From the NCBI RefSeq assembly GCF_000372065.1, contig NZ_AQVB01000015.1, forward strand, positions 121 through 63,155: DNA of 63,035 bases. Reading direction: 5' to 3'. Below are positions 1-63,035 of the stretch, piece by piece (position 1 is the first letter of the stretch; every line of letters begins with the position of its first letter). A program made the position numbers and the translations under genes. This DNA comes from Oligella urethralis DSM 7531. GTDB taxonomy: Bacteria > Pseudomonadota > Gammaproteobacteria > Burkholderiales > Burkholderiaceae_B. Below the pieces are notes generated by a model, which had not been told where the DNA came from, did no database searches, and saw only the letters and a list, made by a program, of their open reading frames with translations.

Positions 1-238
1 TCATATCACACAAGGATATAACCTTACTATTTCTTCATAACTTAAGCATAAGCACTTAAAACATAATTTATTTCGCTCACCGTCGTGAAACGGCGGTCGC
101 TCACCATGTTAAGTGCCCACACTTATCGGTTGTTTAAATTGTTAAAGAACACTTGGTTGATTTCAACCAGCTAAACCATCCTAACGAATCGCTTAGCTTG
201 TTGCCATCAGCGCTGCTTCGTGAGCAACAAAGATTTAA
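1..238 (-). promoter_or_regulatory. Leader of an rRNA operon running left out of the window
   Basis: Read on the minus strand, this is a classical bacterial pre-16S leader. The antitermination boxA, GTTCTTTAACAATTTA, lies at 150-135, followed by the conserved GTGTGGGCACTTAAC block at about 123-108 and a GC-rich hairpin at about 76-100 (CCGCCGT / ACGACGG with a 3-nt loop). In other proteobacteria this order (boxA, GTGTGGGCACT, hairpin, 16S) holds. The 16S gene itself would start left of base 1 and is not visible. A 16S-23S spacer also carries a boxA, but the promoter just upstream (239-267) favours the leader. No protein gene is credible here. Confidence 0.8.
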
Positions 239-267
239 ATTATGAATCATCTAAATCTATTTGTCAA
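239..267 (-). promoter_or_regulatory. Strong sigma-70 promoter of the rRNA operon
   Basis: On the minus strand there is a perfect -35 box TTGACA (267-262), a 17-nt spacer and a near-consensus -10 box CATAAT (244-239). The DNA upstream of it (about 268-298 on the plus strand) is very A/T-rich, with runs of T and A that resemble an UP element. Its position directly ahead of boxA makes it the rRNA P1 promoter. The remaining stretch 268-631 holds no credible gene; I see only AT-rich DNA there. Confidence 0.8.
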
Positions 268-631
268 CACTTTTTTAAAAAATATTTGAAAATAAATTTT
301 AGCGTGTTGCTTTGAAGCCACCGCATCTGACTGAAACTTTGCTTCGCTAGGGGTTATCCCTAGCTCCCTTAACTGGGAAAGATATGAATTATGAGCTATA
401 TATTTTATGCTGTCAAGCGTATTAGCTTTTGTGGCTGAATTATTGTTGTGTAAAAACACACACATCATCCATGAATCACTTTTAGTATAGCCTTTTTCTC
501 AATTAAAACAAGTACTTTTGAGACTTTTATCATCTCGTGTTTTTCTGGCTTTTTATTTTATCTTGATCTGAGTCAACAAGCCAAAGTTTCCTTGCTTGTT
601 TTTATCAATACACCTAGTAATAATCACTAAA

Positions 632-677
632 ACACTACATATAGTTATTTTTTATAAACAACCACAATATATAGTGA
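632..677 (+). promoter_or_regulatory. Pair of NrdR boxes upstream of nrdG
   Basis: Two copies of the NrdR repressor site (consensus ACACWATATATWGTGT) are present: ACACTACATATAGTTA at 632-647 and CCACAATATATAGTGA at 662-677, 30 bp apart, so on the same face of the helix. NrdR is the general (d)ATP-sensing repressor of ribonucleotide reductase operons. The second box ends immediately before the start codon at 679, so the transcript must begin within or close to it, leaving a very short leader. Confidence 0.75.
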
Positions 678-678
678 T

Positions 679-1140
679 ATGAGAAATTTAAGATACCAAC
701 ATGAGGAGGTTGTGTGGATTGAGGTGCCTGGTGAAGTATCACTCGCCTATCAGTTTACAGGCTGCCCACTACGTTGCAAAGGGTGTCATAGCGCTGACAC
801 TTGGAAAGCGAACTCAGGTGAGATATTAAGCATTGAACATTTCAGTCGACGCTTGCAGCAATATCGTAACTTAATCTCTTGTGTTTTATTTATGGGCGGC
901 GAATGGCTCCCCGATGAATTAACAGTCTATTTAGCCTTGTCCCGCCAAGCTAATTTAAAAACTTGTTTATATACTGGTTTAGAAAAAGAGCAAGTACCTG
1001 CGCAATTACTGCCGCTATTAGATTATTTAAAAACTGGGCCATGGATTCCGGAACTTGGTGGCCTAGATCAATCAAGCACTAACCAACGCTTTATCGATTT
1101 AAAAAACGGCACGCTCCTAAATCACTTATTTTACAAATAG
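679..1140 (+). CDS. nrdG: Anaerobic ribonucleotide reductase activating protein (radical SAM)
   Basis: NrdG-type activase that generates the glycyl radical on NrdD, using S-adenosylmethionine and a 4Fe-4S cluster. The cluster-binding motif CPLRCKGC is visible with cysteines 29, 33 and 36 (CX3CX2C). At 153 residues it has the compact size of the family, and the N-terminus (HEEVVWIEVPGEVSLAYQF) matches the branch of NrdG that differs from the E. coli type. nrdD follows 40 nt downstream in the same direction. No ribosome binding site precedes the ATG; the NrdR box abuts it, so translation may rely on a very short leader. A downstream ATG at about 700 would delete part of the conserved N-terminus. 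Confidence 0.88.
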   Translation: MRNLRYQHEEVVWIEVPGEVSLAYQFTGCPLRCKGCHSADTWKANSGEILSIEHFSRRLQQYRNLISCVLFMGGEWLPDELTVYLALSRQANLKTCLYTGLEKEQVPAQLLPLLDYLKTGPWIPELGGLDQSSTNQRFIDLKNGTLLNHLFYK

Positions 1141-1180
1141 TCAGTTACCCACTCATCTACTTATTGGAAGGATATTAAAA

Positions 1181-2962
1181 ATGATACGCCTCAGCCCCAC
1201 TCAAATCAGCGCTAAACTCGATTTTATGCGGAACTATATGGCCGCTCATAATGCGGCCGACGGCTCAACCATGGATGCCAATGCTAATGTCACCCATAAA
1301 AATATTGCTACCATGGAAAGTGAGCTACTTAAAGACTTTCTTATTCAAATTAATCGTGCACAGGTGAGTGCAAAAATCAACGAGATTTTTGGCCAAGAAT
1401 GGGCTGATGAATATATTCGCCAAATTGAAGCGCATGAAATTTATGTGCACGATGAAACCAGCTTAAAGCCCTATTGTGTATCCGTAACGCTTTATCCATT
1501 TTTACATGATGGTTTAACTAAACTGGGCGGTGAATCAAAAGCACCAAAGCATTTAGATTCTTTTTGTGGCTCATTTGTCAATCTAGTCTTCGCAATCAGT
1601 GCACAGTTTGCCGGTGCCGTAGCCACAGTTGAGTTTCTAAGCTATTTTGACTATTTTGCTCGACAAGATTATGGCGATAATTACTTAGATACACACTCCA
1701 ACGAAATAGCCAATCACTTACAGCATGTTGTTTATAGTATCAACCAACCAGCTGCCGCACGAGGTTATCAAAGTGTTTTTTGGAATATCTCTATTTATGA
1801 TAAATACTACTTTGATGCTATGTTCGGCAACTTTGTGTTTCCGGATTTCAGCAAACCGGTTTGGGAAAGTGTCTCGCGCTTGCAGGACTTTTTCCTAACG
1901 TGGTTTAATCAAGAGCGCACAAAATCTATTCTGACCTTTCCCGTCGTAACAGCGGCCATGCTAACAGGAAACGGTCAATGCAAAGATCAAAGCTTTGCCG
2001 AACACTTGGCAAAGGAGCTGTCAGAAGGTAATTCCTTTTTTATTTACCTCTCCGACAACCCAGATTCATTAGCCTCTTGCTGCCGCTTACGCAACGAAAT
2101 CGAAGACCACACCTTTTCCTATACCTTAGGTGCAGGTGGTGTTGCGACCGGATCAATCAACGTCATCACACTTAATATGAATAGACTAGAGCAAGATGGA
2201 CGTGATCTTGCCACTGAAATAGATAAAATCCACCGTTATCAATACGCCTACCGCCAATTAATGGAAGACTATTTAAAAGCTGGTATGCTCTCAGTTTATG
2301 ATGCCGGTTTTATCAGTATGGACAAACAGTTTCTCACGATTGGCATTAATGGTATGGTTGAGGCAGCAGAATCTCAAGGCATTAAAGCGAGCTATAACCC
2401 CGAGTATATTGACTTTGTACAAAGCCGCTTAAAAACAATTTTTGAAGCCAATAAAAAAGCATCGGCACATTATGGTGTCCGCTTTAATACGGAGTTTGTC
2501 CCAGCAGAAAACTTAGGTGTTAAAAATGCCAAATGGGATAGCGAAGACGGCTATAAAGTTTCTCGCGAATGCTATAACTCCTATTTTTATCCGGTCGAGG
2601 ATGAACGGCTTAATGCGCTAGATAAATTTTTACTGCATGGTAGCGAGTTAGTCGATTACCTAGATGGTGGCTCAGCACTACATTTAAACCTAGATGAAGC
2701 ACTAAGCCAACAGGGTTATAAATCACTCTTTGATATTGCTGCTCGCACAGGTTGCAATTACTTTTGCATTAACGTCAAAATCACTATTTGTAATAGCTGC
2801 AATCACATTGATAAACGTACCTTACAGACTTGCAGCCATTGTGGCTCGACGGACATTGATTACGGCTCCCGCGTCATTGGTTACTTGAAACGAATCTCAG
2901 CCTTTAGCGAGGGACGTCGTAAAGAGCATGCTTTGCGCCACTACCATAGAGATGCGGCGTAA
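1181..2962 (+). CDS. nrdD: Anaerobic (class III) ribonucleoside-triphosphate reductase, short form
   Basis: Glycyl-radical enzyme reducing ribonucleotides to deoxyribonucleotides without oxygen. The C-terminus shows a zinc site (Cys537, 540, 551, 554 as two CXXC pairs) and the glycyl radical motif RVIGYLK with Gly567. A CCRLRN motif lies near residue 300. At 593 residues it is about 120 shorter than the E. coli enzyme: the N-terminal ATP-cone is absent and the protein begins directly in the catalytic domain. It has a good ribosome binding site (GGAAGGA). Cone-less NrdDs form a known subgroup; one from Neisseria bacilliformis was shown to use thioredoxin as reductant, so a non-formate reductant is possible here by inference. 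Confidence 0.9.
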   Translation: MIRLSPTQISAKLDFMRNYMAAHNAADGSTMDANANVTHKNIATMESELLKDFLIQINRAQVSAKINEIFGQEWADEYIRQIEAHEIYVHDETSLKPYCVSVTLYPFLHDGLTKLGGESKAPKHLDSFCGSFVNLVFAISAQFAGAVATVEFLSYFDYFARQDYGDNYLDTHSNEIANHLQHVVYSINQPAAARGYQSVFWNISIYDKYYFDAMFGNFVFPDFSKPVWESVSRLQDFFLTWFNQERTKSILTFPVVTAAMLTGNGQCKDQSFAEHLAKELSEGNSFFIYLSDNPDSLASCCRLRNEIEDHTFSYTLGAGGVATGSINVITLNMNRLEQDGRDLATEIDKIHRYQYAYRQLMEDYLKAGMLSVYDAGFISMDKQFLTIGINGMVEAAESQGIKASYNPEYIDFVQSRLKTIFEANKKASAHYGVRFNTEFVPAENLGVKNAKWDSEDGYKVSRECYNSYFYPVEDERLNALDKFLLHGSELVDYLDGGSALHLNLDEALSQQGYKSLFDIAARTGCNYFCINVKITICNSCNHIDKRTLQTCSHCGSTDIDYGSRVIGYLKRISAFSEGRRKEHALRHYHRDAA

Positions 2963-2986
2963 TCATTCATCCCTTTTACAGCAATC

Positions 2987-3014
2987 AACGGCGTGAGTTA
3001 ATTCACGCCGTTTT
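2987..3014 (+). terminator. Rho-independent terminator of nrdGD
   Basis: Perfect stem AACGGCGTGA / TCACGCCGTT with a 6-nt loop followed by TTTT, 25 nt after the nrdD stop codon. Confidence 0.85.
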
Positions 3015-3063
3015 GAATTAATCTCCCATCATATCAATATCGAAGTTTTCGCCTCACGTAAAT

Positions 3064-3215
3064 AGCGCTGCCAAACTCCTAAACCATATAAAAGGCAAAA
3101 CACACTCAGCATCAGTGAAATCTCATACGAATGCGGTTACAAGCACGTCTCTAATTTCACTCAAGCTTTTAAACAATATTTTCACTGCACACCGGCTGAA
3201 ATTCGAAAGCCTTAA
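3064..3215 (+). pseudogene. Remnant of an AraC-family transcriptional regulator
   Basis: Only the C-terminal helix-turn-helix half of an AraC/XylS regulator is recognisable. The frame from 3117 reads EISYECGYKHVSNFTQAFKQ and continues through YFHCTPAEIRKP to a stop at 3215, the typical second HTH and end of the family. Upstream, the match shifts frame: AAKLLNHIKGK is read from 3067 in another frame. The rest of the about 280-residue gene is missing. It lies between the nrdD terminator and phnD, so it may once have controlled the phn genes. No intact start or ribosome binding site is present. Confidence 0.75.
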
Positions 3216-3347
3216 CTTGCTGTTTCGAATCAAGACACTGAGCTCTCCCGGACTCCTCTTTTTCCATTCATGAAACTGAAATAATACATTGCTAACATCA
3301 TGTCATTAATCGACACTTTACTTACAACCAACTGAAAAGGACACGGA

Positions 3348-4298
3348 ATGTTCAACTTCAAAAACCTGGCACTAGCCACCTTACTTGCTGTTTTACCCTT
3401 TAGCAGCCACGCCCTCGACTCACGTTTTACCGATGCGGACGGTGATTTAGTGGCAGATGCGCCAACCGATCCTAAAGATTGGATTGACCCAGCGACCTTA
3501 GTATTTTCTTATACACCCGTTGAGGATCCGGCTGTTTACGCTGAAGTGTGGAAAGAGTTTATTGATCACTTAGCTGCCGAAACCGGTAAAAAAGTTCAAT
3601 TCTTCCCAGTACAAAGCAATGCCGCTCAATTAGAGGCGATGCGCGCTGGTCGTTTACACGTTGCGGGCTTTAACACTGGCTCTAACCCATTAGCTGTTAA
3701 CTGCGCTGGTTTTGTACCGTTTGCCATGATGGCTTCTAACGACGACCGTTATGGCTATGAAATGGAAATCCTAACCTACCCCGGTAGCGGCATTGAAAAA
3801 GTAGAAGATATTCGTGGCAAAAAACTAGCCTTTACCTCAGAAACTTCCAACTCTGGTTATAAAGCGCCCTCAGCGCTATTAAAACAAGAGTTTAAGATGG
3901 AGGCCGGCAAAGACTTTGAACCCGTATTTAGCGGTAAGCACGATAACTCTATCTTAGGTGTTGCCAATAAAGACTACCCTGCTGCTGCCATTGCCAACTC
4001 CGTCTTATCTCGTATGCTTGAGCGTGATGTTGTAAAAGCTGATCAGCTCGTATCTATCTATAAATCGCAGTCATTCCCAACCACAGGCTATGGCTATGTG
4101 TATAACTTAAAGCCAGAGTTAGCTGAAAAAGTAAAAGCTGCATTCTTCAACTTTAATTGGGAAGGTACAGGCTTAGCTAAGGAATTTAACCATGTGAACC
4201 CACCACAGGAAAAATTCATGCCTATTTCCTTTAAAGAACACTGGAAAGTTGTGCGTGACATTGATGCCGCCATGAACGTCAGCTACGACTGCAAATAA
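3348..4298 (+). CDS. phnD: Phosphonate/phosphite/phosphate ABC transporter substrate-binding protein
   Basis: Periplasmic solute-binding protein of the PhnD family (316 residues). A signal peptide of about 22 residues ends SSHA before LDSRF. The mature N-terminus carries the family's acidic DADGDLVAD stretch followed by FSYTPVEDPAVY, and later SETSNSGYKAPSALL lines the oxyanion pocket region. It is the first gene of a four-gene ABC importer (phnD-phnC-phnE-phnE), 15 nt before phnC, with ribosome binding site AAAGGA. No C-P lyase, phosphonatase or phosphite dehydrogenase genes follow, so phosphonate, phosphite and phosphate cannot be told apart from the sequence. I see no clear Pho box upstream. 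Confidence 0.88.
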   Translation: MFNFKNLALATLLAVLPFSSHALDSRFTDADGDLVADAPTDPKDWIDPATLVFSYTPVEDPAVYAEVWKEFIDHLAAETGKKVQFFPVQSNAAQLEAMRAGRLHVAGFNTGSNPLAVNCAGFVPFAMMASNDDRYGYEMEILTYPGSGIEKVEDIRGKKLAFTSETSNSGYKAPSALLKQEFKMEAGKDFEPVFSGKHDNSILGVANKDYPAAAIANSVLSRMLERDVVKADQLVSIYKSQSFPTTGYGYVYNLKPELAEKVKAAFFNFNWEGTGLAKEFNHVNPPQEKFMPISFKEHWKVVRDIDAAMNVSYDCK

Positions 4299-4313
4299 TT
4301 TAAAGGTATATTA

Positions 4314-5153
4314 ATGCTTAAACTTGTTGACCTTGAAAAGCGCTACAACACTAATGAACCAGTGCTTAAGGGGATCAACCTTGAAGTCCAATCAGGTGAA
4401 GTAATTGGCCTGATTGGACCTTCAGGCGCAGGGAAATCAACCCTTATCCGTTGTGTTAATCGCTTAGTCGAGCCCAGCAATGGCGCTATTTTGCTTCAAG
4501 GTAACGATCTCAACAAATTATCCAAAAAGCAACTGCGACATGAACGTCGCCGTATTGGCATGATCTTCCAAGAATATGCCTTGATTGAGCGTCTAACGGT
4601 GATGGAAAATGTCCTATCCGGTCGCTTGGGACAGATGGGCTTTTGGAATAGCTGGTTTCGTCGCTTTAACCCAGAAGATATTAGCGAAGCCTATGAATTA
4701 TTAGACCGCGTTGGTCTAAAAGGTAAAGAAAACAACCGTGCTGATGAGCTGTCCGGCGGTCAGCGTCAACGTGTCGGTATTGCCCGTGCCTTAATTCAGC
4801 GCCCCGATCTATTACTGATTGATGAACCGACTGCTAGCTTAGACCCTAAGACCTCGCGGCAAATCATGCGTCTCATTATCGAACTATGTCGTGAACGTGG
4901 CCTTGCTGCCATTATTAATATTCATGATGTGGTGCTAGCAAGCGAGTTCTTGCCACGCATCGTCGGTTTACGTGCCGGTTCAGTGGTATTTGATGGGCCT
5001 GCTAAAGCGCTCAATGACACCGTACTCAGTACCATTTATGGCGATGAGGACTGGACCGCTATTTGTAAGAAAATCGCTGCTCAAAGCACCGTTGACTCTG
5101 AAACCGAAGATAGCTCAACGGCGCTAAAAGATGCTGCCGTCTCTGCGGCTTAA
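4314..5153 (+). CDS. phnC: Phosphonate-type ABC transporter ATP-binding protein
   Basis: ATPase of the PhnCDE importer. Walker [10 protein letters not shown] is at residues 35-43, the signature [15 protein letters not shown] near 145 and Walker [14 protein letters not shown] after it, in normal order for an ABC subunit. At 279 residues it is slightly longer than usual because of a polar Ser/Ala/Thr-rich tail. It lies 15 nt after phnD and 13 nt before the first permease gene, so the four genes form one operon. Confidence 0.9.
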
Positions 5154-5166
5154 AGGATTGACATTG

Positions 5167-5991
5167 ATGAATAATCCGTCTAATTCCTTGATGCCGCCCG
5201 CCTATCCTAGCCAATGGAAAAAGCCACCTTTTATTCGTAATCCATTAACTCGCTATGGCTTACTGCTTGGGGCTGTTATTTATTTGGCCTTAAGTATCGG
5301 CTCCCTTGAGATTAACTGGGTCCGCTTAAGCCAAGGTTGGGAGCGTGCGTGGATTTTTATTAAAGGCTTTTTAAGCCCTGACTTCACTACCCGCAGTGCC
5401 GATATTTGGCAAGGCATGGTAGAGAGCTTAACAATGGCGCTGACCTCAACCGCGGCCGGCATCATTATCTCTATTCCCATTGCCATCGGTGCCGCAAAAA
5501 ACTTGAGCCCCACCTGGATTTATCTATTATGCCGCGGCATTATCGCTATTTCCAGAACCTTAAATGAAATTATCGTGGCCATTTTTATGGTGGCTTTATT
5601 TGGCTTTGGGGCTTTTGCGGGTTTTCTAACCCTAAGCTTTGCCACTATCGGCTTTTTAGCCAAGCTCTTGGCAGAGGATATTGAAGAAATCCAAACTTCT
5701 CAATTGGAAGCGATGGAAGCCACGGGTGCTAGTTTCATACAAACCTTAGACTTTGCCGTATTGACTCAATGTCTGCCGCGCTTAGTCGGTCTCTCACTGT
5801 ATCGTCTCGATATTAATTTCCGCGAATCGGCGGTCATTGGTATTGTCGGTGCAGGCGGTATTGGTGGTACCTTGGGCACCTCCATGGATCGCTATGAGTA
5901 CAGCTCTGCTGCGGCGATTTTGCTCTTAATTATTGCGGTCGTCATGATTGCTGAATACTGCTCCAGTATTGTTCGTAGGAAAATGTTATGA
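5167..5991 (+). CDS. phnE: Phosphonate-type ABC transporter permease 1
   Basis: Inner-membrane permease of the importer, 274 residues with about six hydrophobic segments and the ABC-permease coupling loop EAMEATGASFIQTLDF. I chose ATG 5167 because AAGGA lies 9 nt before it and it follows the phnC stop; an upstream start at 5131 would overlap phnC and lacks a site. The last 4 nt overlap the next permease gene (ATGA). Two separate PhnE subunits form the heterodimeric channel seen in several PhnCDEE systems. Confidence 0.87.
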   Translation: MNNPSNSLMPPAYPSQWKKPPFIRNPLTRYGLLLGAVIYLALSIGSLEINWVRLSQGWERAWIFIKGFLSPDFTTRSADIWQGMVESLTMALTSTAAGIIISIPIAIGAAKNLSPTWIYLLCRGIIAISRTLNEIIVAIFMVALFGFGAFAGFLTLSFATIGFLAKLLAEDIEEIQTSQLEAMEATGASFIQTLDFAVLTQCLPRLVGLSLYRLDINFRESAVIGIVGAGGIGGTLGTSMDRYEYSSAAAILLLIIAVVMIAEYCSSIVRRKML

Positions 5992-6812
5992 GTAGTAGTT
6001 TAAGTGTTAATACTCAAACAATGCGCCAATGGCATAAGCGCACTCCCGTACAAAATGCCACTGTTTTTATGCTTTGGTTGGTGACCATTGCCTTTGTGCT
6101 ATGGACCTTCCAAGTAATGACCAAAGACACGATTTGGGCCTTTGTAATGGATGCGCCACGCCAAATGCAGGATATTGGTGGTCGCATGTTCCCGCCCAAC
6201 TGGCAGTCCATGAAAGAGCTTTGGTGGCCTCTCTGGGAGACCTTAAATATCGCTACCCTAGGTACCTTATTGGGCGCAATCTTGGCAGTGCCTGTGGCCT
6301 TTTTAGCAGCACGTAACACCACACCGAGTGCAGCGCTATTAAGACCCCTTGCGCTACTGATTATCGTCTCTTCACGCTCGATTAACTCATTAATTTGGGC
6401 TTTATTATTGGTGTCAATTTTAGGCCCCGGGGTACTAGCCGGCATCATTGCGATTGCACTACGTTCGATCGGCTTTATCGGTAAATTGCTGTATGAGGCG
6501 ATTGAGGAAATTCGTCAAGAACCAGTGGAAGCAATTATCGCCACGGGTGCCAAACCATCTCAGGTGATTACATGGGGCGTGTTTCCGCAAATCGCACCTA
6601 CCCTAGCTGGTATTTGCGTTTTCCGTTGGGATATTAATATCCGTGAATCCACCGTACTCGGTCTAGTCGGTGCGGGTGGTATGGGTTTAAAGCTGAATGC
6701 AGCCCTCAATACACTGGCTTGGCCTAAAGTGACGATGATTCTTATCGTCATCTTTGCGACGGTGATCGTGAGCGAGTGGGTGACAATGAAGCTCAGACAA
6801 AAACTCATTTAA
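5988..6812 (+). CDS. phnE: Phosphonate-type ABC transporter permease 2
   Basis: Second permease, also 274 residues, with the coupling loop EAIIATGAKPSQVITWGVFP and a conserved WDINIRESTVLGLVGAGG segment paralleling LDINFRESAVIGIVGAGG of its partner. The two probably arose by duplication. It is translationally coupled to the preceding gene by a 4-nt overlap and ends the operon before a stem-loop. Confidence 0.88.
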   Translation: MSSSLSVNTQTMRQWHKRTPVQNATVFMLWLVTIAFVLWTFQVMTKDTIWAFVMDAPRQMQDIGGRMFPPNWQSMKELWWPLWETLNIATLGTLLGAILAVPVAFLAARNTTPSAALLRPLALLIIVSSRSINSLIWALLLVSILGPGVLAGIIAIALRSIGFIGKLLYEAIEEIRQEPVEAIIATGAKPSQVITWGVFPQIAPTLAGICVFRWDINIRESTVLGLVGAGGMGLKLNAALNTLAWPKVTMILIVIFATVIVSEWVTMKLRQKLI

Positions 6813-6850
6813 GCCAACCTCCCGCCATACAAATCGGCATCAATCTCAGA

Positions 6851-6888
6851 AAAGCATTAAGCATGCGAAAAATCATGCTTAGTGCTTT
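6851..6888 (+). terminator. Probable terminator hairpin after the phn operon
   Basis: Long imperfect stem AAAGCATTAAGCATG / CATGCTTAGTGCTTT, 39 nt after the last phn stop codon, with an A-rich loop but only a short U tail (TTTAT). The rest of 6889-7128 holds a 110-nt open stretch (about 6909-7020) that I cannot assign and no clear promoter. Confidence 0.5.
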
Positions 6889-7128
6889 ATCTGATCTGTA
6901 AATTTTCAGCTGCTAATGATAGAATCTGTAGTGGCTATAACCAGCCTAATACTTTAGTCGCAGATTGGCGTATTAAAGCGGTTATAAAAGCTTACAAACT
7001 GAAGCATCCTATTGACAGTTAAGACGCTGAATTAGCCTGAGAAACAGTATAATTTAGAGTTGCTGTTAGGAGTTTTCCCTTTAACCTTGATTTGTATTTC
7101 ACAATATACTAAAATAGCAAAAGATAAT

Positions 7129-7431
7129 ATGAACATTGAAGCCAAAGATTTAGAAACTTTATCCAAAGACGCTGCGGATTTTATCAAAACCCTAGGTAAT
7201 CCGCATCGACTGTTAATTCTCTGTCTACTCGCTGAAAATGCTGAGATGAGTGTTGGTCAGATTCATCAGTATTCGAGTCTTAGCCAATCCGCCTTATCCC
7301 AACATATTGCGATTATGCGCAAAGAGGGTTTGATTGATTACCGTCGCCAGGCGCAAACGCTTAACTATCGTATTATCGATGAGCGTGTGTTTAAGATCGT
7401 GACTTCGCTCAAGGAGATTTTCTGTCCCTAG
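7129..7431 (+). CDS. ygaV: ArsR-family repressor, YgaV/BigR/SqrR type
   Basis: Winged-helix ArsR-family repressor of 100 residues. It aligns closely by eye with E. coli YgaV: NPHRLLILCLL near the start and a C-terminal LKEIFCP. The two cysteines, Cys32 and Cys99, match the pair that forms the sulfide/persulfide-responsive tetrasulfide switch in SqrR/BigR-type proteins; no metal-binding ELCVCDL motif is present, so it is not a metal sensor. I chose ATG 7129; an upstream TTG at 7060 would add an unconserved extension. It lies 45 nt before a membrane rhodanese gene, as in ygaVP. Regulation by reactive sulfur is inferred from the family. Confidence 0.82.
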   Translation: MNIEAKDLETLSKDAADFIKTLGNPHRLLILCLLAENAEMSVGQIHQYSSLSQSALSQHIAIMRKEGLIDYRRQAQTLNYRIIDERVFKIVTSLKEIFCP

Positions 7432-7476
7432 TCCGCACTAGGACACCATTAACCTTATTTATTTTTGATTTGACCT

Positions 7477-7992
7477 ATGACTTTAGCACTCATTACTGCC
7501 GAGCAGGCTGCTCAACTGGTTAAAGAAGGCGCTATCTTAGTTGATATTCGCTCAGCGGCTGAATATCGCAATCGCCATATTCCTGACTCCATTAATCACA
7601 CGGTAGACGAGTTATCAACCGTCCAACTACCGGCTGACCGCGTTGTGATTTTCTTATGTCAATCCGGTATGCGTACCCGCACAAATGCAAATAAACTAGC
7701 TGCCGCCGCACAACAAGCAAAGGCATTTTACATTCTTGAGGGCGGTATTGACAGCTGGCAAAAGCAAGGTCTTCCTGTGGAAGTCGTCGCTAATGCACCG
7801 TTAGAGCTACAGCGCCAAGTTCAAATCGCTGTGGGTTTGATGGTAATTTTAGGGGTTGTTTTAGGTACATGGATTAATCCAGCTTGGTACATTTTAAGCG
7901 CCTTTGCCGGTGCGGGTTTATTAGTCGCTGGTCTAACCGGGTTCTGCGGTTTAGCCAGACTGTTGATGTTAGCCCCCTGGAATCGGGTCTGA
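7477..7992 (+). CDS. ygaP: Membrane-anchored rhodanese (YgaP-like)
   Basis: Sulfurtransferase with an N-terminal cytoplasmic rhodanese domain (residues 1-105, catalytic Cys61 in CQSGMRT) followed by two transmembrane segments (about 112-132 and 138-158, DUF2892 type) and a terminal FCGLARLL. Length and order match E. coli YgaP (about 174 residues). It probably handles or exports thiol-bound sulfur at the inner membrane. It is the target gene of the preceding repressor by context. Handling reactive sulfur could help a cell that releases sulfite from taurine, but that link is speculative. Confidence 0.82.
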   Translation: MTLALITAEQAAQLVKEGAILVDIRSAAEYRNRHIPDSINHTVDELSTVQLPADRVVIFLCQSGMRTRTNANKLAAAAQQAKAFYILEGGIDSWQKQGLPVEVVANAPLELQRQVQIAVGLMVILGVVLGTWINPAWYILSAFAGAGLLVAGLTGFCGLARLLMLAPWNRV

Positions 7993-8065
7993 TCTTCAAC
8001 GCTACTAGCATAGCGAGTCGCAAGTTTTGCGCTGCAGCCATCCGTATTTTCAGCCTCTCACTGCT

Positions 8066-8083
8066 AGCACCCTAGGGGTGCTT
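8066..8083 (+). terminator. Short GC-rich hairpin after ygaP
   Basis: AGCACCCTAGGGGTGCT forms a short stem about 75 nt after the ygaP stop, followed by TTC. It is a weak terminator candidate. In the rest of 7993-8273 I see no gene and no clear regulatory element beyond AT-rich DNA before the next start. Confidence 0.4.
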
Positions 8084-8273
8084 CATATCACCCCTCACCA
8101 CCATTCAAATGATGCAATGCATCACCTCGCTGCCAATGTGCGCACAACTGCCGTCCCTCAGGCAGCGCCTTTGACAAAAATTTCTCCACAGGCGCCAGTT
8201 TAAAACACAGCTTTCTTTGCTTACGTTATGATTCAAGCTTTACAATTTGAATTACACACTCACGGAGTATGTC

Positions 8274-9605
8274 ATGAATGCTGTCGTCCTCGCGGTACTT
8301 GTTATGCTGATTCTATCCTTAGCTCGAGTACACGTTGTTTTAAGTTTATTAGTCGGTGCCTTATCAGGCGGACTGCTAGCGGGTCTAGGTCTTAAAGCGA
8401 CCTTGGAAGCTTTTCAAACCGGCCTAGCTAACGGCGCTCAAATCGCCCTCTCTTATGTGATGCTTGGGGCGTTTGCGATGGCGATTGCCTACTCTGGTTT
8501 ACCACGTGCCATTGCCAATCGTGTTATTGAGAGCTTAGATAAAACGCAAAGTGCCGGTGCTCGGGTTAAGTGGTTGCTAATTGCTATTCTGGCGATTATG
8601 GGTGTGATGAGCCAAAACTTAGTACCGATTCACATTGCCTTTATTCCTTTGATTATTCCACCGTTAATTATGGTATTTAATCGCTTAAATATCGACCGTC
8701 GCGCGATTGCTTGCGTACTCACCTTTGGCTTAGTGACGACCTATATGTACCTACCTTACGGTTTCGGTGAGATTTTCTTAAAGCAAATTCTTTTAGGTAA
8801 TATCGATAAAGCCGGCATGGACACCTCTGGTCTAAATGTCATGGGCGTGATGTCAATCCCTGCCCTTGGAATGGCTTTTGGTCTATTGGTTGCGCTCTTT
8901 ATTAGCTATCGTAAACCACGCCATTATGAAAATAAACCTCTGACTAACACCAGTAATGACAAGCAAGAAAGTGGCAATAATAAAAGCCAGCGCTACAACA
9001 ATCTAATTGCTTTAATCGCCATTATTGGTTCCTTTGCGATTCAACTCAGCACCGGCTCCTTACTATTAGGTGCGATGATTGGTTTTACCATCTTTATTGC
9101 CTTCGGTGTTATCAGCTGGCGTGATGCTGATGCCGTGTTTAATGACGGCCTACGCATGATGGCAATGATTGGTTTTATTATGATTTCTGCTCAGGGCTTT
9201 GCCGAAGTGATGAAAACTACCGGCGAAATCAATAGCCTGGTTAGTGCCTCGGCTGAGCTCTTTGCCGGTAATAAAGGCATGGCTGCACTAGCGATGTTAT
9301 TGGTTGGTTTATTGGTGACCATGGGTATTGGCAGCTCCTTTTCCACCCTACCCATTATTGCGGCAATTTATGTGCCGATCTGCATGGCCATGGGCTTTTC
9401 AACCGCTGCTACCGTCGCCTTAATTGGTACCGCCGGCGCCCTCGGTGATGCGGGTTCACCCGCTTCAGACTCAACCCTCGGGCCTACCATGGGTTTAAAT
9501 GTGGACGGTCAGCATAACCATATCTACGATTCAGTGATCCCGACCTTTATTCACTTTAATATCCCGCTCTTAGTATTTGGCTGGATTGCGGCGATGGTGC
9601 TATAG
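8274..9605 (+). CDS. Na+/H+ antiporter-family transporter, YuiF-like
   Basis: Polytopic membrane protein of 443 residues with about 11-12 hydrophobic segments. The N-terminus (MNAVVLAVLVMLILSLARVH) and conserved GSPASDSTLGPTMGL motif near the end are typical of the YuiF branch of the NhaC/ion-transporter superfamily, for which histidine or other amino acid uptake has been proposed in Bacillus. I chose ATG 8274 because CGGAG lies 8 nt before it; a TTG at 8247 adds nine residues without a site. A polar, Asn/Lys-rich loop (about 223-242) separates two halves. Substrate not determinable. Confidence 0.75.
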   Translation: MNAVVLAVLVMLILSLARVHVVLSLLVGALSGGLLAGLGLKATLEAFQTGLANGAQIALSYVMLGAFAMAIAYSGLPRAIANRVIESLDKTQSAGARVKWLLIAILAIMGVMSQNLVPIHIAFIPLIIPPLIMVFNRLNIDRRAIACVLTFGLVTTYMYLPYGFGEIFLKQILLGNIDKAGMDTSGLNVMGVMSIPALGMAFGLLVALFISYRKPRHYENKPLTNTSNDKQESGNNKSQRYNNLIALIAIIGSFAIQLSTGSLLLGAMIGFTIFIAFGVISWRDADAVFNDGLRMMAMIGFIMISAQGFAEVMKTTGEINSLVSASAELFAGNKGMAALAMLLVGLLVTMGIGSSFSTLPIIAAIYVPICMAMGFSTAATVALIGTAGALGDAGSPASDSTLGPTMGLNVDGQHNHIYDSVIPTFIHFNIPLLVFGWIAAMVL

Positions 9606-9650
9606 GCTTTAGACTAAGGTCTGACACTAGATAACTAGCGGAGAGATGTT

Positions 9651-9959
9651 ATGAATTATATTTTGCAAGTAGATTTTCCATTTGATGGACCGTGGGATAA
9701 GGCCATGTATACGGCGATGCAGGATTTAGCAAAGTCAATTAATAATGAACCGGGCTTAATCTGGAAAATCTGGACTGAGAACCAAGCCGATAAGTCAGCG
9801 GGCGGGATTTATTTATTCGATAGCCGACACAATGCCCAGAAGTATTTGGAAATGCATTCAGCCCGTCTAGCCGCGGTCGGCATCAAGGATATCCGCGGTC
9901 GAATCTTTGCCATTAATGATAAGCTCTCCGAGCTTAATAAAGCACCCCTCGGTTTTTAA
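9651..9959 (+). CDS. ydhR: YdhR-family putative monooxygenase
   Basis: Small (102-residue) dimeric alpha/beta-barrel protein of the YdhR family, recognised by the N-terminal YILQVDFPFDGPW, the central GLIWKIWTEN and the SAGGIYLFDS segment. The family resembles cofactor-free monooxygenases of polyketide pathways, but its substrate is unknown. It lies 45 nt downstream of the YuiF-like transporter, with GGAGAG before the ATG, and ends at a strong terminator, so the two may share a transcript. Confidence 0.82.
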   Translation: MNYILQVDFPFDGPWDKAMYTAMQDLAKSINNEPGLIWKIWTENQADKSAGGIYLFDSRHNAQKYLEMHSARLAAVGIKDIRGRIFAINDKLSELNKAPLGF

Positions 9960-9967
9960 TCAATCAA

Positions 9968-10006
9968 TTAAGCCCTTAGGACAAGCGACCTAAGGGCTTA
10001 ATTTTT
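9968..10006. terminator. Bidirectional terminator between ydhR and metF
   Basis: Perfect 13-bp stem TTAAGCCCTTAGG / CCTAAGGGCTTAA with an 8-nt loop, flanked by TTTTT on the plus side and A/T on the other. It sits between convergent genes. Confidence 0.85.
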
Positions 10007-10007
10007 A

Positions 10008-10862
10008 CTACTGGGCTTGCAAGGCACGGCAAATTTTCAATACTGGCTCTGCTTGATTGAGCGTATAGAAGTGTATGCCCGGCGCACCACCACGACGTAG
10101 ATCATCACATAGCCTGCTCACCACTTCATGACCAAAGTCACGAATTGATTGCACATCATCCCCATAGCTCTCTAGGCGCTTAGCAATCCAGCGTGGGATT
10201 TCAGCACCGCACATTTTTGAGAAACGCGCCAATTTGCTATAGTTGGTAATTGGCATAATTCCTGCCACAATCGGGATGGTTACGCCCTTAGCCTGCGCTC
10301 TATCCACAAAATCCCAATAGGCATCGGCATTATAAAAATACTGTGTAATCGCCATATTGGCGCCAGCATTGACCTTGGCCACAAAATGATCGAGGTCCTC
10401 ATCAAAGCTTTCCGCCTGGGGATGCATCTCTGGATAGGCGGCCACTTTGATACTAAACCAATCGCCACTGTGCTCCCTAATCAAACGCACCAGATCCACG
10501 GCATTACGCAAGGGTGAATCGGCCAAACCCATACCGGAAGGCATATCCCCCCGCAACGCCACAATACGACGAATGCCTTTGGCCTGATAACTATCGAGAA
10601 TCTCCCTAATTGCCTCCGGCTGACTGCCCACACAGGCTAAATGTGGTACCGCCTCACAGCCTAAGTTCGACACCATCTGCACAGTATCCTCAGTGCCTTC
10701 ACGGGTGGAACCACCCGCACCATAGGTCACGCTGATATACGCTGGATCAATTTCAAGTAGCTGCTTGGTGGTTTCTACCAGTCGCTCACGAGCGTGCTGC
10801 TCTCGCGGCGGGAAATACTCCAAACTAAAAAAACGAGAGCCCTCAGTCTCAATTCGATTCAT
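10008..10862 (-). CDS. metF: 5,10-methylenetetrahydrofolate reductase
   Basis: FAD-dependent enzyme making 5-methyltetrahydrofolate for methionine synthesis. The 284 residues match the bacterial MetF length. The start region SLEYFPPRE carries the catalytic Glu motif; YGAGGST, RGDMP and HPQAESFDEDL segments bind FAD and folate as in the family. Gene order metK-ahcY-holin-metF on the minus strand groups the S-adenosylmethionine cycle. It starts 4 nt after the small membrane gene, so those two are probably cotranscribed. Confidence 0.95.
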   Translation of the reverse strand: MNRIETEGSRFFSLEYFPPREQHARERLVETTKQLLEIDPAYISVTYGAGGSTREGTEDTVQMVSNLGCEAVPHLACVGSQPEAIREILDSYQAKGIRRIVALRGDMPSGMGLADSPLRNAVDLVRLIREHSGDWFSIKVAAYPEMHPQAESFDEDLDHFVAKVNAGANMAITQYFYNADAYWDFVDRAQAKGVTIPIVAGIMPITNYSKLARFSKMCGAEIPRWIAKRLESYGDDVQSIRDFGHEVVSRLCDDLRRGGAPGIHFYTLNQAEPVLKICRALQAQ

Positions 10863-10866
10863 GCTG

Positions 10867-11205
10867 TTATCTCATAAAAATATAGCTGAGGATGGAAGTA
10901 AAGAGGGAGTATAGGATTGGCGCCAAGAAAAAGGCAACTCCACCTCGTACTTCAAAGCCTTTTAAAAACTTACTACCTAACCAAAATAAAAAACCGTTGA
11001 TGACCAATAAAAACAGCCCCAAGGTCACGATGGTGATGGGAATGGTTAAAATCACCAAAATCGGTTTGACCAAAGTATTAAGCAAAGCCAACACGGCTGC
11101 AGCAATAAAGGCCGAGAAGTAGTTTTCAACGTGCACGCCCTTGAGCACAAAGGCTACCGCCATCAAGGCAAAGGCATTTAACAGCCAAACAATAATAAAA
11201 TCCAT
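10867..11205 (-). CDS. Small holin-4-like membrane protein
   Basis: A 112-residue protein with four hydrophobic segments and little else, of the phage-holin-4 superfamily (WLLNAFALM, LNTLVKPILVILTIPITIVT, LVINGFLFWLG). Despite the name this family is a common chromosomal membrane protein of unknown role, and its place between ahcY and metF is a recurring betaproteobacterial arrangement; no phage genes lie nearby. AGGAG precedes the ATG. Function unknown. Confidence 0.8.
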   Translation of the reverse strand: MDFIIVWLLNAFALMAVAFVLKGVHVENYFSAFIAAAVLALLNTLVKPILVILTIPITIVTLGLFLLVINGFLFWLGSKFLKGFEVRGGVAFFLAPILYSLFTSILSYIFMR

Positions 11206-11226
11206 GGTATGCTCCTATCCTCAGAT

Positions 11227-11278
11227 TGAGTAAAAAAATCTAAAACAGTGATCCCGACTGCATTGCAATCAGGATCAC
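11227..11278 (-). terminator. Rho-independent terminator after ahcY
   Basis: On the minus strand GTGATCCTGA / TCGGGATCAC (11278-11248) forms a stem with a TTGCAATGCA loop, followed by TGTTTTAGATTTTTTT. It would end the ahcY transcript before the holin-like gene, so metF probably has its own promoter or depends on read-through. Confidence 0.8.
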
Positions 11279-11327
11279 CTTAAATCATTGATAGTATGAA
11301 CGCTTAGGAAAAAAATTTCCTATACCA

Positions 11328-12758
11328 TTAGTAACGATAGTGGTTAGGCTTATACGGTCCGTCCACCGACACGCCGATATAGTCGGCTTGCTCTTGGCTC
11401 AGTGTGGTGAGTTGAACACCGAGTTTTTGTAAGTGAAGGCGCGCCACTTTTTCGTCTAAATGCTTAGGTAACACGTAGACTTGACCATTTTCATACTTAT
11501 CACCATGACAAAAGAGCTCAATTTGCGCAATGGTCTGGTTGGTAAAGGAAGCAGACATCACAAAGGATGGGTGACCGGTAGCACACCCTAAATTTACTAA
11601 GCGACCCTGCGCGAGTAGAATAATCCGTTTACCATCAGGGAAAATCACATGATCCACCTGCGGTTTAATCTCTTCCCACTCCAGCGACTCTAAGCTAGCG
11701 ACATCGATTTCATTATCAAAGTGGCCAATATTACATACAATCGCTTCGTTTTTCATTTGTTCCATATGCTCACGCGTAATCACATGGTAATTACCGGTAG
11801 CGGTCACAAAAATATCTGCTTTAGCGGCAGCTTCTTCCATGGTCACGACTTTGTAACCCTCCATTGAGGCTTGCAGGGCGCAGATTGGGTCAATTTCCGT
11901 TACCCATACTTGGGCTCTTAGCGCCTGCAGTGCTTGGGCGCAGCCCTTACCGACGTCACCAAAGCCAACTACCACGGCGATTTTACCGGCAATCATGACA
12001 TCGGTTGCGCGCTTAATGCCGTCGACCAAGGACTCACGGCAGCCGTAAAGATTATCGAACTTAGACTTGGTTACGGAGTCATTCACATTAATGGCTGGGA
12101 AGGCTAACTCACCCTTTTTAGACATTTGATAAAGACGATTAACACCAGTAGTCGTCTCCTCGGTCACACCCTTAATTTGAGCAAGGCGGACTGAGTACCA
12201 AGAAGCGTCCTCGGCTAATTTCTTTTTAATCGAAGCAAATAAGGCTTTTTCCTCTTCACTGCTTGGATTATCCAACACCGACGGGTCCTTTTCGGCCTTA
12301 GCACCTAAATGCAATAACAGCGTCGCATCGCCACCGTCGTCTAGAATCATATTTGCCTGCTGATCGGCACCGCCCGGCCAATTAAAGATTTCATGGCAAT
12401 AAGCCCAATACTCGTCCAAGGTCTCACCCTTAATGGCAAAAACCGGGATATTTTGAGCAGCAATCGCGGCAGCCGCATGGTCTTGGGTTGAAAAAATATT
12501 GCACGAAGCCCAACGCACCTCGGCACCTAAGGCAACCAAAGTCTCAATTAACACGCCGGTCTGAATGGTCATGTGTAAGCTACCCGCAATACGCGCACCC
12601 TTTAGTGGCTGACTGGCTGCATATTCTTCACGCGTTGCCATTAAACCTGGCATTTCTGTTTCAGCAATGGATAACTCACGACGCCCCCAGTCGGCTAAGC
12701 TAATATCCTTAATCACATAGTCCTGGGCCTTGATATTGGCACTCAGTTGATCGGCCAT
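11328..12758 (-). CDS. ahcY: S-adenosylhomocysteine hydrolase
   Basis: Cleaves S-adenosylhomocysteine to adenosine and homocysteine, removing the product inhibitor of methyltransferases. The 476 residues include the substrate motifs [10 protein letters not shown] and [20 protein letters not shown] and the NAD-binding [15 protein letters not shown]. The C-terminal KPNHYRY supplies the conserved lysine and tyrosine. Length is that of the long proteobacterial form with the extra insert (about residues 150-190). TAGGAG precedes the ATG. Upstream is an SAH riboswitch with a terminator, so expression should rise when the substrate accumulates. Confidence 0.97.
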
Positions 12759-12809
12759 TTGATACTCCTAAGAATTTTTTAAAAAATAAAATTGAGAGTC
12801 AGTAGACAC

Positions 12810-12850
12810 AAAAACGCCCACCAACTCTGAATCTAGAGATATGGTGAGCG
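12810..12850 (-). terminator. Expression-platform terminator overlapping the SAH aptamer
   Basis: On the minus strand CGCTCACCA (12850-12842) can pair with TGGTGGGCG (12823-12815), followed by TTTTTGTG. The 5' arm is the 3' end of the riboswitch aptamer, so ligand-bound aptamer and terminator exclude each other. This gives a transcriptional ON switch. Confidence 0.7.
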
Positions 12851-12926
12851 CCGTTAGGATAATAAGATGGTTTAGTGCTGACGAGCCTGGCAGATAATCA
12901 ATCTGTCGCAACGCCCCTCGTCAGCC
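12845..12926 (-). ncRNA. SAH riboswitch controlling ahcY
   Basis: The minus strand between metK and ahcY contains the conserved SAH riboswitch blocks in order: GACGAGGGGCGTTGC, then GCCAGGCTCGTC, then AACGGCGCTCA. GACGAG pairs with CTCGTC to form P1, and GGCGCTCA supplies the 3' strand. A -10-like TATAAT lies at 12945-12940, just upstream and overlapping the end of metK intergenic DNA. SAH riboswitches are known in front of ahcY in beta- and gammaproteobacteria, so the assignment fits both sequence and context. Confidence 0.9.
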
Positions 12927-12955
12927 TAAGTAATTGATAATTATAGCAGATTATA

Positions 12956-14119
12956 TTAGAGCTCTGCTTTTAAGGCAGGCACACGGTCTAAGGCCTCCCA
13001 AGTAAACTCAGGCTCATTACGACCGAAGTGACCGTAAGCAGCTGTTTTGTTATAAATCGGACGTAGCAAATCAAGCATCTCGACAATACCGCGCGGTCTG
13101 AGATCGAAGTGCTTACGCACTAGCTTTGCAATCTCATCATCCGGCATCACACCGGTACCCTTAGTATAGACGGTGATATTAATCGGCTCAGCAATACCGA
13201 TAGCATAGCTGACTTGTACCTCGCACTGGCGCGCCAAGCCGGCAGCCACCAGATTTTTAGCGACATAGCGCGCTGCATAAGCAGCAGAACGGTCGACCTT
13301 AGAGGGATCCTTACCAGAGAAAGCGCCACCCCCATGTGGGCAAGCACCGCCGTAGGTATCCACGATGATTTTACGACCAGTTAGGCCCGCATCCCCCTGA
13401 GGACCGCCAATCACAAACTTACCGGTAGGGTTAACAATAAACTTCGTATCCGGTGTAATTAGTTCAGCCGGAATACTCGGTAAAATAATCTCGCTTTTAA
13501 CCTGCTCTTTAAGCGCTTCTTGCGTGATATCCGGGTGATGTTGAGTAGAAACTAATACCGTATCTACTTCGGCTGGCTTACCATCGATATAGCGGAAGGT
13601 TAGCTGTGCCTTAGCGTCAGGGCGTAACCATGGGAGACGACCATCCTTGCGTAGCTCACTCTGGCGCTGCATAATGCGATGAGCATACCAAATCGGTGCT
13701 GGCAGTAAATCCTCAGTCTCATCACACGCAAAGCCGAACATCAAGCCCTGGTCACCCGCCCCCTGATCGAGGATGTTCTCCTCGCTGCGATCAACGCCTT
13801 GGGCAATATCAGGTGACTGGCGGTCATAGGCCACCAGCACTGCACATGTTTTATAATCTATACCATATTCGGGGTTATCGTAGCCGATACGCTTTAGTGT
13901 CTCACGCGCCACTGCTTGATAATCCACATTCGCCGTGGTGGTAATTTCCCCGGCCAAGACCACTAAACCAGTACTACAAAGCGTCTCAGCGGCGACACGT
14001 GCATTAGGATCCTGCGCTAAGATAGCATCTAGCACGGCATCAGAAATTTGGTCGGCAACTTTATCCGGATGGCCTTCAGAAACAGATTCTGACGTAAATA
14101 AAAAATCGTTATGCGCCAT
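12956..14119 (-). CDS. metK: S-adenosylmethionine synthetase
   Basis: Makes S-adenosylmethionine from methionine and ATP. The 387 residues show the N-terminal [20 protein letters not shown], the signature [12 protein letters not shown] and the P-loop-like [19 protein letters not shown], all typical. AAGGA lies 12 nt before the ATG. It heads the minus-strand methyl-cycle group. A perfect inverted repeat lies in the upstream region shared with the divergent lpxL gene. Downstream, ahcY has its own riboswitch. Confidence 0.97.
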
Positions 14120-14166
14120 TTTAAGTAGCGTCCTTATATTTTTTAAAAAAACAGTAGAAAATTAAT

Positions 14167-14183
14167 TTGGTATTGTATACCAA
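14167..14183. promoter_or_regulatory. Perfect inverted repeat upstream of metK
   Basis: TTGGTAT-TGT-ATACCAA has 7-bp arms and a 3-nt centre, 48 nt upstream of metK in the metK/lpxL divergent region. It looks like an operator for a dimeric repressor; the TTGGTATAC-type half-site resembles those of some GntR regulators, but no regulator is encoded next to it. Confidence 0.4.
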
Positions 14184-14402
14184 TTGACAAAGCCATAGCG
14201 CTGAGAGTGGGCGGATTGCGCTTTTCTTATCACTTGATTGGTGCTGAGGCATGGTGGTAGCGCCCTAACTGCCATGGCTTAGCTCTTCACTTAGGCTTGC
14301 ACATCCAGCGCAATTTATTCAGCTGGCATCTAATCAATCGTCTTGTTGTATACTGCTATTTTTAACCTAGCACGATGACCATTCGCTGCATTTCCAGTGT
14401 TC

Positions 14403-15299
14403 ATGAAGCATTCCTTTAAATATAAAGCACTTAATCAGTTATTTCATTTTTTAGGGCAACTCTCCCTAAAAAATCGCTTACGTGTGGGGGCTTTTTTAAG
14501 TCTAATTGCACCCTTGGTGATGCGACGACGCATTAGGATTGTTAAGAAAAATTTAGAATTAAGCTTTCCTAAGGCCAGTGAAGCAGAGCGCGCCCAATGG
14601 CAAAAACAACATATTCGTGCGCTTTGCCAAAGCATTGTGGACCGGGGGTTAATTTGGTATGGGCCAGAGGAAGAAATCAAAGCACAGGTTCAGCTGAAGA
14701 ATTTTCACTACTTGCAACAAGCCATGGATAATCAGGAGTCGATTATTCTTTTAGCACCGCATTTTATCGGATTGGATGTGGCCGCTTCGCGCATGACCAT
14801 GATTGTGCCGGAGAGTGCAACCATTTATTCAGCACAGCGCAACCCACATATTGATGCCATTATCCGTGATGGTCGTGCCCGCTTTAATAAGGTGCATATG
14901 ATTGAGCGCAAAGAGGGTGTGCGGGGCATGTTACGCTACCTAAAGCAAGGCTTTCCCGTGTACTACTTACCGGACATGGACTTTGGCCGTAAAGGCAGTA
15001 TTTTTGTGCCCTTTTTCGATATCCCTGTCGCCACCCTACCCACCACCGCTGTACTGGCAGAGAAATGGGGAGCCACCATTATCCCTATTTATAGCCATTG
15101 GGATCCACAAAGCGGTCATTATGAAGTTGAAGTATTAGCGCCTTTGCTGAACTTTCCCGGGGAGCAATCAGTCGAAGAAGCAACCCTTTTTATTAATCAA
15201 TTAATTGAAAAGCTCATCCTGCGTGATCCGAGTCAATACTACTGGGTACATAGACGTTTTAAAACCCGCCCAGATCCAGCCGCGCCCAAGTTCTACTAA
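14403..15299 (+). CDS. lpxL: Lipid A biosynthesis lauroyl acyltransferase family protein
   Basis: Late acyltransferase (LpxL/HtrB family) adding a secondary acyl chain to the lipid A precursor at the inner membrane. The catalytic HX4D motif appears as APHFIGLD, followed by ATIYSAQRNPHID and an R-rich N-terminal region after a hydrophobic segment (FLSLIAPLVMRRR). At 298 residues it is of normal length. Start ATG 14403 is used; GTG 14397 is only two codons upstream and neither has a good ribosome binding site. Position divergent from metK is common in the Burkholderiales. Which acyl chain it transfers cannot be told. Confidence 0.87.
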   Translation: MKHSFKYKALNQLFHFLGQLSLKNRLRVGAFLSLIAPLVMRRRIRIVKKNLELSFPKASEAERAQWQKQHIRALCQSIVDRGLIWYGPEEEIKAQVQLKNFHYLQQAMDNQESIILLAPHFIGLDVAASRMTMIVPESATIYSAQRNPHIDAIIRDGRARFNKVHMIERKEGVRGMLRYLKQGFPVYYLPDMDFGRKGSIFVPFFDIPVATLPTTAVLAEKWGATIIPIYSHWDPQSGHYEVEVLAPLLNFPGEQSVEEATLFINQLIEKLILRDPSQYYWVHRRFKTRPDPAAPKFY

Positions 15300-15343
15300 G
15301 GGACCGATGGTGATTCGACAGCACGCGGACGGGGAGAACTATC

Positions 15344-16981
15344 ATGCACACACTTTTTCGTATTCTGAGCACCTTGTTATTTCTAAGTCTCAGTTTCTTT
15401 AGTTTTTCAGCGCATAGCGTCGGCGCAAGCAGCCAGCAACATGTAGGTCAACGCATTGCTAAGCTCAAAGACTTCCAGGGTAAACCAGCGACGGATTATC
15501 TTAAAAAAGGGCAGCCAAGCTTGGTGAAGTTTTGGGCCAGTTGGTGCCCGCTATGCTTAGCTACGCTTGAAGAAACCCGTGACTGGCGGCCGGATCCCGA
15601 TTTTGCTGGGGTCAATATCATCAGCCTCGCCTCCCCCGGCTATTTAAATGAGCAAAGCCCCAAGGAATTTAGACAATGGTACCGCGGGGTTAATTTTGAC
15701 AATTTACCGGTCATTGTGAATGATGGTGGTGAACTAACTCGTGCCATCGGTATCTCGGCCTATCCTAGCTGGGGCTTAATTGATGCTGAGGGTCGTTTAC
15801 AACGTGTGGTAAAAGGTCATATTACCAAGGAGCAAGCACTTGCGCTCGTGGCGGATAAAGACTACGAAATTAAGCGCAAGATCCCCGATTTTTATCGACC
15901 GAGTAAGGACACGGCACAGCAACAAAAGGACAAGGCAAATCTTATGAAAACAAAGGAAATCTATCTAGCAGGCGGCTGCTTTTGGGGCGTGGAAGCGTAT
16001 TTTGAACGTATCCCTGGGGTTGTCAATGCCGTCTCTGGCTATGCTAACGGCAAAACCCGCCAGCCGACCTATGAGCAAGTCATCTATATGAACACCGGTC
16101 ACGCTGAAACGGTGAAGGTGGTCTACGATCCTGAGCGTATCGACTTAGAAACGATTTTACGTCACTATCTACGCATCATCGATCCCACCAGCTTAAATCG
16201 TCAGGGTAATGACCGCGGCACCCAGTACCGCACTGGTATTTACTACAGCGAGCCGAGCGATAAAGACATCATTACGGCCGTGCTAGCACGTGAACAAAGC
16301 AAATGGGAGCGCCCAATTGTGGTTGAAAATCAGCCCTTAATCGCTTTTGATGAGGCTGAGGAATATCATCAAGACTATCTTGCTAAGAATCCTAATGGCT
16401 ATTGTCATATCGATTTAAACCTAGTTGATAAGCCATTAGCCGAGGAAAAAACGCCATTGAATCTCCAAAACGGCAGTAACACTAAAGCTATGCAAGAGCA
16501 TAACGCACAAAGCTCGATCACAGTGAACCCTGCGGACTATCATGTACCCAAGGAGGAGGAACTACGCAAAACGCTAAGTCCTCTTTCCTATCAGGTGACT
16601 CAACAAAATGCCACTGAGCGTGCCTTTACTCACCCCTATGATCATTTATTTGAAGCGGGCATTTATGTGGATATTGTGAGCGGTGAACCTCTTTTTAGTT
16701 CGGACGATAAATACGATTCCGGCTGCGGTTGGCCCTCGTTTACCAAGCCCATTGTGCCAGAAGTGATTACCGAGCATCTGGATACTTCCTATAATATGCA
16801 GCGCATTGAAACGCGTAGTCGCGTTGCCGACGCGCATTTAGGACATGTTTTTCCTGACGGTCCGCGCGATCGTGGCGGCTTACGTTATTGCATTAACGGC
16901 GCTGCCTTAAAGTTTATCCCTAAAGCCGAGATGGAGGCGGCCGGCTATGGTTATTTACTCCCTTTAGTGAGTGATAAATAG
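15344..16981 (+). CDS. msrAB: Exported thioredoxin-MsrA-MsrB fusion (PilB type)
   Basis: Trimodular methionine sulfoxide reductase. A signal sequence (to about residue 29) is followed by a thioredoxin-like domain (WASWCPLC, Cys68 and Cys71), an MsrA domain (catalytic Cys212 in GCFWG) and an MsrB domain (recycling Cys461 in GCGWPSF, catalytic Cys516 in RYCIN). The 55-residue spacing of the MsrB cysteines equals that of Neisseria PilB, the model of this architecture. It repairs oxidised methionines in periplasmic proteins, with the thioredoxin domain drawing electrons from a DsbD-like donor. GGGGAGAA lies before the ATG. xerC begins 1 nt after its stop. Confidence 0.93.
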
Positions 16982-16982
16982 C

Positions 16983-17951
16983 ATGAATCAGGCGCTTAAC
17001 CGTGAGCAGTTAAATCAATGGCTCGACTATATGCAGCAGCAACGTCGCTGCTCCGAGCATACTTTAGCTGCTTATCGGCGGGATTTAATGGCTTTGATAG
17101 CACTTTATCCTGAGCACCATCTCCAAGCGCTCAGTCATGACTTATTGCGGCGTGCGGTGGCGCGTTTGCATGCCAGCGGCTACAGCCCTCGCTCCATCGC
17201 CCGTATCGTTGCCGCATGGCGCTCTTTTTATCAATGGCTTAGCGAGCGGGTTGAACTTAAAAGTAACCCCGCAGCGCATCTCAAGACGCCCAAAGTTCCC
17301 CGACCGCTACCCAAGGCGATGACGGTCGATCAGACCACCGCCTTTTTAGACCGTAGTCAACAGCTTAGCAACGCCACTGAGGCTAAGGATGTATGCGATG
17401 TGGCCATGTTTGAATTGCTTTATAGCAGTGGCTTACGGCTCTCGGAATTAGTGCAGCTTGACTGCCACTATGTCAAAACAGCGAGTTATGAATCCCTCGG
17501 TTGGATTGATTTAACTGAAAAAGAGATTAAAGTCGTCGGTAAGGGCAATAAAACCCGCATTGTTCCCTTGGGCGAAAAAGCTGCTGAGGCGATTCGTCAT
17601 TGGTTGACAATGCGTGAGGCTAGCTTGGCACCACAGGCTAATGAAAGCGATAGGGCTGCCTTATTCTTAGGTGCTAGAGGTCGTCGCATTAGCCCTCGGG
17701 CGGTGCAACTTCGCTTAAAGGCCATGGCGCTCAAAACCGGCGCCGACAGTGCTATTCACCCACATATGATGCGACACAGCTTTGCTAGTCATCTACTGCA
17801 GTCGGCACAAGACCTGCGGGCAGTGCAAGAGCTGTTAGGGCACAGCAATATCTCCACTACACAAATTTACACCCGTTTAGACTATCAACATTTGGCTAAA
17901 GCTTATGATGCTGCCCATCCAAGGGCGCAGAGAAAAGGCAAAGAGGATTGA
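16983..17951 (+). CDS. xerC: Tyrosine recombinase XerC
   Basis: Site-specific recombinase that resolves chromosome dimers at dif together with XerD. The SAM-like N-terminal domain (to about 110) precedes the catalytic domain with Arg152 (SSGLRLSEL), the HMMRHSFASHL box, LLGHSNISTTQIYTRLD (nucleophile Tyr). At 322 residues it is slightly longer than E. coli XerC owing to a small insert around STNATEAK-like sequence. I chose ATG 16983, immediately after the msrAB stop; a GTG at 16971 lies inside msrAB. The bases 17952-18120 after it hold nothing I can identify. Confidence 0.9.
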   Translation: MNQALNREQLNQWLDYMQQQRRCSEHTLAAYRRDLMALIALYPEHHLQALSHDLLRRAVARLHASGYSPRSIARIVAAWRSFYQWLSERVELKSNPAAHLKTPKVPRPLPKAMTVDQTTAFLDRSQQLSNATEAKDVCDVAMFELLYSSGLRLSELVQLDCHYVKTASYESLGWIDLTEKEIKVVGKGNKTRIVPLGEKAAEAIRHWLTMREASLAPQANESDRAALFLGARGRRISPRAVQLRLKAMALKTGADSAIHPHMMRHSFASHLLQSAQDLRAVQELLGHSNISTTQIYTRLDYQHLAKAYDAAHPRAQRKGKED

Positions 17952-18120
17952 TAAGGGGCTACGCTTATTAAAAATAGGGTGTGTGAATAATGTAGCAGGT
18001 TTACACGGTTTAAACATCTAGTATTTTGAAGCGGTAACTCTCTTTTATTAAGTGACGTGTCAGATCAAGTCGTAAATACAAGATCTCAAGTCAGCAGCAA
18101 TCCTAGTTACCAAACCAGCT

Positions 18121-18891
18121 CTAGGTGTTAAATCCCAATAACTCACGCACCTCCTCTGCCGCTTCCTCCATAACTACACGGCAAGACAACAATCGACTCA
18201 AGCAGGTTCTCGCAGTAACGGCATGGCAAGCAACGGTGGCAATAATACGCGATTTATGATACGGATCATAAACAGGCACAGCTAATGCCACCATGCCAGT
18301 AACAAACTCCTCTTTATCAAGCCCGAAGCCTTGGCGCTTGGTTTTTGCTAACTCTTTTTTAAACTCTTCTAAATCAGTAATCGTATTATCAGTAAAAGCG
18401 GTTAATTCGATATTTTTTAAAAAAGTGCTTTGTTCAAAATGAGATAAGTTTGACAAAAACAGCTTACCACTCGCTGTGCAATGCAAGGGCACAGATGTAT
18501 TAGGCTTAACATTCAATTGCAAACTCCATGGCGCTGTATTCTCTACTCTAACCAAGTAACGCACCGAATCCTCATCTAATACCGTTAAATTGCAAGTCTC
18601 ATTAATCTTACTGACGGTCCTCCTTAAAATCGAACGAGCAGCAACACTAAATCTTGTAGTTCTCAAAGCATTAACGCAAAAGCTCACGCTTCTCGCGCCC
18701 ACCGTGTAACCCAACTGTTCGGGCAAGCGAACAACAAAGCCCGCCTCACATAGGGAGTTTAAATTTCTCATTAAAGTGCTTCGGGGTATTGCTATCTTGG
18801 CGCATAAAGCATTTAGCGATAACGGTTCTTCTGAGTTAGCAAGTACCTCAACGATCATTAATGCTCTAGTTGCTGCTGAATTTGTAGTCAC
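18121..18891 (-). CDS. IclR-family transcriptional regulator
   Basis: IclR-type regulator: N-terminal winged helix (residues about 5-65, SLNALCAKIAIPRSTLMRNL) and effector-binding domain with the family signature VPLHCTASGKLFLS and LDKEEFVTGMVALAVPV. I prefer GTG 18891, which has AAGGA 10 nt upstream, over TTG 18909, which would place that site inside the gene; about 256 residues result. It is divergent from the GMC oxidoreductase gene and probably regulates it and the transporters beyond. An AACAATTTGTT inverted repeat at 18962-18972 in the shared promoter region is a candidate operator. Effector unknown. Confidence 0.83.
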   Translation of the reverse strand: MTTNSAATRALMIVEVLANSEEPLSLNALCAKIAIPRSTLMRNLNSLCEAGFVVRLPEQLGYTVGARSVSFCVNALRTTRFSVAARSILRRTVSKINETCNLTVLDEDSVRYLVRVENTAPWSLQLNVKPNTSVPLHCTASGKLFLSNLSHFEQSTFLKNIELTAFTDNTITDLEEFKKELAKTKRQGFGLDKEEFVTGMVALAVPVYDPYHKSRIIATVACHAVTARTCLSRLLSCRVVMEEAAEEVRELLGFNT

Positions 18892-19065
18892 AACATTTAT
18901 ATCCTTCAATCGACGATGATCAGCAAAACACGCTCACCATAAACCGAAAATAAATCAAAAAAACAATTTGTTGTGTCAAAAATGGTTTTTTTAGCACAAA
19001 CCCTATGATGTCAAATTTTTTCATGTCTTAAATTGATTAAACAACTGATTACAAAGGAGACTTTA

Positions 19066-20715
19066 ATGAAAGAGCAATTTGACTACATCGTGGTTGGCGG
19101 GGGTTCCGCAGGTTGTGTATTGGCGAATAGACTTAGCGAAAATGGAAAGCACAGTGTTTGTTTAATAGAAGCTGGACCTGCCGATAAAAACATTTGGATC
19201 CATATTCCTATTGGTTATGGGAAAACCATGTTTAACAAAAAGCTAAACTGGCAGTTCGAAACTGAGGCTGACCCATCCATGAACAACCGCAAGTTCTATT
19301 GGCCACGTGGTAAGACCTTAGGAGGCAGTAGTTCTATTAATGGTCTAATCTATATTAGAGGCCAAAAGGAAGACTACGACCACTGGGCTACATTAGGCAA
19401 TAAAGGCTGGAGCTGGTATGAGTGTTTGCCTTATTTCAGAAAATTAGAAAACAATGACTTACCTACTTCTGAAACTCGCGCTAAAAATGGCCCCCTAAGC
19501 GCTACAACAATACCTGCTAAACATGAATTGGTAGAAGCCTTTATTAAGTCAGCAGTATTAGAGGGAATTCCGCACGTTAATGACTTCAACTCAGGCGATC
19601 AGTTCGGTGTTGGTTACTTCCAGTTAACCACCAAGAATGGACTGCGTCAGTCAACGGCCGTCGCTTATTTACGCCCAGCAAAAGAGCGCACCAATTTGAC
19701 CATTAAAACCGAGCACTTGGCGCATCGAGTTTTATTTGAAGGCAATCGTGCTGTAGGCATTCAAGTAAGCGATAAAAACAAGAACAAATACACTATTAAG
19801 GCCAATAAAGAAGTAATTCTAAGTGCTGGCGCTATTCAAAGTCCCCAACTATTGATGCTATCTGGTATCGGTCCCGCTGATCATTTAAAAGACAAGGGCA
19901 TTCCCTTGCTCAAGAATCTAGATGGGGTAGGTAAAAACCTACAAGACCACTTGCAGTTACGTTTAATCTACGAGGTGTCTAAACCCATTACTAATAACGA
20001 TCAATTAAAAAACGTCTGGACCAAGAGTAAAATTGGCCTACAGTGGTTACTTTCTAGATCTGGTCCTTTAGCTATTGGTATTAACCAGGGAGCTGCTTTC
20101 TGCTATGCACTACCAGATGAAGCCAAAACGCCAGATATACAATTCCACTTCGGCACTCTTTCTGCCGATCAGGCAGGTGGTGCAGTTCACCCATGGTCAG
20201 GTTGCACCATTTCTGTTTGTCAATTACGTCCAGAGTCTAGAGGTCATATGGAGCTCAGAAGCTCTGACCCTTCCACGCCATTAGCGATTCATCCAAATTA
20301 TTTAAGCACTGACTTAGACAGACGCACTGCTGTTGCCTCAGTTAAGTTAGCTCGACGCATCGCCACAACAGGCCCTCTAGCTGACTTATTGATTAGAGAA
20401 CACCGCCCTGGTGTTGAGCAGCAAAGTGATGACGAAATCTTAGAGTTCTGCAGAAACTACGGTGCCACTATTTTCCACCCAGCAGGTACTGCAAAAATGG
20501 GCTCTGCGAATGATAGCTCAGCGGTAGTGGATGACAGACTTAGAGTCCACGGTTTCCAAGGCTTACGTGTAGTTGATGCATCCATTATGCCGACGCTAGT
20601 TTCCGGCAACACTAACGTACCTGTAGTGATGATCGCCGAAAAAGCCTCTGAGATGATACTCAATGATGCTGAGAGTATGTTAACTACATCCTACCTAGAA
20701 AAATCTATCGCTTAA
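19066..20715 (+). CDS. GMC-family FAD-dependent oxidoreductase (choline dehydrogenase-like)
   Basis: Flavoprotein alcohol dehydrogenase/oxidase of the GMC family, 549 residues. Visible motifs: FAD-binding VVGGGSAGCVLANRL at the N-terminus, GMC signature 1 (RGKTLGGSSSINGLIYIRG), signature 2 (GAIQSPQLLMLSGIGP) and the C-terminal catalytic segment with IFHPAGTAKMG and SGNTNVPVVMIAEKAS. AAAGGAG lies before ATG 19066; an upstream TTG at 19033 is less likely. It oxidises an alcohol to an aldehyde; BetA- and AlkJ-like enzymes share these motifs so the substrate is open. Its neighbour is an MHS-family permease 32 nt downstream, suggesting uptake and first oxidation of one compound. Confidence 0.85.
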   Translation: MKEQFDYIVVGGGSAGCVLANRLSENGKHSVCLIEAGPADKNIWIHIPIGYGKTMFNKKLNWQFETEADPSMNNRKFYWPRGKTLGGSSSINGLIYIRGQKEDYDHWATLGNKGWSWYECLPYFRKLENNDLPTSETRAKNGPLSATTIPAKHELVEAFIKSAVLEGIPHVNDFNSGDQFGVGYFQLTTKNGLRQSTAVAYLRPAKERTNLTIKTEHLAHRVLFEGNRAVGIQVSDKNKNKYTIKANKEVILSAGAIQSPQLLMLSGIGPADHLKDKGIPLLKNLDGVGKNLQDHLQLRLIYEVSKPITNNDQLKNVWTKSKIGLQWLLSRSGPLAIGINQGAAFCYALPDEAKTPDIQFHFGTLSADQAGGAVHPWSGCTISVCQLRPESRGHMELRSSDPSTPLAIHPNYLSTDLDRRTAVASVKLARRIATTGPLADLLIREHRPGVEQQSDDEILEFCRNYGATIFHPAGTAKMGSANDSSAVVDDRLRVHGFQGLRVVDASIMPTLVSGNTNVPVVMIAEKASEMILNDAESMLTTSYLEKSIA

Positions 20716-20747
20716 AAACTAAATAGTTAAAAACCCAGGAGACAAAA

Positions 20748-22067
20748 ATGAGCAATATGACTAAAGAACAAAAGAAAGAGGTGCACCAGGTCATACGGGC
20801 ATCTTTAATCGGTGCCACAATCGAGTGGTATGATTTTTTCCTATACGGTGTTGTGGCTGGACTAGTTTTCAACAAACTCTATTTCCCATCAGACAATGAG
20901 TTTGTTAGTACCATGTTAGCCTACACTACTTTCGCAATCGGCTTCTTGGCGAGACCTTTTGGAGGGATTATTTTCGGCCACATTGGCGACAAAGTAAGCC
21001 GTAAAGGGGCGCTAGTAGCGACTTTATTATTGATGGGTGTTGCCACTTTTATTATCGGTTTAATCCCTTCCTATGAAACTATCGGCATCTGGGCACCCAT
21101 TCTACTCTTATTGATGCGTATTCTACAGGGTATCGGCATGGGAGGCGAATGGGGTGGCGCAATATTGATGGCATATGAGTACGCCCCCAAGCATAAGCGT
21201 GGCCTATATTCTTCCTTACCACAAATCGGTTTAGCACTAGGTCTTTGCCTTGCATCAGCTGTAGTTGCTATATTAACGGCTGTTTTAAGTCCTGAGGCCT
21301 TCTTCGCATGGGGCTGGCGTATTGCCTTCCTTCTTTCAGCCTTGTTGGTATGCGTGGGCTTGTATATTCGCACGCATATTAAAGAAAGCCCAGAATTCCA
21401 GAAAATGAAAGCTAGAAATGCAGAAACAAAAATTCCTTTCTTCACCATGCTCAAAAACTATCCAAAAAACATTCTTCGCGGAATGGGCGCACGTTACATA
21501 GATGGTGTTATCTTCAACGTCTTTGGTGTCTTCAGTATTAGTTATTTGAGTAATGACCTTAATATGGATAGAACAACTGCCTTAACGGGCGTATTGATTG
21601 CTTCCTTTATCATGTGTTTTTTCATTCCACTATTCGGAGCCCTATCTGATAAAGTAGGCAGAGCTAAAACCTATATTTTGGGCTCATTAATCACTGGTGT
21701 TTCAGCTTTCCCCGCTCTATTTTTCATGACAATGCATGTTGATAGCACCCTAATCGTATGGACATCCATTATTATCCCATTTGGTATTTTATATGCTTCA
21801 GTATACGGTCCTGAAGCAGCTTTGTTCTGCGAGTTATTCGACACGGATGTTAGATATACAGGTATTTCTTTTGTATATCAATTTTCAGGTATATTCGCGT
21901 CGGGAATCACGCCAATGATCGCAACTGCACTACTACATGCTAATGACCATAAACCTTGGTATATCGCGACCTATGTCTTTGTGGTGGGCCTCATCTCAGC
22001 GTATAGTGCATGGTCTATTAAGAAAGCTGATGCTAAAGGTATACTTCTGAAACCTAATCTCGCATAA
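20748..22067 (+). CDS. MFS transporter, metabolite:H+ symporter (MHS) family
   Basis: A 439-residue permease with twelve predicted membrane spans. Start region IEWYDFFLYG, the RPFGGIIFGHIGDKVSRKG loop 2-3 motif, GMGGEWGGAILMAYE and RRG-like KHKRGLYSSLPQIG are hallmarks of the MHS family (relatives include ShiA, ProP and KgtP). It imports an organic acid or zwitterion with protons; the substrate is not evident. CAGGAG precedes the ATG, 32 nt after the GMC oxidoreductase, and a strong stem-loop follows, so the pair is one operon. Confidence 0.85.
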   Translation: MSNMTKEQKKEVHQVIRASLIGATIEWYDFFLYGVVAGLVFNKLYFPSDNEFVSTMLAYTTFAIGFLARPFGGIIFGHIGDKVSRKGALVATLLLMGVATFIIGLIPSYETIGIWAPILLLLMRILQGIGMGGEWGGAILMAYEYAPKHKRGLYSSLPQIGLALGLCLASAVVAILTAVLSPEAFFAWGWRIAFLLSALLVCVGLYIRTHIKESPEFQKMKARNAETKIPFFTMLKNYPKNILRGMGARYIDGVIFNVFGVFSISYLSNDLNMDRTTALTGVLIASFIMCFFIPLFGALSDKVGRAKTYILGSLITGVSAFPALFFMTMHVDSTLIVWTSIIIPFGILYASVYGPEAALFCELFDTDVRYTGISFVYQFSGIFASGITPMIATALLHANDHKPWYIATYVFVVGLISAYSAWSIKKADAKGILLKPNLA

Positions 22068-22091
22068 ATTGTTAAATTTAAGCTTGGTAGC

Positions 22092-22125
22092 AGCCTGACT
22101 CATAACTTGATTGTTGAGTCAGGCT
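22092..22125 (+). terminator. Stem-loop after the MHS permease gene
   Basis: Perfect 11-bp stem AGCCTGACTCA / TGAGTCAGGCT with a 12-nt loop, 25 nt past the stop. The T-run is poor (GACTTAAA), so it may act as a 3' end stabiliser or weak terminator. In the rest of 22126-22353, a 12-bp palindrome ACTGTTAACAGT (22142-22153) and an inverted repeat TATCAA-TAA-TTGATA (22312-22326) precede the TRAP operon and could be operators. Confidence 0.6.
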
Positions 22126-22353
22126 GACTTAAACCATCGTAACTGTTAACAGTAACTCCTACACCAGACCTAAATACTACAAACAATAAAAACTTTAAGA
22201 ATACGTTTCTCCTATCTAAACCCTCTGCAAACATTTAAACCACCTTGACTGTTTCCCTTTGGGGTAATTACTACTATTACTTCTTATACCATCTGAATAA
22301 ACTAGATTAAATATCAATAATTGATACATATAGTTTCACTAAAGGAGATTTTG

Positions 22354-23379
22354 ATGAGAGGTTTGACAACTAAAAGGTTACTCACGGCCATTGTTGGAGG
22401 ATGCCTATCTTTAATGGCACCGTTAGCCTTAGCTGATTATGAAGGACCAAAACTTAAGCTTAGACTAGCTCATACGGCGCCACCTGGTAATCACATCACC
22501 CTAGCCTATCAAAAGTTCGCAGATCTAGCTAAAGAAAAATCTAATAATAAAATTCAAATTCAAGTTTTACCTAATGCAATTCTAGGTAGCGATAGAGTTC
22601 TAATCGAAGGTGCACAACGTGGGACATTAGAGATTGGCGTGAGCTCAACACCCAATCTAGCAAACTTCTCTAAAGCGTTTCAAACCTTTGATTTGCCTTA
22701 TATTACATCAATCAAAAACCAAAACAAACTCTATGAAGCTATTAACCCTGGTGGTCCTATATATGAATATCTAGAGGCAGAGTCGAACAAGATTGGTTTA
22801 CAACCTATTATGTATGCTGAATATGGTTATCGCCATTTTGTATCGGCCAATAAACCATTAAATAGCGCAATTGATCTAGCGGGATTAAAAATGAGAACCA
22901 CCGACTCTCCCGTTGAGATTGATGTAGCTAAAGCTCTCAATACAAATCCAGCACCTATCGCTTGGGGAGAGGTATATACCGCCTTGCAACAACGCACAGT
23001 AGACGCAGAGGGGAACACTTTCCCACATCTAACTGGAGCTAAACACGATGAGGTCTTGAAATACGCTATTACCTCTGCTCATAACTACGGCATGCAGGTA
23101 GCAATGGCAAACAAAAAATGGTGGGACGGCTTACACCCTGATACACGCAGAGTACTTCAAGAGGCCGCATTAGAGGCTGTTACTCACCAACGCAAGGTCT
23201 TGTGGCCTGAAAATGAAAAACAAGCACGCGCAAGCTTTGAGGAAAAAGGGATAAAAATTCATGATGCTACGGAAGAAGATCTAGCAGAATTCAAGAAGCT
23301 AACCCAACCTGTTTACGACTCATACGCTGCGCAGTTACCAAGCGAGCTTATCGAGCTTATAAGGGCTACTCAAGAATAA
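22354..23379 (+). CDS. TRAP transporter substrate-binding protein, DctP family
   Basis: Periplasmic binding protein of a tripartite ATP-independent transporter. A signal peptide ends ALALA before DYEGPKLKLRLAH. The family core is clear: GLKMRTTDSPVEIDVAKALN (contains the ligand-anchoring Arg) and GEVYTALQQRTVDAEGNTF. AAAGGAG precedes ATG 22354, giving 341 residues; an upstream TTG is less likely. It is separated from dctQM by an 87-nt gap with a perfect stem-loop. Organic acid substrate (carboxylate, possibly a sulfonate) is likely from the conserved arginine but not identifiable. Confidence 0.88.
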   Translation: MRGLTTKRLLTAIVGGCLSLMAPLALADYEGPKLKLRLAHTAPPGNHITLAYQKFADLAKEKSNNKIQIQVLPNAILGSDRVLIEGAQRGTLEIGVSSTPNLANFSKAFQTFDLPYITSIKNQNKLYEAINPGGPIYEYLEAESNKIGLQPIMYAEYGYRHFVSANKPLNSAIDLAGLKMRTTDSPVEIDVAKALNTNPAPIAWGEVYTALQQRTVDAEGNTFPHLTGAKHDEVLKYAITSAHNYGMQVAMANKKWWDGLHPDTRRVLQEAALEAVTHQRKVLWPENEKQARASFEEKGIKIHDATEEDLAEFKKLTQPVYDSYAAQLPSELIELIRATQE

Positions 23380-23400
23380 CACGCAACTAATTGCTTAAGC

Positions 23401-23434
23401 AGTCCCCGATTTCTTATCTCAAAGATCGGGGACT
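23401..23434 (+). terminator. Intergenic stem-loop between dctP and dctQM
   Basis: Perfect 10-bp GC-rich stem AGTCCCCGAT / ATCGGGGACT, 21 nt after the dctP stop, followed by CTTGTCTTTATTT. It lies inside the operon, so it probably causes partial termination or protects the dctP mRNA, giving more binding protein than membrane subunit. Confidence 0.65.
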
Positions 23435-23466
23435 CTTGTCTTTATTTATAAGAGCAGGTATAAATC

Positions 23467-25398
23467 ATGAATGAATCTAGCACAAATCCCCATTTAACCC
23501 GATGGTATAACAACCTAGAAAAGCCTCTGCTGGTGATTGGTTTGATATTAATGATTCTTGTCATTAATTATCAAACCTTTTTTAGGTACTTCATGTCTGG
23601 ATTGATATCATTTGCCTCTAACCCAGCAAATCATTCATTGATATCTACCTTTGTTGATCCTGAGTATTTTCTTGCTTCTTTAAAGGCTAAAATTGGATGG
23701 GCAGTATGGTCAGAAGAGCTTGCTCGATATATTTTTATCTGGATATCTTATTTAGCTGTTCCAATCGCCATCCTAAATAAAGGCTTAATTAGAGTTGATG
23801 CCTTCCACAATTGGTTGAAGCCTAGCAACCAAAACGCATTGTGGGTGACAATCTACTTATTGACATTAGCTTTAGCATTAACACTATTCTGGCTTGGTTT
23901 TTCGCATCTCCAGATGCAATTAGAGTTTAAACAAACCACTCCTTCTTTAAAACTGAATTACGCCATTCCATACTTTATCCTACCCTTAGGATTTAGCTTA
24001 ATCGCTATTCGCACAATTCAATGCTTAATTGAAGTGATGCGTAACTCAAGAATTAGAGAAATAGTTTTAGGTATCGTTATTGCCATCGTCCTAGTGGGCG
24101 TCGCTTGGATACTACAAGATTACTTTGTTAGCACTGCTGCAGTGCTTTTTGGCTATTTTGCTATCTTTATTATTATCGGCTTACCCATTGCTTTTTCACT
24201 AGGCCTAGCAAGCCTATTAACTATTGTTGTATCCCAAGCATTGCCCATCGACTATACCGCTCAGATTGCATTCGTGTCGATTGACTCCTTTCCAATTATG
24301 GCAATTCCTTTCTTTATTGCAGCTGGCGTTTACATGGGGGCAGGTGGTTTATCTGAACGCTTATTGAATGTAGCCGATAAATTAGTAGGTTCATTACCTG
24401 GTGGTCTTGCTCTTGCAAGCATCATGACCTGTATGTTCTTCTCTGCAATTAGTGGTTCAGGACCAGCGACTGTAGCTGCTATTGGTGCTATCACTATTCC
24501 AGCAATGGCACGTCGAGGTTATAACATATACTTTGCCGCAGCGATCGTGGCCAGCGCAGGCGCGATTGGTGTAATTATTCCACCAAGCAATCCATTCGTT
24601 GTTTATGGTGTATCTGCTCAAGCCTCTATTGGAAAACTATTCATTGCCGGTATTATCCCTGGCTTTCTGATAGGTTTCTTATTAATGCTAGCCACATACT
24701 TCATTTCAAAAAAGAATGGTTGGAAAGGCGAAAAGACAGACAACTCACTTAAGTCTATCCTGAAAGCGGCCTATGATGCGAAATGGGCCCTACTTGTACC
24801 TGTTATCATTTTGGGTGGAATTTATGGTGGCATTATGACACCTACCGAATCTGCTGCCGTAGCAGCCTTATACGGCATCATTATAGGCATGTTTGTCTAC
24901 AAAGAGTTGACTTGGACGCGCTTATGGAGCTCAACCATAGAGGCAGCCTTAACCTCCTCAATTATTATTGTCTTAATGGCCATGGCTACTATCTTCGGTA
25001 ACTTAATGACATTGGAACAAATTCCTGAAACTGTAGCTGCCAGTGTTCTTAGCTTAACTGAAAGCAAAGCTATTATTATTCTCTCTATGCTGGCTCTTCT
25101 GCTTCTCGTAGGGCTCTTTATGGAGGCACTAGCTGCTATTGTCATCATAACGCCTGTTTTACTACCTTTAGCCACACGCATTGGTATTGACCCAATACAT
25201 TTCGGTGTCATGATGGTTACAGCTCTGGCCATTGGATTTATTACGCCGCCAGTTGGTGTGAACCTTTTTGTCGCAAGTAGTATCTCAAAAGTCAAAATTG
25301 AGACTGTGGCAAAAGCTGCTATTCCCTTTTTACTCATGATGATCTTAGCGTTAATCATAATTTCATTTGTTCCTCAAATATCCCTCTTCTTAATATAA
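23467..25398 (+). CDS. TRAP transporter fused DctQ-DctM membrane subunit
   Basis: A single polypeptide of 643 residues joining the small (DctQ, residues 1 to about 190, four spans, with the WSEELARYIFIWISYLA motif) and large (DctM, about 200-643) subunits. The DctM part shows SAISGSGPATVAAIGAITIP, GAIGVIIPPSNPFVVYG and ALAIGFITPPVGVNLFVASS. Such QM fusions are known from SiaQM-type sialic acid and other transporters. A loop around residues 48-75 (NPANHSLISTFVDPEYFL) lies between the first two spans and is longer than in typical DctQ. Driven by a sodium gradient in the characterised relatives. Confidence 0.9.
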   Translation: MNESSTNPHLTRWYNNLEKPLLVIGLILMILVINYQTFFRYFMSGLISFASNPANHSLISTFVDPEYFLASLKAKIGWAVWSEELARYIFIWISYLAVPIAILNKGLIRVDAFHNWLKPSNQNALWVTIYLLTLALALTLFWLGFSHLQMQLEFKQTTPSLKLNYAIPYFILPLGFSLIAIRTIQCLIEVMRNSRIREIVLGIVIAIVLVGVAWILQDYFVSTAAVLFGYFAIFIIIGLPIAFSLGLASLLTIVVSQALPIDYTAQIAFVSIDSFPIMAIPFFIAAGVYMGAGGLSERLLNVADKLVGSLPGGLALASIMTCMFFSAISGSGPATVAAIGAITIPAMARRGYNIYFAAAIVASAGAIGVIIPPSNPFVVYGVSAQASIGKLFIAGIIPGFLIGFLLMLATYFISKKNGWKGEKTDNSLKSILKAAYDAKWALLVPVIILGGIYGGIMTPTESAAVAALYGIIIGMFVYKELTWTRLWSSTIEAALTSSIIIVLMAMATIFGNLMTLEQIPETVAASVLSLTESKAIIILSMLALLLLVGLFMEALAAIVIITPVLLPLATRIGIDPIHFGVMMVTALAIGFITPPVGVNLFVASSISKVKIETVAKAAIPFLLMMILALIIISFVPQISLFLI

Positions 25399-25407
25399 GG
25401 ACTAGTA

Positions 25408-25803
25408 ATGAACATTCAGGAAAGCTTAGAACTTATGAATTGGGCAATGCAACGCTCAAGCGAAGCTTTTAAAACGCCCGTATGTATCGCCATCTGTGAT
25501 GCAAATGGCGAACTTCTTTTGTTTTCAAGAATGGACGAGGCCCCAGCTCGAACTATCAACATTGCCCAAGCTAAGGCCTATACAGCAGCGAGAATGTCAA
25601 TGAGCACAATTAGCTTCAAAGAGAGATTAGAACGTGAGAGCCTGGCAACATCTGATTTTATGGATGACAAACTATGCTCATTGCCAGGAGGAGTCCCCTT
25701 GCTTAAAGATGGTAAAACCGTCGCTGCTGTTGGAATAAGCGGTCTGAGCCTTGAAAACGATCATGCCCTAGCCTCACTGATTGCACAACAATTCATCACT
25801 TAG
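25408..25803 (+). CDS. GlcG/HbpS-family protein
   Basis: A 131-residue protein of the GlcG/HbpS (DUF336) family: the N-terminal ESLELMNWAMQRSSE helix, IAICDANGELLLFSRMDEA and the C-terminal GGVPLLKDGKTVAAVGISG are diagnostic. Members bind haem or small ligands or accompany glycolate and diol catabolism genes; a role with oxidoreductases or coenzymes has been suggested. It is 9 nt after dctQM and precedes a terminator, so it is the last gene of the TRAP operon. No signal peptide is present, so it should be cytoplasmic. Function unknown. Confidence 0.8.
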   Translation: MNIQESLELMNWAMQRSSEAFKTPVCIAICDANGELLLFSRMDEAPARTINIAQAKAYTAARMSMSTISFKERLERESLATSDFMDDKLCSLPGGVPLLKDGKTVAAVGISGLSLENDHALASLIAQQFIT

Positions 25804-25830
25804 CCTGCTCTCCATTTCTTACATTTATCT

Positions 25831-25877
25831 AGCCACGAACCTATGTCATTAATTCATTAGGTATCGTGGCTTTTTTT
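25831..25877 (+). terminator. Rho-independent terminator of the TRAP operon
   Basis: AGCCACGA...TCGTGGCT stem, extended by CCTA/TAGG, followed by seven T, 30 nt after the GlcG-like gene. Confidence 0.85.
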
Positions 25878-25885
25878 ACGCTTTT

Positions 25886-25903
25886 ATGTAAATTTATTTA
25901 CAT
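25886..25903. promoter_or_regulatory. Perfect 18-bp palindrome upstream of the RpiR regulator
   Basis: ATGTAAAT-TT-ATTTACAT has 8-bp arms and lies 83 nt before the rpiR-like start. It is a candidate operator for autoregulation by the RpiR-family protein encoded next to it. The bases between it and the start are AT-rich and include possible promoter elements. Confidence 0.5.
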
Positions 25904-25985
25904 TAGGGTAAATACTCTTACAGAGCTATCAACAGCTATGCTACTCTTTGTATATATTTAGCTATTTACTTACCAGTGGAAATAG

Positions 25986-26861
25986 ATGGTTAACTCATCA
26001 CAGTATTTAAGTCTTCTTCCTAAAATCAGAGAAAAGAGTCAACTGATGACTGCCAGCGAAAAAAAAGTTGCGCAGTATACGCTCGACAATACCTATAAGG
26101 TTGCCCATATGAGCATTAATGAGCTAGCGGATGAGGTTAAAGTATCTATTGCCACAGTCAATCGATTCGCAAAACGCTGTGGATTTTCTGGTTTTTTAGA
26201 ATTTAAAAAAGTTATAACTGACTATTTTTCCAAAATCCATGAGCCTATTGAAAAAGCCAAAAGAGTAAGAACAGGACCACATGAGGTCGCTACCAGTCTC
26301 GACACTTCTTTTAATAACGCAATGGACAATCTTACTTTAACGAGAAACGAGCTTAATCAAGAAAAAATTAACTCCTTATGCAGTCAATTACTTACAAAAA
26401 AAAGAGTCTTTATTGCGGGCATAGGAGTCAGCTCAATGCTTGCTTCTTTTTTAGCAAATGCTATTGAGCCTTTTTTGCCCGATAGCTATATCAAGGAGTT
26501 AATTGGTTTCTACGGCTATGAAAGCGCCTTCAGGCAAATCAGTCATTTAACAAACGACGATTTGGTGATCATAATCTCCATTCCGAGGTATTCGCAAACC
26601 ATTGTTGATTTAGCAAAAGCAGTTCAAGAAAAACAATGTACGATTATTGCGATAACAGACTCAATACATTCACCTATAGCTCCCTATGCCAATGAATGTA
26701 TTTTTGTGGGCACTGAACACCCAGTGCTATATGCATCAAATGTGGCAATGATTGCGATCATTGAGACCATTTCTTATGTTTTAGCACTACGTACCCCTGA
26801 GTTAGACGATTTACTCAAACGACAAACTGAGGTTATTTATCCGCTCTTTTATAAAGGTTAA
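25986..26861 (+). CDS. RpiR/MurR-family transcriptional regulator
   Basis: A 291-residue regulator with an N-terminal helix-turn-helix (about 20-85, MSINELADEVKVSIATVNRF and FAKRCGFSGF) and a C-terminal SIS domain (about 128-270, RVFIAGIGVSSMLASFL, IISIPRYSQTIVDLA, IIAITDS). SIS domains bind phosphorylated sugars or similar ligands. It is encoded immediately upstream of the transporter and hydrolase genes and is probably their regulator. It has two possible starts close together; ATG 25986 gives the family N-terminus. Lower GC and AGA-rich codon use than the core genes suggest transfer. Confidence 0.87.
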   Translation: MVNSSQYLSLLPKIREKSQLMTASEKKVAQYTLDNTYKVAHMSINELADEVKVSIATVNRFAKRCGFSGFLEFKKVITDYFSKIHEPIEKAKRVRTGPHEVATSLDTSFNNAMDNLTLTRNELNQEKINSLCSQLLTKKRVFIAGIGVSSMLASFLANAIEPFLPDSYIKELIGFYGYESAFRQISHLTNDDLVIIISIPRYSQTIVDLAKAVQEKQCTIIAITDSIHSPIAPYANECIFVGTEHPVLYASNVAMIAIIETISYVLALRTPELDDLLKRQTEVIYPLFYKG

Positions 26862-26866
26862 CTATC

Positions 26867-27124
26867 ATGCGCAAAAAAGATAATTTCCAAAAAAAATGGA
26901 TGATTGTTTTCGCAATCAGCTATTTCTTAATCATGCTACCCCTACCCTTCTACTTCAACACGGAGTATGTTGCTGGTTGGTTTGGAGTACCAATTTTTGT
27001 TTATGGCTGGCTGATTCACGGTGCTATAGTAATCACACTTATCGCCATTTATGCTTATCAATGTCTACAAAGACCTGAATACCAAGACAGTTATTTTGAA
27101 AACTTAGGAGAAAAAAATGAGTAG
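26867..27124 (+). CDS. DUF997 (YhdT-like) small membrane partner of a symporter
   Basis: An 85-residue protein with two transmembrane segments (about 12-31 and 40-65). The motif YFLIMLPLPFYFNTEYVAGW and VPIFVYGWLIHG match the DUF997/YhdT family that sits next to sodium:solute symporters, as YhdT does beside PanF. It starts 5 nt after the regulator stop and overlaps the symporter start by 8 nt, so the pair is translationally coupled. Likely accessory subunit; role unproven. Confidence 0.78.
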   Translation: MRKKDNFQKKWMIVFAISYFLIMLPLPFYFNTEYVAGWFGVPIFVYGWLIHGAIVITLIAIYAYQCLQRPEYQDSYFENLGEKNE

Positions 27125-28625
27125 TACTGTTGATGAGTTAATCCAGCCTATGGCGGGCTCCTTTATTTTCATTATGCTAATTTACTTTGGCTTAATTGGA
27201 GCTATTGGATATATTGCCGCAAAACAGACAAAGAGTCTTAAAGATTTCTTTGTTATGGGAGGTAAAGCGGGTTTTATCGTTTCAGGCATTGCTTATTTTG
27301 CCACTCAGTATAGTGTGAGCACCTTTATGGGCGTGCCCGCTATAGCCTACAGAGAAGGCTTTGCAGGGTTAAGTATTTCAGTTCCAGGCATTGCCTTCTC
27401 CATGTTAATCCCAGCATTAATCGTTGGCAAAAAGCTAATGCAATTATCCAAAAAAAATGATTTCTTTACCATGACCGACTATCTAGGTGACCGCTATCAA
27501 TCAAACCTTATCCGGGTAACTCACGCAGTGATTATGGTTGTTTTCTTAATAGCGATGATGGGAGCCCAAATGGTCGGTGCTGGGGTAATCGTAAAAACAT
27601 TCACTGGTTTTCCTGAGTGGACCGGCGTACTCATTACTGGTGTCATTGTAATTCTATATTGTATGTTCGGAGGTATGCGGGGTGCTATGCTAACCGATGT
27701 GTTGCAGGGCGGACTAATGATTCTTACAGCAATAATGACCTTTATTATGTCCTTAAAAGCTGGCGGTGGTTTAGAAAAGATCACGCAAGAATTGGCTGAC
27801 ACCAGTGTTTCGCACCTGACCCACCCTGGCGCAGAGGGCGGATTTGGCTTTGGCGTATATGTTTCTATGATTTTACTCTGGTCGTTTTTCAGCATTGCAC
27901 AGCCAACGCTTTTCACCAAGTTTTACACTATGAAGAACTATAGAGTCATGTTCAAAGGGGTTCTATTAGGCACCTTGGGCATGTTTGTGTCAGCCACACT
28001 TATTGAATGGTCTGGTGTCAATGCCTATATTTCTATCCCAGGATTAAAAGGCTCCGAGGCGGATTTTGTCGTACCTATTCTGATCCAACAAAACCTGCCT
28101 AACCTTCTAGCAGCGATTATGATTGCTGGCATTGTCTCTGCTGGAATGTCAACTGTCTCTGCGTTAATGGTGGTGGCAACAGGTGGAATCTCACGAGATA
28201 TATACCAAAAACTCATCAACCCTAACGCTAGTAATGATACCGTCTTAAAGCTATCGCGCATCATTACAGTAATCGTTGGTCTGTGCGGCATTGCTATTGG
28301 TATCTATAAACCCGCAGGCATTTTTGCTATTGTGCGCTTTGCATTTGGTGGTTTAGGCATTTGGGCTATTGCTGTCATTCTAGGCATGTATTGGCGACGT
28401 GTCTCAACCGCTGGGGTTATTGCAGGTATTATCGTTGCAGAAATCTATTATGTTTATCTTAAGCTTAATGGTTTAGATGGCTCTCTCTATGCTTTAAAGC
28501 TAGATTCTCTAGTTGCCTCATGGCTGCTAGGTATGATTGTCGCTATTGCCATTAGTCTAATAACCAAACCAGTCAATGCAGCTGTTGTCGAAAGGCACTT
28601 TAAAGACCAATCCATGACTAGTTAA
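27117..28625 (+). CDS. Sodium:solute symporter (SSS family)
   Basis: A 502-residue symporter with about 13 membrane spans; motifs include GGKAGFIVSGIAYFATQYSV, MTDYLGDRY, FGGMRGAMLTDVLQG and IMIAGIVSAGMSTVSALMVV, the sodium-site region. It couples substrate uptake to sodium. AGGAG precedes the ATG, overlapping the DUF997 gene. The downstream creatininase-like, DegT and peptidase genes suggest that it imports an amide- or amine-containing compound, but the sequence does not identify it. Confidence 0.87.
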   Translation: MSSTVDELIQPMAGSFIFIMLIYFGLIGAIGYIAAKQTKSLKDFFVMGGKAGFIVSGIAYFATQYSVSTFMGVPAIAYREGFAGLSISVPGIAFSMLIPALIVGKKLMQLSKKNDFFTMTDYLGDRYQSNLIRVTHAVIMVVFLIAMMGAQMVGAGVIVKTFTGFPEWTGVLITGVIVILYCMFGGMRGAMLTDVLQGGLMILTAIMTFIMSLKAGGGLEKITQELADTSVSHLTHPGAEGGFGFGVYVSMILLWSFFSIAQPTLFTKFYTMKNYRVMFKGVLLGTLGMFVSATLIEWSGVNAYISIPGLKGSEADFVVPILIQQNLPNLLAAIMIAGIVSAGMSTVSALMVVATGGISRDIYQKLINPNASNDTVLKLSRIITVIVGLCGIAIGIYKPAGIFAIVRFAFGGLGIWAIAVILGMYWRRVSTAGVIAGIIVAEIYYVYLKLNGLDGSLYALKLDSLVASWLLGMIVAIAISLITKPVNAAVVERHFKDQSMTS

Positions 28626-28636
28626 AGGAGGATGTT

Positions 28637-29338
28637 ATGTTTATTAAAGATATGAATTGGATGCAAGTTGAGGAATACCTCAGTAAAGATGACCGCATCA
28701 TTGTTCCGCTAGGCAGCACCGAACAGCATGCTTATTTAAGTTTGTGTACAGACCTACTCCTAGCAGAGAACATCTCTCTTGAAGCTGCAGAACCCCTTGG
28801 CGTCCCAGTCATGCCTGGCGTTGCATTTGGCATGACACCATACTTTAGTGCATACCCAGGCACCGTTTCATTAAAACCAGCCACCTATTTTGCATTAATA
28901 AGGGACATTCTTGACAGCCTACAACTACAGGGGTTTCGACGCATTCTCTTTGTCAATGGACATGGTGGCAACAGCCCTGTCGCTGCTGAGATTCAAGAGT
29001 GGCTAAAGTCTCGTGATGAGATGCAAGTCAAAATTCATAATTGGTGGGCAGCGCCAAAAACTATGGCAACAGTCACTGAGATAGATCCCATAGCATCGCA
29101 TGCGTCATGGATGGAAAACTTTCCCATCACCCGTATAGAAGGCGTAACTATGCCTACAGTGCAAAAACCTATGATTAATTTAAAAACCAATAAGCTTTTA
29201 AGTGCCAAACAGGTGCGGGAATATTGCGGAGATGGTAATTATGGTGGCGACTACCAAAAAGATGATCTCAGTATGGAAAAAATTTGGCAAATAGGCGTTT
29301 TAGAAACTCGCGAGGCTTTAGAAAATGACTGGATTTAA
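28637..29338 (+). CDS. Creatininase-family amidohydrolase
   Basis: A 233-residue metal-dependent amidohydrolase of the creatininase (CrnA/MftE) superfamily. Metal ligands are visible in STEQHAYLSLCTD, VNGHGGN and the ASHASWMEN motif (HxxxxE type). AAAGGAGG lies before ATG 28637, 11 nt after the symporter. It hydrolyses a cyclic or linear amide bond in the family. Its target here could be a small amide imported by the symporter; nothing proves creatinine, and no creatinase or sarcosine genes are present. The last 14 nt overlap the next gene. Confidence 0.8.
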   Translation: MFIKDMNWMQVEEYLSKDDRIIVPLGSTEQHAYLSLCTDLLLAENISLEAAEPLGVPVMPGVAFGMTPYFSAYPGTVSLKPATYFALIRDILDSLQLQGFRRILFVNGHGGNSPVAAEIQEWLKSRDEMQVKIHNWWAAPKTMATVTEIDPIASHASWMENFPITRIEGVTMPTVQKPMINLKTNKLLSAKQVREYCGDGNYGGDYQKDDLSMEKIWQIGVLETREALENDWI

Positions 29339-30536
29339 CGAGTCAAAATTTGCTTTTCCAGCTGTTCCCATTCTTTCTGCAACTATTGAGGAAGATGACT
29401 ATCTGCTAGCTAAAGAGCTTTTAGCAAAGATTGAGTCCCTGACCCATGTTGGGGACGATGTTTTAAAGCTAGAGTCAGAATTCTCCAAATGGCTTGGCGT
29501 TAATACAAGTATTGCTTGGACTGGTGGCAGAACTGCCCTATATGCTTCGATTAAGGCACTTAATCTTCAACCTGGCGATGAAGTTATTGTGCCTGCTTTC
29601 ACCTGTCAGGCCGTGATTAATGCCTTCAAGTTTCAGCAGGTGGTGCCTGTTTATGCTGATATCGAAGAACAGAGTTATGGGCTCTCCATCACAGAGGTGC
29701 GCAAAAAGTTAAGCGCTAGAACCAAAGGAATACTCCTGCAGTATACCTTTGGTCTTATTCCTAAAGATATAAAAGAAACTATAGCTTGGGCAAGGGAGAA
29801 CGACTTATGGATCATTGAAGATTGTGCCCATGCCTTAGGAGCTGAATGGGAAGGACAGAAACTCGGTGCATTAGGAGATATCTCCATTTTCAGTTCAGAG
29901 CGTTCAAAAATCATCAACACGGTCCATGGTGGTATTAGCTCTACTGACAACCCCACTATCAGTGAGTCTTTATTAGCCTTAAAAAGACAATCACCAACAA
30001 TCTCCACAGAAAAGACTAAAAGTTTATTAGAAACTTTTCTATTATTATATGAACAAAACAATAACCTGCCCTTAAGCATACAAAAAGAGCATGCTATCCC
30101 GCAAATGTTTACGGATGAGCTAGAAGGCAAATTCATAGCTCATTACAAGGAATTAATGAGCCCAGCCATTGCTACATTATTCTTAAAACAATTCTCTAAA
30201 CTAGAGAAGTTTCAAAGCCAACGGGATAAGGCGACACGGTTTTGGAACCAATGGTGTGATAACAATGGCTATGAAAAGCCACTGGTCGTGAACAATAGTC
30301 GACCCACATTTTTGCGTTACCCGCTTTATGCAGGCAAGCATGTAAAAGATAACATACTTGAGCTTGAACGAAAATTAAACGTAGATTTAGGCGTTTGGTT
30401 TACCACACCTGCACACCCTATGCCTATCAAGGTACCAGATTGTCCCGTAGGGATGCGACTAACAGCTGGTTGTATCAACATGCCTACCATATTGCCTCAA
30501 GCTTTCTACGACCATTTTAATTTTAAGGATGCTTAA
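29325..30536 (+). CDS. DegT/DnrJ/EryC1-family aminotransferase
   Basis: PLP-dependent aminotransferase of the DegT family, 403 residues. The conserved region TGGRTALYASIKAL and the lysine motif SSERSKIINTVHGG (Lys195) that forms the internal aldimine are visible, with EDCAHALGAEWEG upstream contacting the cofactor. DegT members mostly aminate nucleotide sugars, but here no sugar-nucleotide genes are nearby. It overlaps the creatininase gene by 14 nt and the peptidase gene lies just downstream, so it is part of the same catabolic-looking operon. Confidence 0.8.
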   Translation: MTGFNESKFAFPAVPILSATIEEDDYLLAKELLAKIESLTHVGDDVLKLESEFSKWLGVNTSIAWTGGRTALYASIKALNLQPGDEVIVPAFTCQAVINAFKFQQVVPVYADIEEQSYGLSITEVRKKLSARTKGILLQYTFGLIPKDIKETIAWARENDLWIIEDCAHALGAEWEGQKLGALGDISIFSSERSKIINTVHGGISSTDNPTISESLLALKRQSPTISTEKTKSLLETFLLLYEQNNNLPLSIQKEHAIPQMFTDELEGKFIAHYKELMSPAIATLFLKQFSKLEKFQSQRDKATRFWNQWCDNNGYEKPLVVNNSRPTFLRYPLYAGKHVKDNILELERKLNVDLGVWFTTPAHPMPIKVPDCPVGMRLTAGCINMPTILPQAFYDHFNFKDA

Positions 30537-30540
30537 ACTT

Positions 30541-31533
30541 ATGACTGAATCTTTTCGCCCTGTTCTAGTGATTCACGGAGGAGCTGGCGCTATCTCAAAA
30601 GAAGTAATCACCACTGAACAGGCTAAAAATTACACCGAGAGTTTAGCCAATATTGCTAAGGCGGGAATAGAGATAATCGAAAACGGAGGCAGTGCTGTTG
30701 ATGCCGTCACACATGCTGTTTCATTGCTTGAAGATTGTGAGCTGTTTAATGCTGGAAAGGGCTCAGTTTTTACCGCTGACGAGACACATGAATTAGATGC
30801 AGCCATCATGGATGGCTTAACATTAAAAACTGGCGCCGTAAGCATCGTTAACCGAATTAAGAATCCTGTTCAAGCGGCAAGAGCAGTGCTACGACACAGT
30901 CATCATGCTTTTTTTGTTGGTGAGGGTGCTCATCGTTTTGCTAAAGAACATGGGTTAGAGTTGGTAAGCCCTGACTTTTTCAATACTGAATTTAGATATG
31001 AGCAATTGTTGCATTTAAAGAAAACTAATACTAAAAAAGCAGTATTAGATCATAATGCTCAAACATTAACGTCTAAGAGAAAGGCACCTCTGGATGAAAA
31101 CAACAAAATGGGCACGGTAGGAGCTGTAGCTCTTGATAGCTATGGTAATTTAGCCGCAGCAACCTCAACTGGCGGCCTTACTAACAAGCAAATAGGACGA
31201 GTAGGTGATACTCCCATCATCGGCGCTGGCACGTATGCTAACAATAGAACCTGTGCAGTCTCATGCACTGGTGAAGGAGAGCGTTTTATTGAGCTTGTTG
31301 CAGCCTATGACATTTCTGCACTTATTGAATACTGTCAGCTCACCATTAACGACGCCGCACACAAAGTGATTGAAAAGCTAACAGCAATTAACGGCGTCGG
31401 TGGCCTCATAGCTGTTGATAGTCAAGGCAATATCAGCTTGCCCTTTAACTCTGGTGGTATGTATAGGGCATTTGCGTATCAAAATGAAGAGCCCAGAGTC
31501 GCCATCTATGACGAGGAGCCATTCTGCATTTGA
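30541..31533 (+). CDS. Isoaspartyl peptidase / type III L-asparaginase (Ntn hydrolase)
   Basis: Threonine-dependent N-terminal nucleophile hydrolase of about 330 residues. The precursor is autocleaved before the nucleophile Thr in KMGTVGAVALD (about residue 191); the alpha part carries VIHGGAGA and AGKGSVFTADETHELDAAI. The beta subunit has STGGLTNKQIGRVGDTPIIG and CTGEGE. It would release aspartate from beta-aspartyl peptides or asparagine. I chose ATG 30541 over 30529, which overlaps the DegT gene. It closes the operon and ends before a strong stem-loop. Confidence 0.85.
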   Translation: MTESFRPVLVIHGGAGAISKEVITTEQAKNYTESLANIAKAGIEIIENGGSAVDAVTHAVSLLEDCELFNAGKGSVFTADETHELDAAIMDGLTLKTGAVSIVNRIKNPVQAARAVLRHSHHAFFVGEGAHRFAKEHGLELVSPDFFNTEFRYEQLLHLKKTNTKKAVLDHNAQTLTSKRKAPLDENNKMGTVGAVALDSYGNLAAATSTGGLTNKQIGRVGDTPIIGAGTYANNRTCAVSCTGEGERFIELVAAYDISALIEYCQLTINDAAHKVIEKLTAINGVGGLIAVDSQGNISLPFNSGGMYRAFAYQNEEPRVAIYDEEPFCI

Positions 31534-31641
31534 CGCACAAAGAAACAATACACGTTTAAGAAAGACTTACGCTCAAGGAAAATTACTCTGAAACTGGTAG
31601 GCTTTAAACAAAGCGTTTAAAGGAAAATTCACCATAAAATT

Positions 31642-31673
31642 ACCCGATATAAGAACGCTGTCTTATATCGGGT
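31642..31673. terminator. Bidirectional stem-loop between convergent genes
   Basis: Perfect 13-bp stem ACCCGATATAAGA / TCTTATATCGGGT with a 6-nt loop, between the peptidase gene (plus) and the Cache gene (minus). On the minus strand it is followed by TAATTTTAT. Confidence 0.75.
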
Positions 31674-31690
31674 TCACTAAAAACAAGAGT

Positions 31691-32590
31691 TTATTGTTCG
31701 GCTGCAAAAGCGCTAACAACGACAACGTCGTCATCTACCAATTGATAGTAGGCATGCCTTTTTTCTACTGATTTATTCCTTGAACTAAACCACCAGTACT
31801 CCTCATTTAGAATCTCTTCAGCGTTAGCGCTATCAGCAATTTTTGTTAAAAAGGGCTTCCCCTGGACATCAAGCACTTTATCTAGAGAAGTATGAACTAA
31901 ATCACGCTGACTCGGGGCAAAAATGATCTGTCGACTTTTAGTGTCCAACACAAAAATATATTTATCTGGATTTCTAAAACCGCTCTGATGATTACGGAAC
32001 TTACGCATGGCAGCAATCGGGTTCTTACGATATTCACTCACTGCCTGTTTTAACAAATCAACAACTTCCGAATCGGTGGCAACGTGAGGCGTATAGCCTA
32101 CGGCAACGATAATATCATCGACTACTTTAAAACGGGTCAGTTTGTTTTCATCCCTACCTAAGCTCATGCTGTACCAGAGATACTCAACCTCCCCGGCCCC
32201 CTCTGCTTTAGCAATATCAATAATACGTTGAAACAAGGGAACACCTTGAGCATCAATGTAATTAATCACATTATCACCAACCATACCAGCAGACCAACCG
32301 CCGCTGGAAAGTAAGATCCCCTCCGTACTTAGACTGAACACATAGAGGTCTCGATCAGTAAAACGCTCGTCATTATTAAAGTCGTTAACGCCGCTTAAGC
32401 CATTTTCTTGAATATGCGCCACAGCCTTGTCCAATAACTGAGCAACACGCGCCCGAGTAGACTCCTCGGATTTAACAATATCAACCGTATCGTTTTCAGC
32501 CTGCACAGGCGAGTTTTCAGCTGTTGCTACTGTTGAGAAAGCCAATGCCAAGACACTGACGAGCATCGCTTTTCTTGTAAACTTTGTCAT
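31691..32590 (-). CDS. Exported tandem Cache-domain protein next to a TRAP transporter
   Basis: A 299-residue secreted protein: signal peptide (to about 24, STVATA before ENSPVQ) and two Cache-like sensor repeats (about 45-170 and 172-295). Each has a long helix, then an FxLSTEGILLSS / FVLDTKSRQIIFAP beta segment and a GWSAG / YWWFSS strand. No transmembrane or signalling domain follows, so it is probably a soluble periplasmic ligand binder. It begins 1 nt after the dctM stop on the same strand and is the last gene of the operon with the taurine-cluster TRAP genes. Possible accessory binding or regulatory factor of the importer. Confidence 0.7.
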   Translation of the reverse strand: MTKFTRKAMLVSVLALAFSTVATAENSPVQAENDTVDIVKSEESTRARVAQLLDKAVAHIQENGLSGVNDFNNDERFTDRDLYVFSLSTEGILLSSGGWSAGMVGDNVINYIDAQGVPLFQRIIDIAKAEGAGEVEYLWYSMSLGRDENKLTRFKVVDDIIVAVGYTPHVATDSEVVDLLKQAVSEYRKNPIAAMRKFRNHQSGFRNPDKYIFVLDTKSRQIIFAPSQRDLVHTSLDKVLDVQGKPFLTKIADSANAEEILNEEYWWFSSRNKSVEKRHAYYQLVDDDVVVVSAFAAEQ

Positions 32591-32591
32591 A

Positions 32592-33932
32592 TTAGTACCC
32601 CATCAAACTCGGCAACCACAAAGACAACCCAGGAACGAAGGCAATAGTAAAGATAGCAATCGTTAGGACCAGAATAAACGGTAGAACCTTAACCACAATT
32701 GACTCGACAGATGCACCTCCAATCCCCGAAGCAACGAAGATATTTTCACCTAACGGTGGTGTGATAAAGCCCACCGATAAGGCGCAGATAACCACGATAC
32801 CCACGTGTGTCGGATCCGCACCCAACATATAAGTCACTGGTAACAAAACTGGCACCAGAATCATAATCGCTGCTAAGGTTTCCATAAACATGCCGACAAA
32901 GAGCAAAAACAGAATCAATAAAGTCCAGATAAGGTACATATTATCCGTCAAATTAATCAAGGTCTCGGCAATGTGAGCAGGAATTTTCTGCTCCACTAAC
33001 AAGCGACCGAAAACGGTAGCAGCAAATAAAATTAACAAAACACGACCAGTAATCCAAGTTGTCGTACGCAAGGAGTTAAAGACTTTTTTGAAAGTTATTT
33101 CCCGGTGGATAAAAATACCAACGAATAATGTGTAGAAAATCGCAACAACCGCTGATTCTGTCGGCGTGAAAAAACCGGCATAAATACCGCCCAAAATAAA
33201 GAGCGGAGCTAATAAAGACCAAACCCCTTGTACCAGTGAACGTCGTAAACCAGCACCGTTCCAACCGCTATCCATACCCTTATAGCCATGCTTGCGTGAG
33301 ATAAAATAATTCATCACCATAATACTAGAAGCCATAATCAGACCAGGAATAACGCCGGCGATAAATAATTTCGAAATGGAAACACTGGCAAACTCTCCGT
33401 GTAGTGTAACGGCCTCAGCCGGCGGTCTTAAGCCAAGCGCAGAAATACCGAAAATCACCATGGGAATCGATGGCGGAATAATAATGCCTAAACCGCCAGA
33501 CGAAGCTGTAATCGCCGAAGCATAGCTTAAATTATAATTACGCTTGGTCATGGCTGGAATCATTAACATACCCACTGCGGCTGTGGTAGCCGGACCCGAA
33601 CCGGAAATGGCACCAAAAAACAAACACGCTATTACTGTTGCAAGACCCAAACCACCGGTAATCGGTCCAGCAAGACTTTCTGCAATATCGACTAAACGCC
33701 GAGAAATGCCCGCCGCTTCCATGAGCGCACCGGCCAATATAAAGGCCGGCAAAGCCATTAAGGGGAAATTACCTACGGAGGTAAAAGCAATTTGTACAAA
33801 TGAGATAGGATTTTTGTCCAAAACCAGATATGCCACCATCGCTGCACCGGCTAAGGAGACCGTAATCGGTGCGCCTATCAGCAGCAAGAAAATAAAGCCA
33901 CCAAATAGCAATAAGACAATTTGTTGTTCCAT
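32592..33932 (-). CDS. tauM: TRAP transporter large permease, DctM (TauM-like)
   Basis: A 446-residue polytopic subunit with the DctM motifs GAISGSGPATTAAVGMLMIP, SGGLGIIIPPSIPMVIFG and LSVGFITPPLGENIFVASG. It is the transport channel of the taurine-type TRAP system encoded with dctQ and dctP. It is 2 nt from the dctQ gene. Assignment to taurine follows from the adjoining tauXY and xsc genes, not from the sequence itself. Confidence 0.85.
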   Translation of the reverse strand: MEQQIVLLLFGGFIFLLLIGAPITVSLAGAAMVAYLVLDKNPISFVQIAFTSVGNFPLMALPAFILAGALMEAAGISRRLVDIAESLAGPITGGLGLATVIACLFFGAISGSGPATTAAVGMLMIPAMTKRNYNLSYASAITASSGGLGIIIPPSIPMVIFGISALGLRPPAEAVTLHGEFASVSISKLFIAGVIPGLIMASSIMVMNYFISRKHGYKGMDSGWNGAGLRRSLVQGVWSLLAPLFILGGIYAGFFTPTESAVVAIFYTLFVGIFIHREITFKKVFNSLRTTTWITGRVLLILFAATVFGRLLVEQKIPAHIAETLINLTDNMYLIWTLLILFLLFVGMFMETLAAIMILVPVLLPVTYMLGADPTHVGIVVICALSVGFITPPLGENIFVASGIGGASVESIVVKVLPFILVLTIAIFTIAFVPGLSLWLPSLMGY

Positions 33933-33934
33933 CG

Positions 33935-34495
33935 TTACGCCCCTTTAACCAGTTGATTTTTAGATGCTTCCTCTTGAATCTTGGCGAGTTCCTGCGCCTC
34001 AGGATCGATGATTTCAACGTGCTTAAACCAAGTAAGATAGTTATTCCATAAAATACGGATGGACATTAAAGCAAAAGCCAAGGGCAATACCATAAAGAAA
34101 TACTTCATGGGGATACCGGTTGTCTGAGACTTCCAAAACATATTCATGCGATTAAAGACGAAGTCATAACTTAAATAGGTAAAGAAAATATTAAAAGCTA
34201 CCCATAATAAATCGGCAAACGTTTCCACCACTTTTTTAACAATGGGTGGGAATAGCTTAAATTGCACAGTTACACGATTATGCGCTGACATTTTGGCGGC
34301 AACCACCGCACCCAAATAAGCGAACCAGACAAACATATAGGTCGAAACTTCTTCGGCCCAAGGGATGGAATACGCAAAGAAAAAGCGCATGACAATTTGC
34401 GCGAAAAGAATAATCACAAAAGTTGAGAGAAGCAGACCGCAAACATACTCTTCGATGTGATTAACAAGATGCAGAAAGAACTTTTTAAAACTCAT
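33935..34495 (-). CDS. tauL: TRAP transporter small permease, DctQ (TauL-like)
   Basis: A 186-residue four-span subunit with the DctQ signature PWAEEVSTYMFVWFAYLGA in the second loop. It partners DctM and DctP to form the importer. A polar C-terminal tail (about 155-186, EAQELAKIQEEA) is cytoplasmic. It is followed by dctM after 2 nt. Confidence 0.83.
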   Translation of the reverse strand: MSFKKFFLHLVNHIEEYVCGLLLSTFVIILFAQIVMRFFFAYSIPWAEEVSTYMFVWFAYLGAVVAAKMSAHNRVTVQFKLFPPIVKKVVETFADLLWVAFNIFFTYLSYDFVFNRMNMFWKSQTTGIPMKYFFMVLPLAFALMSIRILWNNYLTWFKHVEIIDPEAQELAKIQEEASKNQLVKGA

Positions 34496-34556
34496 TGAAA
34501 TCTCCGTCTTAAAATAGCTACGCTGATAATCAGTTGCCGCTATTTAGGCGACCACC

Positions 34557-34588
34557 GTCCGACCGAAAACCACATGATGCGGTCGGAC
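34557..34588 (-). terminator. Intergenic stem-loop between dctP and dctQ
   Basis: On the minus strand GTCCGACCG / CGGTCGGAC forms a perfect 9-bp stem, 29 nt after the dctP stop and before dctQ. It resembles the dctP/dctQM hairpin at 23401 and probably limits read-through or stabilises dctP mRNA. Confidence 0.6.
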
Positions 34589-34616
34589 AGCTTTACCGGA
34601 AAATTAATTGATTTAA

Positions 34617-35612
34617 TTAACGGCCTAACGATTTCAGAATTTTATCTAAGCGCTCTTTACCACCCACTTGGTCGTAGAATTTAGGCCACACTTGGTTAGT
34701 CGCCGCCTCGATCCATTCTTTTTCATCATTGGCAGGATCGTTGATTTCCATGCCCTTAGCCACTAATTCTTCTTTAATCTTTTGCTCAGTGTCTTGCAAA
34801 AACTGATAGCTATGCTCAGTAGCCTCCATACCGGCATCTAAAATTGCCTGCTGAACTTCTGGTGATTGTGACTGGAACACTTGTTCGCTCACAATTAAGG
34901 GCTCTAAGGAGAATAAATAACGAATATTGGTGATGTACTTTTGGACTTCATCAAACTTCATTGCAGCAACGGTGATGTACGGATTATCCTGACCATCCAC
35001 GACACGCTGTTGTAATGCTGTAAAGGTCTCATTCCAGGCTAAGGGGCTGGGATTAATACCCCAAGACTTATAGGTTGCAATCATTAATTCATTTTTAGGA
35101 ACTCGGATAACCATGCCCTTTAGATCATCTAACGTTTTAACCGGGCGCTTGGAGTTTGTTAACACACGGAAGCCTGAATAAGACCAACCGATAATGCGCA
35201 CACCCGCATCACGGATGGTATTTTCCGTCAACTCCTTACCAACATCCCCTTGTGTTAATTGCTTAGCATCTTCCAAACTTTGAATCATGTAAGGTAGCGT
35301 TAAAATAGCAACGGAGGGTGAAAATGGCGTGATATTATTGATGGCCAAAATCGAGAAATCAAGTAAACCCATGGCCGCATCATTTACTGTGTCTTGCTCG
35401 TCACCTAGTTGGCTATTAGGAAATAGGTCTGCGGTGTATTTGCCATCAGTTTTTTCTTTAAGGCTAGCCGCAAATGCCTTACCCAATTCGTGTTGGGTAC
35501 CGCCAGCCGCATCACCGATTGCGACTTTAAATGTCGCTGCGCTTACCGCAGTTGCTAGAAAAAAGCCGAAAGCACCGACCACGGTTTTTTTGAATAGTTT
35601 ATTAAGTTTCAT
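34617..35612 (-). CDS. tauK: TRAP transporter substrate-binding protein, DctP (TauK-like)
   Basis: Periplasmic receptor of 331 residues with a signal peptide ending AVSA (about residue 25) before ATFKVAIGDAAGG. The core GMVIRVPKNELMIATYKSWG carries the conserved Arg and FTALQQRVVDGQDNPYITV is typical of the family. Because it sits between tauXY and dctQM, taurine is the likely ligand (TauK in the Paracoccus nomenclature). It is the first of the three transporter genes and is followed by a stem-loop. Confidence 0.83.
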   Translation of the reverse strand: MKLNKLFKKTVVGAFGFFLATAVSAATFKVAIGDAAGGTQHELGKAFAASLKEKTDGKYTADLFPNSQLGDEQDTVNDAAMGLLDFSILAINNITPFSPSVAILTLPYMIQSLEDAKQLTQGDVGKELTENTIRDAGVRIIGWSYSGFRVLTNSKRPVKTLDDLKGMVIRVPKNELMIATYKSWGINPSPLAWNETFTALQQRVVDGQDNPYITVAAMKFDEVQKYITNIRYLFSLEPLIVSEQVFQSQSPEVQQAILDAGMEATEHSYQFLQDTEQKIKEELVAKGMEINDPANDEKEWIEAATNQVWPKFYDQVGGKERLDKILKSLGR

Positions 35613-35684
35613 TTTCTGTCTCCGTACTATGTACTATGTTAAGTAACTATAGTTATTATTTATTTAAACTGCACCGTCTACTGA

Positions 35685-37121
35685 CTACAACACCTCGTCT
35701 TTAAGGTGATACCAACGATAAAGAAAGCGTTGACCAAGTCGGCGGAATGGCGCAAAAGTTTCAGACTCCACTCTTTCAAATAGGTTAGGAAAAGGCAGTC
35801 GACTATTGAAAATTGGTAGATCCAATTCCGATCCATGACCAGCGATCCACTGAGCTAAGCGCTTACCAGCTTGCGCTGAATACATGACCCCGTTACCGCC
35901 ATATCCTAAGGCATAATAAATGCTCTGCTTAGGATCGGGCTGTGTAATGCGTGGCATCATGTCATGACTAACATCAACCCAACCCCACCATGAGTATTCC
36001 AATGGAATATCTCCTAGTTCGGGGAATTTACGTTTAATTGAAGCTCTAAGCAAGTCTTCATACTTTTGCTCAGGCGCTACACGACCTGTAATTGCGCTAC
36101 GGCTACCAATCTGCAATCGATTATCGGGCAATAATCGATAGTAATGACGAAGCACTCGTGTATCCGTCAAAACTTGATGCGTATAAAAGCGGCACGCCTC
36201 AATTTCATCAGCTGTTAAGGGGCGAGTCACTACGGAGTTGGATAAAATTGGCAATAACCGATTTTTAAACTCCTTATGTAAACTGTTGTTAGTATAGCCA
36301 CCTGTAGCCACCCCAACGGCTTTTGCTTTAACTACGCCACCAGGCGTATGCAAAAAGTGATAACCATCACGGGTTTCCCAGGATTGCACTGGACTGGAGG
36401 GGTGCACTTTTACACCTAAGGCTCGTGCCTTTTTGACATAGCCAAAAGCGAGTTTACCAGCATGAATACCAATCCCTTCTGGCTCGTGCATAGCACCGCA
36501 AGCCTCATGATCATTGACATACTCATTGCGCAATGTGGCGGCATCTATAATTTGTGCGTTATAGCCGAAAGTATTACGCAGCAACTCCGCCTCCTGCCTT
36601 AGGGCTGACATAATTCTTTCTCGGTGTGCGATATAGAAGTGACCGCCTGGCTGAGGATCGCAATCAATATCTTTGATTAACTCCTTAAAAGTTTCCATGC
36701 CATCAACGCATTCCTGATGCATTTTCTTGGCCGTTTCTAAACCCCAACGTTGAATCCACTGAGAACGCTTTAAACGTCCTGACGCACATTGCGCTTGACC
36801 GCCATTACGTGTACTACATCCCCAAGCAGTGCGATTAGCCTCTAAAACAGTTGCTTTGATACCATATTCTTGAGCTAGAAAGATGGCTGCTGTCAGCCCT
36901 GTAAAGCCAGCACCGATAATGGCTACATCTACTTCCATCGTTTGAGTCACCGGACCATCATCTGCCGGTGGCTCACCCGCCGTACCAATCCAATAGGTGG
37001 GCGCATAGTCTCGACCCAGTCCAGGCGTCTTGTCCATCAAAGGGTCATAGCTTGGATCATAGGGTACCCGCGCCTGGGTTGCACTCTCGGTAGTGGTCAC
37101 CTCATTTATCTGCATGACCAT
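35685..37121 (-). CDS. tauY: Taurine dehydrogenase large subunit, FAD oxidoreductase
   Basis: DadA-like flavoprotein of 478 residues. The N-terminal Rossmann motif VAIIGAGFTGLTAAIFLA binds FAD, followed by TRNGGQAQCASGR and a C-terminal WVDVSHDMMPRITQ and LGYGGNGVMYSAQAG. With TauX it forms the membrane-linked taurine dehydrogenase that converts taurine to sulfoacetaldehyde, ammonium and electrons for the respiratory chain. GGAGAG is 6 nt before ATG 37121. It starts 3 nt after tauX and lies upstream of the TRAP genes. Assignment rests on the tauX-tauY-xsc order known from Paracoccus and Rhodobacter. Confidence 0.85.
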   Translation of the reverse strand: MVMQINEVTTTESATQARVPYDPSYDPLMDKTPGLGRDYAPTYWIGTAGEPPADDGPVTQTMEVDVAIIGAGFTGLTAAIFLAQEYGIKATVLEANRTAWGCSTRNGGQAQCASGRLKRSQWIQRWGLETAKKMHQECVDGMETFKELIKDIDCDPQPGGHFYIAHRERIMSALRQEAELLRNTFGYNAQIIDAATLRNEYVNDHEACGAMHEPEGIGIHAGKLAFGYVKKARALGVKVHPSSPVQSWETRDGYHFLHTPGGVVKAKAVGVATGGYTNNSLHKEFKNRLLPILSNSVVTRPLTADEIEACRFYTHQVLTDTRVLRHYYRLLPDNRLQIGSRSAITGRVAPEQKYEDLLRASIKRKFPELGDIPLEYSWWGWVDVSHDMMPRITQPDPKQSIYYALGYGGNGVMYSAQAGKRLAQWIAGHGSELDLPIFNSRLPFPNLFERVESETFAPFRRLGQRFLYRWYHLKDEVL

Positions 37122-37124
37122 AAC

Positions 37125-37514
37125 TTACTCTCCGCTGATTGGTGGACGATTTTTACGGAACGCATTTTTGACCTTAATTTTATCGCCGTCAAACTCAAAC
37201 AAATCGACCATTTGAGCATCATGTTTGGCACCGTTTAAATCAGTTCCTTTAAATCGACTAGTAGACATCGCTTTATTTTCATCAAGTAGATAAAACTGAC
37301 CATCTAACCAAGCTGCATCCGGAAAATTTTTCCACGCTGATTCAAAAGCAGCGCGTACTTGTTCAGTCCCACGATGTTCAGTTCCCATCGCCGTGGGTCC
37401 GGCAATGGTGTAAAAAACACAATCCTCCGCCATCATGCTCATAATGGTATCGATATCATGATCATTCCAAGCTTGGGTGTAGGCTCTTAAAATATCTAAT
37501 TTATTCTTACTCAC
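37125..37514 (-). CDS. tauX: Taurine dehydrogenase small subunit, NTF2/SnoaL fold
   Basis: A 129-residue SnoaL/NTF2-like protein (AYTQAWNDHDIDTIMSMMAE, GTEHRGTEQVRAAFESAW). It starts with GTG 37514, supported by GGAGG 6 nt upstream. In characterised taurine-degrading alpha- and betaproteobacteria a protein of this fold and size, TauX, is the small subunit of taurine dehydrogenase with TauY, which follows here after 3 nt. On its own the fold would only suggest a ketosteroid-isomerase-like protein. Confidence 0.78.
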   Translation of the reverse strand: MSKNKLDILRAYTQAWNDHDIDTIMSMMAEDCVFYTIAGPTAMGTEHRGTEQVRAAFESAWKNFPDAAWLDGQFYLLDENKAMSTSRFKGTDLNGAKHDAQMVDLFEFDGDKIKVKNAFRKNRPPISGE

Positions 37515-37589
37515 TATATACCTCCTTTTGAGAACTTTTTAGGCGAGGTGGAAACACCACTAACTCGCCCAAAAATTCGCTCGATAAGC

Positions 37590-39404
37590 TTATACGTAAT
37601 CTTTGTACTTGTCTAATAGACGCACAGGCTTACGTAACGCATCACGACGGAACGGATCACCTAATTCGCGAGTACACATAATTTCGATAACGCAAGTCTT
37701 ACCCTCGTTCATTTGCATATCGATCGCTTTTTTCAGTGCTGGACCAACGTCTTCGAGACGATCAACGACGATGCCTTCAGCGCCCATTGAACGAGCGATT
37801 TCTGCAAAAGAAGAGTTATCAAGTTCACCCGCAACAAAGCGACGATTATAGAACTCAACTTGGTTTTTCTTCTCTGCGCCCCATTGACGGTTGTGGAACA
37901 CCACAGCAGTCACTGGAATATCATGACGCACCGCAGTCATAACTTCCATCATGCTCATCCCCCAAGCACCATCGCCAGCATAGGCAATAGCAGGACGATC
38001 AGGAGCGGCGGCCTTGGCACCGATAATTGTAGGTAAAGCGTAGCCGCAGTTACCAAAACTCATCGGCGCAAAGAAGCTGCGCGGCTTTTCAAAACGCAAG
38101 TAACTATGTGCAACCGAGTTAATGTTACCGATATCAGTCGACACCATCACATTTTCTGGCATTGCCTTTTCTAACTCACGTAACACTTGACGTGGGTGGA
38201 GATAATCACCACCGTTAAACGTTTTTTCCTTGGCGTTTTCAGCGATCATGTCCAAACTATACGGGTCAGTTTCATGAGTCCAATTATCCAACTCTTCTTC
38301 CCACGCTGCTTTTTCAGCTGCAATTTTCTTGGCACGCTCTTCTTTAGTCGCATCGCTCGCTAAGTTTTCATCAGCTAAACGTTTAACCAATTCTTGCGCT
38401 ACTGCTTTGGCATCACCGCAAATACCGACGGCAATCTTTTTAACTAAACCAAGCACCTTGTGATCCGCATCAATCTGAATGATTTTGGCATCGGCAGGCC
38501 AATAATCCATACCATACTGCGGTAAGGTACCGAATGGCCCTAAACGTGAACCTAAAGCAATCACGACATCAGCCTGAGAAATCAGCTTCATACCTGCCTT
38601 AGAACCTTGGTAGCCTAAAGGACCACACCACTGAGGATGACTGGCTGGGAATGAGTCATTGTGCTGATAGCTGTTAACAACGGGTGCACCCAAGCGCTCA
38701 GCTAAAGCAATACACTCCTCGACGGCATCACCCATCACCACACCGCCACCAGAAATAATGACTGGGAACTTCGCATTTTTCAAAAGCTCAATCGCCTCTT
38801 GAAGCGACTGCTCACCACCATAGCCACGATCAATCTCGCGCGGCAATGGAATCTCACACGTAATTTCACCATAGAAGTAGTCACGTGGAATATTTAACTG
38901 TGTAGGACCCATTTCGCTCTTAGCGCGATCAAAACAACGTGCTGTATACTCAGCCATACGACTTGGGTTAGTGACATGACCCTGATACTTGGTAAATTCT
39001 TGGAACATCGGCAATTGATTACACTCTTGGAAACCGCCTAAGCCCATGGTGTTGGTACCAGCTTCGGGGGTAATCATCACGACAGGACTATGAGCCCAGT
39101 AGGCTGCAGCAATACCAGTCACACAGTTACTGATACCAGGGCCGTTTTGACCAATCACAACACCGTGACGACCCGATACTCTAGAATATCCATCCGCCAT
39201 ATGCGCTGCGCCCTGCTCATGAACTACAGGAATCAATCGGATGCCTGCTGGTGCAAAAATATCCATTGCGTCCATAAACGCTGAACCCATAATACCGAAG
39301 ATATCTCTAACACCGTTAGCAACCAAAGTCTCAACGAATGCCTCCGAAGGAGTCATCTTTGTCATACCGGTAACAGGCTTGCGATTATCAATTTCTTGAC
39401 TCAT
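37590..39404 (-). CDS. xsc: Sulfoacetaldehyde acetyltransferase
   Basis: Thiamine diphosphate enzyme that converts sulfoacetaldehyde and phosphate to acetyl phosphate and sulfite, the desulfonation step of taurine breakdown. The 604 residues show the ThDP site (GDGAWGMSMMEVMTAVRHDI, with downstream N of VVFHNRQWGAEKKNQ) and strong similarity by eye to Xsc proteins, including MTPSEAFVETLVANGVRDIF at the start and CTRELGDPFRRDALRKPVRL at the end. AGGAG precedes ATG 39404; an upstream start would add an unconserved 17-residue extension. First gene of the minus-strand operon xsc-tauX-tauY-TRAP-Cache. Confidence 0.95.
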   Translation of the reverse strand: MSQEIDNRKPVTGMTKMTPSEAFVETLVANGVRDIFGIMGSAFMDAMDIFAPAGIRLIPVVHEQGAAHMADGYSRVSGRHGVVIGQNGPGISNCVTGIAAAYWAHSPVVMITPEAGTNTMGLGGFQECNQLPMFQEFTKYQGHVTNPSRMAEYTARCFDRAKSEMGPTQLNIPRDYFYGEITCEIPLPREIDRGYGGEQSLQEAIELLKNAKFPVIISGGGVVMGDAVEECIALAERLGAPVVNSYQHNDSFPASHPQWCGPLGYQGSKAGMKLISQADVVIALGSRLGPFGTLPQYGMDYWPADAKIIQIDADHKVLGLVKKIAVGICGDAKAVAQELVKRLADENLASDATKEERAKKIAAEKAAWEEELDNWTHETDPYSLDMIAENAKEKTFNGGDYLHPRQVLRELEKAMPENVMVSTDIGNINSVAHSYLRFEKPRSFFAPMSFGNCGYALPTIIGAKAAAPDRPAIAYAGDGAWGMSMMEVMTAVRHDIPVTAVVFHNRQWGAEKKNQVEFYNRRFVAGELDNSSFAEIARSMGAEGIVVDRLEDVGPALKKAIDMQMNEGKTCVIEIMCTRELGDPFRRDALRKPVRLLDKYKDYV

Positions 39405-39552
39405 TTTTTCGTCTCCTAAAAAACCTGTCGCTTTAAGCGGACAGACTAAAAACACATAAGTTTAATGTGCTTGAAACACCAAGCGATTTAAAAGTGATAT
39501 TTATACAACTCAGAATCAAAACTAACACATAAAATCAAAAAAAGGAACAAAA

Positions 39553-39600
39553 TATTCCATTTTTTATTGAAAAACGGGAAAACCCTAGGATTTATTCCAT
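39553..39600. promoter_or_regulatory. Repeated TATTCCAT sites in the xsc/cobS-like divergent promoter region
   Basis: TATTCCAT occurs at 39553-39560 and again at 39593-39600, exactly 40 bp (about four helical turns) apart; the first is part of an imperfect inverted repeat GGAACAAAATATTCC (39544-39558). IclR regulators bind TGGAA/TTCCA-type sites, and an IclR gene lies in this cluster, so these are candidate operators controlling both divergent operons. Confidence 0.4.
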
Positions 39601-39664
39601 GAAAATCGTTCATAATGAATATAAACGAGACAAACTAATGCAAATATTTGATTTGGGGTAAGAC

Positions 39665-40627
39665 ATGAATGATTTTCTTGAAAAACCAGAACTGGATGTA
39701 TCAATAACTGATTTGTTTGGTATAGATAACGCTTTGAAAGTTAAGGCGTTTAGCGCAAGAAATGAGTATGTGCCTGCGATTGATGAGGCCTATCGTTTTA
39801 ATCCGGAGGTCACTTTGGCGATACTGGCCGGTTTCAACAACAACCGTCGCGTTATGGTTCAAGGCAGACACGGCACCGGTAAATCAACGCATATTGAACA
39901 AGTCGCAGCGCGCTTAAATTGGCCATGTATCAGAGTAAATTTGGACGGACACATCAGTCGCTTGGACCTAGTGGGCAAGGACACGATTCGTATTCAAGAT
40001 GGTCTACAAATTACAGCTTTTCAGGAAGGCGTAATTCCTTGGGCGTTACAGCGACCCGTCGCCTTAATTCTGGATGAGTATGATGCTGGGCGCCCCGATG
40101 TGATGTTTGTTATTCAGCAAATCTTAGAACATGATGGACAATTTACTTTACTTGATCAAAATCGTGTCTTAACACCACATCCCTATTTTCGTATATTTGC
40201 TACTGCTAATACAGTAGGCTTAGGTGATAGCACTGGTTTATATCATGGCACGCATAGCCTTAACCATGCACAACTTGACCGCTGGAATATTGTGACGACC
40301 CTAAACTACTTAAGCCCTGAAGAAGAGGTCGCCATTGTGGCAGCTCGCGTACCCATCAAGAATCATGCACAGGGCTTAGCAGATATTAATGCGATGGTTG
40401 CTTTAGCCAACCTCACGCGCAATGCCTTTGCCGTCGGCGACCTATCCACCCTTATGTCGCCTCGTACCGTCATCACTTGGGCTGAAAACTGTACGATTTT
40501 TAAAAATAAGCAGCATGCTTTTATGGTGTCATTTTTAAATAAATGTGATGAATCTGAACACGCCTTGGTAGCAGAACTTTATCAGCGTTGTTTTAATGAG
40601 GAGTTACAGCTAAAACCTCGGTTATAA
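39665..40627 (+). CDS. CobS-like MoxR-type AAA+ ATPase in the taurine cluster
   Basis: A 320-residue ATPase very close to CobS: Walker A GRHGTGKST (67-75), DEYDAGRPDVMFVIQQILE with Walker B Asp137-Glu138, sensor region RIFATANTVGLGDSTGLYHG and LSPRTVITWAE-like LMSPRTVITWAENC. In aerobic cobalamin synthesis CobS and CobT drive cobalt insertion by CobN, but no cobN or other cobalamin gene is present. It is divergent from xsc and 16 nt before a CobT-like gene. MoxR/VWA pairs elsewhere (CbbQO, NorQD, CoxDE) activate or load cofactors into specific enzymes, so a role in maturing or reactivating a taurine-pathway enzyme is likely but unproven. Confidence 0.85.
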   Translation: MNDFLEKPELDVSITDLFGIDNALKVKAFSARNEYVPAIDEAYRFNPEVTLAILAGFNNNRRVMVQGRHGTGKSTHIEQVAARLNWPCIRVNLDGHISRLDLVGKDTIRIQDGLQITAFQEGVIPWALQRPVALILDEYDAGRPDVMFVIQQILEHDGQFTLLDQNRVLTPHPYFRIFATANTVGLGDSTGLYHGTHSLNHAQLDRWNIVTTLNYLSPEEEVAIVAARVPIKNHAQGLADINAMVALANLTRNAFAVGDLSTLMSPRTVITWAENCTIFKNKQHAFMVSFLNKCDESEHALVAELYQRCFNEELQLKPRL

Positions 40628-40643
40628 ATAGTGAGTTATTGTC

Positions 40644-42362
40644 ATGAACACCACCGACCAGTTAAGACAACAACGACGACTGCGTGAATTGAATGCCTCC
40701 ACAACGAGAGCGTTAACAGCCGATCCCAAGGTGCATATACGACAACAGCAGTTTTATCAGGGCAATCACGTGCTAAATTACGGTCCGCATTTACGCTTGC
40801 AGGAAGTAGAAGAAGCGGACTCCTTGCGTGGTGTGGCTGACAGCTTGTCACTGCGCTTGAACTATAGCGATAAACAACTGCATCAAAAGCACCGCCCCGA
40901 ATTACCCATTGCTCGCCTTATCTTTGATTGGCTAGAAACATTACGTTGCGAATCACTGGTGCCAGATAATTTACCTGGTGTAAAACACAATCTTCAGCAA
41001 CGCTTTTATCATTGGTCGGCGGGCTTTCATCATGCCGCCCAAAGTCAAACCGAGATCGGCATTCTACTCTACACCACTGCTCAAATGTGCTGGAGTCGCT
41101 TACTAGCTTTACCAGTGTATCCTGAAACAGAAGATTTTATTGAGTCAACGAGAGCAGCGTTAAGCGCCTCTTTAGGCGCAGATTTAGCTGGTTTAAGACG
41201 CTTTAAAAGCAGTCAAGCTGACTACATCCCCTATGCGCTATCCATTGCCGATTTTATTGCCGCATCCGTAGCACATGCACATCAAAACCATGGAAAACAA
41301 ACAATAGATGATAAGGAGGATACCGAAGAGGAGCATTTTGCGTTACTCCTGGACATGGACGATTTTGATGAGTCCGAGCAGGAACCGACACATGAGAGTA
41401 ATACCTCTCGCATTTTGAGCGATGGCGTGAGTCATGATTACCAAGTTTTTATGCGTGATTTTGACACCACTACCTATGTAGCGGAAGGTATACGTCCAGA
41501 GCTACTGGAGCAATATCGAGAACTTATTAATCAACGTCGACAGCACCAACAAATCTCTTTTCACCTGCTGATTCAACGTCTACGTAAAGTATTATTAACA
41601 CCTACCGCCACACAATGGGAATGGGATCGTGAAGAAGGCTTGATTGACGGACGACGAATAAGTCAACTCATCAGTTCACCAACAGAGCGACGCTTATTTA
41701 AAGAAATGCTACCGCAATGGAGAAATGAATGTAGCGTCAGTTTCTTGATCGACTGCTCTGGCTCCATGAAGCATCACGCAGAAACACTTACTCTTATGAT
41801 AGATATCTTGATTGAAGCCTTGGAAAAAACTGGTACCAAAACCGAGGTTTTAGGCTTTTCTACGAATGCTTGGAATGGCGGTCGTCCCTATCGCCGTTGG
41901 CAAGCAACCGGTCGCAAAGCCAACCCAGGCCGCTTAAATGAAATAGACTTCCGAATCTTCAAAGACGCTACCACGAATTGGCAACAAGCCAATCGCAGTA
42001 TCATGGCACTACTAAAACAAGACTTGTATCGTGAAGGTGTGGACGGTGAGGCTGTGATATGGGCTGTACAACGTCTATTAGAGCAAGACAGTAAACGCAA
42101 GGTGTTATATGTTATTTCTGACGGAGAACCAATGGATAGCGCCACTGCACTAGCCAATCATGACAAATACCTTGTCCATCACTTACAACATGTTTTGGCT
42201 CAACAACAACACTTGGGTATTGAGATTTGGGGTATTGGTATCGGCTTAGACCTGGGGCATTTGTATCGGAACTGTCTAATTGCTGATCTAGAGAAAGGCT
42301 TGGACAATCACTTTATAGATGACTTTGTACAAAGCCTTAACCCATTTAGGCGCGCTTATTAA
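40644..42362 (+). CDS. CobT-like von Willebrand factor A protein in the taurine cluster
   Basis: A 572-residue CobT homologue: helical N-terminal half, an acidic linker (about 222-252, rich in D/E) and a C-terminal VWA domain with an intact MIDAS motif DCSGSM (Asp370, Ser372, Ser374). The stretch RKANPGRLNEIDFRIFKDA and LYVISDGEPMDSATAL closely follow CobT. It is paired with the preceding AAA+ gene as CobT is with CobS. It ends 4 nt into the convergent IclR gene. Partner enzyme unknown; neighbouring TauXY and Xsc are the candidates. Confidence 0.85.
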   Translation: MNTTDQLRQQRRLRELNASTTRALTADPKVHIRQQQFYQGNHVLNYGPHLRLQEVEEADSLRGVADSLSLRLNYSDKQLHQKHRPELPIARLIFDWLETLRCESLVPDNLPGVKHNLQQRFYHWSAGFHHAAQSQTEIGILLYTTAQMCWSRLLALPVYPETEDFIESTRAALSASLGADLAGLRRFKSSQADYIPYALSIADFIAASVAHAHQNHGKQTIDDKEDTEEEHFALLLDMDDFDESEQEPTHESNTSRILSDGVSHDYQVFMRDFDTTTYVAEGIRPELLEQYRELINQRRQHQQISFHLLIQRLRKVLLTPTATQWEWDREEGLIDGRRISQLISSPTERRLFKEMLPQWRNECSVSFLIDCSGSMKHHAETLTLMIDILIEALEKTGTKTEVLGFSTNAWNGGRPYRRWQATGRKANPGRLNEIDFRIFKDATTNWQQANRSIMALLKQDLYREGVDGEAVIWAVQRLLEQDSKRKVLYVISDGEPMDSATALANHDKYLVHHLQHVLAQQQHLGIEIWGIGIGLDLGHLYRNCLIADLEKGLDNHFIDDFVQSLNPFRRAY

Positions 42363-43174
42363 GCAAGCCCGCGCTCAAAATCATCCTCGACCATCATCAA
42401 AGACTTTGCGGCACGTTGCAAGGCAGGCAATGCTGCCAAAGCCTTATCAGGTGTCATACGCATGATCGGTGCCTGCGTTGCCACTGCCAAATTTGAACGG
42501 CTACCATCACGGCGTGGCACTAAAACCGCTACACAAAACAATCCAGGTAAAAATTCCTCGTTGTCAAAAGCGTAACCCTGTTCTTTAACGCGGGACAATT
42601 CGCTATTTAATGCATCGAGCTCCGTAATCGTATTCTTTGTATAAGCCTTAAAATTAGCATTACCCAGCATGCGCTTACGTTGCGAAGGAGAGAATTGAGA
42701 TAACAAAACCTTACCGCTCGCTGAACAATGTACTGGCACTCTAGATCCGGGCCTTAAATAAAACCGTAAGGGCTCATCACTTTCAATGCGATCAACATAT
42801 AAGACCTCATTCCCAGACAGTGTCGTCAGATTGCAATTTTCACCCAATTCCTCCCCCAATGCACGCAAAATCATATGGCGTGCGCCATAGCGAGTGTCAT
42901 TGATCAGCAGATCCTCTGCCATGCGCCGGAGGCGCGAACCAATACAATAATGACGCCCATCAACTTCTCGCGCCAACATACCTGAAGCTTCTAACTGTTG
43001 CAGCATACGATGCAGGGTGGGCTTAGGCAAATCGGTACTGTCAACCAAGCTTTGCAAGGAAAACTTCTGCTCCTGACTAGCAATCAACTCTAGAAGGCTC
43101 AACAAGCGCAAGGTCGGCGTATCGCCCGCAATACTGATTTGCTCTACAAATTTTCTATCTGATAAATTGTCCAT
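42359..43174 (-). CDS. IclR-family regulator of the taurine cluster
   Basis: IclR-type protein of about 271 residues: winged helix (SLQSLVDSTDLPKPTLHRML) and effector domain with VPVHCSASGKVLLS and FDNEEFLPGLFCVAV. ATG 43174 is used, with AAGGAGG 12 nt upstream; the TTG at 43198 lies before that site. It is encoded between the cobT-like gene (convergent, 4-nt overlap) and pta (divergent), so it probably controls the taurine genes. This differs from the MocR-type TauR regulators of Rhodobacter and Paracoccus clusters. Confidence 0.83.
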   Translation of the reverse strand: MDNLSDRKFVEQISIAGDTPTLRLLSLLELIASQEQKFSLQSLVDSTDLPKPTLHRMLQQLEASGMLAREVDGRHYCIGSRLRRMAEDLLINDTRYGARHMILRALGEELGENCNLTTLSGNEVLYVDRIESDEPLRFYLRPGSRVPVHCSASGKVLLSQFSPSQRKRMLGNANFKAYTKNTITELDALNSELSRVKEQGYAFDNEEFLPGLFCVAVLVPRRDGSRSNLAVATQAPIMRMTPDKALAALPALQRAAKSLMMVEDDFERGLA

Positions 43175-43231
43175 AAAAACAAATATCCTCCTTAACAATC
43201 CCTTGTTATTAGATTATTTTAATATAAAAAC

Positions 43232-43260
43232 TTGACTTAAATATTAATAAACGGTAGATT
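43232..43260 (+). promoter_or_regulatory. Probable sigma-70 promoter of pta-tauE
   Basis: TTGACT (43232-43237), 17-nt spacer, TAGATT (43255-43260), 61 nt upstream of pta in the AT-rich region divergent from the IclR gene. Confidence 0.55.
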
Positions 43261-43320
43261 TTACATATAATCATAAAATTCGATATAAATAGTATCATTA
43301 AATGAGATTAGGGATTATTC

Positions 43321-44325
43321 GTGTCAATATTACAACAAATCATCAACAGAGCCAAACAAGCTCCTGCGACCATTACGCTATGTGAGGCTGAAGATATTCG
43401 CATTTTAAATGCAGCCTTAAAAGCTCAAAATGAAGGTATAGCAAAGATCATCTTAGTGGGAGATGAGAATAAAATCCAAAATAAGGCAAAAGAATATGAG
43501 CTGGATATTTCTCTTCTCGAAATCGAAGATACTAAAAGCTCAAAAAATCGTCCACAACTTGTGACCGCCCTAGTAAAACAACGTGCCCACAAGGGTATGA
43601 CAGCGGCACAAGCTGAACACGCGCTTGACGATCCCTTATGTTTTGCCAATATGATGGTACACAGTGACTTAGCTCAAGGCTCAGTGGCAGGCGCTGTGTA
43701 TAGCACCGCAGATGTCGTCAGAAACGCTTTGCAATTGATAGGAAAAAGACCTGATACAGCGATTGTGTCGAGCTTTTTCTTGATGCTTTTAAAACAGTCG
43801 CCGGACGCACAAGAAAGACCTGTTATCTTTAGTGATTGCGGTCTAATCATTGATCCCGATGCCGAAGAGTTAGCTGCGATTACTATTGCTGCCTCAAAAA
43901 GCGCAAAGGATCTTTTGAATGTTGATCCCCGTATTGCAATGTTGAGCTTTTCTACTGCCGGAAGTGCTAAACATCCTGCTGTCGATAAAGTTACACAAGC
44001 AGCCACCTTGATTAAAGACAAGCTCCCCAACATCGCCATTGACGGTGAGGTACAATTTGATGCGGCTTTTGTACCTGACATTGCGGCTAAAAAAATCAAA
44101 CATTCCAGTGTTAACGGTCAGGCAAACGTGTTTATTTTTCCAAACCTAGATGCCGGTAATATCAGCTACAAAATTGCTGAACGTATTGGCGGTGCGACGG
44201 CGATCGGTCCCTTACTTCAAGGCTTACAAAAGCCAGCCAACGATCTATCTCGCGGCTGTCATGTGAATGATATCTTTTATGTTATAGCGATAACTTCACT
44301 ACAAGCGCAAAGCGTTAATAACTAA
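43321..44325 (+). CDS. pta: Phosphate acetyltransferase
   Basis: Converts acetyl phosphate from Xsc to acetyl-CoA. The 334 residues are the short Pta form without the N-terminal DRTGG domain: SFFLMLLKQ, IFSDCGLIIDPDAEELAAI, MLSFSTAGSAKHPAVDKV and GPLLQGLQKPANDLSRGC are all family motifs. It starts with GTG 43321 after a weak TTAGGGA site. It is a regular partner of xsc in taurine degraders and precedes the exporter tauE by 19 nt. Confidence 0.93.
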   Translation: MSILQQIINRAKQAPATITLCEAEDIRILNAALKAQNEGIAKIILVGDENKIQNKAKEYELDISLLEIEDTKSSKNRPQLVTALVKQRAHKGMTAAQAEHALDDPLCFANMMVHSDLAQGSVAGAVYSTADVVRNALQLIGKRPDTAIVSSFFLMLLKQSPDAQERPVIFSDCGLIIDPDAEELAAITIAASKSAKDLLNVDPRIAMLSFSTAGSAKHPAVDKVTQAATLIKDKLPNIAIDGEVQFDAAFVPDIAAKKIKHSSVNGQANVFIFPNLDAGNISYKIAERIGGATAIGPLLQGLQKPANDLSRGCHVNDIFYVIAITSLQAQSVNN

Positions 44326-44344
44326 ATCCTAAATCAATCGTTTA

Positions 44345-45118
44345 ATGGATGGTGCTGTGATGAGTTTGAGCATAGTCAGTTTACTTTTACTGATTGTTGC
44401 CGTAGCCACTTACTTTCAGACGGTTACTGGCTTTGGATTAGCCATGATCGTCATCGGTGTGGTCAGTGGCTTTCAAATCACAGAGGTAGCTTTTATTGCC
44501 ACTGTTGTCAGTTTAATCAGTATTGTCAATAGTGGCGTTGCGCTGCCTAAACACTTACATAAGATTCAATGGCGCAGCGCCTTTATTTGTTTAGCGGGAA
44601 TAATTCCTTCAAGCATCTTGGGGGTGATTTTATTAGATTATTTAGGTCATCAAGCAAGTGCAGCCTTAGAGCTGTTACTTGGCGTAATTATTGTCTATAG
44701 TGGCGTGCGCTTTGCGCTTCGCCCAAAGCAAAGAGAAACTATCTCTAGCGACAGTTCCTTCTTTATTGTTGGTTTTATTTCTGGACTATGTGGGGGTTTA
44801 TTTGGAATGCCGGGACCACCATTAATCTTCCATATGTATCGTCAACCATTAAGTATAGCGGTGGTGCGTAATATGCTGTTATTACTGTTTTGCGCCACCT
44901 CATTTACACGAACGCTATATGAAGCGACAGCCTATGGACTTCCTGCCGAAGCACTTTATATTGCGACAATGGCTATCCCTTGTGTGGCTATTTTTACCGT
45001 AATAGGGCAAAAATTTCCACCGCCGCTAAGCCCTAACAATATGAGACGGATGTGCTTTATTACCTTAATTTTGATTGGACTAGGTGTCATCAAAGGTAGC
45101 TTCGGTCAACTAATCTAA
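44345..45118 (+). CDS. tauE: TauE/SafE (TSUP) family sulfite or sulfonate exporter
   Basis: A 257-residue TSUP-family membrane protein with about eight spans and the repeated G-rich motif GFISGLCGGLFGMPGPPLIF, paralleling TYFQTVTGFGLAMIVIGVVS near the start. In taurine clusters TauE-type proteins export the sulfite released by Xsc. It lies 19 nt after pta in the same operon. Start ATG 44345 is uncertain; ATG 44360 has GGATGG 7 nt before it and would remove five residues. Confidence 0.82.
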   Translation: MDGAVMSLSIVSLLLLIVAVATYFQTVTGFGLAMIVIGVVSGFQITEVAFIATVVSLISIVNSGVALPKHLHKIQWRSAFICLAGIIPSSILGVILLDYLGHQASAALELLLGVIIVYSGVRFALRPKQRETISSDSSFFIVGFISGLCGGLFGMPGPPLIFHMYRQPLSIAVVRNMLLLLFCATSFTRTLYEATAYGLPAEALYIATMAIPCVAIFTVIGQKFPPPLSPNNMRRMCFITLILIGLGVIKGSFGQLI

Positions 45119-45142
45119 TCACAAGATCCTGCAAAACAAGAC

Positions 45143-45171
45143 GCCCATACAAACATGATGTATGTATGGGC
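45143..45171. terminator. Stem-loop between convergent tauE and metQ-like genes
   Basis: GCCCATACA / TGTATGGGC, a perfect 9-bp stem with an 11-nt loop; it lies 24 nt after the tauE stop and could serve both directions. Confidence 0.65.
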
Positions 45172-45254
45172 ATTTAAAAAGGGCCAAAACTCAAGCTCCA
45201 ACTAGGAAGATCATAATGTCCCAAACAAAACTGCTTGAGTTACGAAAAAAGGTT

Positions 45255-46055
45255 TTAAGGCGCCTTAACAGGTATCACCGTACCCTGATACTTATCCTCA
45301 ATAAACTTCACGGTTTCAGCACTTTGCCATACCTGATTTAGCTTTTTAATGGCTGCGCTGTCCTTATTATCTTCTCGACTTGCGCAAAGATTGGCATAGG
45401 GAGAGTCTGCCGCTTCCATAAATAAGCTATCACGTTTAGGATTTAAATCAGCATCTAGCGCATAATTGGTATTGATCACTGCTAAATCCACATCGCTTAA
45501 CACACGAGGAATGGTGGCCGCCTCTAATTCTAAAAACTTTAATTTTTGGGGATTGTCGGCAATATCACGCGCAGTGGCGAATAAATTCTCTGGATCCTTA
45601 AGCGTAATTAAACCCTCTTTTTGCAATAACAATAAGGCTCTGGCACCATTGGTCGTATCTGAGGGAATCGCTACCGTGGCGCCCTTTTTAAGTTCAGCCA
45701 ACGAACTAATCTTGGTGGAATAAGCACCTAAAGGCAGAACATACATGTAGCCTTGGGGCTGTAAATTCTGACCCTCATTTTTATTAAACGACTCTAAGTG
45801 CGGCAAATGTTGAAAGCAGTTGACATCAATTTGCTTTTCCACCACCTGTTGATTAGGCTGGATAAAGTCGGTAAAGACATGCACCTTTAGATCCACGCCC
45901 TGCTCCGCCATTTGTGCCGTCATAAACTCGAGAATCTCCGCTGCTGGCACTGGGGTGGCGGCAACACTCAACTGCTCATTAGCAGCGACAGTATTAACGC
46001 CGAATAAAGCACTTAAACCATAAGCAACTACACTAGCCTTAAAAAATTTTTTCAT
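45255..46055 (-). CDS. MetQ/NlpA-family substrate-binding protein, orphan
   Basis: Binding protein of the methionine ABC transporter family, 266 residues, with VKVHVFTDFIQPN-like sequence, DVNCFQHLPHLESFN and IPSDTTNGARALLLLQKEGLI. The signal peptide ends TVAA before NEQLSV, with no lipobox cysteine, so it should be free in the periplasm rather than a lipoprotein. ATG 46055 has AGGA 6 nt upstream; TTG 46058 is one codon earlier. No metN or metI lies in the window, so it is an orphan or works with a distant transporter. Ligand may be methionine or something else. Confidence 0.82.
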   Translation of the reverse strand: MKKFFKASVVAYGLSALFGVNTVAANEQLSVAATPVPAAEILEFMTAQMAEQGVDLKVHVFTDFIQPNQQVVEKQIDVNCFQHLPHLESFNKNEGQNLQPQGYMYVLPLGAYSTKISSLAELKKGATVAIPSDTTNGARALLLLQKEGLITLKDPENLFATARDIADNPQKLKFLELEAATIPRVLSDVDLAVINTNYALDADLNPKRDSLFMEAADSPYANLCASREDNKDSAAIKKLNQVWQSAETVKFIEDKYQGTVIPVKAP

Positions 46056-46069
46056 CAAACATCCTACAA

Positions 46070-46327
46070 CTACTTCTGTTCAGTAGCACTTTCAGCTACC
46101 GCTTTCTCACCCTCTGCCGATGCCAATTTGACTGCGGCTGCGGGACCAACTGCTGCCACCTGCTCTTGCGCTTTTTTTAACTTACCATCGTTATCAAAAG
46201 CTTCGGGGTATTTTTTACGAAAATGATTGGCTAGCATCTTCATCGTCACTAAGTGAATAATGATCAAAAAAGCCACCAGAACCAAGGCAACCCAAAGAAT
46301 ATTTGGATAAGTCAATAATGAATTCAT
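46070..46327 (-). CDS. Small single-span membrane protein of unknown function
   Basis: An 85-residue protein with one N-terminal transmembrane segment (about 8-30, ILWVALVLVAFLIIIHLVTM), a short basic stretch and an Ala/Glu/Lys-rich cytoplasmic tail. ATG 46327 has AGAGGA about 10 nt upstream; a TTG two codons earlier is less likely. It lies between panC and the metQ-like gene on the same strand, 14 nt from each. I do not recognise a family. Confidence 0.6.
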   Translation of the reverse strand: MNSLLTYPNILWVALVLVAFLIIIHLVTMKMLANHFRKKYPEAFDNDGKLKKAQEQVAAVGPAAAVKLASAEGEKAVAESATEQK

Positions 46328-46342
46328 TGGCAATACATCCTC

Positions 46343-48074
<1,732 letters not shown>

Positions 48075-48099
48075 GAGCTTAATGCGCTAACGACAGGAC

Positions 48100-48285
48100 T
48101 TATTTATTGTAGTAGACATAGGGTTTTTGAGGAACACGAGCGGATTTATACTGCTCCTGCAGCTCTAAATCGATGGCCTTATCCCACAGGCGTAGACGAC
48201 CCTCACGCTGCTTTTGCTCGGTCTCAGGGTGATCCTTTTTGTATTGCTTGATAAACTGAGTCACATCAGAAACATAACTACCCAT
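48100..48285 (-). CDS. DUF3460 family protein
   Basis: A 61-residue protein matching the DUF3460 family of betaproteobacteria: YVSDVTQFIKQYKKDHPETE and QREGRLRLWDKAIDLE. Soluble and charged, function unknown. Start ATG 48285 is at better spacing from AAAGGA than ATG 48288. Placed 25 nt before scpA in the same direction. Confidence 0.85.
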   Translation of the reverse strand: MGSYVSDVTQFIKQYKKDHPETEQKQREGRLRLWDKAIDLELQEQYKSARVPQKPYVYYNK

Positions 48286-48420
48286 CATATTTCCTTTTAT
48301 AAATAACCATAAGTAATTTTAGAGTTTAGCAGAAAGCAAGGCATGGGCTACGCTAAAAAACCCTCTTTACTGTTAAAATCATGCTATCAATAGTTTTATA
48401 CAGCTTTTTCTCAGGCAGCA

Positions 48421-49092
48421 ATGATTGAATTCCAACACGTTTTCAAATCCTATGGACAGGGACCGAATATCCTCGCCGATCTTAATTTTAAAATTAATGC
48501 CGGTGAGTTTATTTTTGTCTCCGGACCTTCAGGTGCAGGTAAGTCCACGCTATTGAAGCTTATCGGCGGCTTAGAGAAGCCTAGCCGCGGCATGATCTCT
48601 ATCAAGGGTCAGCGCCTTGACAAGATGCAGTCCCGTGAACGACCCTTTTTACGTCGTCGAGTCGGGATTATTTTGCAAGATACTCACCTACTCTACGATC
48701 GTAGTGCCTTGGCAAATGTGATGCTGCCGATGGCGGTGATGGGACACAGCACGCAAAGCGCCGAGGCCCGAGCACGTGCTGCCATTTACAAGGTCGGTTT
48801 AGGTGGCAAGGAGCGTATGAATCCAATTGAGCTATCAGGCGGTGAGCAGCAACGCTTAGCCATTGCCCGTGCCATTGTTAATCGTCCGGCCATTTTGATT
48901 GCTGATGAGCCTACGGCTAACTTAGATCAAGAAAACGCACGCTTAATTCTGGATGTGTTTAAGGACTTTAATCAAGTCGGTGTGACTACCCTCATTGCCT
49001 CCCACGATAAGCCTTTATTACAGCAGCACGCTAACCGCACACTTTTAGTTGAACCGGGTCGCTTTGTTGATTTGGGGGTACATTATGCGTAG
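48421..49092 (+). CDS. ftsE: Cell division ATP-binding protein FtsE
   Basis: ABC ATPase of FtsEX, which regulates peptidoglycan hydrolases at the division site. Walker [10 protein letters not shown] (35-43), signature ELSGGEQQRLAIARA, Walker B ILIADEPTANLD and the 223-residue length fit. The ftsX start lies within its last 8 nt. Confidence 0.94.
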   Translation: MIEFQHVFKSYGQGPNILADLNFKINAGEFIFVSGPSGAGKSTLLKLIGGLEKPSRGMISIKGQRLDKMQSRERPFLRRRVGIILQDTHLLYDRSALANVMLPMAVMGHSTQSAEARARAAIYKVGLGGKERMNPIELSGGEQQRLAIARAIVNRPAILIADEPTANLDQENARLILDVFKDFNQVGVTTLIASHDKPLLQQHANRTLLVEPGRFVDLGVHYA

Positions 49093-50005
49093 TTGGCTTA
49101 GACAACACGGCTATGCCCTTAAGGTGGCATTACGTCGCATTATCCAAACGCCTTTTTCTTCCTTGGCCAATATCTTAGTGATTGCCTTTGTGCTATCCCT
49201 ACCCTTGATTGCCGCCTCCTTGCTGGTCTCTCTGGAACCGGTCACGCGCACGGTGTCGGTTAATCCAGCCATCACGCTCTTTATGAAGGACACGCTCAGT
49301 CTAGACGAGACGAATGAGCTATCTCAACGCATCCGTGCAGATAGTTCAGATCTGATCCAAATGATTGAGGTGGTTGATAAGAATAAGGCCTTAGAGGATT
49401 TAAAAAACACCCCAGCTTGGTCCGAGTCACTCAGTGTGCTCCCTAAAAACCCCCTACCCCACGCCATTATCGTCACCCTCAGCAATTCCGGTCAGGACTT
49501 TGTGAATTCCGAACGGGTACTGGCATTAGCCGATGAGTTTGCAGGATACGATGAGGTTGATCTTGTGCAATTCGATAGCGAATGGGTACAAAAGTTACAG
49601 GCCATCATGACCTTTATTAAGGTCGTCTTAATATTATTGGCTATCGGGGTCTCCGTGGTCGTTATCGCAACCGTCTTTAATACGGTACGGATGCAGGCCT
49701 TGGTTCAACGGGATGAGATCTCCGTTGCCCGTCTTGTTGGCGCTACCGAGAGCTTTGTCCGTCGTCCTTTTTTATACTTTGGGGCGGTGGTCGGCTTTGT
49801 GGCTGGGATCGTGGCTATTTTATTAAGCAGTTTTGCGCTAATGCTACTCAATAACTCGATTCAAGAAGTAATTAGTCAGACCTATGAACAGCCCTTTATG
49901 GTGCAACTCCCCGAGACTTTTTGGCTGATTTTTAGCATTGTGTTAGCCATGATCGTTGCTGCGGTTGCGGCGCGTTGGTCAGTCACTCGCCACAGCAAGT
50001 TTTAA
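49085..50005 (+). CDS. ftsX: Cell division protein FtsX
   Basis: Membrane partner of FtsE, 306 residues with four transmembrane spans: one after the cytoplasmic N-terminus (about 25-48), then a periplasmic loop carrying SLDETNELSQRIR, and three at 180-300 including LILLAIGVSVVVIATVFNTV. ATG 49085 overlaps the ftsE stop; an upstream ATG at 49049 lies inside ftsE. Typical ftsEX order. Confidence 0.92.
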   Translation: MRSWLRQHGYALKVALRRIIQTPFSSLANILVIAFVLSLPLIAASLLVSLEPVTRTVSVNPAITLFMKDTLSLDETNELSQRIRADSSDLIQMIEVVDKNKALEDLKNTPAWSESLSVLPKNPLPHAIIVTLSNSGQDFVNSERVLALADEFAGYDEVDLVQFDSEWVQKLQAIMTFIKVVLILLAIGVSVVVIATVFNTVRMQALVQRDEISVARLVGATESFVRRPFLYFGAVVGFVAGIVAILLSSFALMLLNNSIQEVISQTYEQPFMVQLPETFWLIFSIVLAMIVAAVAARWSVTRHSKF

Positions 50006-50011
50006 TTATTA

Positions 50012-51097
50012 ATGACTAGTTTTGTGCATACGCTATGTGCTTGGCAACAAGCACATGGTCGTCATAATTTACCGTGGCAAAGCCAGGACCCCTACAAAGT
50101 CTGGCTTTCTGAAATTATGCTGCAGCAAACGCAGGTCACGACAGTGATTGATTACTATCAACGCTTTCTAGAGCGCTTTCCTGATATTTTTAGTCTTGCC
50201 GCTGCCGAACAAAGCGAGGTCTTAAGCTATTGGGCTGGCCTGGGTTACTATGCACGAGCACGTAATCTACACCGTTGCGCCCAGATTGTGGTGGCGGAGT
50301 ATCAGGGCGTATTTCCACAGACACCGGAACAGATCATGGCGCTACCGGGCATCGGTCGCTCCACCGCCCATGCCATCATGGCCTTTTGCTATAACGCCCC
50401 TACGCCCATTATGGATGGCAATGTTAAACGGCTATTTACCCGCTACTTTGGCATCATCGGTCCCACCACTAGCGCTGCCGTGGAAAAGCAGTTATGGGCT
50501 CAAGCAGAAGCAACACTACAAACGGCGCTTAAGCAAAACCAGCACACGCTTGATATGGCTTGCTACACGCAAGCCCTGATGGACTTTGGATCCTTGATCT
50601 GCACTCGCTCAAAGCCCCAGTGTGAGCGTTGCCCACTAGCTGCAGACTGCTATGCCAAAATGCATCATATGCAACAGCAACTACCGACACCCAAGGCGAA
50701 GAAGTCTACGCCCACACGCCATACGGTCATGTTAATGTTAGTGCATGAGGGGCAGATACTATTAGAGCAACGACCGCAAGCAGGGATTTGGGGTGGGCTG
50801 TTATCATTACCCGAGTTTGCTGACGAAGAAACACTGCTGCGTTATTTACAACATCGCGGTTTAGCCCCAACAAGCAAAAAAGAGCTAATTAAACTCGCCG
50901 CTTTTGAGCATATTTTTAGTCATTTTAAGCTGCATATTCAAGCGTATTTAGTTAGGATTAAGGAAGTCAATCAACTACAGAGCTTTGAAGCTGAGCGCCA
51001 ATTTTACCCTCTCAGTCAATGGCAAACACTGCCTTTACCCAAGCCGGTGAGCAGCTTACTAGACACCCTAAGTGAGCTGAGTGACAGCGCAAGCTAG
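50012..51097 (+). CDS. mutY: Adenine DNA glycosylase MutY
   Basis: Removes adenine mispaired with 8-oxoguanine. Visible are the helix-hairpin-helix ALPGIGRSTAHAI, the catalytic-Asp segment MDGNVKRLF, the 4Fe-4S motif CTRSKPQCERCPLAADC (CX6CX2CX5C, near 197-213) and a C-terminal NUDIX-like domain (about 230-350). The 361 residues are normal. It begins 6 nt after ftsX and its last 4 nt overlap rodA on the other strand. Confidence 0.95.
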   Translation: MTSFVHTLCAWQQAHGRHNLPWQSQDPYKVWLSEIMLQQTQVTTVIDYYQRFLERFPDIFSLAAAEQSEVLSYWAGLGYYARARNLHRCAQIVVAEYQGVFPQTPEQIMALPGIGRSTAHAIMAFCYNAPTPIMDGNVKRLFTRYFGIIGPTTSAAVEKQLWAQAEATLQTALKQNQHTLDMACYTQALMDFGSLICTRSKPQCERCPLAADCYAKMHHMQQQLPTPKAKKSTPTRHTVMLMLVHEGQILLEQRPQAGIWGGLLSLPEFADEETLLRYLQHRGLAPTSKKELIKLAAFEHIFSHFKLHIQAYLVRIKEVNQLQSFEAERQFYPLSQWQTLPLPKPVSSLLDTLSELSDSAS

Positions 51098-52257
51098 CGC
51101 TCTAGATATTCGCGTTTATCCTCGCTACTCGGTACATAATTCGCAATACTCATTAACATACCGCAAGCCAGCCCCAAGGTCACCAAAGCGGTACCACCAT
51201 AGCTCATAAAAGGTAAGGGCACGCCCACCACCGGCAAAATCCCCATGACCATGCCCATATTGACAAAAATATAGACAAAAAATGTCATGGTAATGGCACC
51301 GGCTAACAAACGTCCAAACTGGGTTTTGGCCTTTAAGGCAATGATAAAGCCACGCAACAGCAAGATGGTATATAGCGCCAGTAATAAAATACAGCCATAT
51401 AAACCAAATTCCTCAGCATAAACCGCAAAAATAAAGTCCGTGGTACGCTCAGGAATAAAATCCAAATGCGTTTGCGTACCTTGCATATAGCCTTTACCAT
51501 AAACCCCACCGGAACCAATCGCGATCATCGCTTGAATCGTGTGGAAGCCCTTGCCCAAGGGGTCTTTAGCTGGATCCATCAAGGTGCAGACGCGATGCTT
51601 TTGATACTCACGTAAAACCACCCAGTCAAACTCCGGCTGACAAAGTGTTTCTTGAAATGTGATAATCAGGGTCAAAGCGGTCACGCCAATCACAAACACC
51701 GGCAAAATCAATTTAAATGAAAGGCCGGCAAAATAAATCACAAAAAAACCGCTAGCAAAGACCAATAAGGCCGTACCTAAATCTGGCTGCTTAATAATCA
51801 AAGCAAATGGCACTAATAAAAGCAGCGTCGCCACCATAAAATCCATTAAGGATAAACTGTTGCGATAACGGTCAAAATACCAGGCCAACATCAACGGCAT
51901 TGCAAGCTTCATTATCTCTGAGGGTTGTAAGCTAAGCACCCCTAAATCCAGCCAACGCGTCGCCCCCTTTTGAGTGGTACCAAATAATAATACCGCAAGC
52001 AGCAACAACAGCCCCAAGCCATAGACTGGCACGGCCAAACGCATCAATAGAGGCGGCTTAACCATGGCCATAAACCACATCGCAAAAAAGGCCACGGCAA
52101 AGTTTCTGAGCTGGCCCGCAAAACGATAGTCGGTACTACCGACTGCTGAATGCATCACCAACATACTTAGACCGAAAAAGGCCAATAAAATAAGCAGTAG
52201 CGGCCAGTCAAAACTGCGTAAAGAACGCAGTATTAGATTCATCAGCTTAGTCATCAT
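51094..52257 (-). CDS. rodA: Rod-shape-determining peptidoglycan polymerase RodA
   Basis: SEDS-family glycosyltransferase of the elongasome, 387 residues with about ten spans. GKGYMQGTQTHLDFIPERTTDFIFAVYAEE and VGVPLPFMSYGGTALVTLG are family hallmarks. Its ATG overlaps the mrdA stop by 4 nt (ATGA), so PBP2 and RodA are coupled. Last gene of the mreBCD-mrdA-rodA operon. Confidence 0.95.
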   Translation of the reverse strand: MMTKLMNLILRSLRSFDWPLLLILLAFFGLSMLVMHSAVGSTDYRFAGQLRNFAVAFFAMWFMAMVKPPLLMRLAVPVYGLGLLLLLAVLLFGTTQKGATRWLDLGVLSLQPSEIMKLAMPLMLAWYFDRYRNSLSLMDFMVATLLLLVPFALIIKQPDLGTALLVFASGFFVIYFAGLSFKLILPVFVIGVTALTLIITFQETLCQPEFDWVVLREYQKHRVCTLMDPAKDPLGKGFHTIQAMIAIGSGGVYGKGYMQGTQTHLDFIPERTTDFIFAVYAEEFGLYGCILLLALYTILLLRGFIIALKAKTQFGRLLAGAITMTFFVYIFVNMGMVMGILPVVGVPLPFMSYGGTALVTLGLACGMLMSIANYVPSSEDKREYLER

Positions 52258-54326
52258 CCGCCAACGCCTCCCTCAGCTGGCGTCAAAGCACGGCGACGCG
52301 TTTGCTGATTCGTAGTGGGATTACCGACAATCTCCGGTAATGGCTGCTGTTCATCCTCTTCTTCAAGATTTGTCGGTGCCGCAGGAATTTCGATATCGGG
52401 TGACACACTTTCGGAGAGATCGCCCTCCTCCAAGAAATTCGGCACATAGCTTTGTTGATTGCGATGCTGTACATCATCGGCTAACCAATAATCAAAGACC
52501 TTTCTGGCAATCGGTGCGGCGACCGTAGAGCCCCAGCCGCCATTTTCAACGATCACTGCCACCGCAATGGTGGGATTTTCAACCGGTGCGTAGCCCATAT
52601 ACAACGCATGGTCATGTAAACGCTTATTAAGATTACGGGCGTTATAAGTGGAGCCACGTAAGCTGAAGACCTGAGCAGTACCCGTTTTACCGGCCGACTT
52701 ATAATTTGTGCGTTGAAACACGCGGCGCGCCGTACCATGGGTTGGCACCTCCGCCAAAGCCCTTTTAATCACATCAATATCTGCCTGCCTTAGATCGATT
52801 TTATATTCAGGCGCTCGCACCACCTGCTCAGCTCGTCGTTGACTCGGATTTTCCAACCAATTAACAATATGCGGACGCGTATAAACACCGTTGGCAGCCA
52901 AGGTCGCCGTGGCTTGGGCTAATTGCATAATGGTAAAGGAGTTATAACCCTGCCCTACCGCCACTGAAATCGTCTCACCCGGGAACCAACTTTGTTGCTT
53001 CGGATTTTTAAAGGCACTTTGCTTCCATGCGCGTGACGGTAAAATACCTTTTTTCTCATGTGGCAAATCAATGCCGGTTTGCTTACCAAAGCCAAACTGA
53101 ATGGCAAAATCATGGATAGCATCGACCCCCAAAATCGGTCCTAAGCCAAAGAAATAGGTATCTGAGGACACCACTAAGGCCCGGTGCATATCCAACGAAC
53201 CATACACCGCACTACCTGCGTTTCTAAAACGCTGTCCGCCAAATTCAAAATAACCGGGGTCATGAATACGGGTTTTAGCATCGCGCGCATTGAGGGTTAA
53301 GGCAGCTAAGGCAATAAAAGGCTTATAGGTAGAGCCAATGGGAAAGGTACCGTAAATCGGTCGATCAATCAAAGGATGATCGGGTGAATCCGATAAACGA
53401 CGCCAATTCTCTACATCAATCCCATCAACAAATAAATTGGGATCAAAAGATGGGGCCGATACATAAGCTAAAACCTGGCCATTTCTCGGATCAATCGCAA
53501 CCACCGCACCACGTTGAGGATTTTTTTCATCATTAAATACCCCCTCAATCATGCGCTGTAGTCCCATATCAATGGAAAGTCTGAGGTTATCGCCGGGAAT
53601 GGGATCACTACGCTCTAACACCCGTACCGGACGGCCAGAGGCGGCAATTTCAACTTGCTCCCAACCGGGCTTACCGTGCAACTGCTTTTCATAGCTGAGC
53701 TCAAGCCCTTTTTTACCAATTACATCGGTGCCCCGATAATCACCAATTAAGCCTGCCTCCTCAATGCGCTCACGGTCTTTTTCAGAAATACGACCAATAT
53801 ATCCAATTAAATGCGCAGCCGACTCACCCTGCGGATACTCTCGCACCCAACGCGCGCGAATGCTAACACCTGGATACTTAAAAGCGCGCACTGCAAAGGT
53901 GGCTGCCTCTTCATCCGTCAAATTACTGCGCAGAATAATTGAGGTATAGCGGGTATTGGCCTCCATCCGCTGCTTAAAGCGACGTATATCCAAGGCCGAG
54001 ATAGGGATGATGTTCGACACTTCCTCGATCAGCGCATCAATATTTTTAACCTGTCCGGGCACCACCTCAAGGGTGTAATCTCTATAGCTATGCGCCAGAA
54101 TTTCGCCATTGCGATCATAGATATTACCCCGTTTGGGCGTGATCGGCACCAAGGAGATACGGTTATTATCGGCCCGTTCAGAAAAGCCCTGATAACGTTC
54201 TACCTGCAACACCCAAAGACGGTAAATCAAAATCGTAAAACAAGCCAACACAAAAACCGCCGCCACTGCAACACGCAAGCGATTTCTGCTACGCTCGATT
54301 TTGATCCGTCGTCTTTGTTCAAACAT
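52254..54326 (-). CDS. mrdA: Penicillin-binding protein 2
   Basis: Elongasome transpeptidase, 690 residues. After the single N-terminal membrane anchor (about 18-38) come PKRGNIYDRNGEILAHS, the dimerisation region and the transpeptidase domain with the active-site Ser in GSTYKPF (about 333), SSDT (SxN-like) and KSAGKTGTAQV (KTG). An extended Pro/Glu-rich tail (about 635-690) is longer than in E. coli. It lies 11 nt after mreD. Confidence 0.95.
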   Translation of the reverse strand: MFEQRRRIKIERSRNRLRVAVAAVFVLACFTILIYRLWVLQVERYQGFSERADNNRISLVPITPKRGNIYDRNGEILAHSYRDYTLEVVPGQVKNIDALIEEVSNIIPISALDIRRFKQRMEANTRYTSIILRSNLTDEEAATFAVRAFKYPGVSIRARWVREYPQGESAAHLIGYIGRISEKDRERIEEAGLIGDYRGTDVIGKKGLELSYEKQLHGKPGWEQVEIAASGRPVRVLERSDPIPGDNLRLSIDMGLQRMIEGVFNDEKNPQRGAVVAIDPRNGQVLAYVSAPSFDPNLFVDGIDVENWRRLSDSPDHPLIDRPIYGTFPIGSTYKPFIALAALTLNARDAKTRIHDPGYFEFGGQRFRNAGSAVYGSLDMHRALVVSSDTYFFGLGPILGVDAIHDFAIQFGFGKQTGIDLPHEKKGILPSRAWKQSAFKNPKQQSWFPGETISVAVGQGYNSFTIMQLAQATATLAANGVYTRPHIVNWLENPSQRRAEQVVRAPEYKIDLRQADIDVIKRALAEVPTHGTARRVFQRTNYKSAGKTGTAQVFSLRGSTYNARNLNKRLHDHALYMGYAPVENPTIAVAVIVENGGWGSTVAAPIARKVFDYWLADDVQHRNQQSYVPNFLEEGDLSESVSPDIEIPAAPTNLEEEDEQQPLPEIVGNPTTNQQTRRRALTPAEGGVGG

Positions 54327-54337
54327 CGTTCAGCCCA

Positions 54338-54901
54338 CTACACTACCGCATCTTCATCATTTGCTAGCTGCCAAGGTAGCTTCAATACCAGATGTACACA
54401 GAGCCACAAAAATACATTAAGAAAGCCCCCCAACATCCAGCCCCAACCGCTCCAGGTACCAGCGGCCCAGGCATGAATCATATGCTGCGGCATCGGCACC
54501 AATAAAAAAACCGGTAGCATATAAACCATTTGACCGATGACGTCAAAATTCATCATCACTTTGCGGATTTTAACCACGCAATACATGGTAAACACATAGG
54601 TCAATGCACTACTGCCTAAGATGGTCGTATCATGCACGTCCAGCAAATAACCAAAGATAAAAGCCGCTACCAAACCTACGCCAGCTGCACTATGCGCCCC
54701 CCAAAAGGCTAACACCACGAGCAGTAAATCGGGTGAGCCCTCCCAATTTCTCCAAGGCAGAAGCGAGGCCATTGCAGCAAAGAAAATACTGATCCACACA
54801 TAATAAGGATTAGCGTAAAAGGTATACTGCACGGCGCGTAAAGGACGTAGACTCTCTAAATTACGACGACCCTGCTCGCGCTCATTTTCTCTACGTACCA
54901 T
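54338..54901 (-). CDS. mreD: Rod shape-determining protein MreD
   Basis: A 187-residue integral membrane protein with about five to six spans, part of the MreBCD morphogenic complex. LPWRNWEGSPDLLLVVLAFW and FGYLLDVHDTTILGSSALTY are the MreD-type segments. A charged N-terminus (ENEREQGRRNLE) precedes the first span. Its place between mreC (2 nt away) and mrdA gives the assignment. Confidence 0.88.
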   Translation of the reverse strand: MVRRENEREQGRRNLESLRPLRAVQYTFYANPYYVWISIFFAAMASLLPWRNWEGSPDLLLVVLAFWGAHSAAGVGLVAAFIFGYLLDVHDTTILGSSALTYVFTMYCVVKIRKVMMNFDVIGQMVYMLPVFLLVPMPQHMIHAWAAGTWSGWGWMLGGFLNVFLWLCVHLVLKLPWQLANDEDAVV

Positions 54902-54903
54902 CG

Positions 54904-55779
54904 CTATTGCTCCTTGAACAGTGCTTCTTCATCCACCTCATCAGGGGGTGTATGTAATAACACCAAAAAATGACGATGACGGTCTGGGTGAGCACTAGGC
55001 TCAGCAATGGCCCGCACAAAACCTTGGGCACTATTCGTTTCGATGGAGGTAATACGTCCTATCATCAGCCCGGCGGGATAATAACCACCAATCCCGCTAC
55101 TGACTAACTCATCGCCCACCTTGATATCAACATCGAGCGATAAATAACGCACTTCAATCTGTCCCGGTCTACCGCTTCCAAACACCAATACTCGGATGCC
55201 GTTCCTTTGTAATAGTGCCGGTACTGAGGTCTTATCATCGGTAACCAAGGCCGCTTCCGAGGTCTGTGCAGTGACGCGACGAATTTGACCAACAATACCG
55301 CCCTCGGCAATCACCGGCATACCCGGTTGAATCCCGTCATGACTGCCTTTATTTAAGATAATGGTTTCCTTAAAGGGATGCGCTGGTGTATACAAGACCT
55401 CCACCGCCACCGAAGGCACTTCAACTGAGGCCTTAACCCCCAAAAGACGGCGCAGCTGCACATTTTCCGCCTCCATTTGCATCGCCCGCATACTTAAGCG
55501 GGCATTTTCGATGCGAGCGCTTTCGCTCGTGCGAATTTGCGCCTCGGTCTGGGTCACAAAGCGTGACCAATCATAGACGCTGCTAACCAAATCCTTGGGC
55601 CAAATCGCCACCCGTTGAAAAGGATAAATTAAGGTCGCAGAAAGGCGTCGAACGGGTTCTAAAACAGACCAATTCGCATCAACAATCATGAGAGCAACAC
55701 ATAGCAAGGCTAGAAAGAATAGCTTCACCTCACTAGCTATTCCCTGCCTAAAAAGATGTGGTGACTTTTTAGTCGACAT
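54904..55779 (-). CDS. mreC: Rod shape-determining protein MreC
   Basis: Bitopic elongasome protein, 291 residues: a membrane anchor (about 17-35), a periplasmic coiled coil (about 70-110, IRTSESARIENARLSMRAMQ) and a beta domain with GSHDGIQPGMPVIAEGGIVG and DVDIKVGDELVSSGIGGYYP. It bridges MreB and PBP2/RodA. Starts 34 nt after mreB; the tail is acidic (PPDEVDEEALFKEQ). Confidence 0.92.
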   Translation of the reverse strand: MSTKKSPHLFRQGIASEVKLFFLALLCVALMIVDANWSVLEPVRRLSATLIYPFQRVAIWPKDLVSSVYDWSRFVTQTEAQIRTSESARIENARLSMRAMQMEAENVQLRRLLGVKASVEVPSVAVEVLYTPAHPFKETIILNKGSHDGIQPGMPVIAEGGIVGQIRRVTAQTSEAALVTDDKTSVPALLQRNGIRVLVFGSGRPGQIEVRYLSLDVDIKVGDELVSSGIGGYYPAGLMIGRITSIETNSAQGFVRAIAEPSAHPDRHRHFLVLLHTPPDEVDEEALFKEQ

Positions 55780-55813
55780 TGTAAAAGCGGAGAAAAAGAG
55801 CGATGGCTAACAC

Positions 55814-57372
<1,559 letters not shown>

Positions 57373-57681
57373 ATGTCCTTATCTAATCAAGATGTTAAAC
57401 ACATTGCCCAGCTGGCGGCAATTGAGCTTTCAGCTGAGGAATTACAGCAGTACGAAGGTGACCTTAACTCCCTACTGACGCTATTTAATAGCTTAAAAAG
57501 CATTGACACCGAGGGTGTTGCACCCCTAACTCACCCTTTGGCCATGTTGGCAGAGGTGCAGTTGCCTTTGCGTGATGATATTGTCACCGAAGCTGATACG
57601 GTAGCCCATCGCACAGCCCTGATGAGTAATGCACCGGCCCAAACCGACGGGGTCTTTTTGGTGCCCAAGGTTATTGAATAA
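57373..57681 (+). CDS. gatC: Asp/Glu-tRNA amidotransferase subunit C
   Basis: Small (102 residues) subunit of the GatCAB complex that converts mischarged Glu-tRNA(Gln) or Asp-tRNA(Asn). DVKHIAQLAAIELSAEELQQ and the C-terminal RDDIVTEADT are family-typical. gatA and gatB follow in order. Confidence 0.93.
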   Translation: MSLSNQDVKHIAQLAAIELSAEELQQYEGDLNSLLTLFNSLKSIDTEGVAPLTHPLAMLAEVQLPLRDDIVTEADTVAHRTALMSNAPAQTDGVFLVPKVIE

Positions 57682-57696
57682 TTGATTGAGTTAGCT

Positions 57697-59205
57697 ATGT
57701 CATTTCCTACCATTGCCGATTTAAATAAAGCACTTAGCAAGAAGCAAGTAAGTGCGGTGGAATTAGCTCAGGAGGCACTTAACAAGGCCTCGAGCTTAAA
57801 GCAATTAAATGCGTTTATTGAGATAAATGAGGAATTAAGTTTGGCCCAAGCGGCCGCTGCCGATGATTTATTAGCCCAGGGACAAGGTGACTACCTCACC
57901 GGTATCCCCATGGCTCACAAGGATAATTTCGTCACCGAAGGCTGGAAAACGACAGCCGCCAGTAAAATGCTCGCCAACTATCTGAGCCCTTTTGAGGCGA
58001 CGGTGGTAGAGGATTTACGCAAAGCCGGCACAGTCAACATTGGTAAGCTAAATCTTGACGAGTTTGCGATGGGCTCAAGCAACGAGACCTCCTACTTCGG
58101 AGCCTGCTTAAACCCTTGGGACCACAGCAAAATTCCCGGCGGCTCATCGGGCGGTTCGGCCGCTGCCGTTGCTGCTGGCATTATTCCTTTCGCTACGGCA
58201 AGCGACACCGGTGGTTCTATTCGCCAACCGGCAGCGCTTTGCGGAGTAACCGGTCTTAAAGCCACCTACGGCGCCATCTCGCGCTGGGGTATTATCGCTT
58301 ATGCCTCCAGCATGGACCAAGCAGGTATTATCGCTCGTAGCGCTGAGGACATCGTACCAGCCTTGGATCGTATTTGTCACTATGATGCGCGCGACTCTAA
58401 CAGTGTTAATTATTGCCTTGCGGATAAGAATGAGATTGGCCGTGTACAGGCTCAATACGATAATCAGCGCCGTCAATTTGATAGCGCCGGTGATAAGCCA
58501 CTCAGCGGTTTACGCGTCGGCGTACCACTCGAGTACCAAGGTGATGAGCTAAATGCAGAGGTTGCAACAGCAGTTAAGGCGGCCATTCAGCAACTAGCGG
58601 ATCTGGGCGCAGAGATTGTGGAAATCAGTCTACCGCATACACCTGAATGTATTCCAGCGTACTATATTTTATCGCCTGCAGAGGCTTCTTCTAATCTCAG
58701 CCGCTTTGACGGCATTCGTTTCGGGCATCGCAGCACCGAAGCTGACAATATTGAGCAATTGATTGCCCGCTCCCGTGCCGAAGGCTTTGGTCATGAAGTA
58801 CGTCGCCGAGTTTTACTGGGCACCTACGCCTTGTCCGAGGGCTATTATGATGCGCTCTATGTCAAAGCACAACGTGTACGCCGCTTAATTGCTGACGACT
58901 TTAAACGCGCCTTTGCCGAGCAATGTGATGTGATCGTAGGCCCTGTAAGTCCTAATGTAGCGCGTAATATCGGTGACAATAAGGATCTCAAAGCAGAGTG
59001 GCTAGGTGATATTTTCACCCTCAGCGTCAATCTTGCAGGCCTGCCTGCCATGTCTTTACCATGCGGTTTTAGTAGCGATGCCAAGCCTTTGCCCATCGGT
59101 TTACAACTGATTGGCAATTATTTTAAAGAGGGGCAATTGTTGGCCATCGCTGACCGTTATCAACAAAGCACAGACTGGCATACACGTAAACCGACGGAAG
59201 TTTAA
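57697..59205 (+). CDS. gatA: Asp/Glu-tRNA amidotransferase subunit A
   Basis: Amidase subunit of GatCAB, 502 residues. The Ser-cis-Ser-Lys catalytic set is visible in PMAHKDNF (Lys), [15 protein letters not shown] and [15 protein letters not shown] (the two serines). ATG 57697 is used; the upstream TTG 57682 is adjacent to the gatC stop. It generates ammonia for amidation in GatB. Confidence 0.95.
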
Positions 59206-59208
59206 AAA

Positions 59209-60663
59209 ATGAAATGGGAAATTGTTATCGGTCTGGAGACGCATGTACAGCTCTCGACCGCTTCTAAAATCTTTTCCGGCAGCAGTACCGCTGTTGGTGC
59301 CGCACCTAATACGCTAACCTGCGCCAATGACTTAGCGCTCCCGGGCACGCTACCAGTGATGAACCGTGCTGCCGTCCATAAAGCCATTCAATTTGGCTTA
59401 GCGATTAATGCCAAGGTGGCCGAATTTTCGCAATTTGAGCGCAAGCATTATTTCTACCCTGATCTACCTAAAAACTATCAGACCTCACAACTGGCACACC
59501 CAATTGTCAGTGGTGGTCAAATCAGCTTTATGGTGGGCGATGAATTAAAAACATTAAATTTAACGCGTGCTCACCTAGAGGAAGATGCGGGCAAATCATT
59601 ACACGAAAACTACCACTTTGAGGACGGTCGTCCGGCCACGGGGATTGACTTAAACCGTACTGGCACACCGCTATTAGAGATTGTTACCGAGCCTGATTTA
59701 CGCTCAGCTGCTGAAGCTGTCGCCTATGCACGTGCTTTACATAGTTTAGTGGTGTGGCTTGGCGTGTGTGACGGTAATCTGCAAGAGGGTAATTTCCGCT
59801 GCGATGCCAACGTTTCCGTACGCCCCATGGGACAAAAGGAGCTCGGTACACGTACCGAAATCAAAAACGTCAACTCCTTCCGCTTTTTAGAACGAGCCAT
59901 TGCCTATGAGGCGCAGCGCCAAATCGAGGTGCTCGAAGACGGCGGCAAAATCGTTCAGGAAACCCTTCTTTACGACGATGTCAATGACGAAACGCGCAGT
60001 ATGCGTAGCAAAGAAGATGCGCAAGACTACCGCTACTTCCCTTGCCCCGATTTACCCCCTCTCATTGTGAGTAAGGAGTGGATTGAAGAAGTTCGTGCGG
60101 CTTTGCCTGAATTACCGGCAGCTTGTCGCCAGCGCTATGAATCCGAATTAGGGCTATCAGCCTATGATGCGGCGCAAATGACGGTCAATCGTGAGACCGC
60201 TGATTATTTTGAAGCAGTCTTAGCTGAAGCTGGTCAAAAACAAGCTAAAACCATCGCTAACTGGATTATGGGTGATGTTAACGCCACGCTCAATAGCTCC
60301 GGCTTGGAAATGGCTGAGATTCCAGTGACCCCAACTGCGCTTGCCAAGCTCGTTACTCGCATCAGTGACGGCACGATTTCTCATAAAGCCGCACGCGATG
60401 TATTTCAAGCGCTATGGGCAGGTGAGCATGAGGCTGATGTTGATAAAATCATTGAAGCCAAAGGGCTTAAGCAAATTAGCGACAGTGGTGCCATTGAAGC
60501 CTTAGTTGATACCGTCCTAGCCGCTAATGCCGATATTGTTGAAGAATACCGCTCAGGCAAAGACAAAGCCTTCAACTCACTAGTCGGTCGCGTCATGCGC
60601 GAAGCTAAGGGTAAGGCCAATCCGGCACAAGTTAATGAGATTCTGAAGCAAAAATTAAGCTAA
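59209..60663 (+). CDS. gatB: Asp/Glu-tRNA amidotransferase subunit B
   Basis: Subunit with kinase/amidotransferase activity that binds the mischarged tRNA, 484 residues. [45 protein letters not shown] and a C-terminal YqeY-like domain are family-typical. It begins 3 nt after gatA and is followed by a terminator. Confidence 0.96.
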
Positions 60664-60687
60664 TAGCTTTAACATTGATTTGACCTC

Positions 60688-60724
60688 CTTCCCCACAAGA
60701 GCCAAGATTCTCGTGGGGAAGTTT
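60688..60724 (+). terminator. Rho-independent terminator of gatCAB
   Basis: CTTCCCCACAAGA / TTCTCGTGGGGAAG stem, one mismatch, 25 nt after gatB, followed by TTT. The rest of 60725-60938 has no gene that I can support. Confidence 0.75.
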
Positions 60725-60938
60725 AAGCTGATAACCACAGTCTTAGCTCATAACACTATTTAAAAACTCTGGCACTCAGCTTAGAGAAACTCATCCGGCT
60801 CCCTTCTCCCAGACAATAAGCCGTTCAATCCAAGTCAATGGCCAACGATAGGTCGTTTAATAACGTCGTCATATTATCCAGTTACATTATGGTGACCTTT
60901 ACTAATTAAAATAACGACTCCATCAATCAACGGCTCAT

Positions 60939-61820
60939 ATGAACAGTTTTTCTAGCTATCCGCTAATCTTTAAAACTCAAAGACCATTTAACGACTTTGC
61001 TCATGACGATATGCAATTTGGCGATATATCAGCTGATTTGCTACAAAAAAAATTCGGTCTGCGCAACGTATCAAATTATGTTGATCCCTATAAACTAGTA
61101 AAGAAGAAACCTACAGGTATTATCACCACCCCCAGCCTACATCTCTTAGAAAAAATAGGACAATACTCCACCGATATCACTTATAAAGAATGTGCTAAGC
61201 TCATGTTTAATGAGTTTATAACACTAACTCGGGCTTTTAATGGGATTGGTTCAGGCACCTACGCACCTCTCATCGAGCGATTAGTCCGACATATGCAATA
61301 TGGTCAGGGGACGCCCTATTTTGATCCAATGTTGGATCTCGCATTCGAAAGGCAAATCAATAATGACTCTAAAATTAATGCCTCAAAAAGAATGTTAGCG
61401 AACTCTCTCTCAGAATTTGTTGATTGGAATAAAAAACAGCTACTACTCAATGAAATAATAAAACCAAACTCAGCTTTTTTAAACTCAATAGCTGAATCTA
61501 TACTCCCAAAATTCAATCGAACCACAGACAATTTCAACGGCATGCGAATCTCAGTGCATGATGTATATGCCATTAGTATTCGAATCAATCCCGCCTCGTT
61601 TAAAGTTCAAGGCAATCGTTTCGGTGTCGATGTGTATTATCAAGGACAAGATCATTTTGGCCTAGATCAAGAGGATATTTTAAACCCTCGTTTTAAACGT
61701 TTACGAATATTCCCCATCTGGTTTGTACTGCAGCGTTACGACAAATTTAAACCATTTTGCTTTAAACCTTTCTTTACTAACATGAAAGCAAAGATAAGAA
61801 TTGAGGGACAACGCAACTAA
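60939..61820 (+). CDS. DUF3289-family protein (YPO3983-like)
   Basis: A 293-residue protein with the recognisable DUF3289 run: FKTQRPFNDFAHDDMQFGDI, FGLRNVSNYVDPYKL, RLVRHMQYGQGTPYFDPMLD, FNGMRISVHDVYAISI and YYQGQDHFGLDQEDI near the C-terminus. The family is best known to me from enterobacteria, where members accompany type VI secretion or toxin loci, but no biochemical function is assigned. No signal peptide or membrane span. AT-rich and in an accessory region with insertion sequences, so horizontal acquisition is likely. A DUF943 gene follows after 79 nt, which suggests a functional pair. Confidence 0.72.
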   Translation: MNSFSSYPLIFKTQRPFNDFAHDDMQFGDISADLLQKKFGLRNVSNYVDPYKLVKKKPTGIITTPSLHLLEKIGQYSTDITYKECAKLMFNEFITLTRAFNGIGSGTYAPLIERLVRHMQYGQGTPYFDPMLDLAFERQINNDSKINASKRMLANSLSEFVDWNKKQLLLNEIIKPNSAFLNSIAESILPKFNRTTDNFNGMRISVHDVYAISIRINPASFKVQGNRFGVDVYYQGQDHFGLDQEDILNPRFKRLRIFPIWFVLQRYDKFKPFCFKPFFTNMKAKIRIEGQRN

Positions 61821-61899
61821 GACGATTAGCCACTCCCCTTTTACTATACCAATGAAACAACTGCACTGATTATTACGAAAAACCACAAGGAGAACAACA

Positions 61900-62442
61900 G
61901 TGACAACGCCCAAACACCAACCTACATCAATCACCAAAACAATAGGTTTTCGTGTGTTTATCTTTCTATTGCTACTGGCCGTTGTCTCGTTTAGTTATAG
62001 CTACCTCAATAAAACCTTCTTCAATGAACGCCAAACCAACATCCTAGCGGACGCAACTCGCCTTGTTTCAAAGGCCTCAGGAGCGGACTACATCTTCTTA
62101 ACAAACCCACCTAAAACGAGCCAAGGTCTCATTGGTTGGTGGATTGAACATCGCCAACTACTAGCGGATTCCTACGGTATCCCCAAAAATGAGCGAATGC
62201 AAATTTTTATCTGGGATGCCACGAAGGGATTTAGAGAAACGGATGAACATGATTTCTTCAGTACCGCCAACCTATCCTGCTTCAAAGCCATTACGAGCAA
62301 AGAGAACTGCCTGGATTTTGATTACCTAATCATGCGGATCTCCACAACACATGATGGCACCTTTGTTTTCAGGACTATCCATGACGACACCTATCATCAA
62401 CGTCCTGGCGAAGAAATTAAAAAATCAATATTTGATAATTAA
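61900..62442 (+). CDS. DUF943-family membrane-anchored protein
   Basis: A 180-residue protein with one N-terminal transmembrane segment (about 17-36, GFRVFIFLLLLAVVSFSYSY) and a periplasmic domain with the DUF943 pattern: GLIGWWIEHRQLL, DSYGIPKN, IFIWDATKGF, then CF...ENCLDF and TIHDDTYH. It starts with GTG 61900, supported by AAGGAG 6 nt before. DUF943 is also typical of enterobacteria. Its position after the DUF3289 gene suggests a toxin-immunity or secreted-partner relationship, but this is only an inference. Confidence 0.7.
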   Translation: MTTPKHQPTSITKTIGFRVFIFLLLLAVVSFSYSYLNKTFFNERQTNILADATRLVSKASGADYIFLTNPPKTSQGLIGWWIEHRQLLADSYGIPKNERMQIFIWDATKGFRETDEHDFFSTANLSCFKAITSKENCLDFDYLIMRISTTHDGTFVFRTIHDDTYHQRPGEEIKKSIFDN

Positions 62443-62553
62443 AAAACTTTCTCGTTATGTTCGTTTTCCGAGAGATCTATTTTCTTATCAACGCTGATAA
62501 ACTGAAGAAGTGTCCAAATTTCCATACCAGACTAACCTTCGCTCACAAAAAAA

Positions 62554-62578
62554 GCTCTGCCGTCATCACGCACAGAGC
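62554..62578. terminator. Stem-loop with T-tract near the insertion sequences
   Basis: GCTCTG / CAGAGC with an intervening 13-nt loop; on the minus strand it is followed by seven T, on the plus strand by CCTAGGTTTTGTTTTT. It could end transcription from either side. Confidence 0.5.
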
Positions 62579-62620
62579 CCTAGGTTTTGTTTTTAGTTCT
62601 CCTGTCTTCAGCGCTTTTTC

Positions 62621-62737
62621 TTGGGTCACCCAACAGTTCTTATATAAATCAATGACTTAGGTTAAAATCGTGGTGTTTTTGGGTGACCCGCGAGGTTTAA
62701 CATGTTTATTCGTGAGAAGAAAAACAAGTCAGGTTGA
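62621..62737 (+). mobile_element. 5' end remnant of a second insertion sequence (IS1634-like?)
   Basis: Palindromic TTGGGTCACCCAA at 62621-62633 and a mirrored TTTTGGGTGACCC at 62677-62689 are followed by a short reading frame starting ATG 62702 with MFIREKKNKSG and a stop at 62737, exactly where the IS5-type element begins. MFIRxKK is the usual start of IS1634-family transposases, so this looks like an older element cut by the IS5-like insertion. Only 11 codons are visible, so the assignment is tentative. Confidence 0.4.
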
Positions 62738-62755
62738 GACCTTTGCAATAACCCC
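62735..62755 (+). repeat. Left terminal inverted repeat of the IS5-type element
   Basis: TGAGACCTTTGCAATAACCCC resembles the GAGACCTTTGCA ends of IS5-group elements and precedes the transposase gene by 51 nt. The right end lies outside the window. Confidence 0.65.
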
Positions 62756-62805
62756 TCAAACTTCCTAAAATATGGCTTATTTCCTTGCTTTCTTACTTCA
62801 GTCCC

Positions 62806-63035
62806 ATGAGTAGTTTTTTTCAACAAACCGCCAAAGCCCGTATTGCCAAACACCTCGACCGTTTTCCGTTGCTTAAGTTAGATCAAGTGATTGATTGGCG
62901 ACCGATTGAACGCTACCTCAATTCACAAAAGCAGCGTCGATTGACGACTCAACAAGGTCGTCCGAGTTATCCCGTGCTCGCCATGTTTAAGGCAGTCCTA
63001 TTGGGTCAATGGCATAGCCTCTCCGATCCGGAGCT
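62806..63035 (+). CDS. IS5-family transposase, N-terminal part (runs off the window)
   Basis: The frame from ATG 62806 reads MSSFFQQTAKARIAKHLDRF and continues with LLKLDQVIDWRPIERYL and PSYPVLAMFKAVLLGQWHSL before the edge. This is the N-terminal DUF772-type domain of IS5-family transposases; the DDE catalytic residues lie beyond the window. Only 76 codons are visible, so intactness is unknown. Confidence 0.85.
   Translation, partial: MSSFFQQTAKARIAKHLDRFPLLKLDQVIDWRPIERYLNSQKQRRLTTQQGRPSYPVLAMFKAVLLGQWHSLSDPE

Follow-up and report, generated by a model that had tools for sequence, protein, structure and literature searches.

In this work we analysed two adjacent genes of Oligella urethralis DSM 7531 that encode a CobS-like AAA+ ATPase and a CobT-like VWA protein. 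The balance of the evidence favours the view that they derive from the CobS/CobT motor of cobaltochelatase and were recruited as an accessory system, of the AAA+/VWA kind, that is dedicated to a single clade of sulfoacetaldehyde acetyltransferase (Xsc). The motor and MIDAS motifs of the pair are intact, it is linked to and co-distributed with one Xsc clade in several families whatever the upstream pathway, and many of the genomes that carry it lack CobN. We call the window the whole stretch of DNA that was analysed (63,035 nucleotides of contig NZ_AQVB01000015.1); its features are listed in Table 1.

Results

The gene pair and its neighbourhood

The two open reading frames are separated by 16 bp and carry the Pfam domains AAA_5 and CobS_N (CobS-like protein) and CobT, CobT_C and VWA (CobT-like protein). 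The Walker A motif (GRHGTGKST) of the CobS-like protein is intact and the MIDAS of the CobT-like protein is complete (DCSGSM, i.e. D370-x-S372-x-S374, plus the conserved T407 and D493); the pair also has the RKANPGRLNEIDFRIFKDA motif, so that the complete CobS and CobT motifs claimed for both genes in the sequence-only reading of this DNA were all found. An AAA+ ATPase with Walker motifs hence adjoins a VWA protein with a complete MIDAS, as in pairs of the NorQD/CbbQO type. Both proteins score below the NCBIfam equivalog cut-offs, with 490 bits against 558.55 for the CobS profile and 238 bits against 759.05 for the CobT profile. In a Foldseek search with the predicted structure of the CobT-like protein (pLDDT 83, pTM 0.53) the best match was the VWA domain of NorD (E 8e-9), a partial match with a TM-score of 0.28 over the query, and there were no CobT entries among the matches listed.

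xsc is divergent from the pair, with the SnoaL-like, FAD-dependent oxidoreductase and TRAP transporter genes beyond it, while the IclR, pta and TauE/SafE genes lie downstream of the pair, and together they make up a taurine cluster. Open reading frames and profiles therefore bear out the earlier statement that taurine genes flank the pair on both sides. Xsc residue numbers given below count from the GTG of the open reading frame at 37590-39455, the likelier start being Met18.

Table 1. Genes of the taurine cluster in the window, and Lin0512 genes of two related loci
Feature	Position	Strand	Basis
Three TRAP transporter genes (large, small, binding protein)	32592..35612	-	named by place and sequence only
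FAD-dependent oxidoreductase (DAO), TauY-like	35685..37121	-	ORF, Pfam
SnoaL-like small protein, TauX-like	37125..37514	-	ORF, Pfam
xsc, sulfoacetaldehyde acetyltransferase (thiamine-diphosphate enzyme), presumed client	37590..39455	-	TIGR03457, 1052 bits (cut-off 676)
CobS-like AAA+ ATPase, motor subunit, 320 aa	39665..40627	+	ORF, Pfam, NCBIfam; 444 bits to solved CobS 9ujv
CobT-like VWA protein, 572 aa, presumed client adaptor	40644..42362	+	ORF, Pfam, NCBIfam, CobT tree
IclR-type regulator of the cluster	42359..43198	-	ORF, Pfam
pta, phosphate acetyltransferase, uses Xsc-made acetyl phosphate	43321..44325	+	ORF, Pfam, NCBIfam
TauE/SafE-type exporter, probably for sulfite	44345..45118	+	ORF, Pfam
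Lin0512 examples	L091:3510-4230; L098:12453-12836		two representatives of the gene cluster are Lin0512_fam PF09585

Linkage of the pair to xsc

Eighty-nine CobT loci were compared, namely the best 80 of at least 395 relatives from 84,980 species genomes and nine loci fetched before. Carriers among these best 80 include Paenalcaligenes, Azoarcus, Aromatoleum, Halomonas and Variovorax, as well as Polaromonas, Caballeronia, Pseudogulbenkiania, Pseudomonas saliphila and Oceanisphaera. Genes were counted by tblastn, with xsc accepted at 500 bits or more, because calling open reading frames by length only hid xsc in some GC-rich loci. A CobS-like gene is present in 87 loci, IclR in 68, xsc in 60, pta in 40, TauX-like and TauY-like genes in 33 each, the TauE/SafE exporter in 25 and the TRAP genes in 14 to 18. 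Where xsc is present it lies on the strand opposite to the pair in 58 of the 60 loci, and upstream of it in 39. A genome-wide search for 30 loci (L153, whose xsc is partial, and 29 that lack xsc) matched in 17 genomes and added 16 (L086 fragmentary), and in four further loci (L082, L091, L097 and L100) a fragment of xsc lies at a contig edge, so that xsc is found in the locus or the genome for 80 of the 89 loci. It was not found for nine (L079, L081, L087, L090, L110, L121, L123, L134 and L140), in all of which at most 1.7 kb of contig is left upstream of the CobT match; several extend up to 10 kb downstream, with no xsc there. The pair thus shares with pairs of the NorQD/CbbQO type a conserved linkage to the gene of one enzyme, here the presumed client Xsc.

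A plasmid search matched 68 records, seven of which cover 80% or more of the query. In both of the plasmid or chromid loci inspected among these seven, from Photobacterium sp. DA100 and Caballeronia sp. NK8, the pair lies beside xsc; in the latter it is annotated 'AAA family ATPase' and 'cobalt chelatase'.

Three features of these neighbourhoods deserve mention. The two Halomonas loci L091 and L097 have xsc fragments at both contig edges, which suggests that more than one copy of xsc broke the assembly around the pair. In 20 of the 89 loci CobT is directly followed by small genes of a Lin0512 cluster, two in 17 of the 20 and one in the others; the solved relative 3c8l is described as an 'FtsZ-like protein of unknown function', no literature on Lin0512 was found, and the window has no such gene. 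Finally, a ThiG-like gene cluster, named from sequence, occurs in 14 of the 89 neighbourhoods (e.g. L086:4297-5130) and may be plain chromosomal context.

Co-occurrence in genome samples

Searches for xsc and for the CobT-like profile were run on one set of 330 genomes of the order. xsc scored over the cut-off in 39, and CobT matches at E <= 1e-20 were obtained in 14, of which 10 are strong (660-910 bits, full length) and four weaker (G118, 305 bits; G202, 271; G287, 117; G153, 109). All 10 strong-CobT genomes have xsc on the same contig, within 4 kb in eight, at 22 kb in G344 and at 29 kb in G191, and the association is significant (Fisher p 1.7e-10, uncorrected for kinship). It is moreover restricted to one kind of Xsc: all xsc of these 10 genomes score above 1020 bits, a value exceeded in 12 of the 39 xsc genomes, and the pair is present in 10 of these 12 (G175 and G357 being the exceptions) versus none of the remaining 27. 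G118 is one of the 27, and its weak CobT match lies on another contig than xsc.

In a phylum sample of 398 genomes the strong CobT type was present in seven (567-892 bits; five of the seven are also in the order sample), again with xsc on the same contig in every case. None of the 20 further xsc genomes of this sample belongs to the class, and the CobT match of each is weak and of the canonical type; that such a CobT accompanies the alphaproteobacterial-type xsc in all 20 leaves room for a role of that CobST on Xsc there. The 12 genomes of both samples that carry the pair represent seven genera and six families. CobT was not found in seven congeners of the host, and neither was xsc in G004, the congener searched for it. 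Co-occurrence in the order and phylum samples leads us to reject a chance neighbourhood of the pair and xsc, and the possibility that their association was peculiar to this genome, named at the outset as one that would count against a link, is contradicted by its width across samples and loci.

The pair follows one Xsc clade

In a tree of 132 Xsc sequences, from which segments shorter than 500 residues were dropped, all 83 CobST-linked sequences form one clade with those of G175 and G357 (support 0.89), outside of which are 28 other beta/gamma and 19 alpha-type sequences. Because the CobST-linked sequences had partly been chosen by CobT, the tree was rebuilt from the genome samples only, with 60 sequences, 11 of them from genomes with the pair (one of the 12 is missing under its label). 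These 11 again group with the two exceptions (clade support 1.0), and two changes of the CobST label suffice on this tree, compared with a minimum of seven in 1000 shuffles.

Fourteen positions differ between this clade and the other Xsc, and several of them presumably immediately precede the catalytic glutamate or belong to the cofactor motif, a placing for which we lean on the anatomy of thiamine-diphosphate enzymes as well as on the alignment. The clade also has a linker insertion with Glu410, a residue that all 83 members as well as G175 and G357 possess; this column is a gap in all 28 other beta/gamma sequences and Asp in 5 of the 19 alpha-type sequences. These residues may be marks of descent only, rather than of contact. 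At residue 446, in the DIGN motif, Asn is found in more than 95% of the CobST-linked Xsc and in both exceptions, and Cys in 47 of 47 others. The loci of G175 and G357 (L224 and L225) have the clade Xsc with pta, FAD oxidoreductase and TRAP genes and no pair, which points to natural loss. Since these two genomes have the clade Xsc with Glu410 but not the pair, the pair is not strictly required.

Discussion

Xsc as the probable client

The strongest competing explanation is that a different product of the regulon is the target of the pair, or that the pair shares IclR control with xsc, Xsc being just a neighbour. An IclR gene is indeed present in most of the loci (68 of 89), the Lin0512 gene or gene pair lies behind CobT in 20, and CobT distances track those of pta and IclR (Mantel r 0.81 and 0.79) better than those of Xsc (0.47 with CobT, 0.40 with CobS). 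The Mantel test favours Xsc over neither IclR nor pta, and co-phylogeny was dropped as support for Xsc and counts instead against it. However, no other enzyme family is equally frequent near the pair (by clustering, xsc in 61 loci, pta in 51 and FAD oxidoreductase in 33), pta is found in 4 of the 21 long TauXY-less loci described below, and relatives of IclR also lie beside Xsc types that have no pair. We therefore regard this explanation as rather unlikely.

The sequence-only reading had left the choice of client between TauXY and Xsc, and of these Xsc is favoured. A pair serving the taurine dehydrogenase TauXY (the SnoaL-like and FAD subunits), for instance in flavin loading or assembly, would agree with the TauX/TauY-like genes in the cluster of the window and in 33 of the 89 loci. 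However, in 30 of the 60 loci where xsc adjoins the pair, the flank that was retrieved has no TauX/TauY-like gene. Of these 30, 21 are covered for 19 kb or more, and a SauS cluster is present instead in 14 of the 21 (one representative passes NF047625 with 750 bits, cut-off 600, the other SauS being assigned by clustering). Conversely, in L232, L264, L283 and L282 (the last with a cut xsc) TauXY-like genes adjoin an xsc of another type and the pair is missing, with the caveat that the genomes of L264, L283 and L282 have a canonical-type CobT, while that of L232 (G127) gave no CobT match. These two observations make TauXY a very unlikely client. SauS-type clusters and TauXY-like genes each occur with both kinds of Xsc (14 SauS-type loci are of the non-CobST kind), and the pair occurs with one Xsc clade only. 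With an upstream pathway that varies (TauXY, SauS) and a CobST that keeps to one Xsc clade, the likely client is Xsc and not TauXY.

That the pair is the real CobS/CobT of a cobaltochelatase, with CobN encoded elsewhere, is the least probable explanation and hardly credible. It was a condition named in advance against a role in taurine metabolism that the host should carry cobN and a B12 pathway with these as its only CobS/CobT, and the earlier statement that there is no cobN holds for the surroundings of the pair rather than for the host: the host genome (2.31 Mb, 99.99% complete) yielded no further CobS or CobT, and it encodes on another contig one CobN-family protein of 1322 aa that passes the NCBIfam CobN cut-off (NF004644, 1469 bits). 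Its operon (L003:1406-8184, contig C19) reads TonB receptor, CobN-family protein, MotA/TolQ/ExbB, DUF2149, and by this operon and the literature the protein looks like a heme de-chelatase of the HmuS type although NCBIfam names it CobN; HmuS is described as a CobN homologue that removes iron from heme without ATP and without CobS/CobT (PMC12583661). The B12 marker cobM reaches at best 158 bits in the host, below its cut-off of 259.65, and exceeds this cut-off in 3 of 19 genomes with the pair. Two profile searches combined, with the host in both, gave no CobN-family match in 19 of 34 genomes with the pair (7 of 10 with TIGR02257 and 12 of 25 with PF02514, the latter set including 15 of the 30 genomes of the genome-wide xsc search), so that in the majority of the genomes searched the pair is uncoupled from CobN and from B12 synthesis. 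Finally, 100 xsc-type CobT sequences split from 25 canonical ones in the CobT tree, with support 1.0 on the canonical side and 0.30 on the other. With these observations and the scores below the cut-offs, the cobaltochelatase reading was set aside, and the pair is probably not a cobaltochelatase.

Comparison with known AAA+/VWA systems

By sequence the pair is closest to CobNST (besides the CobS match in Table 1, the CobT profile gives 365 bits to 9uka), and 71 CobT positions are conserved alike in the xsc-type and canonical groups. It differs from CobNST in its scores below both equivalog cut-offs, in its separate CobT branch, in its place beside xsc instead of cob genes, in the frequent absence of CobN, and in 12 CobT positions that are conserved yet different. 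These include the MIDAS, which is DCSGSM in xsc-type and DNSGSM in canonical CobT (residue 371; at least 90% per group), a difference that may be usable as a marker of CobT type. As for HmuS, it resembles the CobN-family protein of the host and not the pair.

NorQ and NorD likewise combine an AAA+ ring with a VWA adaptor for one client, and it is the VWA domain of NorD that best matches the CobT-like model. However, their client is a membrane metalloenzyme into which iron is inserted, the fold match is partial, and NorQ matches the CobS-like protein at only E 1.7e-4. For NorQD, the MIDAS is suggested to bind acidic residues of the client (PMC13036017). CbbQ and CbbO form an AAA+ motor and a VWA adaptor that free a soluble enzyme of inhibitors; CbbO is reported to bind Rubisco via its VWA domain, and CbbQO isoform pairs to be specific for enzyme forms (PMC4660213), and the present pair is similarly tied to one Xsc clade. 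CbbQ belongs to another AAA+ branch (E 6e-9) and has another client, and an activase function of the pair is putative.

A possible mechanism

By analogy with NorQD and CbbQO, we infer that a reactivase or maturase of a thiamine-diphosphate enzyme is the best mechanism for the pair. The CobS-like subunits would form an ATPase ring on which the CobT-like subunit would sit, and the MIDAS of the latter would dock on Xsc in the manner suggested for NorQD and CbbQO; the clade-specific linker insertion with the invariant Glu410 is a candidate contact on Xsc, and is a guess. The ring would turn the CobT-like adaptor, which would grip Xsc, and ATP turnover would open the enzyme near thiamine diphosphate, with either of two outcomes: a dead-end or damaged cofactor would be expelled, or the cofactor would be loaded and Xsc assembly finished.

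Xsc releases sulfite, and sulfite cleaves thiamine. For this reason removal of the spent cofactor is the most attractive role, and we would rank it ahead of loading or assembly. In its full form the proposal, which we put forward as a tentative one and with more doubt than confidence, is that of an AAA+ reactivase in which the CobST-derived motor opens Xsc and clears sulfite-cleaved or trapped thiamine diphosphate, helped in some lineages by the Lin0512 proteins with their FtsZ-like fold.

Significance

No published link of xsc or sulfoacetaldehyde with CobS/CobT, VWA or MoxR proteins was found in the literature searched, which covers subscription journals poorly. A natural comparison is available, since one Xsc clade has the motor and others do not. 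CobS/CobT-like genes of this kind would be unsafe as a sign of B12 synthesis in genomes and metagenomes. If the proposed role is correct, AAA+/VWA machines would gain a soluble thiamine-diphosphate enzyme as a client, and genes that are at present taken for cobaltochelatase would instead assist, as an accessory system, the breakdown of organosulfonates such as taurine and sulfoacetate.
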